A stretch of DNA of 64,000 nucleotides from Aeromicrobium sp. Sec7.5 (GTDB taxonomy: Bacteria; Actinomycetota; Actinomycetes; Propionibacteriales; Nocardioidaceae). The DNA is taken from the NCBI RefSeq assembly GCF_036867135.1, contig NZ_JBAJIJ010000001.1, positions 1,426,001 through 1,490,000 of the forward strand, written 5' to 3'. The notes beneath the pieces are model-generated. The model made no database searches, was not told the origin of the DNA, and was given only the letters and a program-made list of their open reading frames with translations. This document shows positions 1 through 64,000 of this stretch, piece after piece; position 1 is the first letter of the stretch; each line of letters opens with the position of its first letter. Both the position numbers and the translations under genes were made by a program.

Positions 1-847
1 TCTGGTTGATCTGGTCGGTGCCGGCCGCGACCTGGCCCGCACCGTCGGCGAGTCGCTGCGTATCCTGTGTGAGCGTGCTGGTCTGCGAGCGGAGCAGGCC
101 GAGGCCCGACGCGAGCTGCGCCACGGCGCCGTCGAGCTGCGCGGCCCCGTCGGCCAGCGCCCGGTTGCCGTCGGCGAGCTGCTGGGCCCCGGACTCGGCG
201 GCCGCGGTCCCGTCGGTGAGCTGGCGGGCACCGCCGGCCAGCTTCGCCGCACCGTCGGCAGCCTCCTGAAGCGAGGCGCGGATGTCGCTGAAGCCGAGGT
301 AGACGTTGTCGAGGTAGGTCTCGGTGACCTGGGCGTTCAGCGCCGTGCGGGCCGCGTCGAGGATGCGTTCGGCGATGGTGCCGTTGATGTAGTTCACGCC
401 GTCATTGGTGCGCAGGTCGAGCTGGCCCTGGACGGCCTCGGCCGGGTCGCCCGAGGTCGAGGTCGCGGCGGCCGAGAGGTTCGCGGGGATCGTGAGGACC
501 GCCTTGTACTCACCCGAGGCGAGCCCGTCCGAGGCGTCCTCGGCGTCGGTCAGGACCCAGTCGTAGTTCGACCCGTCGTCGTCACCGATCAGGTCGGCGG
601 CCAGGACCCGGCCGATCGCGACCGGCTGGGTCGTGCCGTCGGGGCCGGTGACCTCGACGATCTCGTCCTCGTTGACGACCGCGGCCCGCACCTGGTCGAG
701 GTTGCCGGTCGGGTCGAGGTTGGCCCAGATGTAGAGCGCCCCGTAGAGCAGCGGCACGATCGTCACCGCGACGACGGCCGCACGGGCGAGCCGACTGCGG
801 CGCAACCGCGCGAGCTCGAACCAGGGCAGGGATGGGGAGGGGATCAT
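1..847 (-). CDS. YhgE/Pip domain membrane protein (3' end off the window)
   Basis: Reading the minus strand from ATG at 847 gives an open frame of about 282 residues that continues past the left edge. Near the N-terminus (about residues 19-43) there is one hydrophobic segment (VVAVTIVPLLYGALYIW) followed by a large extracytoplasmic region, as in the YhgE/Pip family. From about residue 200 the chain turns into short repeats of the LADGxxxL / LAxGxxxL type, which is typical of the coiled part of this family. The C-terminal membrane helices expected for the family would lie outside the window. The ATG overlaps the TGA of the upstream MMPL gene by one base, so the two are probably translated as one unit. 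YhgE/Pip proteins are often encoded beside an ABC ATPase; here that ATPase is fused to the MMPL protein. Substrate is unknown. Confidence 0.85.
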   Translation of the reverse strand, partial: MIPSPSLPWFELARLRRSRLARAAVVAVTIVPLLYGALYIWANLDPTGNLDQVRAAVVNEDEIVEVTGPDGTTQPVAIGRVLAADLIGDDDGSNYDWVLTDAEDASDGLASGEYKAVLTIPANLSAAATSTSGDPAEAVQGQLDLRTNDGVNYINGTIAERILDAARTALNAQVTETYLDNVYLGFSDIRASLQEAADGAAKLAGGARQLTDGTAAAESGAQQLADGNRALADGAAQLDGAVAQLASGLGLLRSQTSTLTQDTQRLADGAGQVAAGTDQINQ

Positions 848-3726
848 CACAGCATCAGCTCGTCGAGGGTGCGGGTGGTGTCCAGCTCCACCAGGTGGAG
901 GCGGTCGGACGGCGGGGGTGCGGAGCTCGGTGACACGACGCTCGCGACGAGCGAGGTGCCCGAGTCCTCGAGGAGGTGGTCGAGCGCGTCCCAGAGCAGG
1001 GACAGGTCGTCGCCGATGCGCAGGTCGTCGGCGCCGTCGAGCACGACGATCCGGGGTGATTCCTGCAGGGCGAGCACGACGCCCAGGACCGTGCGCTGGA
1101 GAGGGGTGAGGCGCCCGACGGGGACCGTGCCCTCGACCGACCCGTGGGGCACGCCGCGGACGGCGTGGGCGTGGGCGAGCGATCGGTCCAGCTGCTGGCG
1201 CACCGGGGCGATCCTGGACCGGCTGACCCAGAGCCCGAACCGGCGGATCGACAGGCGCTCGGCAATGTGCTGGTCGACGGTCAGGTTGACGTCCAGGTCG
1301 TTCAGACCGGCCATCTCGGCCAGGGCGACCGATCGACGGACGGCGCGGGACTCCTGGGGAATCAGGTACCCGTTGACCCGCAGTCGTCCCTGGTCGTAGC
1401 CCATGCGCCCGGCGATGGTCAGCAGGAGTGCGGTCTTGCCCGATCCGCTCGGGCCGTGGACGACGAGCCAGTGGTGCTGCGGCAGGTCGATCGCGACGTC
1501 GTTGAACACCGGTCCGCGGGGGCCGGTCGTGGTCAGCCCGGCTGCGGTGACGGCGGCGGTGGAGTCACGCCGGGGCCAGGACTGCAGCTCGACCCGGCGG
1601 TGCAGAGCCTCGCCCTCGACGTCGATGTGGGGCAGGACCCGCTCGAGCCGCTTCGGCAGGCCCCACGACCGGTTGCCGAAGAGCTGGAGGACCGCAGGCG
1701 CGAAGAGCATCCGGATCAGGAACGCGTCGACGAACACGCCGATCGCGAGCGCGAACGCGATGGGCTTGATGTTCGGGTCGCCGTCGGGCACGAAGGCGGC
1801 GAACACCGCGAGCATGATGATCGCGGCGGCGGTGACGACCCGAGAGCTGCCGACGAACCCGTCGACGATCGCCCGGTGGGGGTCGCCCGTGCGGACGTAC
1901 TCCTCCTTCATGCGCGACATGAGGAAGACCTCGTAGTCCATCGACAGCCCGAACAGCACGGCCATGAGGATGATCGGCAGGAAGCTGATCAGGGGTCCGG
2001 GGGAGTCGAGGTTGACGAGCGGGCCCAGCCAGCCCCACTGGAAGACGGCCACGACGGCACCGAAGGAGGCGCCGGTCGAGAGCAGGAAGCCCAGCGTCGC
2101 CTTCAGTGGCACGACCAGGCTGCGGAACACGATCAGCAGCAGGAGCACCGAGAGGCCGACGACGACGATGCCGAAGGGGACCAGGGCCGACTCGAGGCGG
2201 TCGGAGATGTCGATGCCGCCGGCGGTGAGGCCGGTGACCTGGACGCTGACCCCGTGCTCCTCCTCCCAGCCGGGCGCGAGCTCGCGAAGCCGGTCGACGA
2301 GGTCGTGCGTCGCCTCGGCATCGGGCCCGGAGGTGGGGAAGACCTGGATGACGCCGGTGTCGCCGGTCGGGTTGGGGGTCGAGAGGCCGATGGCGGACAC
2401 TCCGTCGAGACGGCGGATGTCGGACGTGACGTCCTCGACGACCCCGAGCGGGTCGGTCGAGGTGATGAGGTCGGCCGTGACGAGCAGGGGTCCGTTGAAG
2501 CCGGGACCGAAGTGCTCGTCGATCAGGTCGAACGCCTGGCGCTGGGTCGAGTCGTGCGGCGCGGAGCCGTTGGTGGGCAGGGCCAGACGCAGGTCGGGCG
2601 CCGGGATCGTCGTGATCGCGAGACCGACGACGATCAGGACGATCGCGGTCTTGGGGAACCGGATCACGGCCTGCACCCAGCGCCGCGAGAAGGCGCCCGC
2701 TGCGTGCTCGCGGTCGGGCGCCAGTCGCTCGCCGGCTCGGCCCAGCATCGCGGGGAGAAGTGTCAGGGCGACGGCGACTGCCACGACGACCGCGAAGGCG
2801 GCGACCAGGCCCATCACCGTCAGGAACGGGATGCGGGCGATGCTCAGTCCCACGAGGGCGATGACCACCGTGACCCCGGCGAAGACCACGGCCGAGCCGG
2901 CCGTGGCCGTCGCGCGTGCCGCTGCCTCGTCAGGTGGCACCCCCTCGCCCAGGAGCTCGCGGTGGCGCGACACGATGAAGAGGGCGTAGTCGATCCCGAC
3001 CGCGAGGCCGATCATCAGGGCCAGCAGGGGCGCGGTGCTCGAGATCGTGACGAACCCGGTCGCCGCGAAGGTGAGGCCGACGGCCACGATCACGCCCGCC
3101 AGGGCCGTGACGATCGGGATGACGGCGGCGCGCAGCGAGCGGAACATCAGGAACAGCACGATGAAGGCGATCACGACCCCGAAGATCTCCACGATCGACA
3201 GCTGCGGTCCGGTGCTGGTGAAGACGTCGCCGCCGAACGCCGTCGTGTACCCGGCCTCGTCGAGATCGGTCGAGGAGGCGACGAGCTCGTCCTTGGCCGA
3301 CGGGTCGACCGCCTCCAGGCCGACGTTGAACTGGACCAGCACCTGGGCGGCCTCGCCGTCGGGCGAGACACCGACGTCGTTGCCGTCGGCGTAGGGGGAG
3401 ACGACCTCGGTCACGCCGTCGATCGCGCCGATCTCGTCGACCACGGCCTCGACGAGCAGCTGGGTGCGGGCGTCGTCGACCCGGCGTCCCTCCGGAGCCA
3501 CGACCACCAGGGTCGCTCCCGCGCCGCTCAGCTCGGGGAAGGTCCGGTCGAGCGCGTTGATCGCTTCCTGCGACTCGGTGCCCGGGATCTCGAAGGAGTC
3601 GCGCGTGCCGTCGCCGAGCGCGGCGGCGGCTGCGCCGACCGCGATGATCGCGGCGACCCAGAGCAGGACCACGCGACGGTGGTGGTCGTACGCCCAGCGT
3701 CCCAGGCTGTAGAGGAAGGTCGACAC
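847..3726 (-). CDS. MMPL/RND-family exporter with C-terminal ABC-like ATPase domain
   Basis: This is a 959-residue protein. Residues 1 to about 730 have the MMPL layout: one N-terminal helix, an extracytoplasmic loop, a helix bundle (about 180-340), a second loop and a second bundle (about 510-690). After a linker, residues about 735-959 form a nucleotide-binding domain with a Walker A motif GPSGSGKT at 758-765 and a Walker B-like IVVLD near 893-897. The domain is degenerate: GADD follows the Walker B aspartate where a canonical ABC has EP, and the LSGGQ signature is replaced by VGRLTPLQR. MMPL pumps are normally driven by proton motive force and carry no ATPase. The likely job is export of lipid or a hydrophobic compound together with the YhgE/Pip protein. 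Start GTG 3726 is supported by a -10 hexamer ending 6 nt upstream. Confidence 0.88.
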   Translation of the reverse strand: MSTFLYSLGRWAYDHHRRVVLLWVAAIIAVGAAAAALGDGTRDSFEIPGTESQEAINALDRTFPELSGAGATLVVVAPEGRRVDDARTQLLVEAVVDEIGAIDGVTEVVSPYADGNDVGVSPDGEAAQVLVQFNVGLEAVDPSAKDELVASSTDLDEAGYTTAFGGDVFTSTGPQLSIVEIFGVVIAFIVLFLMFRSLRAAVIPIVTALAGVIVAVGLTFAATGFVTISSTAPLLALMIGLAVGIDYALFIVSRHRELLGEGVPPDEAAARATATAGSAVVFAGVTVVIALVGLSIARIPFLTVMGLVAAFAVVVAVAVALTLLPAMLGRAGERLAPDREHAAGAFSRRWVQAVIRFPKTAIVLIVVGLAITTIPAPDLRLALPTNGSAPHDSTQRQAFDLIDEHFGPGFNGPLLVTADLITSTDPLGVVEDVTSDIRRLDGVSAIGLSTPNPTGDTGVIQVFPTSGPDAEATHDLVDRLRELAPGWEEEHGVSVQVTGLTAGGIDISDRLESALVPFGIVVVGLSVLLLLIVFRSLVVPLKATLGFLLSTGASFGAVVAVFQWGWLGPLVNLDSPGPLISFLPIILMAVLFGLSMDYEVFLMSRMKEEYVRTGDPHRAIVDGFVGSSRVVTAAAIIMLAVFAAFVPDGDPNIKPIAFALAIGVFVDAFLIRMLFAPAVLQLFGNRSWGLPKRLERVLPHIDVEGEALHRRVELQSWPRRDSTAAVTAAGLTTTGPRGPVFNDVAIDLPQHHWLVVHGPSGSGKTALLLTIAGRMGYDQGRLRVNGYLIPQESRAVRRSVALAEMAGLNDLDVNLTVDQHIAERLSIRRFGLWVSRSRIAPVRQQLDRSLAHAHAVRGVPHGSVEGTVPVGRLTPLQRTVLGVVLALQESPRIVVLDGADDLRIGDDLSLLWDALDHLLEDSGTSLVASVVSPSSAPPPSDRLHLVELDTTRTLDELML

Positions 3727-3732
3727 GCGTCG

Positions 3733-3767
3733 ACGATACGATCCCGTACTCGATACGTCAATGTATC
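3733..3767 (-). promoter_or_regulatory. Promoter of the MMPL-ABC gene with overlapping palindromic operator
   Basis: On the minus strand TTGACG (3761-3756) and TATCGT (3738-3733) are separated by 17 nt, a good sigma-70-type pair. The -10 ends 6 nt before the GTG at 3726, so the transcript would be leaderless. A perfect inverted repeat GATAC-N6-GTATC at 3752-3767 covers the -35 and could be an operator. No regulator gene adjoins it, so the binding protein is unknown. Confidence 0.6.
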
Positions 3768-3811
3768 CAAACCGGATCGGGGTGTCGCCCGGGTCACACG
3801 CCGGGCGGTCC

Positions 3812-4408
3812 TCAGGCGTTCCGCGCGATGCCCTCGTCGGGACGCAGCAGCGTGTCGGGCACGGGACATCCGGTCAGGACGGCGTCCATCCGCGTGGAGA
3901 TCGGCTCGCCGTCGACCTCGGGCTCCTCGAAGAGCGCGCTCGGGTTGCTCCGGAGCTCCGCGACGTAGTCGTCGCGCGCCTCGACCAAGCGGTCCCAGTC
4001 ATCGAGCCAGTCGTCGAAGGGCTCGTCCGAGGCGCGCAGGTCGGCGTCGATCTCGCGCCAGGAGGCGACGACATCGCGCACGACGGCGGTCTGGGCCTCG
4101 ATGCGGTTGGGCCGGTCGACGTCGAGCCCGTCGACCGAGACGGGCTCGACACCCGCGGCCATCGTGCTGCACCCCGCGTCGACGGCGTCCACGATCTGCG
4201 GCTCGTCGATCGAGACACGCAGGTCGGAGCTGCCCGCGACGACGAGGGTCACGACGAGAGCCACGATCGCGATCGTCGCCGCGACGCCCCCGCCGATCGC
4301 CACCCAGAGCCAGCGACCCGACACCGGCGGTGGCGGGAACCGCCACGCGTCGTGCGCAGGGGGATAGGGCGGCAGCGGATCGACCACCGGGCCATGGTGC
4401 CACGCCAT
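3812..4408 (-). CDS. Hypothetical one-helix exported/membrane protein
   Basis: The 198-residue product begins with a proline-rich cytoplasmic stretch of about 30 residues, followed by a single strong hydrophobic segment (about 33-58, VAIGGGVAATIAIVALVVTLVV) and an acidic extracytoplasmic domain of about 140 residues. Two cysteines in that domain (in the GCST and TGCP contexts) could form a disulphide. I recognise no family. It sits between the MMPL gene and the divergent miaA, and its start is only 26 bp from that of miaA, so the promoters of the two genes must overlap each other's coding sequence. Confidence 0.6.
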   Translation of the reverse strand: MAWHHGPVVDPLPPYPPAHDAWRFPPPPVSGRWLWVAIGGGVAATIAIVALVVTLVVAGSSDLRVSIDEPQIVDAVDAGCSTMAAGVEPVSVDGLDVDRPNRIEAQTAVVRDVVASWREIDADLRASDEPFDDWLDDWDRLVEARDDYVAELRSNPSALFEEPEVDGEPISTRMDAVLTGCPVPDTLLRPDEGIARNA

Positions 4409-4434
4409 CGGTGCGGCGGTGCGAGGATGGCGCC

Positions 4435-5361
4435 ATGGGACGGGTCGATCACGTCGTGGCCGTGGTGGGACCCACCGGGGTCGGCAAGTCCGACCTGGCG
4501 ATCGACCTGGCGGTGCGCCTCGGCGGCGAGATCATCAGCACCGACGCCTACCAGCTGTACCGCGACCTCGACATCGGCACGGCCAAGACCCCGGTGGCCG
4601 ATCGCCGCGGGGTCCCGCACCACCTCCTCGACGTGCTCGACCTCGCCGAGGCGGCCTCGGTCGCCCAGTTCCAGACCGCAGCGCGGCGCGCGATCGACGA
4701 CTGCCGGGACCGTGGGGTCGTGCCGGTCGTGGTGGGCGGGTCGTCGCTGTACGTCCGTGCGGTGCTCGACGACCTCGACTTCCCCGGCACCGATCCCGCG
4801 GTGCGCGCGCGCTGGGCGCAGCGCCTGGACGAGATCGGGTCCTCGGCCCTGCACCGGGACCTGGCCGAGCGGGACCCGGAGGCAGCCCGGCAGATCCTTG
4901 CCTCGAACGGACGCAGGATCGTCCGCGCGCTCGAGGTCGTCGAGCTGACGGGCCAGCCGTTCCGCGCGCACATGCCGGCCTACGAGTCGGTCATCGGCCC
5001 GGTCGCGATCGTGGGCCTCGCGGCACCTCGGGACGTGCTCGACGCGCGCCTCGCCGCTCGGGTGGACGCGATGTGGGAGGCGGGCTTCGTCGACGAGGTC
5101 CGGGCGCTCGCCGCGCGTGGACTCGCCGAGTCACGCACGGCCTCGCGCGCGCTCGGGTACGCCGAGGTGCTCGACCTGCTCGCCGGACGGGTCGACGAGC
5201 AGCAGGCGCGCGAACGCACCGTGCTCGGCACGCAGCGCTTCGCCCGACGTCAGGAACGGCTGTTCGGCAAGGATCCGCGGGTGCAGTGGCTGCCGCACGA
5301 CGCCCCGGACCTGACCGACCGGGCCCTCGCCGCCGCGTCGCGTCCACACCCTCCGGCCTAG
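4435..5361 (+). CDS. miaA: tRNA dimethylallyltransferase
   Basis: MiaA transfers a dimethylallyl group to N6 of A37 in tRNAs that read codons starting with U. The 308-residue protein has the N-terminal P-loop GPTGVGKS (residues 12-19), the DxYQLYRDLDIGTAKT motif after the loop, and the PHHLLDVLD segment typical of the family. Length is normal. ATG 4435 places the P-loop at the expected distance; the nearby ATG at 4427 is out of frame. It is followed 9 bp later by dapF and then hflX, a common actinobacterial order. The tRNA-Leu(CAA) in this window reads UUG and would be a substrate. Confidence 0.95.
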   Translation: MGRVDHVVAVVGPTGVGKSDLAIDLAVRLGGEIISTDAYQLYRDLDIGTAKTPVADRRGVPHHLLDVLDLAEAASVAQFQTAARRAIDDCRDRGVVPVVVGGSSLYVRAVLDDLDFPGTDPAVRARWAQRLDEIGSSALHRDLAERDPEAARQILASNGRRIVRALEVVELTGQPFRAHMPAYESVIGPVAIVGLAAPRDVLDARLAARVDAMWEAGFVDEVRALAARGLAESRTASRALGYAEVLDLLAGRVDEQQARERTVLGTQRFARRQERLFGKDPRVQWLPHDAPDLTDRALAAASRPHPPA

Positions 5362-5364
5362 ACT
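5359..5364 (+). promoter_or_regulatory. Internal -10 element for leaderless dapF
   Basis: TAGACT ends 6 nt before the dapF ATG. Its first three bases are the TAG stop codon of miaA, so the terminator codon of one gene is also part of a likely promoter for the next. No convincing -35 is seen. Confidence 0.4.
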
Positions 5365-5370
5365 GGACGG

Positions 5371-6216
5371 ATGCACCTGACCTGGCTCAAGGGACACGGC
5401 ACGGAGAACGACTTCGTGCTGCTGCCCGACCACGACGGCCAGGTGCTGGGCGACCTCGACCCGGCCCTCGTGGCCGGTCTGTGCGACCGCCACCGTGGCC
5501 TCGGCGCCGACGGCGTGCTCCGGGTCGTCCGCACCGAGGCGATCGAGGTCGGTCCCGGCCTCGACCTCACCGGCGCGGAGTGGTTCATGGACTACCGGAA
5601 CGCCGACGGCTCGGTCAGCGAGATGTGCGGCAACGGCGTTCGCGTCTTCGCGCGCCACCTCCTCCAGGAGGGACTCGTCGACCCCGCCGCCCCGGTGGCG
5701 GTCGGCACCCGTGACGGCGTCAAGGTCGTGACGGTCGTCGGCGACGACCTCCGGGTCGACATGGGCCCCTTCGTGGTCGGCGACGTCTCCGAGATCACGG
5801 TCGGCCAGCACGCCTGGAAGGCGCGGGAGGTGCACACCGGCAACCCGCACGCGGTGGCCTTCGTCGACGCCGTCACCGACGCCGGACCGTTGCTCGAGCA
5901 GCCCGGCTACGACGCGAGCGTCTACCCCGACGGTGTCAACATCGAGTTCGTCGAGCGGATCGGCGAGCGGCACGTCGCGATGCGCGTCCACGAGCGCGGA
6001 TCGGGCGAGACCCGCTCGTGCGGCACGGGCGCCTGCGCCGTCGGCGTCGCCGCCGCACTCGCCGACGGAGCGCTCCCCACGGCCGACGCTCCGGTGCGTT
6101 ATCGCATCGACGTGCCCGGGGGCACGGTGCACGTCGAGTGGACGGCCGACGACCACCTGGTGCTGGAGGGGCCCGCCGTCATCGTGGCCGCGGGCGAGAT
6201 GGAGTGGCGCGCATGA
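5371..6216 (+). CDS. dapF: Diaminopimelate epimerase
   Basis: DapF interconverts LL- and meso-diaminopimelate, the last step before lysine and the source of the peptidoglycan cross-linking residue. The 281-residue protein has both catalytic cysteines: Cys86 in MCGNGVR and Cys217 in SCGTGAC, the pair that acts as acid and base. The start KGHGTENDFV matches the family N-terminus. The stop codon overlaps the hflX ATG (ATGA), so dapF and hflX are translationally coupled. Confidence 0.95.
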   Translation: MHLTWLKGHGTENDFVLLPDHDGQVLGDLDPALVAGLCDRHRGLGADGVLRVVRTEAIEVGPGLDLTGAEWFMDYRNADGSVSEMCGNGVRVFARHLLQEGLVDPAAPVAVGTRDGVKVVTVVGDDLRVDMGPFVVGDVSEITVGQHAWKAREVHTGNPHAVAFVDAVTDAGPLLEQPGYDASVYPDGVNIEFVERIGERHVAMRVHERGSGETRSCGTGACAVGVAAALADGALPTADAPVRYRIDVPGGTVHVEWTADDHLVLEGPAVIVAAGEMEWRA

Positions 6217-7646
6217 GCAGGGCCGACATCGACCGTGAAGTCACCGAGGTCTCCGTCGAGCCGGTTCGCGAGGACAGCAGGCCCGAGGAGATCGGCCAGG
6301 AGCTCGCCGAGCGCCAGTCGCTGCGTCGTGTCGCCGGCCTGCGGACCGAGCTCGAGGACATCACCGAGGTCGAGTACCGGCAGCTGCGCCTGGAGCGTGT
6401 CGTGCTCGTGGGCGTCTGGACCGAGGGCAGCGCCGAGGACGCCGAGAACTCCTTGGCCGAGCTCAAACTGCTCGCGGAGACCGCAGGGTCAGAAGTCCTC
6501 GACGCGATGATCCAGCGTCGGTCGCGACCGGACCCGGCCACGTACATCGGCAGCGGCAAGGTCGCCGAGCTGCACGAGATCGTGGAGGCCACCGGAGCCG
6601 ACACCGTGATCTGCGACGGCGAGCTGGCGCCGAGCCAGCTCCGCAACCTCGAGGACCGGGTCAAGGTCAAGGTCGTCGACCGGGTCGCCCTGATCCTCGA
6701 CATCTTCGCCCAGCACGCCAAGAGCGCCGAGGGCAAGGCCCAGGTCGAGCTCGCCCAGCTGCAGTACCAGACGCAGCGTCTCCGGGGCTGGGGCGGCAAC
6801 CTGTCGCGCCAGGCCGGCGGACGTGCTGCCGGCGGCGAGGGCATCGGCGGTCGAGGCCCCGGCGAGACCAAGCTCGAGACCGATCGCCGACGCATCCAGG
6901 CCAAGATGGCCAAGCTGCGCCGTGAGCTCGCGCACCTCAGCACGACCCGCGACACCAAGAAGGCCAACCGCCGTCGTCATGAGGTGCCGTCGGTCACGAT
7001 CGCCGGCTACACCAACGCTGGCAAGTCCAGCCTCCTGAACCGGCTCACGGGCGCCGGCGTGCTCGTGGAGGACGCCCTGTTCGCCACGCTCGACCCCACG
7101 ACGCGCCGCACCGAGACCTCCGACGGACGGGTCTACACGCTGTCGGACACCGTCGGGTTCGTGCGGCACCTCCCGCACCAGCTGGTCGAGGCGTTCCGAT
7201 CCACGCTCGAGGAGGTCGGCGACGCCGACCTGGTGCTGCACGTCGTCGACGGCTCCCACCCCGACCCCGAGGGTCAGCTGGCGGCCGTGCGCGAGGTGTT
7301 CGCCGACATCGAGGCGATCGACGTGCCGGAGATCGTCGTGGTCAACAAGGCCGACGAGGCCGACCCGGTGGCGCTGGCCCGCCTGCTGACCCGCGAGCCG
7401 CACGCGGTCGTCGTCAGCGCTCGCACGGGCGAGGGCATCGACGAGCTGCTCGGCGCGATCGAGGCCGACCTGCCCCGCCCCGCCGTGCAGGTCACGCTGG
7501 TCCTGCCGTACGAGCGCGGCGACCTGCTCAACCAGATCCACACCTCGGGCGACATCGAGACCATCACCCACGAGGCCGACGGCACCCATGTCGTCGCACG
7601 CGTGGGGGAGCAGCTCGCGCACGAGCTGGCCGACTACACCGTCTGA
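6213..7646 (+). CDS. hflX: Ribosome-associated GTPase HflX
   Basis: HflX is a GTPase that binds the 50S subunit and splits stalled or stressed ribosomes. This 477-residue form has a short N-terminal extension, the HflX N-domain (from about residue 60, including DPATYIGSGKVAEL), a helical linker with the glycine-rich GRGPGETKLETDRRRI segment, then the G domain with G1 GYTNAGKSS (about 265-273), G3 DTVGFV and G4 VNKAD. ATG 6213 overlaps the dapF stop. The gene ends 19 bp before a convergent minus-strand gene, with no obvious terminator between them. Confidence 0.94.
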   Translation: MSRADIDREVTEVSVEPVREDSRPEEIGQELAERQSLRRVAGLRTELEDITEVEYRQLRLERVVLVGVWTEGSAEDAENSLAELKLLAETAGSEVLDAMIQRRSRPDPATYIGSGKVAELHEIVEATGADTVICDGELAPSQLRNLEDRVKVKVVDRVALILDIFAQHAKSAEGKAQVELAQLQYQTQRLRGWGGNLSRQAGGRAAGGEGIGGRGPGETKLETDRRRIQAKMAKLRRELAHLSTTRDTKKANRRRHEVPSVTIAGYTNAGKSSLLNRLTGAGVLVEDALFATLDPTTRRTETSDGRVYTLSDTVGFVRHLPHQLVEAFRSTLEEVGDADLVLHVVDGSHPDPEGQLAAVREVFADIEAIDVPEIVVVNKADEADPVALARLLTREPHAVVVSARTGEGIDELLGAIEADLPRPAVQVTLVLPYERGDLLNQIHTSGDIETITHEADGTHVVARVGEQLAHELADYTV

Positions 7647-7665
7647 CGTCCTCTGCCGCCGAGCG

Positions 7666-8445
7666 TCAGCGACCGCTGCCCTCCAGCGTGCCGGTGACGT
7701 CGTCCCGGGCCAGCACGACGCAGCTGATGGCACGGTCGTCGTACTTCCACGACTGGATCGTCGGGTAGTAGTAGCTGAAGTCCAGGTCGGAGTCCTCGTA
7801 CGACTGGCCGACCCAGGGCTCGAACGCTGCGTAGCACCCCTCGTCTGCCAGGTCCCAGATGTCGGACTCGGCCGGGTAGTCGCCGTCATCGAGGTCGAAC
7901 TCGTGGAAGACCTCGGCGTTGTGCGGCTCGTCGCACGGAGTCGCGGACACGGTGTAGACCTCATCCTCGCCGCTCCCGAGGTCCTCGGAGAAGCAGTCAC
8001 CGACCTGCAGGTCCTCGGCGAAGACCTCGCCCTCGGACGTGACCTCACCGTCGTCGTCACGATCGGCCGGTGCCAAGGCGATGACGAGGACCGCGGCGAC
8101 GACACTGGCGATGATCCACACCACGACGATGACGATCGACGCCCACGCCATGCCGCGTCCACGGCGCCGGCCGTCATTCGGGCCTGCGAGCACCAGGATC
8201 GCGAGCACGACCGAGACGATCCACGAGATGCCGCACAGCGGAAGGATCGCGAGCACCAGGGCCCAGACGGCCTTGGTCCGCGAGCTGTCGGCGTCGTCGC
8301 CGTGGGGCGGCATCCCCGACGGGATGGGCGGGTAGGCGGGGTACCAGTGCTGCGGCGGGTAGCCCGGGGGTCCCTGGGGCGGCGTCTGCACGGGCTGGCC
8401 GAACGCATCGCGGTCGGGGCCGCCGGGCGGCGGGGCGTCGGTCAC
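7666..8445 (-). CDS. DUF4190 / septum-formation-like membrane protein
   Basis: The protein (259 residues from GTG 8445) starts with a long proline/tyrosine-rich cytoplasmic segment, then has two or three hydrophobic helices of the DUF4190 type (AVWALVLAILPLCGISWIVS and a second around IVIVVVWIIASVVAAVLV). It ends in an extracytoplasmic domain with VGDCF, CDEPHNAEV and further cysteines, the pattern of the actinobacterial 'septum formation' domain. I chose GTG 8445 because an AGGA sits about 10 nt upstream and because the longer open frame to 8685 would overlap gltB. Role is not established; association with the cell envelope is inferred. Confidence 0.7.
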   Translation of the reverse strand: MTDAPPPGGPDRDAFGQPVQTPPQGPPGYPPQHWYPAYPPIPSGMPPHGDDADSSRTKAVWALVLAILPLCGISWIVSVVLAILVLAGPNDGRRRGRGMAWASIVIVVVWIIASVVAAVLVIALAPADRDDDGEVTSEGEVFAEDLQVGDCFSEDLGSGEDEVYTVSATPCDEPHNAEVFHEFDLDDGDYPAESDIWDLADEGCYAAFEPWVGQSYEDSDLDFSYYYPTIQSWKYDDRAISCVVLARDDVTGTLEGSGR

Positions 8446-8656
8446 GGGCTGCGGTCCTGTCGAAGGAGAAGGATGCTGTACGGAGGCACAGGTTCGGGAC
8501 AGGGTAGGGCCGGCAGGGGCCACCGCGGGGCGAATCATCGGGGATGAGGCGAGCCTGATTCGTCGGCGTGTCGGCCACGTGTCATGATGGACTGCTGCCG
8601 CGGCCAACGTCGTCCACGGAATGCACGACTTGTCGACGACGCTGAAGGGGACTCTT

Positions 8657-13187
<4,531 letters not shown>

Positions 13188-13195
<8 letters not shown>

Positions 13196-14666
13196 TCCCC
13201 GGGGATTCATCACGACGCCGCGCGAGGTGGCCGGACGCCGTCCGGTCGAGGAGCGCGTCAACGACTGGAACGAGGTCTATCCCGGCGGCGCCGGCAAGGC
13301 CCTGCTGCCGATCATCTCCGAGCAGGCGGGACGCTGCATGGACTGCGGCATCCCGTTCTGCCACCAGGGCTGCCCGCTCGGCAACCTGATCCCGGAGTGG
13401 AACGACCTGGTCTGGCGCGACGACTGGGACGACGCGATCGAGCGTCTGCACCGCACCAACAACTTCCCGGAGTTCACGGGTCGGTTGTGCCCGGCACCCT
13501 GCGAGACGGCGTGCGTCGTCGGCATCAACCGCGACCCCGTCACGATCAAGAACGTCGAGGTCTCGATCATCGACAAGGCCTGGGAGCAGAACAACGTCAA
13601 GCCCCAGGCCCCGGAGTTCCTCACCGGGCGCACGGTCGCGGTCATCGGTTCGGGTCCCGCGGGCCTCGCGGTCGCCCAGCAGCTGACCCGCGCGGGGCAC
13701 ACCGTCGCGGTCTACGAGCGTGACGACAAGCCCGGCGGGCTGCTGCGCTACGGCATCCCCGAGTTCAAGATGGAGAAGGTCCAGGTCGACCGCCGCATCA
13801 CCCAGATGCAGCGCGAGGGCACGGTCTTCCGCACCGGCGTGAAGGTCGGCGAGACCCTGACCGGAAGCCAGCTGCGCGACCGTTACGACGCCGTCGTCAT
13901 CGCCACGGGTGCCACGGTGCGCCGCGACCTGCCGATCGACGGGCGTGAGAACGCCGGCATCCACCAGGCGATGGACTTCCTGCCGCAGGCCAACCGCGTC
14001 GCGCTCGGCGAGGAGCCCACCAAGGACGGCTCCGACCAGATCGTCGCGACCGACAAGGACGTCGTCATCATCGGCGGCGGCGACACCGGCGCCGACTGCC
14101 TCGGCACCTCGATCCGTCAGGGCGCGCGCAGCATCACGAGCCTCGAGATCATGCCGCAGCCGGGGGAGGAGCGCGCCGAGAACCAGCCGTGGCCGACCTA
14201 CCCCATGACGTACCGCATCGCCTCGGCGCACGAGGAGGGCGGCGACCGGGTCTACGCGGTCTCCACCAAGGAGTTCATCGGCGACGACGACGGCAACGTC
14301 AGCGGCCTGCGCATCAGCGAGGTCGAGATGGTCGACGGGAAGTTCACCGAGGTCGAGGGCACCGAGCGGGTCATCCCGGCGCAGCTCGTGCTGTTCGCGA
14401 TGGGCTTCACCGGCCCGGAGACCGACGGTGTCGTGTCGCAACTCGGTGTCGCGCTCGACGAGCGCGGCAACGTCAAGCGCGACAAGAACTACATGTCGAG
14501 CGTGCCCGGCGTCTTCGTCGCGGGTGACTGCGGCCGTGGTCAGTCGCTCATCGTGTGGGCCATCGCCGAGGGTCGAGGCGCCGCCGCCGGCGTCGACGCC
14601 TACCTCCAGGGCTCCACGACGCTCCCGTCCCCGATCCCGCCCACCGCCCGCCCCCTCGTCGTCTAG
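13188..14666 (+). CDS. gltD: Glutamate synthase small subunit
   Basis: GltD takes electrons from NADPH through FAD and iron-sulfur clusters and delivers them to GltB. The 492-residue protein has the N-terminal 4Fe-4S ferredoxin-like domain with two cysteine groups ([13 protein letters not shown] and CPAPCETAC), a FAD Rossmann motif [15 protein letters not shown] and a second, NADPH-type motif [11 protein letters not shown]. It starts inside the end of gltB (8-bp overlap). The composite repeat at 14676-14795 begins 10 bp after its stop. Confidence 0.96.
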
Positions 14667-14675
14667 GGGGAGTAC

Positions 14676-14795
14676 CGCTCGCGAGAGACTTTGTTGGTGG
14701 TCAGGAGAGACTTTGTTCTCTCCTGACCACCAACAAACTCTCTCCTGACCACCAACAAACTCTCTCCTGACCACCAACGTTCTCTCTCGCGAGCG
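14676..14795 (+). repeat. 120-bp composite inverted/direct repeat with strong hairpin
   Basis: Perfect 13-bp outer arms CGCTCGCGAGAGA (14676-14688) and its complement (14783-14795) enclose three adjacent direct copies of a 22-bp unit (14717-14738, 14739-14760, 14761-14782; core TCCTGACCACCAAC). One inverted copy lies at 14689-14710, and the first bases of another follow. The inverted copy pairs with the first direct copy as a 21-bp stem around a 6-nt loop (14711-14716), but can equally pair with copies 2 or 3. No T-tract follows. It lies between gltD and pyk, both on the plus strand, and may end gltBD transcription; it could also be a small dispersed element. Confidence 0.85.
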
Positions 14796-14836
14796 TCGAT
14801 CGGCGTCGTGACTGTCGGGTAATGGGCGCGGGTCGA

Positions 14837-14842
14837 TAGGCT
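14837..14842 (+). promoter_or_regulatory. -10 element for leaderless pyk
   Basis: TAGGCT ends 6 nt before the GTG start of pyk, the spacing expected when transcription begins at the start codon. It lies 42 bp after the end of the composite repeat. No clear -35. Confidence 0.45.
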
Positions 14843-14848
14843 CGGGGG

Positions 14849-16300
14849 GTGCGTAGAGCCAAGATCGTCTGCACCCTCGGCCCCGCGGTGAACACCGCCG
14901 AGCGGATCCTCCAGCTGGCTGAGGCCGGCATGGACGTGGCCCGTCTGAACATGAGCCACGGTGACCAGACCGACCACCAGTCGAATCTCGAGTTCGTGCG
15001 CGCTGCCGCCGCACAGACCGGCAAGGCGATCGCCGTCCTGGCCGATCTCCAGGGACCCAAGATCCGCCTCGGGCGGTTCTCCGGCGGCCCCGTCACGCTC
15101 GCGCTCGGCGACCGCTTCACGATCACGATCGAGGACGTCGACGGCGACCAGGAGCGGTGCTCCACGACGTACAAGGGCCTGCCGGGCGACGTCTCCCCGG
15201 GCGACGAGATCCTCGTCGACGACGGCCGTGTCCGGCTGCGGGCCCTCGAGGTGAGCTCCACGGAGGTCGTCACGATCGCCGAGACCCCGGGCGTCCTGAG
15301 CAACAACAAGGGCCTCAACCTGCCCGGCGTCGCTGTCAGCGTCCCGGCCATGAGCCCCAAGGACATCGACGACCTCCGGTTCGCGCTGCGCGCCGGCGTC
15401 GACTTCATCGCGCTGTCGTTCGTGCGCTCCGCCCGTGACGCGGAGGACGTGCGCCGGATCATGACCGAGGAGGGCATCTACCGCCCGATCATCGCCAAGA
15501 TCGAGAAGCCGCAGGCCGTCGAGGCTCTCGACGACATCGTCGACGCCTTCGACGGCTTCATGGTGGCCCGCGGCGACCTCGGCGTCGAGCTGCCGCTCGA
15601 GGACGTGCCGATCGTGCAGAAGCTCATCGTCGAGAAGGCCCGCCGCAACGCCAAGCCGGTCATCGTCGCCACCCAGATGCTGGAGTCGATGATCTCGGCG
15701 CCGCGTCCCACACGGGCCGAGGCGTCCGACGTGGCCAACGCGGTGCTCGACGGCGCCGACGCCGTGATGCTCTCGGGCGAGACCAGCGTGGGCGAGTACC
15801 CGATCCACACCGTGCGCACCATGGCGCGCATCGTGGAGTCCACCGAGGACCACGGACTGCCGCGCATGGCCGCCTACACCTGGCAGGCCCGCACCCGCAC
15901 CGGCATCGTCTGCAAGGCGGCGCAGCAGGTCGGCGAGGCGGTCGACGCCCGATACCTGGTCGCGTTCACCACGACCGGAGGCTCGGCGCGTCGCATGGCC
16001 CGCTACCGCTCCCACATCCCCGTGCTCGCGTTCACGCCGCACGACTACGTGCGCAACCAGCTCGCCCTCACGTGGGGCGTCGAGACGCTGCTCGTGAAGG
16101 AGGTCGTGCACACCGACGAGATGGTGATGCAGGTCGACAAGGCGCTGCTCGAGGCGGCCCGCTGCTCCGAGGGCGAGGAGGTCGTCGTCGTGGCCGGGGC
16201 TCCTCCGGGCATCCCGGGCTCCACCAACGCCCTGCGCATCCACCGCATCGGTGACGCGATCAACCGCGTCGTCCCGGCCTACCAGGACATCGAGGCCTGA
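14849..16300 (+). CDS. pyk: Pyruvate kinase
   Basis: Pyruvate kinase makes pyruvate and ATP from phosphoenolpyruvate and ADP. The 483-residue protein starts with RAKIVCTLGPA, has the substrate-loop NMSHG, the catalytic lysine region IIAKIEKPQAV, and the signature PRPTRAEASDVANAVLDGADAVMLSGET. The C-terminal regulatory domain is present. GTG 14849 gives the normal N-terminus. The usual TRAEVSD is TRAEASD here, a mild change. Confidence 0.96.
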   Translation: MRRAKIVCTLGPAVNTAERILQLAEAGMDVARLNMSHGDQTDHQSNLEFVRAAAAQTGKAIAVLADLQGPKIRLGRFSGGPVTLALGDRFTITIEDVDGDQERCSTTYKGLPGDVSPGDEILVDDGRVRLRALEVSSTEVVTIAETPGVLSNNKGLNLPGVAVSVPAMSPKDIDDLRFALRAGVDFIALSFVRSARDAEDVRRIMTEEGIYRPIIAKIEKPQAVEALDDIVDAFDGFMVARGDLGVELPLEDVPIVQKLIVEKARRNAKPVIVATQMLESMISAPRPTRAEASDVANAVLDGADAVMLSGETSVGEYPIHTVRTMARIVESTEDHGLPRMAAYTWQARTRTGIVCKAAQQVGEAVDARYLVAFTTTGGSARRMARYRSHIPVLAFTPHDYVRNQLALTWGVETLLVKEVVHTDEMVMQVDKALLEAARCSEGEEVVVVAGAPPGIPGSTNALRIHRIGDAINRVVPAYQDIEA

Positions 16301-16311
16301 CCGAACCCGCG

Positions 16312-16394
16312 TGCCGACAGCGGGACTCGAACCCGCACGCCCTTTCGGACAATGGTTTTTGAGACCATCGCGTCTACCATTCCGCCATGTCGGC
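16312..16394 (-). tRNA. tRNA-Leu (anticodon CAA)
   Basis: The minus strand folds as a class II tRNA of 83 nt: acceptor GCCGACA (16394-16388) pairs with TGTCGGC before discriminator A (16312). The anticodon stem ATGGT/ACCAT encloses loop CTCAAAA with anticodon CAA at 16361-16359, a long variable arm CCGAAAGG follows, and the T arm is GCGGG-TTCGAGT-CCCGC. The CCA end is not encoded. It reads UUG. It sits opposite in direction to pyk and pdtaR. Confidence 0.95.
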
Positions 16395-16410
16395 CTGCCA
16401 CGAGGCCCGA

Positions 16411-16416
16411 TAACCT
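16411..16416 (+). promoter_or_regulatory. -10 element for leaderless pdtaR
   Basis: TAACCT ends 6 nt before the GTG of pdtaR, just upstream of the 5' end of the minus-strand tRNA gene, so the two divergent promoters must share this short space. Confidence 0.45.
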
Positions 16417-16422
16417 TCTCAT

Positions 16423-17031
16423 GTGAACGACCCCCACGAGCCCGCGACCCCGGCCATCCGCGTGGTCATCGCCGAGGACGAGGCGCTGATCCGTCTCGAC
16501 CTCGCCGAGATGCTCGAGGAGGAGGGGTACGACGTCGTCGCGCAGGCCTCCGACGGCGAGCAGGCGGTCGCGCTGGTGATCGAGCACCGTCCGGACATCG
16601 TGCTGATGGACATCAAGATGCCGCGCCTGGACGGCATCGAGGCGGCCTCCCGCATCACCGAGCAGCGTCTGGCGCCGGTCGTGCTGCTGACGGCGTTCAG
16701 CCAGCGTGACCTCGTCGATCGCGCCCGTGAGGCCGGCGCGATGGCCTACCTGGTCAAGCCCTTCCAGAAGTCCGACCTGGCCCCCGCCATCGAGATGGCG
16801 CGGAGCCGGTTCGGGGAGATCACGGCGCTCGAGGCCGAGGCCCGCGACCTCGGCGAACGGCTCGAGACCCGCAAGCTCGTCGAGCGCGCCAAGGCCGTGC
16901 TCCAGGAGTCGTTCGGCATCAGCGAGGGGGAGTCCTTCCGCTGGATCCAGAAGTCGGCGATGGACCTGCGGCTCTCGATGCGCGAGGTCGCCGAGCAGGT
17001 CATCGACAAGGGGCCGGGGACGCCGGGCTGA
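16423..17031 (+). CDS. pdtaR: ANTAR-domain response regulator (PdtaR-like)
   Basis: The product (202 residues) has a receiver domain with the acidic pair E18/D19, phospho-acceptor Asp63 in IVLMDIKMP, Thr in LLTAFS and Lys in LVKPFQ. A coiled linker and a C-terminal ANTAR RNA-binding domain (about 140-195, ending in MSMREVAEQV-type sequence) follow. ANTAR proteins bind paired hexanucleotide hairpins and prevent transcription termination; in mycobacteria PdtaR is phosphorylated by the kinase PdtaS. No kinase gene is next to it here, as is usual. Its place after pyk matches Streptomyces. Confidence 0.93.
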   Translation: MNDPHEPATPAIRVVIAEDEALIRLDLAEMLEEEGYDVVAQASDGEQAVALVIEHRPDIVLMDIKMPRLDGIEAASRITEQRLAPVVLLTAFSQRDLVDRAREAGAMAYLVKPFQKSDLAPAIEMARSRFGEITALEAEARDLGERLETRKLVERAKAVLQESFGISEGESFRWIQKSAMDLRLSMREVAEQVIDKGPGTPG

Positions 17032-17062
17032 GGCGCCTGCCTGCTCCAGTTCCGGCGCAGAG

Positions 17063-17116
17063 GTTACAACTTGGCTACGACGGGTGGCGGTCTGGCGACT
17101 GTCACACAAATGACAC
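17063..17116 (+). promoter_or_regulatory. Two GlnR-like boxes upstream of the Liv binding protein
   Basis: GTTAC-N6-GCTAC (17063-17078) and GTCAC-N6-GACAC (17101-17116) each resemble the GlnR half-box pattern GTnAC-N6-GAAAC. The second also forms a symmetric TGTCA-N6-TGACA (17100-17115), so a CRP-family or other dimeric regulator is an alternative. The boxes lie 80-135 bp before the start of the gene. This is a motif resemblance only. Confidence 0.3.
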
Positions 17117-17196
17117 GCCAACGGGCTAAGTTCCTCGTAATCCGCATGGTCCGGGTCACACCCGGGCGTGCGTCCACTGAGTAACCCGGAGGATTA

Positions 17197-18459
17197 ATGA
17201 CGCGCAGGACGAAGACGTTCCGTCTCGCAGCCGTGGCCGCGACGAGTGCCCTGGTGCTCGCCGCTTGTGGTGGCGGCGACGACGACGGTGGAAGTGACGA
17301 CAGCTCGACCCCGTCCAGGAGTGATGGTGTGCTGACCGTCGGGATGCTGCTGCCCCAGACCGGCAGCCTCGCGTTCCTCGGCCCGCCGGAGTTCGCCGGT
17401 GTCGACCTGGCCATCCAGGAGATCAACGAGGCCGGTGGCGTGCTGGGTGAGGACGTCGTCGGCATCAAGGCCGACTCGGGCGACACCGACTCGGGCATCG
17501 CCGCGGCCGAGACCGACAAGCTGCTCGACGCGGACTCCGACGTCATCGTCGGTGCCGCCTCCTCGGGCGTCTCCATGACGGTGGTGGACAAGATCATGTC
17601 GGCCGGCTCGGTCATGTTCTCGCCCGCCAACACGTCGACCGACTTCGACAACGGCGACTTCGCCGATCCGGACCTGTACTTCCGCACGGCGCCGTCGGAC
17701 ATCCTGCAGGGCGCCGTGATGGCGAACCTCCTGATCGAGGACGGCAAGCAGAACGTCGCGATCCTGGCCCGCCAGGACGCCTACGGCGAGACGCTGGCCG
17801 AGGAGATCAGCAAGGGTCTGGAGGCCGCCGGCAGCACCGTGGCCGCCACGGTCTTCTACGGTGAGAACGCGCAGTCCTACGACTCGCAGGTCGCCGAGAT
17901 CGCCGAGTCCAAGCCCGACGCCGTGGTCCTGGTCGCGTTCGAGGAGACCACGACGATCGTGCCGCAGCTGGTCTCGGCCAACGTGGGTCCGCAGACGGTC
18001 AGCACGTACTTCGTCGACGGCAACACCGCCGACTACAGCGCCGACCTGCCGGCGGGCACGCTCGCGGGCACCAAGGGCACGATCCCGGGCGCCGAGGCGG
18101 CCGGGGACTTCCGTGAGCGCCTGCTCACGATCGACCCGAGCCTGACGGACTTCGCCTACGCCGGTGAGTCCTACGACGCGACGATCGTCTCGGCACTGGC
18201 GGCCATCACGGCCGACAGCGACGCCGGTGACAAGATCGCCGAGGAGATCCCGGGTGTGACCGAGGGTGGCACCACGTGCACGAGCTTCGCCGAGTGCGCC
18301 GATCTGCTGGCCGACGGTGAGGACATCGACTACGACGGTGTCTCCGGTCCGATCGAGCTGGGCGAGACGGGCAGCCCGACGGCCGCCTCGATCGGTATCT
18401 ACCAGTACGGTCCCGACAACACCTACGCGGCGGTCAACTACATCAGCGGCACGATCTGA
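17197..18459 (+). CDS. livJ: Branched-chain amino acid ABC transporter, substrate-binding lipoprotein
   Basis: The protein (420 residues) has a lipoprotein signal with lipobox LVLAAC (Cys24), followed by a Gly/Asp-rich linker and a type I periplasmic-binding fold starting VGMLLPQTGSLAFLGPPEFAGVDLAIQEINEAGGVLG. This is the LivJ/AmiC-like opening found in binding proteins for leucine, isoleucine, valine and related ligands. A GGAGGA ribosome site precedes the ATG. It faces the livHMGF genes, and two back-to-back hairpins separate the ends. Exact ligand cannot be read from sequence. Confidence 0.92.
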   Translation: MTRRTKTFRLAAVAATSALVLAACGGGDDDGGSDDSSTPSRSDGVLTVGMLLPQTGSLAFLGPPEFAGVDLAIQEINEAGGVLGEDVVGIKADSGDTDSGIAAAETDKLLDADSDVIVGAASSGVSMTVVDKIMSAGSVMFSPANTSTDFDNGDFADPDLYFRTAPSDILQGAVMANLLIEDGKQNVAILARQDAYGETLAEEISKGLEAAGSTVAATVFYGENAQSYDSQVAEIAESKPDAVVLVAFEETTTIVPQLVSANVGPQTVSTYFVDGNTADYSADLPAGTLAGTKGTIPGAEAAGDFRERLLTIDPSLTDFAYAGESYDATIVSALAAITADSDAGDKIAEEIPGVTEGGTTCTSFAECADLLADGEDIDYDGVSGPIELGETGSPTAASIGIYQYGPDNTYAAVNYISGTI

Positions 18460-18490
18460 TCGCCTCGCTGATGAGGTAGACCACCTCGCG

Positions 18491-18524
18491 CGACGCCCCC
18501 GGGACCTCGGTCCCGGGGGCGTCG
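18491..18524 (+). terminator. Hairpin terminator of the Liv binding-protein gene
   Basis: CGACGCCCCCGGGA (18491-18504) pairs perfectly with 18511-18524, and pairing can extend inward by two more pairs. It lies 32 bp after the gene's stop. There is no U-tract, as is common in high-GC actinobacteria. Confidence 0.75.
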
Positions 18525-18575
18525 TCGTGCGGGAGCCCCCCCGGGTCCTGCGGCACGGTGACGGCCCGCACATCG

Positions 18576-18610
18576 CGAAGGGCCCCGGACGGTGTGTCCG
18601 GGGCCCTTCG
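18576..18610 (-). terminator. Hairpin terminator of the livHMGF operon
   Basis: A perfect 15-bp stem (CGAAGGGCCCCGGAC, 18576-18590, with 18596-18610) has a 5-nt loop. It lies 24 bp after the livF stop on the minus strand. Together with the hairpin at 18491 it insulates two convergent transcripts. Confidence 0.75.
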
Positions 18611-18633
18611 GTGATGCTGGGGGTCGTGCTGGG

Positions 18634-19447
<814 letters not shown>

Positions 19448-19455
<8 letters not shown>

Positions 19456-20347
19456 GGGTGGCCTCCTCGTCCAGCTCCTGCGCGGCTTCGGCGTCGAGGG
19501 AGCTCTCGTCCATCTCGGTGATGTCGCTGTCGTGGTGCGACCCCAGGTAGGCGTCGATCACGGCCTGGTCGGCCATGACCTGGTCCGGCGTCCCCTCGGC
19601 GACGATCTTGCCCTGCGCCATGACGATGACCCAGTCGGAGATGTCGCGGACCATGTCCATGTCGTGCTCGACGAACAGGACCGTGCGGCCCTCGTCGCGC
19701 AGCGACTTCACGTGGCCCAGGAGGGACTGCTTCAGGGCCGGGTTCACGCCGGCCATCGGCTCGTCGAGCATGATCAGCTCCGGGTCGACCATGAGCGACC
19801 GCGCCATCTCGAGGAGCTTGCGCTGACCGCCCGAGAGCGATCCGGCGAAGTCCTCGCGCTTGGCGTCGAGCTTGAAGCGCGCGAGCAGCTCGTCGGCGCG
19901 CTTGGTGTTGGCTTCCTCCTGGGAGGACCAGAACGCGCGGAACGGGGCCGACCAGAACTTCTCCCCGCGCTGGCCCGTGGCGCCCAGACGCATGTTCTCG
20001 ATCACGGTGAGCTTCGAGAGCACCTTGGTGAGCTGGAACGTGCGAACCATGCCGCGACGCGCGACCTTGTAGGCGGGCACCTTCTGCAGCGAGGTGCCGT
20101 TGAACGACCACTCGCCGGTGTCGGGGACGTCGAACCCGGTGAGCAGGTTGAACAGCGTGGTCTTGCCGGCGCCGTTCGGTCCGATCAGGGCGGTGATGAC
20201 GCCCCGCTGGATCTCCACGTGCTCGACGTCGACCGCCGTCAGGCCGCCGAACTTCCGGGTGATGTTCGAGCCCTTCACGATCGCATCGGGCTTGGCCACG
20301 CCGGGGGTGGCGGCGACGCCGGTGAGGGAGTGGTTGTCAGCGGGCAT
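19448..20347 (-). CDS. livG: Branched-chain amino acid ABC transporter ATPase LivG
   Basis: The product (299 residues) has Walker A GPNGAGKTT, signature LSGGQRK and Walker B LIMLDEPMAGVNP, with the longer helical insert typical of LivG compared with LivF. The C-terminal 40 residues are acidic and variable. Its start overlaps the livM end by 11 bp and its end overlaps livF by 8 bp, so all three are probably translationally coupled. Confidence 0.94.
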
Positions 20348-21332
20348 CGATGGCCAGCTCCTTCCGGTCGCCGAAGATTCCTTGTGGGCGGTAGATCATC
20401 AGCAGCATGAGTCCGAGGCCGACGAGGATGAGTCGCACCAGGCTGGCCTGGGTGTCGGTCATGATGTCGCTCGGGATGAGCGGGTCGGACCCGCGCGTGG
20501 CCTGGCTGAAGAACGAACCGATGCCGGTCATCAGGAACCAGAAGATCATCGCGCCGATGACGGGACCGAGCACCCGAGCCGCTCCGCCGATCAGCAGGGC
20601 GGTGTAGGCGTAGAACGTCACGTTGGTCGAGAAGTCCGAGCCCTTGATGTTGTTCTGGGACAGGGCCAGCACGATGCCGCCCATGCCGCCGAACACGCCA
20701 CCGAGCACGAGGGCTTGCATCTTGTAGGCGAAGACGTTCTTGCCGAGCGAGCGCACGGCGTCCTCGTCCTCGCGGATCGACCGCAGGACGCGGCCCCAGG
20801 GGCTGCGCATCAGCAGCCAGACGAGCAGGCAGGCCAGGATCACGAGCGTCCAGCCGACCGTGAGGGTCCAGAGGTCGCTGCGACGGTAGGAGATGATGCC
20901 GATGTCGATGCCGCGGTCGTACGGGTTGAGACCGTTGAAGGTCGAGGCGAACCCGCTGAGGCCGTTGGAGCCTCCGAAGACGTCCTTGGTCTCGACCGCG
21001 CCGACGATCAGGCGCAGGATCTCCGCCGTGGCGATCGTGGCGATCGCGAGGTAGTCGGCGCGCAGACGCAGCGTGGGCACACCCAGGATGATCGCCAGCA
21101 CGACGGCGGCGATCAGCGCGACCAGGATGCCGACGATGAACGGCAGGTCGTACGTGACGACGCAGACCGCGAGCCCGAAGCCGCCCACGGCCATGAATCC
21201 GGCCTGGCCGAAGTTCAGGAGGCCCGTGTAGCCGAAGTGGACGTTGAGGCCGATCGCGGCCAACGCGTAGACGATCGCGGTCGGGCCGAGGGCCGAGGCG
21301 AGCGCGCTGCTGAAGATGGTTCCGAAGTCCAT
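20337..21332 (-). CDS. livM: Branched-chain amino acid ABC transporter permease LivM
   Basis: The permease (331 residues from ATG 21332) has about ten hydrophobic segments and the family motif around GYTGLLNFGQAGFMAVGGFG near the N-terminus. AAAGGAA lies a few bases before this ATG; the longer open frame to 21419 would overlap livH and adds a serine-rich stretch unlike the family. It pairs with LivH in the inner membrane pore. Confidence 0.93.
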   Translation of the reverse strand: MDFGTIFSSALASALGPTAIVYALAAIGLNVHFGYTGLLNFGQAGFMAVGGFGLAVCVVTYDLPFIVGILVALIAAVVLAIILGVPTLRLRADYLAIATIATAEILRLIVGAVETKDVFGGSNGLSGFASTFNGLNPYDRGIDIGIISYRRSDLWTLTVGWTLVILACLLVWLLMRSPWGRVLRSIREDEDAVRSLGKNVFAYKMQALVLGGVFGGMGGIVLALSQNNIKGSDFSTNVTFYAYTALLIGGAARVLGPVIGAMIFWFLMTGIGSFFSQATRGSDPLIPSDIMTDTQASLVRLILVGLGLMLLMIYRPQGIFGDRKELAIDAR

Positions 21333-21342
21333 GACGTTCCTT

Positions 21343-22683
21343 TCAGCCGATGCGCTCGGGTCGACCGAGGATGCCCTGCGGCCGGACCAGCAGGATGAGG
21401 ATGAGGACGACGAGCGCACCGACCTCCTTGATCGAGGACGGGATGCCGAAGAGCGGTCCGACCTCGTAGAGGATGCCGATGATCATCGAGCCGAGCAGTG
21501 CACCCCAGATCGTGCCCAGGCCACCGAGGGTGACCGCGGCGAACACGAGCAGGAGCAGCTTGAAGCCCATCTGGAAGTTGACCTGGCTGTTGATCGCCAG
21601 GAGTGCTCCCGACAGGCCGGTGAGCGCCGTGCCGAGGATCCAGACCGACCGGATCACGCCGTCGACGCGGAGTCCGGACGAGGCCGACAGGGCCGGGTTG
21701 TCGGAGACCGCGCGCATCGCCTTGCCCAGGCGGGTCTTCATGAGGCCGATGCACGTGACCGTGAGGACCAGGACGGCCACGATGATGATGGCCGCTTCCT
21801 TGTCGGCGAGGGAGAAGATGCCGTAGTCCTGACGCTTCTGCGTCACGTACTGCGACAGCGAGCGGCGCGAGCCACCGAAGCCGAACTGGAAGATGAAGCG
21901 GAGGAAGATGCCGAAGCCGATCGACACGATCATCATCGCGATGATGCCGATGCCCTTGTTCCGCAGGGGTTTCCACAGGAACTTGTCCTGCAGCCAGCCG
22001 AACGCCGCGGACACGACCACCGCCGCGACGACCGCGAGGATGACCGGGAGCCCGAAGGCGCGGTTCATCACGTACGTGGCGATGGCGCCGAAGGTGATGA
22101 GCTCGCCGTGCGAGAAGTTCGTGAGCTTCGTCGTGCCGAAGATCAGCGACAGACCCAGGGCGGCCAGCCCGATGATCAGGCCGAACTTGATGCCGCCGAC
22201 GAGGGCCGTCATGAACTTTTCGGCGAACGGCACCTGCTCCACCGCGGCGACGCCGATCTGGAACTGCACGAAGTTGCCGCCCTCGAGCAGGGCGTTGACG
22301 GTGCGGGTCGTCGAACCGTCGAAGGCCACGTCGTCGGGCAACGTGCTCTCGTCGAGCTCGACGGTGTACTCGCCGCGCTCGGGGATGGAGATGAACGCGC
22401 GTCCGTCGTCGTTGGTCACCCCCTCGCCGATCTCGTCGCCGTCGGCGGAGGTCACGCTGAGCGTGACGCCGGGGACGGGAGTGGGGGGCTCGGTCGAGCT
22501 GTCGACCAGCGTCACGCCGACGTACGCGCCCGGAGGGGGCGTGTCGACGGGTGCCGGGGTCGAGGCTGACGGGGTGGCGGGTGTCGGGCTCGGCTCCTCC
22601 GTGGCGCTCGCCGCAGTGGCGGGCAGGAGGAGCACCATGAGAGCGAGCACCGCCGTGACGAGCACGTGGGTCGTCCGTCGCAC
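21343..22683 (-). CDS. livH: LivH permease with N-terminal signal peptide and Ig-like ectodomain
   Basis: The C-terminal part, from about residue 155, is a normal LivH permease: GLSLIFGTTKLTNFSHGELITFGA, several further helices, and NPALSASSGLRVDGVI. Ahead of it is a signal-peptide-like segment (about 7-27, ending ATAASA), a Pro/Ser/Thr linker, and about 80 residues of beta-rich sequence (GVTLSVTSADGDEIGEGVTNDDGRA begins it) like carboxypeptidase-regulatory or SpaA-type domains. GTG 22683 has AGGAG about 8 nt upstream. Ordinary LivH proteins are about 300 residues; this one is 446. The extra domain would lie outside the membrane beside the pore, perhaps to dock the binding lipoprotein (inference). 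Confidence 0.9.
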   Translation of the reverse strand: MRRTTHVLVTAVLALMVLLLPATAASATEEPSPTPATPSASTPAPVDTPPPGAYVGVTLVDSSTEPPTPVPGVTLSVTSADGDEIGEGVTNDDGRAFISIPERGEYTVELDESTLPDDVAFDGSTTRTVNALLEGGNFVQFQIGVAAVEQVPFAEKFMTALVGGIKFGLIIGLAALGLSLIFGTTKLTNFSHGELITFGAIATYVMNRAFGLPVILAVVAAVVVSAAFGWLQDKFLWKPLRNKGIGIIAMMIVSIGFGIFLRFIFQFGFGGSRRSLSQYVTQKRQDYGIFSLADKEAAIIIVAVLVLTVTCIGLMKTRLGKAMRAVSDNPALSASSGLRVDGVIRSVWILGTALTGLSGALLAINSQVNFQMGFKLLLLVFAAVTLGGLGTIWGALLGSMIIGILYEVGPLFGIPSSIKEVGALVVLILILLVRPQGILGRPERIG

Positions 22684-22864
22684 GCGGGTCTCCTGGGGGC
22701 TTGAAGGGCTCGAGTGGGGCTCGAGTTGTTGGAGCGTACCCCGACACGGGTGCGCCGGTGCGGGACTCGGGAAGGTCGCAGGTAACGATTCGATGACGCC
22801 TGCCGAGGCGTCGCGTCGGAGGCCCGCCACGGGTCGCCGGGCGCGACCGGACGACGAGTCCGCG

Positions 22865-22870
22865 TAGTCT
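22865..22870 (+). promoter_or_regulatory. -10 element for leaderless GNAT gene
   Basis: TAGTCT ends 7 nt before the ATG at 22878. It lies in the 194-bp divergent gap between livH and this gene; I see no other convincing element in the gap. Confidence 0.4.
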
Positions 22871-22877
22871 GACGCCC

Positions 22878-23465
22878 ATGCGACCGCGCTTCCCCCTCAC
22901 GGTCCGCGAGGCGACCCTCGACGACGCCGAGGTGCTCGCCGCGCTGTGGCAGCACGCGGTCGACGAGGGTGGCGAGGCCAGTGCCGCGCACGCCACCCTG
23001 TGGCACCGTCCCGACCGGGCCGAGGCCACCGAGGCCCTGGCGTTCCAGCTCGAGCAGCCGCACCGCCACGTGTGGGTCGCGCTCCATGACGACGTCGTGG
23101 TCGGTGCGGTGGCGGCCTCCGTCACGACAGTCACCCCGATCACGACGACCAAGGTGCTCATCGTCACCGACCTCGTGGTCGATCCGTCCCGCCGCCGCCA
23201 CGGCATCGCGTGGCAGATGCTGCTCACGGTCGCCGAGCACGGCGAGGAGCAGGAGTGCGAGATCTATCTCGCGATCATCCCGGGCGTGGCCCGGGAACCG
23301 GCCCGCTACCTGGCCAAGGTCGGGTTCAGCCCGGTCGCGTCCGTCCGCGCCATCACGAGCCAGGCACTGCGGGCCCGGGTGGCCTCGCGGGCCACCGCGT
23401 CGCCGACGGGACGCATGCTCGCCGTCCGCCGGTCCATGCGCCGCCGCGAGGCCCGCTCCGACTGA
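22878..23465 (+). CDS. GNAT-family N-acetyltransferase
   Basis: The product (195 residues) has a GNAT fold. The core contains VWVALHDDVVVGAVAASVT, then VTDLVVDPSRRRHGIAWQMLLTVAEH, where RRRHGIA occupies the place of the acetyl-CoA pyrophosphate loop (Q/RxxGxG/A). The last 50 residues are arginine- and alanine-rich. Substrate is unknown. It is followed 45 bp later by polA, which appears to have its own promoter. Confidence 0.75.
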   Translation: MRPRFPLTVREATLDDAEVLAALWQHAVDEGGEASAAHATLWHRPDRAEATEALAFQLEQPHRHVWVALHDDVVVGAVAASVTTVTPITTTKVLIVTDLVVDPSRRRHGIAWQMLLTVAEHGEEQECEIYLAIIPGVAREPARYLAKVGFSPVASVRAITSQALRARVASRATASPTGRMLAVRRSMRRREARSD

Positions 23466-23497
23466 CGTGTGCCGCGTCGGACGTCCGTGCCGAGCCG

Positions 23498-23503
23498 TAA
23501 GGT
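23498..23503 (+). promoter_or_regulatory. -10 element for leaderless polA
   Basis: TAAGGT ends 7 nt before GTG 23511. The same bases could be read as a weak ribosome site (AAGGTG), but the spacing fits the leaderless pattern seen at other genes here. Either reading supports GTG 23511 as the start. Confidence 0.4.
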
Positions 23504-23510
23504 GACCGGT

Positions 23511-26171
23511 GTGGACCGACTGCTGCTGATCGACGGCCACTCGGTGGCCTACCGTGCCTTCTTCGCCTTGCCCGTCGAGAACTTCGCGACGACGACCGGC
23601 CAGCACACCAATGCGGTGTTCGGGTTCACGTCGATGCTGATCAACGTGCTGCGCGACGAGAAGCCCACGCACGTCGCCGTGGCCTTCGACGTGTCGCGGC
23701 AGACGTTCCGCACCGCCGAGTACGGCGAGTACAAGGCCAACCGTGCCAAGTCGCCCGACGAGTTCAAGAACCAGGTGCCCCTCATCAAGGAGGTGCTCGA
23801 CGCCCTCGGCATCCGCACCTTCGAGAAGGACGGCTTCGAGGCCGACGACATCATCGGCACGCTGAGCCTGCAGGCCGAGGGTGCGGGCATGGACGTCCTG
23901 ATCTGCACGGGTGACCGCGACGCGCTGCAGCTCGTCACCGAGCGCACCACGGTGCTCTACCCCAAGCGAGGCGTGTCCGACCTCGCGCGCATGACGCCGG
24001 AGGCCGTCGAGGAGAAGTACGGCGTCCCGCCGGTGCAGTACCCCGACATCGCCGCGATGGTCGGTGAGCAGAGCGACAACCTGCCCGGCGTCCCCGGCGT
24101 GGGTCCCAAGACTGCCGCCAAGTGGCTCAACTCGTACGGGTCCCTCGGCGAGATCATCGACCAGGTCGCCGACATCCCGGGCAAGGCGGGCCAGTCGCTG
24201 CGCGACCACCTCGACGACGTGCTGCGCAATCGTCGCATCAACGCCCTCGTGCGCGACCTCGATCTCGGCGCGGAGCCGGCGGAGCTCGCGTTCAGCACCG
24301 AGTGGGACCGCGAGGCCATCCACCGGGTCTTCGACGCCCTCGAGTTCGCGGCCCTGCGCGAGCGCTTGTTCTCCTACCTGGGTGGGGGAGCCACGACCGA
24401 GGAGACGGCGGCCAGTGCAGCGGTCGACATCGAGCTCGCGGTCCCCGCGGCCGGTGAGGTCGCCGGTTGGCTCGACGCCCACACGAGCGAGCCGGTCGGT
24501 GTCGAGGTCGTCGGCGTCACCAGCACGGTCGGAGCCCGGGTCGACGCGCTGTCGATCGCGACCGCCGACGGTCACGCGCTCTGGCTCGACACCGCCGAGC
24601 TCGACCCGGCCGACGAGGCGGCGGTCGCCGCCTGGCTGGCCGACGCCGACCGATCCAAGGTCCTGCACGACGCCAAGGGCCAGCTGCACGCGATGGGCGC
24701 GCAGGGCTGGTCGGTCGAGGGGGTCGTCGCCGACACCGCCATCGCCACCTATTTGCTGCGTCCCGATCAGCGGGCCTACGACCTCGCCGACCTCACGATG
24801 CGCTACCTCAAGCGGGAGCTCGTCGACGCCGACTCATCGGGCCAGCTCTCGTTCGACGACGAGACCGACCAGACCGCGGTCCAGCGCGCCCGCGCCACGC
24901 TCGACCTGTGGGCCGTGCTCGAGCCCGAGCTCGAGGCGGCCGAGTCCCTGACGCTGCTGCACGACCTCGAGCTGCCCCTGCTCGGTGTCCTGCGGGCCAT
25001 GGAGGACCACGGCATCGCGATCGACTCCGCTCACCTGGACGCGCTGCACGCCGAGTTCACCACGCGCATGACCGAGGCGGCCGACCAGGCGTTCGAGGCG
25101 ATCGGTCGGGAGGTCAACCTCGGCTCGCCCAAGCAGCTCCAGGAGGTGCTGTTCGATCAGCTCGGTCTGCCCAAGACCAAGAAGACCAAGACGGGCTACA
25201 CCACCGACGCCGATGCCCTGCAGTCGTTGTACGTCAAGTCCGAGCACCCTTTCCTGGCCCACCTGCTGGCCCACCGCGACGTCACCCGGTTGCGCCAGAC
25301 GGTCGAGGGCCTGCAGAAGACGGTCCAGGCCGACGGCCGGATCCACACGACCTTCGCGCAGACCATCGCCGCCACCGGTCGTCTCAGCTCCTTCGACCCG
25401 AACCTGCAGAACATCCCGATCCGGACCGAGTCGGGGCGTCGCATCCGGGAGGCCTTCACGGTCGGTGCGGGCTTCGAGACGCTGCTCACCGCCGACTACA
25501 GCCAGATCGAGATGCGCATCATGGCCCACCTGTCGGAGGACGCGGGGCTCATCGAGTCCTTCAAGTCGGGGCACGACTTCCACACCGTGATGGCCGCGAA
25601 GGTGTTCGACCGCCCGCCGGAGGAGATCGACGGCGGTCTCCGAGCGCGGATCAAGGCGATGAACTACGGCCTCGCGTACGGCTTGTCGTCGTTCGGCCTC
25701 GGGCAGCAGCTGGGCATCAAGCCCGGCGAGGCCCAGGTGCTCATGGACGACTACTTCGCCACGTTCGGTGGGGTCCGCGACTACCTGTTCGGCGTCGTCG
25801 ACGAGGCACGGCAGACGGGGTACACCGCCACGATGCTGGGCCGTCGCCGCTACCTGCCGGACCTGCAGAGCGACAACCGTCAGCGCCGGGAGATCGCCGA
25901 GCGCATGGCACTGAATGCCCCCATCCAGGGCTCCGCGGCCGATCTCATCAAGGTCGCGATGCTGGGAGTGCAGCGGGAGCTGCGCACCCAAGGGCTCTCG
26001 ACCCGCATGCTGCTTCAGGTGCACGACGAGCTCGTGCTCGAGGTCGCGCCAGGCGAGCGCGACGCGGTCGAGAAGCTCGTGCGCGAGCAGATGGCCGCCG
26101 CCGCCGACCTCTCGGTTCCGCTCGACGTGTCCGTCGGGGTGGGCCTCACCTGGCACGCTGCCGGTCACTGA
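23511..26171 (+). CDS. polA: DNA polymerase I
   Basis: The 886-residue protein has the 5'-3' exonuclease domain (1 to about 300, LLLIDGHSVAYRAF and CTGDRDALQL), a middle domain and the polymerase domain (about 490-886). Polymerase motif A is DYSQIE (Asp662), motif B is RIKAMNYGLAYG, and motif C is HDE (838-840). The middle 3'-5' exonuclease-like domain lacks the DxE metal ligands (GVEVVGV where active enzymes have FDTET), so it should not proofread. The O-helix position that is Phe in Taq is Tyr719, as known for mycobacterial Pol I. It functions in repair and Okazaki-fragment maturation. Confidence 0.96.
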   Translation: MDRLLLIDGHSVAYRAFFALPVENFATTTGQHTNAVFGFTSMLINVLRDEKPTHVAVAFDVSRQTFRTAEYGEYKANRAKSPDEFKNQVPLIKEVLDALGIRTFEKDGFEADDIIGTLSLQAEGAGMDVLICTGDRDALQLVTERTTVLYPKRGVSDLARMTPEAVEEKYGVPPVQYPDIAAMVGEQSDNLPGVPGVGPKTAAKWLNSYGSLGEIIDQVADIPGKAGQSLRDHLDDVLRNRRINALVRDLDLGAEPAELAFSTEWDREAIHRVFDALEFAALRERLFSYLGGGATTEETAASAAVDIELAVPAAGEVAGWLDAHTSEPVGVEVVGVTSTVGARVDALSIATADGHALWLDTAELDPADEAAVAAWLADADRSKVLHDAKGQLHAMGAQGWSVEGVVADTAIATYLLRPDQRAYDLADLTMRYLKRELVDADSSGQLSFDDETDQTAVQRARATLDLWAVLEPELEAAESLTLLHDLELPLLGVLRAMEDHGIAIDSAHLDALHAEFTTRMTEAADQAFEAIGREVNLGSPKQLQEVLFDQLGLPKTKKTKTGYTTDADALQSLYVKSEHPFLAHLLAHRDVTRLRQTVEGLQKTVQADGRIHTTFAQTIAATGRLSSFDPNLQNIPIRTESGRRIREAFTVGAGFETLLTADYSQIEMRIMAHLSEDAGLIESFKSGHDFHTVMAAKVFDRPPEEIDGGLRARIKAMNYGLAYGLSSFGLGQQLGIKPGEAQVLMDDYFATFGGVRDYLFGVVDEARQTGYTATMLGRRRYLPDLQSDNRQRREIAERMALNAPIQGSAADLIKVAMLGVQRELRTQGLSTRMLLQVHDELVLEVAPGERDAVEKLVREQMAAAADLSVPLDVSVGVGLTWHAAGH

Positions 26172-26195
26172 GGCACTGGGCGACCGGTACTGGCT

Positions 26196-27488
26196 CTACG
26201 CGCGGAGTGGGTAGTCGGCTGGCTGGGCTTCGCGTGTTTGTCGTGCGGCGTGGCGGATGCGGCGTAGGTGTTGGCGGGTGGTGCGGCGTTGGGTGAGGTC
26301 GACCGGTCGGCCGTCGCGGGTGGCGAGGTCGAACTTGCCTTGTCCGAGGGCTTCGATGACGAGGAGCCCGCGGTGGACGAGCGTGTGACAGCTGGTGCAG
26401 ATGCCGATGAGTCCGTCGAGGTCGGTGCGGCCGCCGTTGGACCACCAGGTGGTGTGGTGGATCTCGAGGTGGGTGTGGGTGCAGCCGGGTGCGGCGCAGA
26501 CGCCGTGCTGGCGGGCGATGACGGCTTTGCGCTGGGCGGGGGTGGCCAACCGGATGGTGTCGCCGACGTTGAGGATCTGCGCCTGCTCGACATCGTCGTC
26601 GGACGTGAGGATGGGGGTGGTGTCGCCGGTGCAGGCGAGGTAGGACAGCAGCTGGGGGCCGATGGGTCCGAAGCCGGCCAGCTCGGCCGGCTTACCGACC
26701 GGCTTCGCCTGTCCGGGTTCGGCGGTCATGGCCTCGTGGAGGGTCTCGACTCCGACGATGACCGACAGCTGCGGGCGGATGCCCTTGCTCGTCGGCAAGC
26801 CTGATTCGAGCACCGACGACAACAGCCGGTCGAACCCGGCGACCCGGCGTTCGGCACTGCTGCGGTCATCATTCGCCTGCGTCGGGATCGACAACGACTC
26901 CAGCACCGCCTTGAGCTTGGCTCCGGTCTCGGTCTTCAGGAAACCGCTGAGGTGCCAACCCTCGGGAACTGGTGAGAGCTGGATGTCTTCCTTCGCCATG
27001 CCCTTGATCCACGCCTTGTCGAGCTCTTCCGGGTAGACGGCGTCGCGCAGGGCCCGGATCACGCGGCGCAGCTGCACGGGCTCGTGAGTGGTGGCGACGG
27101 CCAGCAGCCAGGGTTCGGCATCAGAAACGACTTTCTGGCCGATGTGCTTGAGGCCGAACGTGAAGAGCTTGACGTGATCGAGCCGAACAGCCCCCTCGGC
27201 AGCGGCGTCACCCACGGCGGGGAGCTCGCGCATGGTGTGGTCGGCGTCGATCAGGCTGCGGGTCTGGCGGGCGTCGAGGCGCAGGTGCTGGCGCGCCCAG
27301 GTAGTGACGGTGGAAGCGCCGTCGAGCTCGTACTCGGCCGACTTCTCGAGCTCGGCCAGGTGGTGGGCCTTCGCGGCGTCGAGGGCGTCTTGGGCGGTCT
27401 GGATCGCGAGCAGGGCGGACCGGTGGTCGCTCGAGGTGACGGCGTGCGCAGCTGACCGCAGCGCCTGCACCGTGGGACCCGAGACCAT
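26196..27488 (-). CDS. DUF222 / HNH endonuclease family protein (13E12-like)
   Basis: The product (430 residues) has an N-terminal DUF222 domain (helical, with STVTTWARQHLRLDARQTRSL and the TFGLKHIG segment). The C-terminal HNH motif is CAAPGCTHTHLEIHHTTWWSNGGRTDLDGLIGICTSCH in outline: two zinc-type cysteine pairs around the HH-N-H core. Such proteins are common and often multicopy in actinobacteria, and in mycobacteria form the 13E12 repeat family, several members of which are SOS-induced. A LexA box lies in its promoter. Function is unknown; a role in DNA damage or as a selfish nuclease is plausible. It converges with polA. Confidence 0.88.
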   Translation of the reverse strand: MVSGPTVQALRSAAHAVTSSDHRSALLAIQTAQDALDAAKAHHLAELEKSAEYELDGASTVTTWARQHLRLDARQTRSLIDADHTMRELPAVGDAAAEGAVRLDHVKLFTFGLKHIGQKVVSDAEPWLLAVATTHEPVQLRRVIRALRDAVYPEELDKAWIKGMAKEDIQLSPVPEGWHLSGFLKTETGAKLKAVLESLSIPTQANDDRSSAERRVAGFDRLLSSVLESGLPTSKGIRPQLSVIVGVETLHEAMTAEPGQAKPVGKPAELAGFGPIGPQLLSYLACTGDTTPILTSDDDVEQAQILNVGDTIRLATPAQRKAVIARQHGVCAAPGCTHTHLEIHHTTWWSNGGRTDLDGLIGICTSCHTLVHRGLLVIEALGQGKFDLATRDGRPVDLTQRRTTRQHLRRIRHAARQTREAQPADYPLRA

Positions 27489-27494
27489 GTCTTG

Positions 27495-27523
27495 AGTGTA
27501 CTCGAACAGGTGTTCGAAAGCAA
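27495..27523 (-). promoter_or_regulatory. LexA (SOS) box inside the promoter of the HNH gene
   Basis: TCGAACAGGTGTTCGA (27502-27517) is a perfect match to the Gram-positive/actinobacterial SOS consensus CGAAC-N4-GTTCG. On the minus strand -35 TTGCTT (27523-27518) and -10 TACACT (27500-27495) are 17 nt apart, and the LexA box fills that spacer. The -10 ends 6 nt before the ATG, so the mRNA would be leaderless. Confidence 0.85.
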
Positions 27524-27611
27524 GGGTTTGACCCGGAGAAGTTGCTGGAATCGCAGCAGATTCCGACAGGACTGTCTGTCACATTCACGCCGGCTCCGGC
27601 CCGCTGCTTTT

Positions 27612-27633
27612 GGTCCGCGGCCGCTTGTCCCTC
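27612..27633 (+). repeat. Dispersed repeat, copy 1
   Basis: Twenty-two bases (GGTCCGCGGCCGCTTGTC then CCTC) recur at 53522-53543 with one mismatch and in the same orientation. A degenerate inverted copy lies at 53404-53423. Both sites are non-coding. Confidence 0.7.
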
Positions 27634-27653
27634 ACGACGGCACGCCGACACCT

Positions 27654-27826
27654 GACCGGCCTTTCGAGGCTCCTCGCCAGGGCTCGTCGCACCTCAAGGA
27701 GCGGCGTGGGCGGGATCGCCCGCCGCCGCCCTCACCCACACGACCAGCGGGTGGGGGCGGCTCGACGTCACCCGACCGGACCCTTCGAGGCTCACGCCCC
27801 AGAGGGCGATCGCACCTCAGGGAACG
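27654..27826 (+). repeat. REP-like direct repeat pair in the 384-bp gap between secDF and the HNH gene
   Basis: Two similar blocks of about 50 bp, 27654-27702 and 27774-27826, share GACCGG, TTCGAGGCTC and CGCACCTCA with variable bases between. Each can form an imperfect stem through TTCGAGG and CCTCA. A related GAGGTGCG half follows at about 27844. Such TTCGAGGCTC...CGCACCTC elements look like the palindromic intergenic repeats of Nocardioides-type genomes. Apart from the HNH promoter, the 22-bp repeat and these blocks I see no gene between 27489 and 27872. Confidence 0.6.
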
Positions 27827-27872
27827 GGAGCGCGGTCGCGGGTCGAGGTGCGCGGTCGAGCCCGGCGAGGGC

Positions 27873-30218
27873 CTAGAGGACCGCGCCGGAGCCGTCGGGT
27901 CCGCCGGCGCCGTACGGGTTGGCGGAGGCGGCCGACGCCTTGCCGTCCTCGATGTGCGCGTACGGGTCGGTGACCTTCTTCTGCTTGCCACCCGGCTCGT
28001 CCGGCCAGCGCTCCTCGAGCACGACCGCGAGGGCTGACGCCGTGAAGACCGTCGACAGGATGCCGATCGACAGGCCCAGCAGCAGGGCCAGCGCGAAGTC
28101 GGTCAGCGAGTCGCCGCCGAGGATCGCGAGGGCGGCGAGGATGAACATCGCGCCCAGGCCCGTGTTGATCGTCCGTGGCAGCGTCTGAACGATCGCCGCG
28201 TTGACGACCTCGCGCAGGGGCCGGGAACGATTCGCCGCCCGATGTTCTCGGATGCGGTCGAACACGACGATGGTGTCGTTGACCGCCAGACCGATGATCG
28301 AGAGCACGGCTGCCAGGAAGACGCCGTCGATGGACTTGCCCCACCAGGCGAAGATGCCCACGACCGCGAGCACGACCGAGGCCATGGAGATCTGGGCCGC
28401 GATCGCGAACGTCCATCGGAATCGCCAGGCGAGGTAGATCATCTGCACCGCGATCGCGATCGCGAAGGCGATGAGGGCCTTGTTGCGCAGCTCGGTGCCG
28501 AGGCTCGCGGTGACCTGCTCGTCACGCTCGACCGTGGCCCCCGCGCCGAGGTCGTCGATGGCCCCGGTGATCCGGCCGACCTCGGCGTCGGAGACCTTCT
28601 CGACCCGGACCGTGACGTTCTCGCTGATGCCGTCGCTGGACGACTCCTGCACGACCGCGCGCGGGAAGCCGGCGTCCGAGACCGCTTCGCGGGCCTCGTC
28701 GATGTCGACCGGCTGCGTCGTGGAGTACTCCAGCAGGCGGCCACCCGTGAACTCGACACCGAGGTCGAGGCCGCGCACGACGATGCCACCGATCGACACG
28801 ACGGCGACCGCAGCCGTGATGAGGAGCCAGGTGCCGCTGCGCTTGATGAGCTGCGGGGGACGCTCGTCGAGGCGGCGACGCAGGCGGCTGGTCGTCGCCA
28901 CGCCGGAGAGCGCGGGTCGCTTCTGGACGGCCTTGCGGTTGGAGGCCCACTCGGCCAGCACGCGGGCGATCACGAGCGCCGAGATCATGGAGGCGACGGT
29001 GCCGATCGCCAGGGTGACGCCGAAGCCCTTGACCGGACCGCTGGCGAGGAAGAACAACAGGGCCGCGGCGATCAGCGTCGTGACGTTGGAGTCGATGATC
29101 GCCGACCAGGCCTTGCGGAAGCCGGTGGAGATCGATGACGGGAGGCTGCGGTCGGACGCGTCGCGCTCGGCGTACTCCTCGCGCGCTCGCTCGAAGGTCA
29201 GGACGTTCGCGTCGATCGCGAGTCCGATCGCCAGCACGAATCCGGCGAGGCCGGGCAGCGTGAGGGTCGCGCCGATGCCGACCAGGAGGCCGTAGGAGAT
29301 CGCGGCGTACGAGGCGAGAGCGATGGTGGCCAGCAGGCCCATGAGGCGATAGACGAACACGATGAACAGGCCCGTGAGGAGGATGCCGATGATCGCGGCC
29401 TCGATCGAGGCGTCGATCGCCGCCTCGCCCAGCGTGGCCCCGACCGTGCGCTGCTCGATCAGCTCCACGGGCACCGGGAGCGCGCCGCCCTTGATCAGCG
29501 CCGCCAGGTCCTTCGAGGTCTCGGCCGTGAAGGATCCGGTGATCGAGGTCTGGTTGCCCCCGCCGGAGGCGCACAGGTCGGCCTGCACGGTCGGGGAGGA
29601 GATGATGCGTTCGTCGAGGACGATCGCCACGCGTCCGACGCCGGGGCCGAGGAGGCAGGCCTCGGTCACGAGGGACTGCCAGCCGCTCTGGCCGTCGCCC
29701 GAGAAATCGACGGCCACGGTCCACCGATTGGCCTGGCTGTCGAGGATCGCGTTCGCGTCGGAGATGCCGTCGCCGTCCAGGGCGACGGGGCCGAGGTTGA
29801 GCGGCACGCCGTCCTCGTCGGGCAGGACCAGCTCGCCGTCGACCGGCGGCGCGGCCGGGTCGGCCTGGCCCTGGACCTGGTGGAACGTCAGCTGCGCCGT
29901 GCTGCCGATGATCTCGGCGGCCTCCTCGGGATCCTGCAGGTCCGGGAGCTCGACGATGATGCGGTTCTCGCCCGAGCGCGTGATGCTGGGCTCGGCCACG
30001 CCGAGCGCGTCGACGCGGCCGCGCAGCACCTCGAGCGCGCGGTCAGTGGCCTCGGCGTCGGCCTCGACGCGGTCGGAGTCCTGCGTCTCGAGCACGATCT
30101 GCGTGCCACCGCGAAGATCCAGTCCGAGCTTGGCGGACTGGGTGAAGGACAGGGCGAGGGCACCGGCGAGAACGGCCAGGGCCACGACTGCTCGCCAGAA
30201 GGGCGCGCGCTTGGTCAT
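27873..30218 (-). CDS. secDF: Fused protein-export membrane protein SecDF
   Basis: SecD and SecF use the proton gradient to help proteins finish crossing SecYEG. Here one 781-residue chain contains both: the SecD half has DLRGGTQIVLE and the membrane motif GLAIDANVLTFERAREE; the SecF half has EFTGGRLLEYS and LAVNDTIVVFDRIREHR. About twelve helices are expected. ATG 30218 starts just before the first helix (AVVALAVLAGALALSF). Most actinobacteria have separate secD and secF beside yajC; Streptomyces carries a fused secDF in addition. Neither yajC nor another sec gene is nearby, so this may be the extra copy (inference). Confidence 0.95.
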   Translation of the reverse strand: MTKRAPFWRAVVALAVLAGALALSFTQSAKLGLDLRGGTQIVLETQDSDRVEADAEATDRALEVLRGRVDALGVAEPSITRSGENRIIVELPDLQDPEEAAEIIGSTAQLTFHQVQGQADPAAPPVDGELVLPDEDGVPLNLGPVALDGDGISDANAILDSQANRWTVAVDFSGDGQSGWQSLVTEACLLGPGVGRVAIVLDERIISSPTVQADLCASGGGNQTSITGSFTAETSKDLAALIKGGALPVPVELIEQRTVGATLGEAAIDASIEAAIIGILLTGLFIVFVYRLMGLLATIALASYAAISYGLLVGIGATLTLPGLAGFVLAIGLAIDANVLTFERAREEYAERDASDRSLPSSISTGFRKAWSAIIDSNVTTLIAAALLFFLASGPVKGFGVTLAIGTVASMISALVIARVLAEWASNRKAVQKRPALSGVATTSRLRRRLDERPPQLIKRSGTWLLITAAVAVVSIGGIVVRGLDLGVEFTGGRLLEYSTTQPVDIDEAREAVSDAGFPRAVVQESSSDGISENVTVRVEKVSDAEVGRITGAIDDLGAGATVERDEQVTASLGTELRNKALIAFAIAIAVQMIYLAWRFRWTFAIAAQISMASVVLAVVGIFAWWGKSIDGVFLAAVLSIIGLAVNDTIVVFDRIREHRAANRSRPLREVVNAAIVQTLPRTINTGLGAMFILAALAILGGDSLTDFALALLLGLSIGILSTVFTASALAVVLEERWPDEPGGKQKKVTDPYAHIEDGKASAASANPYGAGGPDGSGAVL

Positions 30219-30292
30219 CGATCGGCTTTCGTCGGTCGGCAGGACGGTGGCCGACGGGAACGGCCGGTCGGTGGAGCATAACGCTCCCGCCG

Positions 30293-30298
30293 TAACCT
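30293..30298 (+). promoter_or_regulatory. -10 element for leaderless aldo/keto reductase gene
   Basis: TAACCT ends 7 nt before ATG 30306. The 87-bp gap shared with divergent secDF also holds a short symmetric GGAGC-ATAAC-GCTCC that could be an operator for either side. Confidence 0.4.
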
Positions 30299-30305
30299 CG
30301 ATGAC

Positions 30306-31274
30306 ATGGCGACACAGCGACTCGGGCACAGCGGCATCGAGGTCTCGGCGGTGGGGATCGGCTGCAACGCCTTCGGCGCGAGGGTCGATGCCGAGGGCAC
30401 CCGAGCCGTGGTCGATGCGGCCCTCGACGCCGGGGTCACGCTCTTCGACACGGCGGACGTCTATTCCTTGGGGGCCAGTGAGGAGCTGGTGGGTGCCGCT
30501 CTGCAAGGACGCCGGGACGAGGTCGTGCTCGCGACCAAGTTCGGCATGGACATGGAGGGCGTGAACGGTGACGACGGGGGTCGTCGCGGCACGCGCACGT
30601 ACGTGCGGACCGCGGTGGAGGCGAGCCTGCGCCGGCTCGGGACCGACCACATCGACCTGTACCAGCTGCACACGCCGGACCGGCAGACCCCGCTCGAGGA
30701 GACGATGGGAGCCCTCGACGAGCTCGTGCAGGAGGGCCTGGTGCGCGCCGTCGGCTGCTCGAACTTCGCCGCGTGGGAGGTCGTCGACGCCCACTGGCGT
30801 GCCACGGTGCGCGGGAGTGCGACGTTCACGACCGCCCAGAACGAGTACTCCCTGTACAACCGAGCCGCCGAGGTGGAGCTCGCCCCGGCGTGCGACGCGC
30901 TCGACATCGGGCTCCTGCCCTACTTCCCGCTCGCCTACGGCCTGCTGACCGGCAAGTACCGACGGGGCGAGGGGGCGCCGGAAGGCACCCGCCTCGCTGG
31001 GGAGCGTCAGGCGCACCGGCTCGAGAACGCCGACTGGGACACCATCCAGGCCCTGCAGGACTTCGCCGACGCGCACGGCATCGATCTGCTGACGCTGGCG
31101 ATCGGTGGCCTGTCGGCCCAGCCGGCCGTGTCGTCGGTCATCGCCGGGGTGTCACGCCCGGAGCAGGTCGCCGCCAACGTCGCGGCTGCCGCGTGGGTGC
31201 CGGACGAGGCCCAGCTCGCGGAGCTCGCCGAGATCGGCCGCCCGGCCCGGACGCACACGACCTTCGCCACCTGA
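30306..31274 (+). CDS. Aldo/keto reductase
   Basis: The 322-residue enzyme has the AKR barrel with the full catalytic set: Asp48 and Tyr53 in DTADVY, Lys78 in ATKFG, and His122 in YQLHTP. The later segment VGCSNF is also typical. It should reduce an aldehyde or ketone with NADPH; the substrate cannot be told. It stands between secDF (divergent) and the potassium transporter gene, with no clear functional link to either. Confidence 0.9.
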   Translation: MATQRLGHSGIEVSAVGIGCNAFGARVDAEGTRAVVDAALDAGVTLFDTADVYSLGASEELVGAALQGRRDEVVLATKFGMDMEGVNGDDGGRRGTRTYVRTAVEASLRRLGTDHIDLYQLHTPDRQTPLEETMGALDELVQEGLVRAVGCSNFAAWEVVDAHWRATVRGSATFTTAQNEYSLYNRAAEVELAPACDALDIGLLPYFPLAYGLLTGKYRRGEGAPEGTRLAGERQAHRLENADWDTIQALQDFADAHGIDLLTLAIGGLSAQPAVSSVIAGVSRPEQVAANVAAAAWVPDEAQLAELAEIGRPARTHTTFAT

Positions 31275-31308
31275 GACCACGCGGCCTGAGCGCGGGCGCA
31301 CGCGGGTC

Positions 31309-31314
31309 TACCAT
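31309..31314 (+). promoter_or_regulatory. -10 element for leaderless kimA-like gene
   Basis: TACCAT ends 6 nt before GTG 31321, leaving no room for a riboswitch in the transcript. Confidence 0.4.
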
Positions 31315-31320
31315 CACCGC

Positions 31321-33342
31321 GTGGGCATCCTCCGAGTCGCCAAGCGTGCCGTCGTCGGGCGCAAGCTGCGCAGCACCCAGCTCGGCGAGACGCTCCTTCC
31401 GAAGCGCATCGCGCTCCCGGTCTTCGCGAGCGATGCGCTCTCGTCGGTCGCCTACGCGCCGGACGAGATCTTCCTGGTCCTGTCATTGGGCGGCCTGTCG
31501 GCCTACTCGTTCAACTGGAAGATCGGGCTCTGCGTCGTCGCGGTGATGCTGGTGGTCGTCGCGAGCTATCGGCAGAACGTCCGTGCGTACCCCAGCGGCG
31601 GTGGTGACTACGAGGTCGCGACCGTCAACCTGGGCCCGCAAGCGGGCCTCACGGTGGCCAGTGCCCTGCTCGTCGACTACGTGCTGACCGTGGCGGTGTC
31701 CATCTCCTCCGGCGTGCAGAACGCGACGTCGGCGCTGCCATGGTTGAGCGGCCACGAGGTCGTGGCCGCCACCGGTCTGGTGCTCCTGCTCATGGCGATC
31801 AACCTGCGCGGGGCGAAGGAGTCGGGCACGGCGTTCGCCATCCCGACCTACTTGTTCATGGTCTCGATCCTGGGCATGGCGGCCTGGGGGTACGTCCGGT
31901 ACGCGACCGGTGACCTCCCGCTCGCCGAGAGCGCCGACTACGAGATCGTCGGAGAGGCGCCGTACGAGTCCTTCACGGGCCTGGCCATGGTGTTCCTGCT
32001 CGCCCGGGCCTTCTCCTCGGGCTGTGCGGCGCTGACGGGCGTCGAGGCGATCAGCAACGGTGTCCCCGCGTTTCGACGGCCCAAGAGCCGCAACGCCGCC
32101 ACGACCCTCCTCCTGCTCGGCACGATCGCCGTCACGATGCTGATGAGCATCATCGTGCTCGCCGACCTGATGCGACTGCGCTACGTCGAGGACCCCGAGC
32201 AGCAGCTCATGATCGACGGCCGACCCGTGGGACCGGACTTCGAGCAGCACACCGTCATCGCGCAGCTCGCCGACGCGCTCTACGGTGCGACGCCGCTGTT
32301 CTACTTCACGATCGCCTGCACGGGCCTGATCCTGGTGCTGGCGGCCAACACGGCGTTCAACGGCTTCCCCGTGCTCGGCTCGATCCTCGCCCGGGACGGG
32401 TGGCTCCCTCGTCAGCTCGACCACCGGGGTGACCGCCTCGCGTACAGCAACGGGATCGTGGTGCTCGCGCTCGCGGCCGTCGCCCTGATCGTGGCGTTCG
32501 ACGCCGAGGTCACCCAGCTCATCCAGCTCTACATCGTGGGCGTCTTCGTCTCGTTCACGCTGAGCCAGCTCGGCATGATCCGGCACTGGAACCGGCTGCT
32601 GTCGGACGAGTCCGACCCGGCGGCACGCTCCCAGATGATGCGGTCGCGGGTCGTCAACGCCGTGGGACTCGCAATGACCGGCACGGTGCTCGTCATCGTG
32701 CTGATCACGAAGTTCCTGGCCGGTGCGTGGATCGCGATCGCGACGATGGTGGTCCTGTTCGTGATCATGCGGAGCATCCGGCGCCACTACCGCGACGTCT
32801 CGAGCGAGCTGGAGATCGACGACACCGACGTGACCCTCCCGTCCCGGGTGCACGGCATCGTGCTGGTCTCGAAGCTGCACAAGCCGACCATGCGGGCGCT
32901 CGCGTACGCGAAGGTCTCGCGACCGAGCTCGCTCGAGGCCGTCACGGTGTCGTACGACGCCGACGGCACGGCGGCGCTCCAGGACGAGTGGGAGCGGCGG
33001 GGCCTCGACGTGCCGCTCGTCGTGCTGGACTCCCCGTACCGCGAGCTCGTGCGTCCCGTGGTCCGGTACGTCAAGGAGCGGCGGCGTTCCTCGCCGCGGG
33101 ACGTCGTGACCGTCTACATCCCGGAGTACGTCGTGGGCCGCTGGTGGGAGCAGCTCCTGCACAACCAGACCGCTCTGCGGCTCAAGGGCCGTCTGCTCTT
33201 CCTGCCCGGAGTCATGGTCACGAGCGTGCCGTTCCAGCTCAGCTCGGCCGGGCTGGCCTCGCCGCAGGGGGCGCGGCCGCTCGCCGGCGACGTGCGTCGC
33301 GGCATCGAGGTCACGCCGAAGGACGGTGACGGTCGTGAGTGA
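31321..33342 (+). CDS. kimA: KimA-like potassium transporter (APC/KUP superfamily)
   Basis: The product (673 residues) has about twelve helices and a cytoplasmic C-terminal domain. It shares the landmark stretches of Bacillus KimA (YdaO): SSDALSSVAY-like ASDALSSVAY, SYRQN..AYPSGGGDY, ALLVDYVLTVAVSISSGV, and FSSGCAALTGVEAISNGVPAF. KimA is a proton-coupled, high-affinity potassium importer inhibited by cyclic di-AMP. The C-terminal region (from about residue 480) carries the soluble regulatory part. GTG 31321 opens with VGRKLRSTQLGE, again as in KimA. The next gene, an RNA methyltransferase, overlaps its end by 8 bp; the same pairing occurs in mycobacteria (Rv2690c-Rv2689c). Confidence 0.85.
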   Translation: MGILRVAKRAVVGRKLRSTQLGETLLPKRIALPVFASDALSSVAYAPDEIFLVLSLGGLSAYSFNWKIGLCVVAVMLVVVASYRQNVRAYPSGGGDYEVATVNLGPQAGLTVASALLVDYVLTVAVSISSGVQNATSALPWLSGHEVVAATGLVLLLMAINLRGAKESGTAFAIPTYLFMVSILGMAAWGYVRYATGDLPLAESADYEIVGEAPYESFTGLAMVFLLARAFSSGCAALTGVEAISNGVPAFRRPKSRNAATTLLLLGTIAVTMLMSIIVLADLMRLRYVEDPEQQLMIDGRPVGPDFEQHTVIAQLADALYGATPLFYFTIACTGLILVLAANTAFNGFPVLGSILARDGWLPRQLDHRGDRLAYSNGIVVLALAAVALIVAFDAEVTQLIQLYIVGVFVSFTLSQLGMIRHWNRLLSDESDPAARSQMMRSRVVNAVGLAMTGTVLVIVLITKFLAGAWIAIATMVVLFVIMRSIRRHYRDVSSELEIDDTDVTLPSRVHGIVLVSKLHKPTMRALAYAKVSRPSSLEAVTVSYDADGTAALQDEWERRGLDVPLVVLDSPYRELVRPVVRYVKERRRSSPRDVVTVYIPEYVVGRWWEQLLHNQTALRLKGRLLFLPGVMVTSVPFQLSSAGLASPQGARPLAGDVRRGIEVTPKDGDGRE

Positions 33343-34546
33343 GGCGGAGACCGACTCCTCGACCGCGGAGCGCCCGATGACCGAGGAGCTGCCGGTCGTG
33401 GAGGTCGGGCCCGTCGCCCACGGGGGCCACTGCGTGGCGCGGCTCGACGGTCAGGTCGTGTTCGTGCGCCATGCGTTGCCCGGCGAGCGGGTCCGGCTGC
33501 ACGTCACCGATCGTTCGTCGAGCTTCCTGCGCGCCGACGCGATCGAGGTGCTCGAGCCCTCGCCGGACCGGGTGACACCACCGTGCCCGTGGGCGACGAC
33601 CTGTGGTGGCTGCGACTTCCAGCACGTGCGCCCTGAGGCCCAGCGTCGCCTCCTCGGCGACGTGGTCCGCGAGCAGCTGCAGCGCTTGGCGGGCCTGACC
33701 TGGGACGGTGAGGTCGAGGAGGTCGAGCCGGATCTCGGCTGGCGCACCAGGATGCAGTACACCCGGGCCCCCGACGGCCGTCTCGGCCTGCGCGCCCACC
33801 GGTCCCACGACGTCGTCGCGATCGACCGCTGCCGCATCGCGCACCCGGACCTGCCGCCGGTCGCCGAGGTGGCGCCCGGTGCCGAGCGCGTCGAGGCCGT
33901 GCTCTCCTCGACCGGCGAGCGCGCCATCGTCGCCGACGGCCGGCGGGTCAGCGGTCCGCGGCGGATCACCGAGCAGGTCCACCACCGGCGCTTCGGCGTC
34001 GCGGCCGGCGGCTTCTGGCAGGTGCACCCAAGGGCGGCCGAGACCCTCGTGGACGCCGTGCTGGCCGCGGCCGAGCTCCGGCCCGGCGACCGGGTGGCCG
34101 ACCTGTACGCGGGCGTCGGGCTCTTCTCGGCGTTCGCCGCCGAGCAGGTCGGCCCGACCGGTCACGTCGTGAGCGTCGAGTGGGACCGCGCAGCCTCGGC
34201 CGAGGCGGCCCGCAATCTCGCGGACCTGCCCCAGGCGGAGGTCCGTCAGGGCGCCACCGAACGCGTCACACGATCGTTGGGCTCGGCCGACGTGGTGGTG
34301 CTGGACCCGCCCCGCGCCGGCGCCAAGAAGGCCGTCCGCGACATCGCCGGTCTCGGCGCCCGACGCGTCGTATACGTGTCGTGTGATCCGGCGTCGCTCG
34401 CGCGCGACCTGGCCCGGTTCGCCGATCTGGGGTACCGGGTCGGCGACCTGCGTGCGTTCGCGCTGTTCCCGATGACCCATCACGTGGAGTGCGTCGTGGT
34501 GCTGGATGCTGTCCCGGGAACACCGCAGGGGTCTGGCGCGTCATAG
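33335..34546 (+). CDS. RNA (uracil-5-)methyltransferase, TrmA/RlmD-like
   Basis: The enzyme (403 residues from GTG 33335) has an N-terminal TRAM domain (VVEVGPVAHGGHCVARLDGQVVFV begins it) and an iron-sulfur cysteine group CPWATTCGGC. The SAM-binding domain has VADLYAGVGLFSAF, DPPRAG, and the catalytic cysteine in YVSCDPASLARD. It should methylate uracil-5 in rRNA or tRNA. It starts within the end of the potassium transporter gene and is followed by two membrane-protein genes, giving a likely four-gene transcript. A GTG at 33326 is an alternative start adding three residues. Confidence 0.92.
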   Translation: MSEAETDSSTAERPMTEELPVVEVGPVAHGGHCVARLDGQVVFVRHALPGERVRLHVTDRSSSFLRADAIEVLEPSPDRVTPPCPWATTCGGCDFQHVRPEAQRRLLGDVVREQLQRLAGLTWDGEVEEVEPDLGWRTRMQYTRAPDGRLGLRAHRSHDVVAIDRCRIAHPDLPPVAEVAPGAERVEAVLSSTGERAIVADGRRVSGPRRITEQVHHRRFGVAAGGFWQVHPRAAETLVDAVLAAAELRPGDRVADLYAGVGLFSAFAAEQVGPTGHVVSVEWDRAASAEAARNLADLPQAEVRQGATERVTRSLGSADVVVLDPPRAGAKKAVRDIAGLGARRVVYVSCDPASLARDLARFADLGYRVGDLRAFALFPMTHHVECVVVLDAVPGTPQGSGAS

Positions 34547-34577
34547 ACCGGAGTCCGTCGAGGGAGGGGAGCCGTTC

Positions 34578-37100
34578 ATGAGGTACGCCGATGCCACGAG
34601 GTGCCCGGACTGTCGCGCCGTCCTCGACGGTGCGGTGCGCTGCGCCGTGTGCGGGTTCGACGTCGAGTCACCCGAGGTCCCGGCGATCTGGAGCCACCTG
34701 CAGCAGATCGACGAGCTGGTCGCCACCGCGCGGGCCAGGGCCGTCGTCCCGACTCCCACGCCGGCCGCCCCGACCTCGGTGCCGCCGCCGCCGGCGCCGG
34801 CGGTGGCCCCTCCGCCGATCCTGGGCTTCGGATCGGGTCCGGTCGCGCCTCCCGGCCCGGGCGTCTCGGCCGGCTCGGTCGTCCTCGGCCTCGGCGCCGC
34901 CCTGCTGGTGCTGGCGGCCGTCATCTTCGTCTCCTTCGCCTGGAGCGTCGTCGGGGTCGGGGGGCGCGCCGCGATCCTCGCGCTGCTCACGGCCGTCGTG
35001 GGAGCGGCCGGTGGGTGGGCCCTGCACCGCGGGCTGCGGGGCTCCGCGGAGGCGCTCTGGCTCGTGTTCGCCGGGTTCGTGTCGGTGGACTGGTTCGCCG
35101 CGTGCGGGCTGGGGCTGCTCGGCCTGGACGGACTCACCGGCTGGCAGGTCGCCGCGCCCTGGTGGGTGCTCCTGTCGGTCACGAGCGCGCTGGTCGGCGC
35201 CGCCTCCCGACGTCTGGCGGACCACCCGGTCGTCACGCTCGAGGTCGCCGCGGGGCTCGCCCTGCTGCCGGTCGTCGCCACGATCGGTGAGGCGCTCGAC
35301 GGCATCGGGGTGCGTCCGTTCTGGCTACTGCTGGTCCTGACGGTCCTCGCGAGTGCCGTCGCGGTCCTGGCGCTGCTCCTGCATCAGCACGTGTGGTCGG
35401 TCGTGGCCGGGATCACGGCTGCTGCGACGGGTGCCGCGATGTTCGTCGCGGCCGTCGTCGAGGCCGCCGCCGGTCGTGAGCCGGGGCAGTACGTCGGTGA
35501 CGCCCACGGGCTCCCGCTGCTCCTCCTGACGGTGGTCGTCGCGGCGTCGGCGGCCTGGCGTCCGGCGCGTGAGGCGTCGGTCGCCGCCACCACGCTCCTG
35601 CTCGCGCTGCTCGTCGCTCTGCCGCTGACGGATCTCCTCGACGGCCAGGCCTGGTTCGTCTGGCTGACGCTCCTCACCGTGGTCGCAGTGGCGCTGCGCC
35701 TGGTTCCGTGGGTCGCCGGCGGCCCCGTGGGCACGGGCCTGCTGATCGGAGGCGGCGTACTGGCCGTCATCGTGGTCCTCGGCTGGACCACCGGCCTGGC
35801 CCCGATCCTCGCGACGCTCGGCGAGTCGGTGAAGGGGCCCCGGGACCTCCCGTTCCTTCGGGCGACCCGCGACCTGACGAGCGACGGTCGACTCGAGCCG
35901 TGGGCCGCGTACGTCGGGGGAGCGGGGATCGTGGCCGGGTCGGTGATCGTGGCCCGCTGGTCCGACGAGATGGCCCGCCGTGCCTCCCGACAGGTCGTCG
36001 TGGTCGCTGGGATCGTCGCGGCCTCGACCGTGCTGGCCGTCCTCGCCGAGACCGGCGCACCCGTGATCGTCCTGGGTCTCGCGGTGGGTCTCGTCGGCGT
36101 TCTCCTCGTGAGCGTCGCACGGTGGTGCGGCGCGGCCTGGGAGATCGTGGGCGTCGTCGTCGTGGCCCTGGCCCCCGTCCTGACCGTCACGACCTGGGAC
36201 GGTCTCGTGGCGGCCGCGGCCGCCAGCCTCCTGGTCCTGCTCGCCCTGGCCGGGATCCGGCGCGGGGCCGAGGTCACGGCCTCGGTCGCGACCTTCGCCG
36301 CAGCGCTGTGGATCATGCTGCTGGCGCTGCTGGCGGTCACCCACCCTGACGTCGAGCTCGCGTTCCGGCCGGCGGTGAGCATCGTGCTGGTCGTGGCGCT
36401 GCTGCTCGCGGTCGTGGGAACGGCGTTCCAGCAGCCGCCGGTCGCGTGGCGGCCGGGCCTGCCGTTCGAGGCCGTCGGTGCGGGCGCGGCTGCCATCACC
36501 CTGCTGGCCGGGGCGACCGTGAGCGATGCCGCCTGGATGGCCGCGTGGTGCACCGGGTCAGGCGTCACCGCGGTGGCCGTGGGCCAGCTCGTGCCGGGTC
36601 GGCGTTGGGCCCGCTGGGTCGGCGCGGGGCTTCTCGGCCTGGCCTGGATCCTGAGGCTCGTGGCCTCCGACGTCTCGACGGTCGAGGCGTACACCGTGCC
36701 GTTCGCCCTGGTCGCGCTCGGTATCGGTGCCCTGGCGCTGCGCCGCGACGAGTCGTTGCGGACCTTCGCAGCGCTCGGTGGGGGACTGGCCCTCGGCCTG
36801 GTGCCCAGCACGGTGGTCGTGCTCGCGGACCCCGTGTCGTGCCGGGCCCTGCTCGTGGGCCTGGTCGCGTTCGCGCTCGTCGGGGTGGGGCTCGCCCTGC
36901 GGTGGCAGGCCCCGTTCGTGCTCGGGGGCGCCGCTCTGCTCCTGATCTCGATCGTCGAGATCGCGCCCTACGGATGGGGACTGCCGCGGTGGGTGCTGAT
37001 CGGAGGCGCGGGCCTGCTGCTGCTGATCGGTGGCATCACGTGGGAGAACCGGGTCCGCGACGGTCGAGCCGTGGCGCGATTCGTCCGCTCAATGCGATGA
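34578..37100 (+). CDS. Large zinc-ribbon polytopic membrane protein, function unknown
   Basis: The product (840 residues) begins with a zinc-ribbon-like CPDC...CAVC (residues about 9-27), a short helical segment (WSHLQQIDELVATARAR) and a proline-rich linker. About twenty hydrophobic helices rich in Ala, Val, Leu and Gly follow, to the end. A strong AGGGAGGGGAG ribosome site supports ATG 34578. I do not recognise a catalytic motif. Comparable giant zinc-ribbon membrane proteins occur in actinobacteria without known function. It lies 31 bp after the RNA methyltransferase and 31 bp before the RDD gene. Confidence 0.8.
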   Translation: MRYADATRCPDCRAVLDGAVRCAVCGFDVESPEVPAIWSHLQQIDELVATARARAVVPTPTPAAPTSVPPPPAPAVAPPPILGFGSGPVAPPGPGVSAGSVVLGLGAALLVLAAVIFVSFAWSVVGVGGRAAILALLTAVVGAAGGWALHRGLRGSAEALWLVFAGFVSVDWFAACGLGLLGLDGLTGWQVAAPWWVLLSVTSALVGAASRRLADHPVVTLEVAAGLALLPVVATIGEALDGIGVRPFWLLLVLTVLASAVAVLALLLHQHVWSVVAGITAAATGAAMFVAAVVEAAAGREPGQYVGDAHGLPLLLLTVVVAASAAWRPAREASVAATTLLLALLVALPLTDLLDGQAWFVWLTLLTVVAVALRLVPWVAGGPVGTGLLIGGGVLAVIVVLGWTTGLAPILATLGESVKGPRDLPFLRATRDLTSDGRLEPWAAYVGGAGIVAGSVIVARWSDEMARRASRQVVVVAGIVAASTVLAVLAETGAPVIVLGLAVGLVGVLLVSVARWCGAAWEIVGVVVVALAPVLTVTTWDGLVAAAAASLLVLLALAGIRRGAEVTASVATFAAALWIMLLALLAVTHPDVELAFRPAVSIVLVVALLLAVVGTAFQQPPVAWRPGLPFEAVGAGAAAITLLAGATVSDAAWMAAWCTGSGVTAVAVGQLVPGRRWARWVGAGLLGLAWILRLVASDVSTVEAYTVPFALVALGIGALALRRDESLRTFAALGGGLALGLVPSTVVVLADPVSCRALLVGLVAFALVGVGLALRWQAPFVLGGAALLLISIVEIAPYGWGLPRWVLIGGAGLLLLIGGITWENRVRDGRAVARFVRSMR

Positions 37101-37131
37101 CAGCACCCCGCTCGGGGGCCATGATGGGCAG

Positions 37132-37878
37132 ATGACCGAGCGCCAGCGGGGCACCAGTGGCACGAGCCCGGTCGGCGGTGGGGTCGAGGGCGAGGACGCC
37201 GGGCTCGACGAGCCCCAGGAGCCGCTGACCCTGCGCCAGCGCCGACGTGACGCGCTCCTGCACGACGCGCTCGTGTTCTGCTCGGCCTTCTCCGCCGGTG
37301 CCGTGCTCTACGCCGTCGCGGCGGTGGTGCTCCAGGACGACGAGACCTTCTGGTCGGTGGGTCTGTCGGACGGCCTGATCCTGAGCGGCCTGATCGCCGC
37401 GGAGCTCTTCTTCCTCTGGAACAACGGGGTGCGCCAGGGCATCCGTGGCCACAGCATCGGCAAGCACCGCACCGGCCTGCAGGTCGTCGACGTCCGCACG
37501 GGCCGTCCTGCGGGATGGGCCCGCGGGCTGTGGCGCGGCGTGGTGGCGGTCGGGCTGCTGGACCTCGCGCTCGCGGTCCTGCCGATCGGTCTCCCGACGG
37601 TCCTGCGTCGCCTGACGCCCGAGGCCTGGCACGTGGGCGCGTTCGCCTACCTGGCCGTCCTCGTGATCGTGGTGCCGCTGCTCCTGCCCACCGATCGTGG
37701 CCTGGCCGATCGCCTCGCGGGCACGCGGGTCGTCGACTCCGACGACGTGACCACGGCCCACCACCGGCACGCGCTCGCGGCGATCGACGCCATCGGCGTG
37801 CTCGGCGTGCTGGTCGTCTTCGGCCTCTACCTGAGCTTCCTGTGGCCCCTGGTGGGTCGTGTGCCCAGCCTGTGGTGA
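37132..37878 (+). CDS. RDD-family membrane protein
   Basis: The product (248 residues) has a charged N-terminal tail, then an RDD domain of several helices with the family's GHSIGKHRTGLQVVDVRTGRP...ARGLWR segment and ADRLAGTRVV near its end. RDD proteins are membrane proteins of mostly unknown role; some act in ion exchange. It is the last gene of the kimA-like cluster. ATG 37132 has only a weak CATGAT hexamer 6 nt upstream. Confidence 0.82.
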   Translation: MTERQRGTSGTSPVGGGVEGEDAGLDEPQEPLTLRQRRRDALLHDALVFCSAFSAGAVLYAVAAVVLQDDETFWSVGLSDGLILSGLIAAELFFLWNNGVRQGIRGHSIGKHRTGLQVVDVRTGRPAGWARGLWRGVVAVGLLDLALAVLPIGLPTVLRRLTPEAWHVGAFAYLAVLVIVVPLLLPTDRGLADRLAGTRVVDSDDVTTAHHRHALAAIDAIGVLGVLVVFGLYLSFLWPLVGRVPSLW

Positions 37879-37897
37879 CCGTCCGGGTCGCCCGATG

Positions 37898-37926
37898 TCT
37901 TGACGTCATGTATCTTGATGTCAAGA
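37898..37926 (+). promoter_or_regulatory. Tandem TCTTGA operator upstream of aconitase
   Basis: TCTTGA-TG-TCAAGA (37913-37926) is a perfect 6-bp inverted repeat, and TCTTGACGTCA (37898-37908) is a second, imperfect copy 15 bp upstream. Such short palindromes suit MarR-family dimers; in Streptomyces the MarR protein TamR is reported to control aconitase. That link is from memory and not shown here. The repeats lie about 120-150 bp before the acn start. Confidence 0.5.
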
Positions 37927-37963
37927 CACTATTGACCAGGCATCCTGCGCCCCGGGGTCCCGC

Positions 37964-37982
37964 TGTGGTTAGGCAGACCTGA
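37964..37982 (+). promoter_or_regulatory. Possible iron-box-like site upstream of aconitase
   Basis: TGTGGTTAGGCAGACCTGA agrees with 14 of 19 positions of the IdeR/DtxR iron box. Aconitase is an iron-sulfur enzyme, so iron control would make sense, but the match is modest. Confidence 0.2.
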
Positions 37983-38046
37983 GCGAGCGGTCGCACCGCT
38001 CGGCGCGGCAGGATGGAAACAAATCGGCCCCAAGGAGATGCGTCAC

Positions 38047-40842
<2,796 letters not shown>

Positions 40843-40855
40843 GCTGAGCACCTGA

Positions 40856-40892
40856 CGACGCGGCCCCCTCCGACACGGAGGGGGCCGCGTCG
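40856..40892 (+). terminator. Terminator after aconitase
   Basis: A 16-bp perfect stem (core GACGCGGCCCCCTCC, 40857-40871, pairing with 40877-40891) with a 5-nt GACAC loop lies 14 bp after the acnA stop. Confidence 0.8.
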
Positions 40893-40916
40893 CGTCGAGG
40901 GAGGCAGGATGGGGCC

Positions 40917-41423
40917 ATGACGATCCACGACGAGCACCCGTTCCTGCCGCCGGAGGGGGAGCGCTCGGTCGTGCGCCGGCTGCGCGGACGGTGGCCCGCG
41001 GGCGTCGCCGTCGTGACGACCGGCACCGGTAGGTCGCGCGTCGGGCTCACCGTGTCGTCGCTGGTCGTCGTCGACGGCGATCCCGGAGTCGTCCTGATGA
41101 TGCTCGACCCGTTGTCGGATCTCGCGGAGGCGCTGTCGACCGGGGTGCCGTGCGTCGTGAACGTGCTGGGCCCGGGCCAGGGCGAGCTGGCCGAGGTGTT
41201 CGCCGGGCAGGCACCGGCTCCCGGTGGGCGGTTCACGGTCGGACGGTGGACCGACGGCACGCACGGGCCCGAGCTGGCCGGTGCGTCCGCCGTCGCGCGG
41301 GGTCACGTCAGCCAGGTCGCGGACCACGAGACGGGATGGTCGGTGCGCCACGAGGTCGAGCTCGCCTCCGTCGACCTGGCCGAGGTCGCTCCGTTGCGGC
41401 ACGAGCGCGGCACCTACCGCTGA
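40917..41423 (+). CDS. Flavin reductase-like domain protein
   Basis: The product (168 residues) has the flavin-reductase-like fold: WPAGVAVVTTGTGRSRVGLTVSSLVVV, then DPGVVLMMLDPLSDLAEAL and CVVNVLGPGQGELAEVFAG. Related proteins bind FMN or FAD and serve two-component monooxygenases or act alone. No monooxygenase is beside it, so the partner is unknown. It lies 24 bp after the acnA terminator, with a weak CAGGAT hexamer 6 nt before the ATG. Confidence 0.8.
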   Translation: MTIHDEHPFLPPEGERSVVRRLRGRWPAGVAVVTTGTGRSRVGLTVSSLVVVDGDPGVVLMMLDPLSDLAEALSTGVPCVVNVLGPGQGELAEVFAGQAPAPGGRFTVGRWTDGTHGPELAGASAVARGHVSQVADHETGWSVRHEVELASVDLAEVAPLRHERGTYR

Positions 41424-41452
41424 CGCCTCCCAGCACCATGGGCCCGCCTCGG

Positions 41453-41458
41453 TAGACT
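41453..41458 (+). promoter_or_regulatory. -10 element for leaderless dxs
   Basis: TAGACT ends 6 nt before ATG 41465, identical in sequence and spacing to the hexamer before dapF. Confidence 0.45.
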
Positions 41459-41464
41459 GGCCGA

Positions 41465-43378
41465 ATGGCTGCGAACGACGCTGTGGAAGCCCGAGGGATC
41501 CTGGCCGGGATCTCGGGCCCGCGCGATCTCGAGCGACTCGACGCGGCCGAGCTGGACCAGCTGGCCGAGGAGATTCGCGAGCTGCTGATCGCGGCGGTGG
41601 CCACGCGTGGCGGACACCTGGGCCCCAACCTCGGCGTCGTCGAGCTCACGATGGCGATCCATCGCGTGTTCGAGTCGCCGCAGGACAAGGTCGTGTGGGA
41701 CACCGGCCACCAGAGCTACGTGCACAAGATGCTGACGGGCCGGGCCCGGGACTTCAACGGCCTCCGCACCGAGACCGGCCTCTCGGGCTATCCCTCGCGC
41801 GCCGAGTCCGAGCACGACTGGGTCGAGAACTCGCACGCCTCCACGAGCCTGTCCTACGCCGACGGGCTCGCCCGGGCGCACGAGCAGACCGGTTCGGACC
41901 GGCACGTCGTGGCCGTGATCGGCGACGGGGCCATGACCGGTGGCATGGCCTGGGAGGCCCTCAACAACATCGCGGCTCACCGCGACCGCCGGCTCGTCGT
42001 GGTCGTCAACGACAACGGGCGGTCGTACCGGCCCACCGTCGGCGGCCTCGCCCAGCGGCTCACCCACATCCGGACGAGCCCCGGCTACGAACCCACGCTC
42101 CAGGCCATCAAGGAGCGGCTCACCGGACGCGGGGGAGCGCTGGGCCCGGCGGCCTACGAGGCACTCCACGCGGTCAAGAAGGGCGTCAAGGACGCCCTGG
42201 CGCCGCAGGGCATGTTCGAGGACCTCGGCATCAAGTACATCGGACCGGTCGACGGTCACGACCGGGTGGCGCTCGAGACGGCGCTCACGGCCGCCAAGCG
42301 GTTCTCGGGGCCCGTCCTGGTGCACGTGCTCACGACCAAGGGCCAGGGCTACGACATCGCGGTCGACAACGAGAACGACCAGATGCACCAGTCGGTGCCG
42401 TTCGACCGCCTCACCGGCGACGCCCTCGCGGTCGCCCCGGCCGGCTGGACCTCGGTCTTCCGTGACGAGATCGTCCGGATCGCCGACGAGCGTACCGACG
42501 TCGTCGGCATCACCGCCGCGATGCTGCACCCGGTGGGCCTCGACGCCTTCGCCGACAAGTTCCCCGACCGCGTGTTCGACGTCGGCATCGCCGAGCAGCA
42601 CGCTGTCACGTGCGCCACGGGCCTGGCGATGGGTGGTGTCCACCCCGTCGTGGCCGTCTACGCGACCTTCCTGAACCGCGCGTTCGACCAGGTGCTCCTC
42701 GACACCGCCCTGCACCGCTGCGGGGTCACGTTCGTCCTCGACCGCGCGGGCGTCACGGGCGACGACGGCGCGTCGCACAACGGCATGTGGGACATGTCGC
42801 TGCTGCAGCTCGTGCCGGGCCTGCACCTGTCCGCCCCCCGCGACGGCGCCCGCCTGCGTGAGGCCCTCCGGGAGGCCGTCGAGATCGATGACGCGCCGTC
42901 GGTCGTCCGCTTCGCCAAGGGTGCGGTTCCCGACGACGTCGAGGCCGTGGAGCGGGTCGGCGTCGTCGACGTGCTGCGCCGCGACGACGACGCACAGGTG
43001 CTGCTGGTCGGGGTGGGCCCGATGGCGCACATGGCGCTTGCCGCCGCGGAGCTCCTGGCCGACGCGGGAGTCCGCAGCACGGTCGTCGACCCGCGTTGGG
43101 TCAAGCCGTTGCCGCCGCAGCTGCTCGAGCTCGCGGCCCGTCACCGCCTCGTCGTGACGATCGAGGACAACGGTCGCCAGGGCGGGGTCGGCTCCACCCT
43201 CGTGCAGGCCGTGAGCGACGCAGCTCTCGGTGTGCCGGTGCGGGTCCATGCGATCGCCCAGGAGTTCCTGCCGCACGCCAAGCGCGACGTCCTGCTCGAG
43301 CGGCTCGGCCTCACCGCGCCGGCCATCGCCGACGACGCCCTCCGCTGCCTGCCCGGCGCCGGGAACAACGAGGACTAG
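41465..43378 (+). CDS. dxs: 1-deoxy-D-xylulose-5-phosphate synthase
   Basis: Dxs joins pyruvate and glyceraldehyde-3-phosphate, the first step of the MEP isoprenoid pathway. The 637-residue protein has [14 protein letters not shown], the histidine segment [16 protein letters not shown], the thiamine-diphosphate motif [16 protein letters not shown], the catalytic glutamate region [11 protein letters not shown], and the C-terminal transketolase domain. A PAC2-family gene follows 13 bp later and tesB after that. Confidence 0.96.
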
Positions 43379-43391
43379 GGCGCGGTTGACG

Positions 43392-44405
43392 ATGAAGTGG
43401 CCTTTGAAGCGTGACGACACGCCCGACGACGTCCCCCCGAACTCCGATCAGCCGGGCTCCGACCGGCTGAGCTCCGACCAGGCAAGCTCCGACGAGCTGA
43501 ACCTCGACGTGCCGGCCCCGGACGAGCTGATCGATCCCGACGCCCTCTCGCCGAACGACCAGACGGTCCTGGTCGTGGCGCTCGACGGCTTCCTTTCCGC
43601 AGGTGGGGGATCGCGGATCGCGGCCGAGCACCTGTTGTCGGGGCACGGCGACGTGGTCCACTCCTTCGACATCGACGCGATGTTCGACTACCGCGCCCGT
43701 CGCCCGACGCTGCGGTTCCACAAGGACCACTACCTCGACTACGACGCCCCGCGCCTCGACGTCGTGCTGGAGCACGACCTCACGGGGCGCCCGTTCTTCG
43801 TGCTGGCAGGTCCCGAGCCTGACTTCCTGTGGGAGCGGTTCGCCGCCGAGGTCAGGCAGGTCATCGACGACCTCGACATCGACCTGACCCTGAGCCTGGG
43901 ATCGGTCCCGATGGGGGTGCCGCACACCCGTCCGATGCTCGTCACGGCGCACGGCACCTCGCCGGAGCTGATCGACCGCACCAACCTCTGGTCGGCCGAG
44001 CTCGTCGTGCCCTCGTCGGCCCAGTCGATGCTCGAGTACCGGCTCGGTTCGTGGGGTCACGAGGCCGCCGGCTACGTCGCGCACGTCCCGCACTACCTCG
44101 CCCAGGTCGACTACCCCGGCGCGGCGGTCGTGCTGCTCGAGGCGGTCACCGACCGGCTCGGACTCCAGATCGACCTGACCCCGCTGCGTGAGCGCCACGC
44201 GAGCGCGATGGTCGAGATCGAGTCGCAGATCGAGGACCAGCACGGTGCCGAGCTGGTGAGCGGGCTCGAGCAGCAGTACGACGCGTTCACCCGCGGCGCG
44301 GCCCAGTCGTTGCTCGCGAGCGACGAGGACCTCCCGAGTGCCGACGAGCTCGCCGGCCAGTTCGAGGAGTACCTGGCGCGCCAGCGCAAGAACGGCGACT
44401 CCTGA
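43392..44405 (+). CDS. PAC2-family protein
   Basis: The product (337 residues) starts with an acidic, Ser/Asp/Pro-rich tail of about 50 residues that includes imperfect repeats of the SDQ(P/A)xSD(R/E)LSSDQ kind. The PAC2 domain follows: VLVVALDGFLSAGGGSRIAAEHLL, FVLAGPEPDFLWERFAAEV, and SLGSVPMGVPHTRPMLVTAHGTSPEL. Bacterial PAC2 proteins resemble proteasome-assembly chaperone 2; their role is unclear. It is 13 bp after dxs, hence probably co-transcribed. Confidence 0.82.
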   Translation: MKWPLKRDDTPDDVPPNSDQPGSDRLSSDQASSDELNLDVPAPDELIDPDALSPNDQTVLVVALDGFLSAGGGSRIAAEHLLSGHGDVVHSFDIDAMFDYRARRPTLRFHKDHYLDYDAPRLDVVLEHDLTGRPFFVLAGPEPDFLWERFAAEVRQVIDDLDIDLTLSLGSVPMGVPHTRPMLVTAHGTSPELIDRTNLWSAELVVPSSAQSMLEYRLGSWGHEAAGYVAHVPHYLAQVDYPGAAVVLLEAVTDRLGLQIDLTPLRERHASAMVEIESQIEDQHGAELVSGLEQQYDAFTRGAAQSLLASDEDLPSADELAGQFEEYLARQRKNGDS

Positions 44406-44419
44406 GTCCTGCGGGTCGC

Positions 44420-44425
44420 TAGGAT
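44420..44425 (+). promoter_or_regulatory. -10 element for leaderless tesB
   Basis: TAGGAT ends 6 nt before GTG 44432, within the 26-bp gap after the PAC2 gene. Confidence 0.45.
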
Positions 44426-44431
44426 CGCGTC

Positions 44432-45292
44432 GTGCCTGCCTCTCTCACTGAACTGCTGGACCTGCTCGAGCTCGAACAGCTCGAGGTCGGACTCTTCCGC
44501 GGTCGCCAGCCCCAGAGCTCGATGCTGAAGCGCGTCTTCGGCGGGCAGGTCGCGGCCCAGGCGGTGGTCGCGGCGCAGAACACGGTGCCGGACGACCGGC
44601 ACCTGCACTCGCTGCACATCTACTTCATCCTCGGGGGCGACCCCAGCATCCCGATCGTCTACGACGTCGAGAACGTGCGCGACGGCCGCTCCTTCACGAC
44701 CCGTCGGGTCGCCGCCCGTCAGCACGGCAAGATCATCTTCTACATGACGGCCTCGTTCCAGGTCGAGGAGCCGGGCTTCGAGCACCAGGACCCCTTGCCG
44801 GACGTGCCGTCGCCCGACGACGCCATCCCGCTGGGCGAGATCGTCAAGGCCCGCGGCCCGGAGTACGCCGAGCAGTGGAGCCGTGAGTGGTCGTCGTTCG
44901 ACCTGCGCTACGTCGGTGACAACCGGTCGGACGCCGCCCGCGACGCCAGCGGGCGACTCGTCGTGCAGCGCCTCTGGTTCAAGGCCTCGGGCCAGCTGCC
45001 GCCGTCGCGCCTGATCCACAACGCCGCGTTCACCTACATCAGCGACCTGAGCCTGCTGGGCGCCTCGCTCGTGCCGCACGGCGTCTACATCGGGTCGCCG
45101 AACATCCAGCCCGCCTCCCTCGACCACGTGATCTGGTTCCACCGGCCGGTCGCGGTGGACGGCTGGATGCTCTACGACCAGTCGTCGCCGTCGGCCTCGG
45201 GGGCCCGCGGCCTCAGCACCGCGCGCGTGTTCGACGAGCGCGGTGCCCTGGTGGCGACCGTGGCCCAGGAGGGCCTCATCCGGCAGGTCTAG
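44432..45292 (+). CDS. tesB: Acyl-CoA thioesterase II
   Basis: TesB hydrolyses acyl-CoAs to free acid and CoA. The protein (286 residues) has the double hotdog fold: FRGRQPQSSMLKRVFGGQVAAQAVVAA and LHSLHIYFILGGDPSIPIVYDVENVRDGRSFTTRRV-type sequence in the first half, and YISDLSLLGASLVPHG and LDHVIWFHRPVAVDGWMLYDQSSPSASGARGL-type sequence in the second. Length and order fit E. coli TesB. Its stop codon abuts the stop of the convergent hydrolase gene with no gap or terminator. Confidence 0.94.
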   Translation: MPASLTELLDLLELEQLEVGLFRGRQPQSSMLKRVFGGQVAAQAVVAAQNTVPDDRHLHSLHIYFILGGDPSIPIVYDVENVRDGRSFTTRRVAARQHGKIIFYMTASFQVEEPGFEHQDPLPDVPSPDDAIPLGEIVKARGPEYAEQWSREWSSFDLRYVGDNRSDAARDASGRLVVQRLWFKASGQLPPSRLIHNAAFTYISDLSLLGASLVPHGVYIGSPNIQPASLDHVIWFHRPVAVDGWMLYDQSSPSASGARGLSTARVFDERGALVATVAQEGLIRQV

Positions 45293-47176
45293 CTAGCGAC
45301 GACCCAGCAGCAGGCCGAGCGACGGCAGCAGGCCCAGGACGCTGGAGAGCAGCGAGGTGACGGTGGTCGTCAGCGCGGCGACGGGCGTCGGCACCGGTGC
45401 CGGTGCGGACGGTGTCGCCGGAGGTGCGACGGGCAGCGCCGTGGCGAGGTCGCTCTCCGGCAGCACCGGGAACAACAGCCGCGAGCCGCTGGTGCCTCCG
45501 ACCTCGACGGTGTTGAGGCCGGGGACCGTGGGCAGTGAGAACGCCGAGGCGCCCACGATGTCCAGTCGGATGCGGTGACCCGCCTTGAAGCGGTTGGCGA
45601 CGGGCCACATCTCGACCTGGTACAGCCGCGAGCTGAGGAAGCCGGCCAGCGGCGTCTTGACGCTGTAGTCGCCGTACGGCTGCACGATCGTGCCGTTCTG
45701 GTCCTTGAGCGACTTCTCCTCGACGACGTTCGGGAACGACGACAGCAGGCGACCGACCGTCAGAGGGTGCGCGGTGCCGTCGGGGTGGACGTCGGAGACC
45801 ACGGCCCAGATGGCCGTCTCCGGCGACGTCGTCGACAGGCGGACCTGCAGCGAGGCGGGTCCGGCCGAGACCACGTTCTGCGTGAGCGCCGGCGTCGTGT
45901 AGCTCAGGCCCGGCAGTCCGACGAGGCCGTTCATGTCGGTCAGGCCGGGGAGCTGCGAGGTCAGCAGCTGCAGGCCGGCCGCGTCGAGCAGCGACGTCGT
46001 GGGGGAGTCGGTCGCCAGCGGGCTCGAGGGGAGGGGAAGGTACGACTGCGCCGCCGACTGCTGGGGCGTGCCGAGCGTCAGGGTGCCGTCGTTCAGGGTC
46101 GCCGCCGTGCCGCTGCGGGTCGCGTCGAGGTTCAGCGCGGCCCAGGTCGTCCCCGGCAGCGGCCAGTCGGCACCGTCCCGACTCAGGTACTGGCCCGCGA
46201 GCATGTCGCGGCGGTCGCCGTCCGCCAGCGTCAGCTGCACGGCGGGGTCCTCGGTGATGCCGTTGTCCATGTCGCGCAGGTAGTGGTCGTACCAGGCCTG
46301 CATGTCGGCCTGACCGTTGTCGGTGCCGGCCGGGAACCCGTCGTGTCCGCCCGCGAGCAACAGGTGCGATCCGTTGTCGCGCAGCTCCTGGTAGCCCTGG
46401 AACGCGCCGCGCGACTCCACGTCGAAGATGCCGTTGATCGCGAGGATCGGCAGGTCGTTGGCGTCCCCGCGGAAGCCGCGCTCCTGCCAGAAGGTGTCGA
46501 GCGTCGGGTGCAGGAAGCCGGCCTGGAGTCCGCTGTCGAGCAGGCCGGTCACGGCGTCGAGGGAGCCGACCGGGTCGTTGGCCAGCCGGTTGGGTCCCTG
46601 GGCGAGCGCCAGGGCGCCGATGCCGAGGATCACGGCGGCGCCGGGGACGATGTTGCTGACGCCGCCCGGCACGAGCAGGTCGCGGTAGAGCTCGAACGTC
46701 CCGGAGCGCAGGGTCGCGGTGTCGACGCAGGGCAGCTCGAGGTGCATCGAGTTGTAGATCATGATCGCGCTGGCGGAGAACCCGTGGACGCCGAGCCGTC
46801 CGTTGCTCCAGGGCTGGCCGCACGCCCACTGGAGGACCTCCGACACGTCCTGCTGGCTGCGCGGACCGAGGGCGTCGAAGCCGCCGGAGCTGGCCCCGGT
46901 GCCGCGCAGCTGCACCAGGAGGTGGTTGTAGCTGCCGTCGGGCATGAAGGTCGCCGAGCCCGGCCCGTAGGGGCTGAACTCGATCACGGTGGGCCGGGCC
47001 GTGGCGGGGCCCTGGCTCGTCAGGGTCGTCTGCAGCTCGACCCCGTCGGAGACGGTGACCCGCTCCTCCTGCGTCGTGGTGTCGGCGGCCGCCGGCATCG
47101 CGGTCGTCGCGACGAGCAACGGTGCCAGGAGGACCAGGGCGGAGGCGACGCGGAGTCGACGCAGGAGAGGGTTCAC
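45293..47176 (-). CDS. Secreted CocE/NonD-family alpha/beta hydrolase
   Basis: The product (627 residues) opens with a Sec signal peptide (LRVASALVLLAPLLVATTAMPAAA ends near residue 31). The S15/CocE-type hydrolase follows, with nucleophile in VHGFSAS, acid in INGIFDVESRG, base in AGGHDGFP, and a C-terminal jelly-roll domain (VEMWPVANRFKAGHRIRLDI). The nucleophile elbow GFSAS departs from the GxSY form in its neighbour. A short hydrophobic C-terminal end may anchor it. It is probably an exported esterase or peptidase; the substrate is unknown. GTG 47176 has GAAGGG just upstream. Confidence 0.85.
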   Translation of the reverse strand: MNPLLRRLRVASALVLLAPLLVATTAMPAAADTTTQEERVTVSDGVELQTTLTSQGPATARPTVIEFSPYGPGSATFMPDGSYNHLLVQLRGTGASSGGFDALGPRSQQDVSEVLQWACGQPWSNGRLGVHGFSASAIMIYNSMHLELPCVDTATLRSGTFELYRDLLVPGGVSNIVPGAAVILGIGALALAQGPNRLANDPVGSLDAVTGLLDSGLQAGFLHPTLDTFWQERGFRGDANDLPILAINGIFDVESRGAFQGYQELRDNGSHLLLAGGHDGFPAGTDNGQADMQAWYDHYLRDMDNGITEDPAVQLTLADGDRRDMLAGQYLSRDGADWPLPGTTWAALNLDATRSGTAATLNDGTLTLGTPQQSAAQSYLPLPSSPLATDSPTTSLLDAAGLQLLTSQLPGLTDMNGLVGLPGLSYTTPALTQNVVSAGPASLQVRLSTTSPETAIWAVVSDVHPDGTAHPLTVGRLLSSFPNVVEEKSLKDQNGTIVQPYGDYSVKTPLAGFLSSRLYQVEMWPVANRFKAGHRIRLDIVGASAFSLPTVPGLNTVEVGGTSGSRLLFPVLPESDLATALPVAPPATPSAPAPVPTPVAALTTTVTSLLSSVLGLLPSLGLLLGRR

Positions 47177-47196
47177 ATACCCTTCAACGCCGTGAA

Positions 47197-47245
47197 GTGA
47201 CCACGGTCACGGGTCGAGAGCAACTTTCTTGTACGGATGTACCAA
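47197..47245 (-). promoter_or_regulatory. Two palindromes between the paired hydrolase genes
   Basis: GTGACC-AC-GGTCAC (47197-47210) is a perfect inverted repeat 20 bp upstream of the first hydrolase start. TTGTACGGATGTACCAA (47229-47245) is a second near-palindrome of the TetR-operator kind. Both fall in the 68-bp gap between the hydrolase genes and could control the downstream one. Confidence 0.35.
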
Positions 47246-49450
47246 TCAGTGCCGCGTGTGCTCACGCGCTCGGCCGAGGAACCGGTGACGCACCACCGAG
47301 GCAGCGGCCAGGGTGCCGGCACCGAGGAGCAGCAGCCACGCGATCGGCAGACCGCTCGCGGTACCAGGGCCGGTCGTCGCGGCCGTCGCGGTGTACCCGG
47401 GCACGAACGAGTCGCTGGTGTCGCCCTCGGGGGAGCCGGTGACCTCGCCGCCGTCGTAGCCGGAACCGGGTCCGGGGCCGGCCGCCGCACTGGTGTCGGC
47501 GGCGTCGAGCGCCGACCGCACGTCCTCCAGCACGGCCGACTCCGCCTCGGCGTTGTCGGAACCGGAGGTGCCGAGGGTCGGCAACGTGAGGCGTGACGGG
47601 TGCTCGGCATCGTTGTGGATCGTGATGACGCCCAGCTGGCCCGCCAGGTTGGTCAGGGGCGAGAGCAGGTGCGGCGTGTCGAACGACTGGACCGAGATCC
47701 GGAGGCGTTCGCCCTCGTTGACCACCGCGCCGGTCGGGAAGACCTCGACGTCGACCGGCACGATCTCGCCCGGTGCGAGGACCCGACGCGACTCCTGGGT
47801 GAACGGGTGCCACGGCTGGATGATCTCGCCGTCGAGCGTGACGGACCGCGACTCGTCGAGCTCGGCCAGGGAGATGACCTGCCACCCGCCCGTGAGCCGG
47901 TCGACGACACCGTCGGGGGTGACCCGCGAGACGCTGACCGAGAGCATCCCGTCGCCAGTCGTGCTCGAGGTGTACAGGCGCGCGTTGATGGGTCCGAGGA
48001 TGTTCAGGTCGCTCGTCAGCGGGGCTGTCTCGTAGACGACTCCGGTGGCGTCGTTGAGCGCGGCGTTCTGGTTGCAGGCCTCCCAGGCGCCGATCAGGTT
48101 CAGCACGCCCGCGGTCCACTGCGAGGTGCTGCGCGAGCACAGCCCGGCCACCGGGATCGGGAGGATCTGCGACGACCCCGCGACGACCTCGCCCTGGGTG
48201 AGCTGACCGCTCGCGCCGCCCAGCGTGGTCGAGCTGCCGGACAGCTTGAACGAGGCCGCCGTCTGGTCGCTCAGGTAGGAGTCGCGGTACTGCCACTGGC
48301 CGGACCCGAGCTCGTAGTAGGAGAAGCTCGGCAGGTCGGAGTCCAGCGCCGGGTCGGGCAGTCCCTTGACGTAGTGGTCGAACCAGCGCAGCTGCAGCTC
48401 GCCGAGGGTGCCCAGGCCGGCGTCCGGGACGCCTTGGCCGTTGGAGCCCTGGAGGTGGTCCCACGGTCCGAGGATCATCTTGACCGGGACGCCCCGCTCG
48501 CGCAGGGCCTGGTAGACCAGCGGCGTGCCGCGCTGGAACAAGTCGTACTCGCCGCCGATCAGGAACGTCGGCACGTCGATGTTCGGCACGGAGTTCGTGA
48601 TCGTGCTCCGCGACTCGTAGAACTCGCCGTCGTACGCCTGGGGTCCGCCCAGCGCCGCCTCGAGCAGCAGCTGGATCGACGACGCGCCGTTGCCGACGAG
48701 GTGGGTCAGGAGATTCTCGACCGCCTGGGGTGACGTCGACGGCACGAGGCCGGTCAGGTTGACCAGTCCGAGCCACAGCGGCATGAAGCCCGTGTCGAGC
48801 TGGCCGCCGGAGGCAACGATGTCGCGGTACACCTCGGCGGTGGGCACCTGGGGGAAGATCGCCTTCAGTCCCTCGGGGTTCTGTCCGGCCGCGAAGAGCT
48901 GGCTGATGCCCATGTACGACGGCCCCGACATCGCGACCGACCCGTTGCTCCACGGCTGCTGGGCCGCCCACTCGACGATCTCCTTGGCGTCGAGCTGCTC
49001 CCGCTCGCCGAAGACCTGCCAGGTGCCGCCGGAGCTACCGGTGCCGCGGGCGTCGACCGTGAGCTGGAGGTAGCCACGCTTGACGAGGAACTCCGGATCG
49101 GCGCCGCCGAGGGTCGCGCCGCTGGGGCTGCCGATCACGGTCTTGCTGTAGGCCGTGATCGTCACGACGACCGGCAGTGCGGCGTCGACGACCTGGCCGT
49201 CGGCGTCGACCGGGCGCTTCAGGTCGGCCAGGAGGACGGTGCCGTCGGACGTCGGGATCTCGAGGTCGGTCTCGACGACGGTTGCGGGGTGCTCCTCGGG
49301 CCGCGGCTCCCAGCCGGAGCCGGCCGGCGCGGCCGGTGCGGTGGCGACCGCAGCTGCTGCTGCCGACGTCGGGATCGGGGGAGCCGCCGTCGCCGCCACG
49401 GGGGCGACGAGCGCAGCGGCCGTCAGGGCGGCAGCCGTCAAGAGACGCAT
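47246..49450 (-). CDS. Secreted, C-terminally anchored CocE/NonD-family hydrolase
   Basis: The product (734 residues) has a signal peptide (LLTAAALTAAALVAPVAATA), then a CocE/NonD hydrolase with nucleophile in MSGPSYMGIS, acid in IGGEYDLFQRG, base in LGPWDHLQG, and a C-terminal beta domain (VNEGERLRISVQSFD). A Gly/Ser/Asp-rich linker leads to one transmembrane helix (LPIAWLLLLGAGTLAAASVV) with a basic tail RHRFLGRAR, so it is likely held on the outer face of the membrane. GGAGG lies 6 nt before ATG 49450. With its neighbour it forms a duplicated pair. Confidence 0.86.
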   Translation of the reverse strand: MRLLTAAALTAAALVAPVAATAAPPIPTSAAAAAVATAPAAPAGSGWEPRPEEHPATVVETDLEIPTSDGTVLLADLKRPVDADGQVVDAALPVVVTITAYSKTVIGSPSGATLGGADPEFLVKRGYLQLTVDARGTGSSGGTWQVFGEREQLDAKEIVEWAAQQPWSNGSVAMSGPSYMGISQLFAAGQNPEGLKAIFPQVPTAEVYRDIVASGGQLDTGFMPLWLGLVNLTGLVPSTSPQAVENLLTHLVGNGASSIQLLLEAALGGPQAYDGEFYESRSTITNSVPNIDVPTFLIGGEYDLFQRGTPLVYQALRERGVPVKMILGPWDHLQGSNGQGVPDAGLGTLGELQLRWFDHYVKGLPDPALDSDLPSFSYYELGSGQWQYRDSYLSDQTAASFKLSGSSTTLGGASGQLTQGEVVAGSSQILPIPVAGLCSRSTSQWTAGVLNLIGAWEACNQNAALNDATGVVYETAPLTSDLNILGPINARLYTSSTTGDGMLSVSVSRVTPDGVVDRLTGGWQVISLAELDESRSVTLDGEIIQPWHPFTQESRRVLAPGEIVPVDVEVFPTGAVVNEGERLRISVQSFDTPHLLSPLTNLAGQLGVITIHNDAEHPSRLTLPTLGTSGSDNAEAESAVLEDVRSALDAADTSAAAGPGPGSGYDGGEVTGSPEGDTSDSFVPGYTATAATTGPGTASGLPIAWLLLLGAGTLAAASVVRHRFLGRAREHTRH

Positions 49451-49508
49451 GAGAACCTCCGGTGTCGTGGTGACCAACGACACAGTAGACGCCCAGTTAC
49501 CGCAGTCC

Positions 49509-50390
49509 TCAGGCGAGCGGGGTGACCCGGCCGACCATGTGCGTGACGGGCTTGCGCGCCCCCACGACCCCGAGGTCGATCGAGCCGCCGGACTCGCGCG
49601 AACCGAACACCACGGTGGTCGGCAGCAGGATCGGCTTCTTGAACTCGACGTCGATCCGGAACGCGTCCGGCAGGCGGTTGGCCAGCGCCGCGAGGGCATG
49701 CGCCTTGGTCCACATGCCGTGCGCGATGTTGGTCGGGAACCCGAACGCCTTCGCCGTGAGCGGGTACAGGTGGATCGGGTTGCGATCCCCTGACACGGCG
49801 CCGTAACGACGGCCCAGGTTGCCCGCGAGCTTCCAGTGCACGACGCCGTTGGGGGCCTCGAGACCCTCCAGCGGGGCAGGAGTCGCCTCGGCCTCGCCAC
49901 CGCGACCACGCGCGAACAGCGTGGTGACCTCGGTCCAGACGACCTCACCGTCGACCGTGACGTCGGTCAGGAGGTCGATCAGACGCCCCTTCGGGTGCGG
50001 GCGCAGGTCGGCGGCACGCACCGAGACGTCGAACGTCTCGTCGGCCGTGAGTGGGCGGTGCTGCGTGATCGTGTTGCGCAGGTGCACCAGGCCCATCGGC
50101 GCGAACGGGAACGCCGTGTCGGTCATGAGCGACATGTGGAGCCCGAACGCCGCCATGTGCGGGTAGGTGGCCGGCAGGGCCTCCCCGCGCCCGAAGCCGC
50201 AGACCTCGCGGTACCGCTCCAGGTGGGCGGGATCGGTCGTGACGCCCGTGCGCTGCAGGACGAGGTCCGGAGCACCACCCGAGGCGTGCTTGACGCCCGG
50301 CAGGGACCCGACGCCCGGGATGGCCGGCAGGGCCGCCTTCAGCATGAGGGGTGCCGTCGACGGCGCCTTGGCGAAGGTGCGCGTCACCAT
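49509..50390 (-). CDS. htdX: MaoC-like (3R)-hydroxyacyl dehydratase (HtdX-like)
   Basis: The product (293 residues) has two hotdog halves; the second has the hydratase-2 motif SGDRNPIHLYPLTAKAFGF...IAHGMW, which holds the Asp/His catalytic pair. It should dehydrate 3-hydroxyacyl thioesters. It lies one base after the fabG4-like gene, and fadA2 runs divergently from that gene: the same trio as mycobacterial Rv0241c-Rv0242c/Rv0243, so the assignment rests on both motif and context. Confidence 0.86.
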   Translation of the reverse strand: MVTRTFAKAPSTAPLMLKAALPAIPGVGSLPGVKHASGGAPDLVLQRTGVTTDPAHLERYREVCGFGRGEALPATYPHMAAFGLHMSLMTDTAFPFAPMGLVHLRNTITQHRPLTADETFDVSVRAADLRPHPKGRLIDLLTDVTVDGEVVWTEVTTLFARGRGGEAEATPAPLEGLEAPNGVVHWKLAGNLGRRYGAVSGDRNPIHLYPLTAKAFGFPTNIAHGMWTKAHALAALANRLPDAFRIDVEFKKPILLPTTVVFGSRESGGSIDLGVVGARKPVTHMVGRVTPLA

Positions 50391-50391
50391 G

Positions 50392-51747
50392 TCAGGACGC
50401 GCCGATCAGCATCTGGCCGTTGACGCCGATCACGTTGCCGCTGACGGTGGCCGAGCCGGGGCTCGCGAGCCACGCGATGGTCTCGGCGACGTCGACGGGC
50501 AGGCCGCCCTGCGACATCGAGTTCATGCGACGGCCGGCCTCGCGGATGCCGAGCGGGATGGTCTTGACCATCTCGGTCTCCATGAACCCGGGGGCGATGA
50601 CGTTGGCCGTGATGCCGCGGTCGGCGACGCGCTGGGAGAGCGACTGGATCCAGCCGATCACGCCGGCCTTGGCCGAGGCGTAGTTGGTCTGCCCGTTGTT
50701 GCCGGCGATGCCCGCGATCGACGCGATGCCGACGATGGAGCCACCCTCGTTGATCAGGCCCTGCTCGAGCAGCTGGTCGGTGATGCGCTGCGGCGCGCCG
50801 ACCGAGATCTCGACGACGAGCTGCCAGTTCTCCGGCTTCATGTTGCGCAGGCGCTTGTCGCGCGTGATGCCGGCGTTGTGGACGATGATGTCGATCGCGC
50901 CGTGGTGCTTCTGGATGTACTCGGCGATCTCGGCCGGGGCGTCGGGCGAGGTGATGTCGCCGACGATGTAGCCGCCACCGAGCTCCTCGGCCAGGGCCTT
51001 GAGGTCGTCGGCGAGCGGCGGGACGTCGAGCCCGATCACGGTGGCGCCGTCGCGGGCCAGCGTGCGCATGTCGGCCTCACCGAGACCGCGCGAGGCGCCC
51101 GTGACGAGCGCGACCTTGCCGGCCAGCGGCTTGGTGACGTCCTTGACGGCCGGCGCCTTCGTGATGCCCGTCGTGCCGAGGCGCACGACCTGGCCCGAGA
51201 CGTAGGCCGACTTGGGGGAGAGGAGGAAGCCGAGCGTGGAGCCCACCGTCTTCTCGGCACCCTGGGAGACGTAGACGAGGTTGACGGTCGAGCCGCCCCC
51301 GATCTCCTTGCCGAGCGAGCGCGAGAATCCCTCGAGCGCGCGCTGGGCGATGGCCGCGCCCTCGGTGGCGGCCTGCTCCGGGTCGGCGCCGATCACGACG
51401 ACGCGGCCGCTCGAGGCCACCTGGCGCAGGACGGGGGTGAAGAACTCCTGCAGGGCCACCAGGCCGGCTGCGGAGTCGATACCGGTGGCGTCGAAGACGA
51501 GGCCCTTGTACTTCTTGCCGTCGGCCCGGACCCCGGTGGAGTCGATGCCGTACGCCTTCAGCGCCGCGGTGATGGCCTTGCTGACCGGTCCCGCCGCCCC
51601 GGTGGTGGCGCTGCCCGTGAGGACGCTGCCCTTGACCAGCGGGCCGCCGGCGTACCGGTCGAGGTAGGGCGGGTTCGGCAGGCCCAGGTTCTTGACCAGG
51701 AACTTGCCGACGGGGTTGTGCGCGAGATCTTGGTAACGATCGCTCAC
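50392..51747 (-). CDS. fabG4: High-molecular-weight 3-oxoacyl reductase (FabG4-like)
   Basis: The 451-residue protein is twice the usual FabG length. The N-terminal half is a degenerate Rossmann-like domain; the C-terminal half is an SDR with LVTGASRGLGEADMR, HNAGITRD, and the catalytic YASAKAG. This matches the NADH-dependent HMwFabG (FabG4) of mycobacteria, which reduces 3-oxoacyl-CoA. Together with HtdX and FadA2 it can build or break down beta-oxidised acyl chains. GTG 51747 has AGGA about 9 nt upstream. Confidence 0.9.
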   Translation of the reverse strand: MSDRYQDLAHNPVGKFLVKNLGLPNPPYLDRYAGGPLVKGSVLTGSATTGAAGPVSKAITAALKAYGIDSTGVRADGKKYKGLVFDATGIDSAAGLVALQEFFTPVLRQVASSGRVVVIGADPEQAATEGAAIAQRALEGFSRSLGKEIGGGSTVNLVYVSQGAEKTVGSTLGFLLSPKSAYVSGQVVRLGTTGITKAPAVKDVTKPLAGKVALVTGASRGLGEADMRTLARDGATVIGLDVPPLADDLKALAEELGGGYIVGDITSPDAPAEIAEYIQKHHGAIDIIVHNAGITRDKRLRNMKPENWQLVVEISVGAPQRITDQLLEQGLINEGGSIVGIASIAGIAGNNGQTNYASAKAGVIGWIQSLSQRVADRGITANVIAPGFMETEMVKTIPLGIREAGRRMNSMSQGGLPVDVAETIAWLASPGSATVSGNVIGVNGQMLIGAS

Positions 51748-51767
51748 GGGTGTGTCCTATCTCTCGA

Positions 51768-51780
51768 ATACCGGTGGTAT
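51768..51780 (-). promoter_or_regulatory. Palindrome between fabG4 and fadA2
   Basis: ATACC-GGT-GGTAT is a perfect inverted repeat 20 bp upstream of fabG4. A longer symmetric ACTGT-N11-ACAGT lies at 51797-51817 in the same 144-bp divergent gap. Either could bind the TetR protein encoded beyond fadA2; no binding data can be inferred. Confidence 0.35.
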
Positions 51781-51891
51781 CTGAATCCGACACCTGACTG
51801 TAACCTCGTGTGACAGTACCGGTCCACTCCGGCACGACGAGGCACATGTCACGTTCCGTGACCATCATCGACACATTCGAGGAGTCCCGCC

Positions 51892-53328
51892 ATGGCAGGC
51901 AACACGCCCGCGAAGAAGGCCCCCGCCAAGAAGGCCGCCCCCACCAAGAAGGCGCCGGCCGCCAAGGCTCCGGCGAAGGCGGCCTCGGTCACCGAGACGG
52001 CCACCACCTCGGCCCCGGCCGCTTCCGACGACGCCCAGCGCGTGCGTCGCGTCGCCGTCATCGGCGGCAACCGCATCCCGTTCGCCCGCAGCAACACGGT
52101 CTACACCGACGTCTCCAACCAGGACATGCTCACGGCGGCCCTCGACGGCCTCGTGGAGCGGTTCGGCCTCGAGGGCGAGCGCGTCGGCGAGGTCGTCGCC
52201 GGAGCCGTGCTCAAGCACGCCCGCGACTTCAACCTGACGCGCGAGACCGTGCTCGGCTCCAAGCTCTCGCCCGAGACGCCCGCCACCGATCTTCAGCAGG
52301 CGTGCGGCACGGGCCTGCAGGCTGCGTTCGTCGTGGCCGACAAGATCGCCCTGGGCAAGATCGAGACCGGCATCGCCGGCGGCACCGACACCACCTCGGA
52401 CGCCCCGCTCGCCGTCAACGACAAGCTCCGCAAGATCCTCATCCAGGCCAACCAGCTGTCGGCCAAGGGCGACAAGAAGGGGCTCGTGAAGCTCCTGACG
52501 AAGGTCCGGCCGTCCTACCTGGCTCCCGACCAGCCGCGGAACTCCGAGCCGCGCACGGGCCTGTCGATGGGCGACCACCAGGCCATCACGACGCACGCCT
52601 GGAAGATCACCCGCGAGGCGCAGGACGAGCTCGCCGCCGCGTCGCACCAGAACCTCGCGAAGTCGTGGGACGAGGGCTGGCAGGCCGACCTGGTCACGCC
52701 GTTCAACGGTGTCGCCAAGGACAACCACCTGCGTCCGGACTCCACCGTCGAGAAGCTCGCCAAGCTCAAGCCCGTCTTCGGTCGCAACCTGGGCGACGAG
52801 GCCACGATGACGGCCGGCAACTCGACGCCGCTGTCCGACGGCGCCTCGGTCGCGCTGCTCGCGTCGGAGGACGAGGCCGCCAAGCGCGGCTGGGACGTCC
52901 AGGCCTACTTCGTCGACTACGAGACCGCTGCGGTCGACTACGTCAGCGGAGCCGAGGGCCTGCTGATGGCCCCCGCCTACGCCGTGCCGCGCATGCTCGC
53001 GCGCAACGGCCTCACGCTGCAGGACTTCGACTACTACGAGATCCACGAGGCCTTTGCCGGCCAGGTGCTCTCGACGCTCGCCGCATGGGAGTCGCCGGAG
53101 TTCTGCCAGGACAAGCTGGGCCTGGACGTCCCGCTCGGCACGATCGACCGCACCCGCCTCAACGTGAAGGGCTCGTCGCTCGCGGCGGCGCACCCCTTCG
53201 CCGCGACGGGTGGTCGCATCGTGGCCAACCTCGCCAAGCTCCTGCACGAGGCCGGCCCCGGCAAGCGTGGCCTGATCTCGATCTGCGCCGCCGGTGGCCA
53301 GGGCGTCGTCGCGATCCTGGAGAGCTGA
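51892..53328 (+). CDS. fadA2: Acetyl-CoA C-acyltransferase (FadA2-like) with Lys/Ala/Pro-rich tail
   Basis: The thiolase core has nucleophile Cys138 in DLQQACGTG, His in IHEAFAGQ, and the second cysteine in CAAGGQG. The first 45 or so residues are a Lys/Ala/Pro-rich tail with repeated PAKKA-like units, resembling histone H1 tails, which the mycobacterial FadA2 as I recall it lacks. ATG 51892 is well supported by GAGGAG 8 nt upstream, so the tail is probably translated. It is divergent from fabG4-htdX and followed by a strong terminator. Total length is 478 residues. Confidence 0.92.
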   Translation: MAGNTPAKKAPAKKAAPTKKAPAAKAPAKAASVTETATTSAPAASDDAQRVRRVAVIGGNRIPFARSNTVYTDVSNQDMLTAALDGLVERFGLEGERVGEVVAGAVLKHARDFNLTRETVLGSKLSPETPATDLQQACGTGLQAAFVVADKIALGKIETGIAGGTDTTSDAPLAVNDKLRKILIQANQLSAKGDKKGLVKLLTKVRPSYLAPDQPRNSEPRTGLSMGDHQAITTHAWKITREAQDELAAASHQNLAKSWDEGWQADLVTPFNGVAKDNHLRPDSTVEKLAKLKPVFGRNLGDEATMTAGNSTPLSDGASVALLASEDEAAKRGWDVQAYFVDYETAAVDYVSGAEGLLMAPAYAVPRMLARNGLTLQDFDYYEIHEAFAGQVLSTLAAWESPEFCQDKLGLDVPLGTIDRTRLNVKGSSLAAAHPFAATGGRIVANLAKLLHEAGPGKRGLISICAAGGQGVVAILES

Positions 53329-53347
53329 GCTACTTCGGTCGTTGATC

Positions 53348-53390
53348 AGCAACCCCCGGGTCTCGTCGCGAGGCGGACCCGGGGGTTGCT
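53348..53390 (+). terminator. Terminator after fadA2
   Basis: A 15-bp perfect stem AGCAACCCCCGGGTC (53348-53362) with 53376-53390 encloses a 13-nt loop, 20 bp after the stop. Confidence 0.75.
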
Positions 53391-53403
53391 GCCGTCCGGG
53401 GCG

Positions 53404-53543
53404 GGTGACAAGCGGCATGGACCAACGAGCGAGCCGGCCGCAGCCGGACGGGTGACCAAGGATGATGCTTGGCGGTTGCCAGGGCAGCCGTCAGGCATCA
53501 GGCGTCGTCCACCCGGCTCCCGGTCCGTGGCCGCTTGTCCCTC
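53404..53543 (+). repeat. Inverted repeat element carrying dispersed repeat copy 2
   Basis: Positions 53522-53543 repeat the 22 bp at 27612-27633 with one mismatch. A degenerate inverted copy at 53404-53423 (complement GGTCCATGCCGCTTGTCACC) closes a 140-bp element. Inside it are short hairpins such as CCAAG...CTTGG. No gene is evident between the fadA2 terminator and the tetR stop at 53574. Confidence 0.6.
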
Positions 53544-53573
53544 GCCCCGAAGGGCGGTGACCTGCTCGTCCGG

Positions 53574-54239
53574 TCAGCTGGGGCGGGGCGTCGCGCCGGT
53601 GGCCATGGCCAGGGCGCCGTGCACGAGCAGGGTGCGAAGGGTGTCGGACGCGACGTCGTCGACGACGGGCATGCCCGTGTTGTGCTCGCGGATGGACCAC
53701 TGGAGATGGGCCAGGTTGAGCGCGCCGAGACCTTGCGCGTACAGGACGTTGGCGACGAGCGAGGGGTCGGTGACCCGGAAGTCGCCGGAGGTCGTGCCGT
53801 CGCCCAGGGTCGTGACGAGGTGGGCGAGGCAGGCGCTGATGGCCGTGCCCAGCTCGATCAGCACCGCGTCACCGACCTCCTGCTGCAGCTCGGACCCACG
53901 ACGGCGCAGCAGGGTCTGGGCGCAGTCGACGAAGGCGGGGTGCGCGACGCCGTAGTCGAAGAACGTGCCGACGATCGAGGCGAGTCGGGGGCGCGGCGGG
54001 GCGCCCGGGTCGACCACGGCCGTGAACGCGGCCTCGAGCTCGTGGAGGTACTCGACGAGGGTGACCGCGAACAGCTCTTCCTTGCTCGTGAAGTGCCGGT
54101 AGATGATGGCCCGGTTGATGCCGACGGCACGGGCGATGTCCTCGATCTGGGCGTCGCGGACGCCACGTTCGTCGAACAGGGCACGAGTCGCGGCGATGAT
54201 CTCGCGCCGACGCACGGCCCGCCTCTCGTCCACACCCAT
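53574..54239 (-). CDS. TetR-family transcriptional regulator
   Basis: The product (221 residues from ATG 54239) has an N-terminal TetR helix-turn-helix: [47 protein letters not shown] in outline. An all-helical ligand domain with TetR_C-like features follows. A longer frame to 54329 exists, but a TAGGGT hexamer ending 7 nt before ATG 54239 supports the shorter form. Neighbouring acyl-CoA genes make a fatty-acid-related regulon plausible (inference). It is divergent from uvrB. Confidence 0.88.
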
Positions 54240-54246
54240 GCGGGTC

Positions 54247-54252
54247 ACCCTA
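54247..54252 (-). promoter_or_regulatory. -10 element for leaderless tetR
   Basis: TAGGGT on the minus strand ends 7 nt before ATG 54239. Confidence 0.4.
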
Positions 54253-54314
54253 ACGATGTCGTCCGTCGCGCCTGCAGGCACGGCTTCCGCCCTGCTCCTG
54301 TCGGTGCCCGGCCG

Positions 54315-54320
54315 TAGGGT
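54315..54320 (+). promoter_or_regulatory. -10 element for leaderless uvrB
   Basis: TAGGGT ends 7 nt before ATG 54328, the same hexamer and spacing as the divergent tetR. I see no LexA box in the 88-bp gap, so SOS control of uvrB is not evident here. Confidence 0.45.
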
Positions 54321-54327
54321 CGTGCCC

Positions 54328-56412
54328 ATGAGGCCAGTGTCCGAGCTCAGTCGTCAGGTCGCCCCGTTCAAGGTCGTCTCCGACTACCAACCCGCCGGTG
54401 ACCAGCCGACGGCCATCGCCGCGCTCGAGAAGCGCATCACCGAGGGTGAGCGGCACAACGTGCTGCTCGGCGCCACCGGCACCGGCAAGACCGCCACGGT
54501 CGCCTGGCTCGCCGAGAAGCTGCAGCGTCCGATGCTCGTGATGCTCCCGAACAAGACCCTCGCGGCGCAGTTCGCCAACGAGCTGCGCGAGTACTTCCCC
54601 GAGAACGCGGTCGAGTACTTCGTGTCGTACTACGACTACTACCAGCCCGAGGCGTACCTCCCGCAGACCGACACCTACATCGAGAAGGACTCCTCCATCA
54701 ACGAGGAGGTCGAGCGGCTGCGGCACTCGGCCACGTGGTCGCTGCTCACCCGGCGCGACGTCATCGTGGTCGCCACGGTCTCCTGCATCTACGGCCTCGG
54801 GTCGGCGCAGGAGTACCTCGACCGCATGATCGGCTTCACGGTCGGCGAAGAGATGCCCCGCGAGCAGCTGCTCCGCACACTCGTCCAGGCGCAGTACGTC
54901 CGTAACGACGTGGCGTCGACCCGGGGCACGTTCCGGGTCAAGGGCGACACGGTCGACATCTTCCCCGTGTACCAGGAGCTGGCGGTCCGGGTCGAGTTCT
55001 TCGGCGACGAGATCGAGCGGCTCATGACCCTGCACCCCCTCACGGGCGAGGTCCTCAGCGAGGACCAGCAGCTGTACGTCGGCGCCGCCACCCACTACGC
55101 GGTCGGCTCCAGCACGATGCAGCGCGCGATGGGCACGATCCAGACCGAGCTCGACGAGCGCCTCGGCGAGCTCGATGCCGAGGGCAAGCTGCTCGAGGCC
55201 CAGCGCCTGCGCATGCGCACGACGTACGACCTCGAGATGATGCAGCAGATCGGCACGTGCAACGGCATCGAGAACTACTCCCGCCACATGGACGCGCGCC
55301 AGCCGGGCAGTCCGGGCAACTGCCTGCTCGACTACTTCCCCGAGGACTTCGTGCTGGTCCTGGACGAATCGCACGTCACGGTGCCGCAGATCGGCGCGAT
55401 GTACGAGGGCGACATGTCACGCAAGCGCACCCTCGTCGAGCACGGCTTCCGTCTTCCGAGCGCGATGGACAACCGCCCGCTCACCTGGCCGGAGTTCCTC
55501 GAGCGCACCGACCAGACCGTCTACCTGTCGGCCACGCCCGGCACCTACGAGATGGAGCAGGCCAAGGGTGAGTTCGTCGAGCAGATCATCCGACCCACGG
55601 GCCTCATCGATCCCGAGGTCGTGGTCAAGCCCACCAAGGGTCAGATCGACGACCTCATCTTCCAGATCCGCGAGCGGGTCGAGAAGCGCGAGCGCGTGCT
55701 CGTCACGACGCTGACCAAGAAGATGTCGGAGGACCTCACCGACTACCTCGTCGAGGCCGGCATCCGCACGCGGTACCTGCACAGCGAGATCGACACCCTG
55801 CGCCGCGTCGAGCTGCTGCGCGAGCTGCGCCTGGGCGAGTACGACGTCCTGGTCGGCATCAACCTGCTCCGCGAGGGTCTCGACCTGCCCGAGGTCAGCC
55901 TCGTGGCGATCCTCGACGCCGACAAGGAAGGCTTCCTCCGCTCCGCACGTTCACTGATCCAGACGATCGGCCGCGCGGCCCGCAACGTGTCGGGTCAGGT
56001 CATCATGTACGCCGACCGCATCACCGACTCGATGGCCCAGGCGATCGACGAGACCAACCGCCGCCGCGAGAAGCAGGTGGCGTACAACCTCGCGCACGGC
56101 GTCGACCCGCAACCGCTGCGCAAGAAGATCGGTGACATCACCGACATGCTGGCCCGCGAGGACGCCGACACGACCCAGCTGCTGGCGGCCACGGGCGATC
56201 ACCGCCGCAAGGGGGCGGCGGTCCCGCTGGGGGAGCACACCGCGTCCCTGGCCGACCTGCCGTCGGCCGACCTCGCGGCCCTCATCGAGTCGCTGAGCGA
56301 GCAGATGCACGCTGCGGCCGCCGACCTGCAGTTCGAGGTCGCGGCGCGGCTGCGCGACGAGATCGGCGACCTCAAGAAGGAGCTGCGCGGCATGCTGGCG
56401 GCTGACGCCTAG
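54328..56412 (+). CDS. uvrB: Excinuclease ABC subunit B
   Basis: UvrB verifies DNA damage delivered by UvrA and loads UvrC. The 694-residue protein has Walker A GATGTGKT (48-55), the beta-hairpin [12 protein letters not shown], the DESH box in LVLDESH, helicase motif [11 protein letters not shown], and a C-terminal UVR coiled motif. ATG 54328 gives the standard [15 protein letters not shown]-terminus with 13 residues before it. Confidence 0.97.
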
Positions 56413-56465
56413 CAGCGCTGCCGGCGCGCGTCCGATTCGACGGGTTCGGCCGGGCCTGTCAGACT

Positions 56466-56594
56466 TCTCCGCGGAGGGGAGTATTCCTTTCGCCACGTGC
56501 TCGCCAGCACGATCGCGTCCTCGCGGTCCGGATACGTGGGTCGCCTTGACCAGGCGGCGGAAGAGACCTCCGGTCAGCTCAACCGGAGGAACCC
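56466..56594 (+). promoter_or_regulatory. yybP-ykoY-type (Mn2+) riboswitch leader of the TerC-family gene
   Basis: The leader has the conserved GGGGAGTA (56476-56483) and AAGAGACCTCC (56561-56571) of the yybP-ykoY class. P1 is CGGAGG (56472-56477) with CCTCCG (56567-56572). CCACGT (56493-56498) pairs with ACGTGG (56534-56539), and CGCCT/AGGCG (56542-56556) forms a hairpin. The same CCTCCGGT (56567-56574) can instead pair with ACCGGAGG (56582-56589), which contains the ribosome site. P1 formation would free the site, so ligand binding should turn translation on. Confidence 0.85.
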
Positions 56595-56597
56595 ACC

Positions 56598-57668
56598 TTG
56601 AACGTGTCCACGCTCGAGTGGAGCATCACGATCGGCGTCACGATCGCCGTGCTCCTGTTCGACATCATCGTCGTCGCGCGCAAGCCGCACGAGCCCTCCA
56701 TCAAGGAGTGCTCGATCTACCTGAGCATCTACGTCTCGATGGCCATCGCCTTCGGGCTGTGGGTCATCTACTTCCACGACGGGCCCGGCAAGGACGAGGA
56801 CTACGGTCTGCAGTTCTTCGCCGGCTGGCTGACCGAGTACAGCCTCTCGGTCGACAACCTGTTCATCTTCCTGATCATCATGGCCAGCTTCAAGGTGCCC
56901 CGGAAGTACCAGCAGGAGGCTCTGCTGGTGGGCATCATCATCGCGATCGTCTTCCGTGGCATCTTCATCGCGATCGGCGCCGTCGCCATCAACAACTTCT
57001 CGTGGATCTTCTACCTGTTCGGCGCGTTCCTGCTCTACACGGCGATCAAGCTGGTGTCCGACACCGACCACGACGACGACGCCGACAACGCGGTGGTCAA
57101 GTTCGCCCGCAAGCGCTTCACGCTGTCGGATCAGTGGGACGGCCTGAAGCTCGTGGTCAAGGAGAACGGCAAGCGTGCCGTCACGCCGATGTTCCTCGTG
57201 ATCATCGCGCTCGGCACGACCGATCTGCTGTTCGCGCTCGACTCGATCCCGGCGATCTACGGCCTCACCAAGGAGCCGTACCTGGTCTTCACGGCCAACG
57301 TCTTCGCCCTGATGGGTCTGCGCCAGCTGTACTTCCTGCTGGGCGACCTGCTGAAGCGCCTGATCTACCTGTCGCAGGGCCTGGCGTTCCTCCTGGCGTT
57401 CATCGGCGTCAAGCTCGTCCTGCACGCTCTGCACGAGAACGAGCTGCCGTTCATCAACGGTGGCGAGAAGGTGCCGGTCTACGAGATCCCGACACTGCTC
57501 AGCCTCGGCGTCATCGTCGGCACGCTGAGCATCACGGCGATCGTCAGCCTCGTGGTCTCGGGCCGCCGGGTCCGGGCCGGCCTCAACCCCGACGGCTCGC
57601 CGGTCGAGGACGCCGGGCCCTCCGACGCCACGCCGGAGACGGTCGACGAGGACCGAAAGCCGTCCTGA
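56598..57668 (+). CDS. TerC/Alx-family metal-homeostasis membrane protein
   Basis: The product (356 residues) has about nine helices with the TerC motifs: WLTEYSLSVDNLFIF, the second acidic segment LGTTDLLFALDSIPAIYGL, and NVFALMGLRQLYFLLG. The conserved Asp residues in these helices are thought to handle Mn2+ in the Alx/TerC group. Start is TTG 56598, 7 nt after GGAGGA; a GTG at 56604 is less well spaced. The Mn2+-type riboswitch before it supports a manganese-export role over the old tellurite name. Confidence 0.93.
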   Translation: MNVSTLEWSITIGVTIAVLLFDIIVVARKPHEPSIKECSIYLSIYVSMAIAFGLWVIYFHDGPGKDEDYGLQFFAGWLTEYSLSVDNLFIFLIIMASFKVPRKYQQEALLVGIIIAIVFRGIFIAIGAVAINNFSWIFYLFGAFLLYTAIKLVSDTDHDDDADNAVVKFARKRFTLSDQWDGLKLVVKENGKRAVTPMFLVIIALGTTDLLFALDSIPAIYGLTKEPYLVFTANVFALMGLRQLYFLLGDLLKRLIYLSQGLAFLLAFIGVKLVLHALHENELPFINGGEKVPVYEIPTLLSLGVIVGTLSITAIVSLVVSGRRVRAGLNPDGSPVEDAGPSDATPETVDEDRKPS

Positions 57669-57684
57669 CGCACCGCCACGACCG

Positions 57685-57718
57685 GGAGGCCCCGACACCA
57701 GGTGGTGTCGGGGCCTCC
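57685..57718. terminator. Bidirectional terminator between TerC and APC permease genes
   Basis: A perfect 15-bp stem GGAGGCCCCGACACC (57685-57699) with 57704-57718 and a 4-nt loop lies 16 bp after the TerC stop and 17 bp after the stop of the convergent permease gene, so it can serve both. Confidence 0.8.
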
Positions 57719-57735
57719 TCGTCGCTGGCCAGGCG

Positions 57736-59214
57736 TCAGTCGCCGCGCTCGACCGCCTCGACATCCTCGAAGCTCGAGTCGCCCTGCCCGGTCGCCTTGT
57801 TGACGCCCCAGGTGATGAACCAGAGCACGACGCCGATCGCCATGAGTCCGCCCGCGATGCGGTAGACCTCCGGGTCACGGTCGACCCAGGGGCCGGCGAG
57901 GAATAGGCACAGGATCGCCGCGAGGATCGGGGTCTGCCCGGGCGAGGAGAAGAACGTCTTGACGTGATCGTGGCGCTTGCCGCGCAGCACGACGCACGCG
58001 ACGTTGACGACGGCGAAGACGCACAGCAGCAGGAACGCGGTGACGTTCGACAGGTTGCCGACGACGTTGCTCTCCGGATCGGAGGTCACGTACAGGATCA
58101 GGCCCAGGGACAGCACCGTCGTGAAGATCACCGCGACCCACGGCGTCTGCCGTGACGGCAGTACCGCGCCGAGCTGGCGGGGCAGGACGTTCTGCTTCGC
58201 CATGCCGTAGATGAGCCGGCTCGCCATGAGCATGTTGATCAGGGCGGTGTTGGCGACGGCGAAGACGGCCAGGAACGGGAACACCTTGTCCATCGGGAAG
58301 TCGGGGCTGCCCTTCGAGACCACCTCCAGCAGCGCACGGCCCTCGGACTCGGCGATCGTGCGAAGCTCCTCGGACGACAGCACCGCCACCACGGCGACGG
58401 CGACGAGCATGTAGAGGATCACGGCGATGCCGAGACCGGTCAGCATCGTGCGGGGGAAGATCTTCTGCGGATCCTTGGTCTCCTCGACCATGTTGACGGC
58501 GTCCTCGAACCCGACCATCGCGAAGAACGCGATCGACGTCGCGGCGGTGACCGCCAGGAACATGCCCTTGTCCTGGTTGTCGCGGAAGACCACGAGCTCG
58601 CCCAGGTCGGCGTTGCCCTGGAAGATCACGAAGAAGCCGACGCCGATCACGATGGAGAGCGCCGCCACCTCGACGAGGGTCAGCACGACGTTGAACTTGA
58701 CGCTCTCGCCGACACCGCGCAGGTTGATCAGGGCGAGCAGGATCATGAAGCCCATCGCGATCGCGGTGATCGTGCCCGACCCGACGACGCCGTCGGCGTT
58801 GCCGTCGATCCATCCGTTGATGATGAGTCCGCCGGTGAGGTTGTCGGCCAAGGTCTTGGCCGACGTGGAGGCGCTGGTGATGCCCGAGCAGACCACGGCG
58901 AACGCCACGATGAAGGTCAGGAAGTGGATGCCGAACGCCTTGTGCGCGTAGAGCGCGGCACCAGCGGCCTGCGGATACTTGGTGACGAGCTCGAGGTACG
59001 ACAGGGCCGTGAGGGTCGCCACGATGAAGGCCAGCAGGAACGGAAGCCACACGAGGCCGCCCACCAGGCCGCCCATCTGGCCGGTGACGGCGTAGACCCC
59101 GGCTCCCAGGATGTCGCCCACGATGAAGAGCAGCAGGAGCTTCGGCCCCAGGACCCTCTTCAGCTCGGTGGGCTGCTCCGTGGGTTGTTCGCCCGTCTCA
59201 GCTGCGTGAGTCAT
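57736..59214 (-). CDS. APC-family amino acid permease
   Basis: The product (492 residues) has about twelve to fourteen helices and the APC N-terminal signature GDILGAGVYAVTG, followed by LPFLLAFIVATLTALSYLEL and GFEDAVNMVEETKDPQKIFPR, the segment that in this superfamily follows helix 6. It should import or exchange an amino acid or amine; the substrate cannot be read. It is unrelated in sequence to the KimA-like transporter beyond superfamily level. It is divergent from the P450 gene across 125 bp. Confidence 0.9.
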   Translation of the reverse strand: MTHAAETGEQPTEQPTELKRVLGPKLLLLFIVGDILGAGVYAVTGQMGGLVGGLVWLPFLLAFIVATLTALSYLELVTKYPQAAGAALYAHKAFGIHFLTFIVAFAVVCSGITSASTSAKTLADNLTGGLIINGWIDGNADGVVGSGTITAIAMGFMILLALINLRGVGESVKFNVVLTLVEVAALSIVIGVGFFVIFQGNADLGELVVFRDNQDKGMFLAVTAATSIAFFAMVGFEDAVNMVEETKDPQKIFPRTMLTGLGIAVILYMLVAVAVVAVLSSEELRTIAESEGRALLEVVSKGSPDFPMDKVFPFLAVFAVANTALINMLMASRLIYGMAKQNVLPRQLGAVLPSRQTPWVAVIFTTVLSLGLILYVTSDPESNVVGNLSNVTAFLLLCVFAVVNVACVVLRGKRHDHVKTFFSSPGQTPILAAILCLFLAGPWVDRDPEVYRIAGGLMAIGVVLWFITWGVNKATGQGDSSFEDVEAVERGD

Positions 59215-59326
59215 GTGCCCGTGCCCCCCATTCCCGGAGCGCCCGGTGCGTCCGTGCCCCTACCGTGGCCCTGCGGGGGGCGGCGCGCAAGAGGTGCGGT
59301 GTCTTCGGTCGTGTCGCCCGTCGGTG

Positions 59327-59332
59327 TAAGTT
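59327..59332 (+). promoter_or_regulatory. -10 element for leaderless P450 gene
   Basis: TAAGTT ends 7 nt before GTG 59340, which supports this start over the upstream in-frame codons back to 59265. Confidence 0.4.
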
Positions 59333-59339
59333 GCTCGTC

Positions 59340-60650
59340 GTGTCGACGCTGCAGGTACGCGTGCCGGGGGTGGTCAAGCGCTGGACGACAGCGCTGGTCG
59401 TCCGCCGCATCCGCAAGAAGGGGATCGATCTCTCGACGATCTCGTTCCTGCCGGAGGAGACCAAGATTCCGCTCCAGCGGAACAGCACCGACCCGCTGCC
59501 GCAGATCGCGCAGTGGCGCGACGCCGAGCCCATGCGCCGGCTCGACCTGCCGTTCGACTTCACGGCCTGGCTCGTCACCGGTCACGAGCAGACGCGTCAG
59601 ATCCTGACCTCGCGCGACGAGTACTCCAACGACATCCGTCATCTGTTCACGGGTCACGGCCCCGCCACCTCCGACGACATTGGTGGTCTGGGCTTCACCG
59701 ATCCACCGCTGCACACGCGCCTGCGCAAGATCATCACCCCCGAGTTCACGATGCGGCGGCTGGCGCGGCTCGAGCCGCTCATCGAGGCCAGGGTCGAGCG
59801 GGTGCTCGACGACCTCGAGGAGGCCGCGGCCGCCAACGACGGTGTGGCCGACCTCGCGCACCACGTGGCCTTCCCCATTCCGTTCCAGACGATCTGTGAC
59901 CTCCTGGGGCTGGACTACGACGACCGTGAGACGTTCGCCGGCCTCGGGAGCGCGCGCTTCGACGCCACCAACGGGGCCGCCGCCGCCTTCGGCGCCGTGT
60001 CGGCCCAGCGGGAGTTCCTCTTCGACGCCGTGGCGCGGCAACGGGTCGATCCCGGGCCCGGCCTGATCGGCCAGATCCTGCGCGACGAGGGCGAGGCGAT
60101 CTCCGACGTCGACCTCGCCGGGCTCGCCGACGGCGTGTTCACCGGTGGGTTCGAGACCACGGCGGGCATGATCGCGCTCGGCACGATCGTGCTCCAGCGT
60201 GATCCGTCGTACGCCAAGCTCGTGCGCGAGGGCTCCCGCGAGGACGTCGACCGGGTGGTGGAGGAGCTGTTGCGCTACCTCGCCGTGGTGCAGGTGGCCT
60301 TCCCCCGGTTCGCCAAGCGCGACATGGAGCTCTTCGGCGCCCACGTCAAGGCCGGCGACGTCATCCTCGCCTCGCTCACCGGCGCCAATCGCGATCCCGC
60401 CGCGGCCGGGGACGACCCCGAGTCGTTCGACCCGTACCGCGTGCCCACGACTGGTCACCTCGCCTTCGGCCACGGCATCCACCGGTGCATCGGGGCGGAG
60501 CTGGCCCGCATGGAGCTGCGGATCGTCCTGCCGATGCTGCTCCGACGTTTCCCCGAGCTCGCTCTGGAGGTGCCGGAGTCGGAGCTCAGCTTCCGACAGC
60601 TCAGCTTCGTGTTCGGCGTCGAGGAGCTTCCGGTCCGGCTCCGGCCGTGA
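59340..60650 (+). CDS. Cytochrome P450
   Basis: The 436-residue enzyme has the heme-ligand loop FGHGIHRCIG (Cys383), the I-helix GGFETTAG with acid/threonine pair, the ExxR-like DRVVEELLRYL segment, and FTDPPLHTRLRKIITPEFT typical of bacterial soluble P450s. It needs a ferredoxin and reductase, neither of which is nearby. The stop codon overlaps the start of a membrane-protein gene (GTGA). Substrate is unknown. Confidence 0.94.
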   Translation: MSTLQVRVPGVVKRWTTALVVRRIRKKGIDLSTISFLPEETKIPLQRNSTDPLPQIAQWRDAEPMRRLDLPFDFTAWLVTGHEQTRQILTSRDEYSNDIRHLFTGHGPATSDDIGGLGFTDPPLHTRLRKIITPEFTMRRLARLEPLIEARVERVLDDLEEAAAANDGVADLAHHVAFPIPFQTICDLLGLDYDDRETFAGLGSARFDATNGAAAAFGAVSAQREFLFDAVARQRVDPGPGLIGQILRDEGEAISDVDLAGLADGVFTGGFETTAGMIALGTIVLQRDPSYAKLVREGSREDVDRVVEELLRYLAVVQVAFPRFAKRDMELFGAHVKAGDVILASLTGANRDPAAAGDDPESFDPYRVPTTGHLAFGHGIHRCIGAELARMELRIVLPMLLRRFPELALEVPESELSFRQLSFVFGVEELPVRLRP

Positions 60651-61627
60651 CCGACGTCCGTGCCGTCGAGCGGTGGTTCGACGACCACGGCCTGCCCTAC
60701 TTCGTGGTCGACCAGGCCGAGACGGTCGAGGGATGGCTGTCGAGCCGCCGGATCGTCGCGCTGCTCGTGCTGCTGGTCGGCCTCGGTGTGGGGGCCGGAC
60801 TGACGGTCGGGCGCACGATCGGTGACGCCTCCGACGGGGTTCTGGCCGGCACCGTGATCTTCGTCGTGCTGCTCGCGCTCTACGCGGGGCGCCTGCTCCG
60901 GATGGGCACCATGGTGCGCTGGGCCGTCCGTCGCACGTTCGGCTCGCTCGGCCTCCTGCTGCCCCTGCTGTCGCGCGCCCTGCCGCTCCTGCTGCTCGCG
61001 GTCACGTTCCTCTTCATCAATGCCGAGGTCTGGCAGGTCGCCGCCCTGATGTCGCGCACGGTGCTGTGGCTGTCGGCCGGTGCCTTCGCCCTCGTCGCCG
61101 CGGCGTTCCTCCTGGTGCGCCTGCCCGAGGAGGTGGCCGCGGTCGAGCGCGAGGTGGTGGGGGACCGGCTCGCGGACTGCTGCTCCGGCACCCCGGCGGC
61201 CGACCTGGTGGACGCGGCCGACGTCCGGGTGGGAGGGCTCCCGCGGTTCGCGGGGACGAACCTGGTGCTGGTGCTGCTGTTCAGCCAGGCGGTGCAGGTC
61301 CTGCTCCTGACGGCGGGCCTGTTCGCCTTCTTCGTGGTGTTCGGTTCACTGACGATCCCGCCCGAGACGATCGAGTCCTGGACGGGTCACCCGGTCACCG
61401 AGCTGCCGTCGCGCCTGGGGCGGCACCTGCCGCTCACCAACGACCTCTTCCAGGTGGCCGTGTTTCTCGCAGCGTTCTCCGGCCTCTACTTCACGGTGTA
61501 CGCGGTCACCGACGAGACGTACCGGCGTCAGTTCTTCACCGGGGTGTCCTCCCAGCTCGAGCGCGCCGTCGCCGTCCACGCCGTCTACCGCGCGGTGCGG
61601 GAGACGGAGACCGAGCAGTCGACCTGA
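60647..61627 (+). CDS. Hypothetical integral membrane protein coupled to the P450 gene
   Basis: The product (326 residues from GTG 60647) has a soluble N-terminal 35 residues, then about six or seven hydrophobic helices in two groups separated by an acidic loop ([17 protein letters not shown]). The start overlaps the P450 stop, which suggests co-translation. I recognise no named family. A membrane partner or anchor for P450 chemistry is possible but speculative. Confidence 0.75.
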
Positions 61628-61651
61628 GCCAACGACCGCCACCACGGGCCG

Positions 61652-61699
61652 AGCGAAGCGAGGCTGAGCCGCCCCGTGGTTCGCTCTGGCGAACCACGG
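61652..61699. terminator. Competing hairpins between convergent genes
   Basis: CCGTGGTTCGC (61674-61684) pairs perfectly with 61689-61699 around TCTG. The CCCGTGG within it can alternatively pair with CCACGGG at 61652-61658. It lies between the membrane-protein stop (61627) and the MBL gene stop (61717), and may terminate both. The sequence GCGAAGCGAGGCTGAG inside recalls REP-like repeats. Confidence 0.6.
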
Positions 61700-61716
61700 A
61701 GTTGAGCGCGAGCGGC

Positions 61717-62370
61717 TTACCAGCCGCGCGAGCGCCACTCCGGGAGGCTAGGGCGCTCCGCGCCGAGGGTCGAGTCGTTGCCGTGGCCGGGGTAGAAGTG
61801 GGTGTCGTCGGGGAATCGGCCGAAGAGCTTGGCCTCGACCTCGTCCACGAGGGTCGCGAAGTCGTCCTCGGACCAGGTCTTGCCGACGCCGCCGGGGAAC
61901 AGCGAGTCGCCCGTGAACAGGTGGACGACGCCGTCGGGGTCGTCGTACGCGAGCGCGATCGATCCCGGTGTGTGGCCGACGATCTCGACGACCTCGAGCT
62001 CGCAGGAGCCGACCCTGACCCGGGCGCCGGTCGCGACCAGGACGTCCGTCACGACGTCGATGCCCTCGGCGTCGCGCTCCCCGGCGATCGTCTCGGCGCC
62101 GGTGACGGCGCGCAGCGCCTCCAGCGCGCCCCAGTGATCGGGGTGCCGGTGCGTCGTCACGATCCGCTTGACGGGCGCACCGTCGAGCACGTCGAGGATG
62201 CGGTCGGCCTCGTCAGCGGCGTCGATCACGAGGCGCTCGTCGGTCAGCGTGCAACGCAGCACGTAGACGTTGTTGGCCATCGGCCCGACCGCGAGCTTCG
62301 TGATCTCCAGGTCGCCCGCATCCTGCACGTCGGCCGGCCCGCCGACCTCGACTTCTCCGGTGTAGGTCAT
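61717..62370 (-). CDS. MBL-fold metallo-hydrolase
   Basis: The product (217 residues) has the metallo-beta-lactamase fold with the zinc motif THRHPDHWG (HxHxDH type), a GHTPGSIAL loop and [14 protein letters not shown], ending with FYPGHG. It resembles glyoxalase II-like hydrolases. A similar gene lies just before uvrA in mycobacteria (Rv1637c). It is divergent from uvrA across 87 bp. Confidence 0.9.
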
Positions 62371-62377
62371 GCGTCCG

Positions 62378-62383
62378 ATCCTA
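62378..62383 (-). promoter_or_regulatory. -10 element for leaderless MBL hydrolase gene
   Basis: TAGGAT on the minus strand ends 7 nt before ATG 62370. Confidence 0.4.
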
Positions 62384-62445
62384 GGTGCCGGGTCGTGGTG
62401 CGGGAGGTCACCGTCGCTCGGCGCGAAACTGTCGGACGGCGTGGT

Positions 62446-62451
62446 TACGCT
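62446..62451 (+). promoter_or_regulatory. -10 element for leaderless uvrA
   Basis: TACGCT ends 6 nt before GTG 62458, supporting that start over the downstream GTG at 62521. No LexA box is visible in the 87-bp divergent gap. Confidence 0.4.
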
Positions 62452-62457
62452 GGCCGG

Positions 62458-64000
62458 GTGCCCACTCGTACGTCATCCAGTCCTGCCCGAAAGGGCGCGA
62501 AGAGCCCGGCCCGCGCGGGCGTGAGCAGCATCGACCAGATCATCGTCCGGGGCGCTCGCGAGCACAACCTCAAGGACATCTCGCTCGACCTCCCGCGCGA
62601 CGCGCTCATCGTCTTCACGGGCCTGTCCGGCTCCGGCAAGTCCTCCCTCGCGTTCGACACGATCTTCGCCGAGGGCCAGCGCCGCTACGTCGAGTCCCTG
62701 TCGGCCTACGCCCGTCAGTTCCTGGGACAGATGGACAAGCCCGACGTCGACTTCATCGAGGGCCTCTCGCCCGCCGTGTCGATCGACCAGAAGTCCACCT
62801 CCCGCAATCCTCGGTCCACGGTGGGCACCATCACCGAGGTCTACGACTACCTGCGCCTGCTGTACGCCCGCGCCGGTCGGGCCCACTGCCCCGAGTGCGG
62901 CGAGCCCATCACGCGACAGACCCCCCAGCAGATCGTCGACCGCATCCTCACCGCCGAGGAGGGCACCCGCTTTCAGGTGCTCGCCCCGATCATCCGCGGG
63001 CGCAAGGGCGAGTACCTCGAGCTCTTCCGGCAGCTGCAGTCGCAGGGCTTCAGCCGGGCCGTCGTCGACGGCGAGGTCCACCTCCTCGCCGACGAGCCGC
63101 CGAAGCTCGCCAAGCAGAAGAAGCACACGATCGACGTCGTCGTCGACCGGCTGCAGGTCAAGCGCAGCGCCCAGCAGCGACTCACCGAGTCGATCGAGAC
63201 GGCGCTCGGCCTGGCTGACGGCCTGGTCATCATCGACTACGTCGACCTCGCCGACGACCACCCCGAGCGCACCCGCCGGTTCTCCGAGAAGCTCGCCTGC
63301 CCCAACGACCACCCCCTCGCGGTCGACGAGCTCGAGCCGCGCTCGTTCTCGTTCAACGCCCCGTTCGGCGCCTGCGCCGAGTGCCACGGGCTCGGCGTGC
63401 GCATGGAGGTCGATCCCGAGCTCGTGGTGCCCGACCCGCACAAGTCGCTCGACGAGGGCGCGATCGCGCCGTGGACGTTCAACCAGATGTCTGACTACTT
63501 CCTGCGCATCCTGCAGTCGCTCGGCGAGGAGATGGGCTTCCGCACCGACGTGCCCTACGGCGAGCTCTCCGACGACGTGCAGAAGATCCTGATGTACGGC
63601 CGTCCCGGCAAGGTGCACGTCGTCTACAAGAACCGCTACGGCCGCCGGCGCGAGTACGACACCGTGTTCGACGGTGCCGTCGAGTTCGTGCAGCGACGTC
63701 ACGCCGAGACCGACTCCGAGACCAACCGCGAGCGTCTCGAGGGCTTCATGCGCGAGGTGCCCTGCGGCGCCTGCGACGGCACCCGGCTCAAGCCCGTCAT
63801 CCGGGCGGTCCTGCTCGACCATCCCGAGCTCGGTCCCAAGAACATCGCCGAGGTCAGCAACCTGTCGATCGCCGAGGCTGCGGTGTACCTGCGCGGCCTC
63901 GCGATGAACGATCGCGAGCTGCAGATCGGTGAGCGGGTGCTCAAGGAGATCGACGAGCGCCTGCAGTTCCTGCTCGACGTCGGGCTCGACTACATCTCGC
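62458..64000 (+). CDS. uvrA: Excinuclease ABC subunit A (5' part)
   Basis: UvrA scans DNA for lesions and hands them to UvrB. The first 514 codons are in the window. They include Walker A GLSGSGKS (55-62), the UvrB-interaction start with [25 protein letters not shown], and CPECGEPI. The insertion region [35 protein letters not shown] (in outline) is where one zinc ligand pair is C-x3-H instead of C-x2-C. The N-terminus has about 25 extra basic residues if GTG 62458 is used; starting at GTG 62521 would remove most of them. Confidence 0.95.

Follow-up and report, generated by a model that had tools for sequence, protein, structure and literature searches.

RND and MMPL pumps rely on a proton relay through Asp-Tyr pairs of their central helices, and the locus at the start of the 64,000-nucleotide stretch of Aeromicrobium sp. 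Sec7.5 analyzed here (the window) raises the question of what such a pump does with an ABC ATPase-like domain joined to its C terminus and a YhgE/Pip gene directly behind it. Two superfamilies of transporters that draw on different sources of energy are here tied into a single polypeptide, and the YhgE/Pip proteins, a widespread family of unclear function, gain from it a definite partner and a role in export that can be put to the test. The first-pass annotation had described an MMPL protein fused to a degenerate ABC domain with YhgE/Pip next to it, and this description is borne out by the single open reading frame, by Pfam, AlphaFold2, and Foldseek, and by TIGR03061 and TIGR03062. The parts of the locus are collected in Table 1; the YhgE/Pip gene lies directly downstream of the fusion and starts on its stop codon, with a 4-nt overlap.

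Table 1. Parts of the fusion gene and its YhgE/Pip neighbor, in window coordinates
Feature	Position	Strand	Basis or remark
MMPL-pseudoABC fusion gene	847..3726	(-)	959 aa, GTG start, single uninterrupted ORF; kept in 30/49 Aeromicrobium genomes
MMPL/RND pump, residues 1-715	1582..3726	(-)	Pfam MMPL 8e-90; nearest solved structures are MmpL3 chains
First Asp-Tyr pair, D246-Y247, expected proton relay	2986..2991	(-)	Aligns with DY of MmpL3
Second Asp-Tyr pair, D597-Y598	1933..1938	(-)	36/36 of tree set
Linker SWPRRDST, residues 716-723	1558..1581	(-)	Trp 717 is the top-conserved column in tails lacking Walker A
Pseudo-ABC domain, residues 724-959	850..1557	(-)	Pfam ABC_tran; AlphaFold2 pLDDT 89.7; Foldseek
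Walker A GPSGSGKT, residues 758-765, intact	1432..1455	(-)	Sequence; retained in 27/76 fused tails
Walker B-like strand RIVVLDGADD, residues 892-901, without catalytic Glu	1024..1053	(-)	Alignment
YhgE/Pip gene, 5' part	2..850	(-)	Full 678-aa gene is L009:8814-10850 (-) and runs beyond the window; TIGR03061, TIGR03062, ABC2_membrane_3

The tail has the fold of an ABC ATPase. ABC_tran of Pfam matches residues 742-897 of the window protein (E 3.7e-9, 37.7 bits against a cut-off of 25), and an AlphaFold2 model of the C-terminal 238 residues, built with nine relatives, has a mean pLDDT of 89.7 and finds 1211 PDB matches at E ≤ 0.001 in Foldseek, the best being 4yer (TM 0.72); the reservation of the first-pass annotation, that structure prediction might reveal no ABC fold, can therefore be dropped. 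The AlphaFold2 model of the full-length fusion is poor (pLDDT 55), and the placement of the domains is not drawn from it. Fold and Walker A are those of an ABC ATPase, but the signature and the catalytic Glu are not. The motifs were read correctly at the outset: Walker A is intact as GPSGSGKT, LTPLQ stands in the alignment where LSGGQ is expected, and GADD falls where the EP of DEP would be, D897-G898-A899-D900 occupying the DEP site so that the Walker B strand ends in DGADD, with the catalytic Glu absent. The His of the H-loop is also missing from the window protein and, among the aligned rows shown, is found only in L063. A search for LS[GA]GQ was negative in all 76 fused tails, and none of the aligned fused rows or non-canonical free-standing rows has the Walker B Glu. 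Because both the LSGGQ signature and the Walker B Glu are missing, the ABC domain does not look, from its sequence, like a working ATPase.

The fusion itself is well established. It is uninterrupted in 30 of the 49 Aeromicrobium genomes, fusions being counted where the match extended past query residue 780 (loci L100-L104 duplicate five of the 30 and were counted once), and in each of the 17 pairs compared, the stretches before and after the joint both have a dN/dS below 1. The suggestion that two genes were joined by a frameshift, through an error of sequencing or assembly, is rejected on these grounds and, in view also of family f37, where at least 96 of 150 genomes have matches into the tail (E ≤ 1e-130), is extremely improbable; this disposes of the caution in the first-pass annotation about homologues. 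That count also indicates that the arrangement is common. Further searches beyond the genus, in which the best 2 to 17 candidates per genome were scored so that the counts are lower bounds, found the fusion in family f18 in at least 3 of 130 genomes (E ≤ 1e-165), in genus g70, which lies within f37, in at least 55 of 59 (E ≤ 1e-100), and in a phylum-wide draw in at least 7 of 396 (E ≤ 1e-140); f18 may be Pseudonocardiaceae, f37 Microbacteriaceae, and g70 Microbacterium. A plasmid search with the ABC part gave no match, and a viral search gave no relative of the fusion.

The protein encoded next to the fusion passes the cut-offs of both TIGR03061 (3e-41, 140.8 bits versus 96.15) and TIGR03062 (1.6e-59, 201.1 versus 102.2), and its C-terminal half is ABC-2-like (ABC2_membrane_3, 3e-17). 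The expectation that YhgE would always follow proteins with MMPL and ABC domains came true in every locus fetched: a same-strand YhgE frame lies directly after the fusion in all 76 fused loci (30 from Aeromicrobium, 3 from f18, and 43 from f37, drawn from 75 genomes of three families). Measured from the end of the fusion frame, YhgE has its first aligned residue between -90 and +39 nt in 75 of these; in the remaining one, which its coordinates identify as L125 and whose frame is incompletely read, it stands at -589. Within Aeromicrobium, YhgE is present in all 30 fusion-bearing genomes and, without the fusion, in 6 more; at E ≤ 1e-20 none was found in 13 of the 49 genomes, several of which are incomplete assemblies. 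As a control, no YhgE was found near any of 20 tail-less MMPLs, within stretches of mostly 3-4 kb on each side (shorter for L156); these had been hand-picked from high-scoring matches rather than taken at random, and three belong to the Sec7.5 genome itself. The control makes it unlikely that the genes are coincidental operon neighbors. Since YhgE follows 76 of 76 fusions versus 0 of 20 tail-less MMPLs, the fold is real, and the fusion is conserved, it is very probable that the MMPL, its tail, and YhgE act jointly.

The degeneracy of the ABC domain has a counterpart in the free-standing ABC genes related to it. Of the non-canonical genes of this type that were mapped, 14 reached by way of the ABC match and 10 by way of YhgE, all 24 adjoin YhgE, and all 24 align without LSGGQ or the Walker B Glu; the Lys position of Walker A is occupied by Arg in 11, His in 10, and Lys in 3, that is, by Arg or His in 21 of 24. 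L047 and L048, which have canonical LSGGQ and DEP and for which no YhgE was found, were left out of these counts. Four more pairs of free ABC and YhgE genes occur in named records, three in Kineococcus (L105-L107) with Lys and one in Mycobacterium sp. (L108) with Arg, and are reported apart from the 24 because the search pattern favored the Walker A Lys. The profile match of the tail with 10 free-standing rows is 100%. These actinobacterial pairs thus share with the fusion the ABC family, the loss of motifs, and the YhgE partner and differ in being unfused to MMPL. Because all 24 free-standing genes beside YhgE show the same degeneracy, it predates the fusion or, at the least, is not confined to it.

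In most fused tails the erosion has gone further. An intact Walker A is the minority state (27 of 76: 25 from Aeromicrobium and 2 from f18) and has been lost in 49 (5 Aeromicrobium, 1 f18, and all 43 from f37), where YhgE still adjoins; L087 and L166, false matches of the Walker A pattern, are counted with the latter. Among these 49, the columns around the signature are alignment gaps in 21, much of the helical and signature region being gone. Column conservation is strong at the P-loop in tails that bear Walker A, and in those that lack it conservation is best in the stretch 772-803, which follows the P-loop helix, and at linker position 717, which is Trp in 27 of 27 tails with Walker A and 45 of 49 without. 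None of six Walker-A-less tails submitted to Pfam passed the ABC_tran cut-off: L046, L083, and L085 had no match up to E 1, and the others had sub-threshold matches to ABC_tran (L080, E 0.047), at chance level (L087, 0.13), and to RNaseH_pPIWI_RE (L088, 8.5e-4), so that ordinary annotation would miss the arrangement. Pairwise hhalign comparisons, run without a negative control, align 27 of the 49 to the P-loop ABC set at 93.9-98.9%. The genes fall into a natural order in which a degenerate ABC stands free, is fused and still has a P-loop, or is fused and has none, with YhgE beside every one examined.

The tail appears to be under selection, also where Walker A is gone: its dN/dS is 0.07-0.48 in 17 close pairs and 0.15-0.45 in the seven of these that lack Walker A, dS being near 1 in two. 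Across 72 of the 76 loci, tail distances follow those of YhgE (rank r 0.82, partial 0.72 given MMPL, a value reached in 0 of 999 permutations) more closely than those of the MMPL to which the tail is joined (rank r 0.59, partial 0.21). L125 was left out of this correlation and of the profile comparison, and three further loci were dropped from the correlation by a filter on YhgE length. Within the 22 Aeromicrobium loci with a P-loop, the tail shows the same ranking less strongly, with partial correlations of 0.42 for tail and YhgE and 0.15 for tail and MMPL, and the value for MMPL and YhgE is higher, at 0.65.

The MMPL half has the features of a proton-driven pump. The window protein scores 301.6 bits with the Pfam MMPL model against a curated cut-off of 20.5 (E 8e-90), the closest solved structures are MmpL3 chains (for example 6n40, E 2.1e-43), and both Asp-Tyr pairs align with those of MmpL3, as expected of an MMPL/RND protein. 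In the 36 of the 76 fused loci taken into the MMPL tree, both Asp residues and Tyr 598 are invariant and Tyr 247 is present in 35; all 76 fused frames have the second pair, 75 of them by motif and L128 as MDYH. In the tree of 56 MMPL domains, rooted at the midpoint and with some long branches, the 36 fused sequences form one clade (bootstrap 100, SH-aLRT 99), which points to a single fusion event. The rows without Walker A belong to f37 and to a minor group of Aeromicrobium, and rows that bear Walker A separate the two, suggesting that Walker A was lost at least twice.

We propose, with a probability of about 0.6, that the fusion and YhgE constitute a single machine for export, the MMPL half serving as its motor and the pseudo-ABC half as a docking part. 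The MMPL half, powered by proton flow via its Asp-Tyr pairs, would export or hand over a hydrophobic, perhaps lipid-like, envelope substrate. The C termini of RND proteins are cytoplasmic, and the tail is taken to be cytoplasmic accordingly; there the pseudo-ABC domain would take the place of an ABC ATPase on YhgE, which is a membrane protein of the ABC-2 type. Such docking would hold pump and YhgE together, and conformational change may pass between the two without ATP hydrolysis. The proton relay, part of the tail, and YhgE are kept and the parts that burn ATP are lost; a proton-driven MMPL docked on YhgE through its tail is the simplest model. The original proposal that MMPL, an ATPase, and YhgE form one export machine is accordingly supported as regards joint working (76 of 76 versus 0 of 20) and unsupported as regards the ATPase, in view of the missing signature and Glu and the 49 of 76 tails without Walker A. 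It should be noted that Walker A is kept in 25 of the 30 Aeromicrobium tails, which counts against a role in docking only, and that the direct correlation of MMPL with YhgE in the P-loop subset of this genus likewise speaks against the model. The strong conservation of Walker A there implies that nucleotide binding matters at least in that genus, and in its main group Walker A, where kept, may still bind a nucleotide whose role is structural or regulatory. A further step, put forward tentatively, is that a proton-driven MMPL has taken over from the ATPase the driving of YhgE, the eroding ABC domain serving only for transmission or docking; the complex would then be an exporter of the ABC type that has given up the use of ATP.

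Two other readings give the tail a different task. It could be a slow or non-canonical but active ATPase, in which case the fusion would use both ATP and proton flow, and the intact Walker A of the window protein and of 27 of the 76 tails, the strongly conserved P-loop of those tails, and the well predicted ABC fold would all suit such an enzyme. The sequences of the Aeromicrobium tails do leave room for hydrolysis with a non-canonical base. However, with the signature and catalytic Glu absent, the H-loop His missing from the rows shown except L063, YhgE kept beside 49 relatives that have no Walker A, and the Walker A Lys replaced by Arg or His in 21 of the 24 free-standing partners, an active ATPase appears quite improbable. 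Alternatively, the tail might be a nucleotide-sensing or stabilizing cytoplasmic domain that regulates the MMPL, YhgE being only co-expressed and acting separately, for example in an envelope- or secretion-associated function. The adjacency of YhgE in all 76 loci, the tail's divergence over 72 loci in step with YhgE more than with MMPL, and its kinship with ABC genes that sit beside YhgE make this unlikely, although retention of Walker A without catalytic residues fits sensing, the correlation of MMPL and YhgE in the Aeromicrobium P-loop subset is direct, and C-terminal cytoplasmic domains do occur on MMPL proteins, as in MmpL3.

A docked, proton-driven pump of the kind proposed can be compared with several known systems. 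The fusion resembles MmpL3-type MMPL/RND exporters in fold family and in both Asp-Tyr pairs, but the window protein is far below the cut-off of the MmpL3 model (170.9 of 1400 bits), and MmpL3 has, to our knowledge, neither an ABC-fold tail nor a YhgE partner. DrrB and DrrC are parts of the ABC-2 type. In the export of PDIM by Mycobacterium, the RND pump MmpL7 and the ABC exporter DrrABC both work for a single lipid route, a known parallel (PMC11539658). In that system the ABC transporter is not joined to the pump, and its signature residues have been probed as functional ones (PMC11539658), whereas the ABC domain of the window protein is fused and degenerate and so is not a separate ABC ATPase with catalytic motifs. 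The window YhgE, besides passing TIGR03061 and TIGR03062, matches T7_esaA_Nterm at 9.7e-12 but below its cut-off, a likeness to the EsaA/YueB proteins. Proteins of the YhgE/EsaA/YueB type in Firmicutes are described in phage adsorption or as a part of type VIIb secretion, with no mention of an MMPL partner in the accessible sections of that paper (PMC4999554). In the accessible text of open-licence papers on MMPL or RND proteins fused to an ABC domain or paired with YhgE, no description of the fusion was found. A transcriptome of Saccharopolyspora hirsuta with cholesterol has a YhgE gene up 3.82-fold and an MMPL gene up 3.33-fold (PMC9782250). The two carry adjacent tags, F1721_04135 and F1721_04140 (PMC9782250), and if this MMPL too has the tail, the response to cholesterol would fit a lipid-linked role.

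The YhgE/Pip protein encoded directly downstream of the fusion of an MMPL pump with a pseudo-ABC domain contains five stretches of Leu-x-x-Gly heptad repeats (TIGR03057), and its match to the EsaA N-terminal model is below the cut-off. By eye, miaB lies just past the gene. The gene for a 198-aa protein is on the same strand as the fusion, 85 nt upstream of it; its product shares the start PPYPPAxDAWxFPPPPV with that of a gene near the fusion in locus L040, and a looser version, LPDEDxWRY, is found in L041 and L042. Like miaB, the neighbors miaA, dapF, hflX and gltB are by eye ordinary genes.

Free-standing relatives of the ABC domain are paired with YhgE in ten Aeromicrobium genomes (L089–L098, at about positions 4000–7000), in all of which the Walker A Lys is replaced by His (GHT); four of the ten also hold the fusion. 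Several ABC-YhgE loci, fused or free, are adjoined by genes that by eye encode TetR-like regulators, an arrangement like that of inducible exporters.

Features of the window and of fetched loci (L numbers, own coordinates)
Feature	Coordinates	Strand	Basis
YhgE/Pip gene	L009:8814-10850 (window 2-850)	-	
198-aa protein, one membrane segment	window 3812-4408	-	segment by eye
miaA, dapF, hflX, then gltB	window 4400-13195	+	by eye
TetR-like regulator	L041:8687-9379	+	by eye
TetR-like regulator	L046:2613-3209	+	by eye
TetR-like regulator	L050:8689-9270	+	by eye
TetR-like regulator	L056:2289-2945	-	by eye
TetR-like regulator	L059:6163-6804	+	by eye
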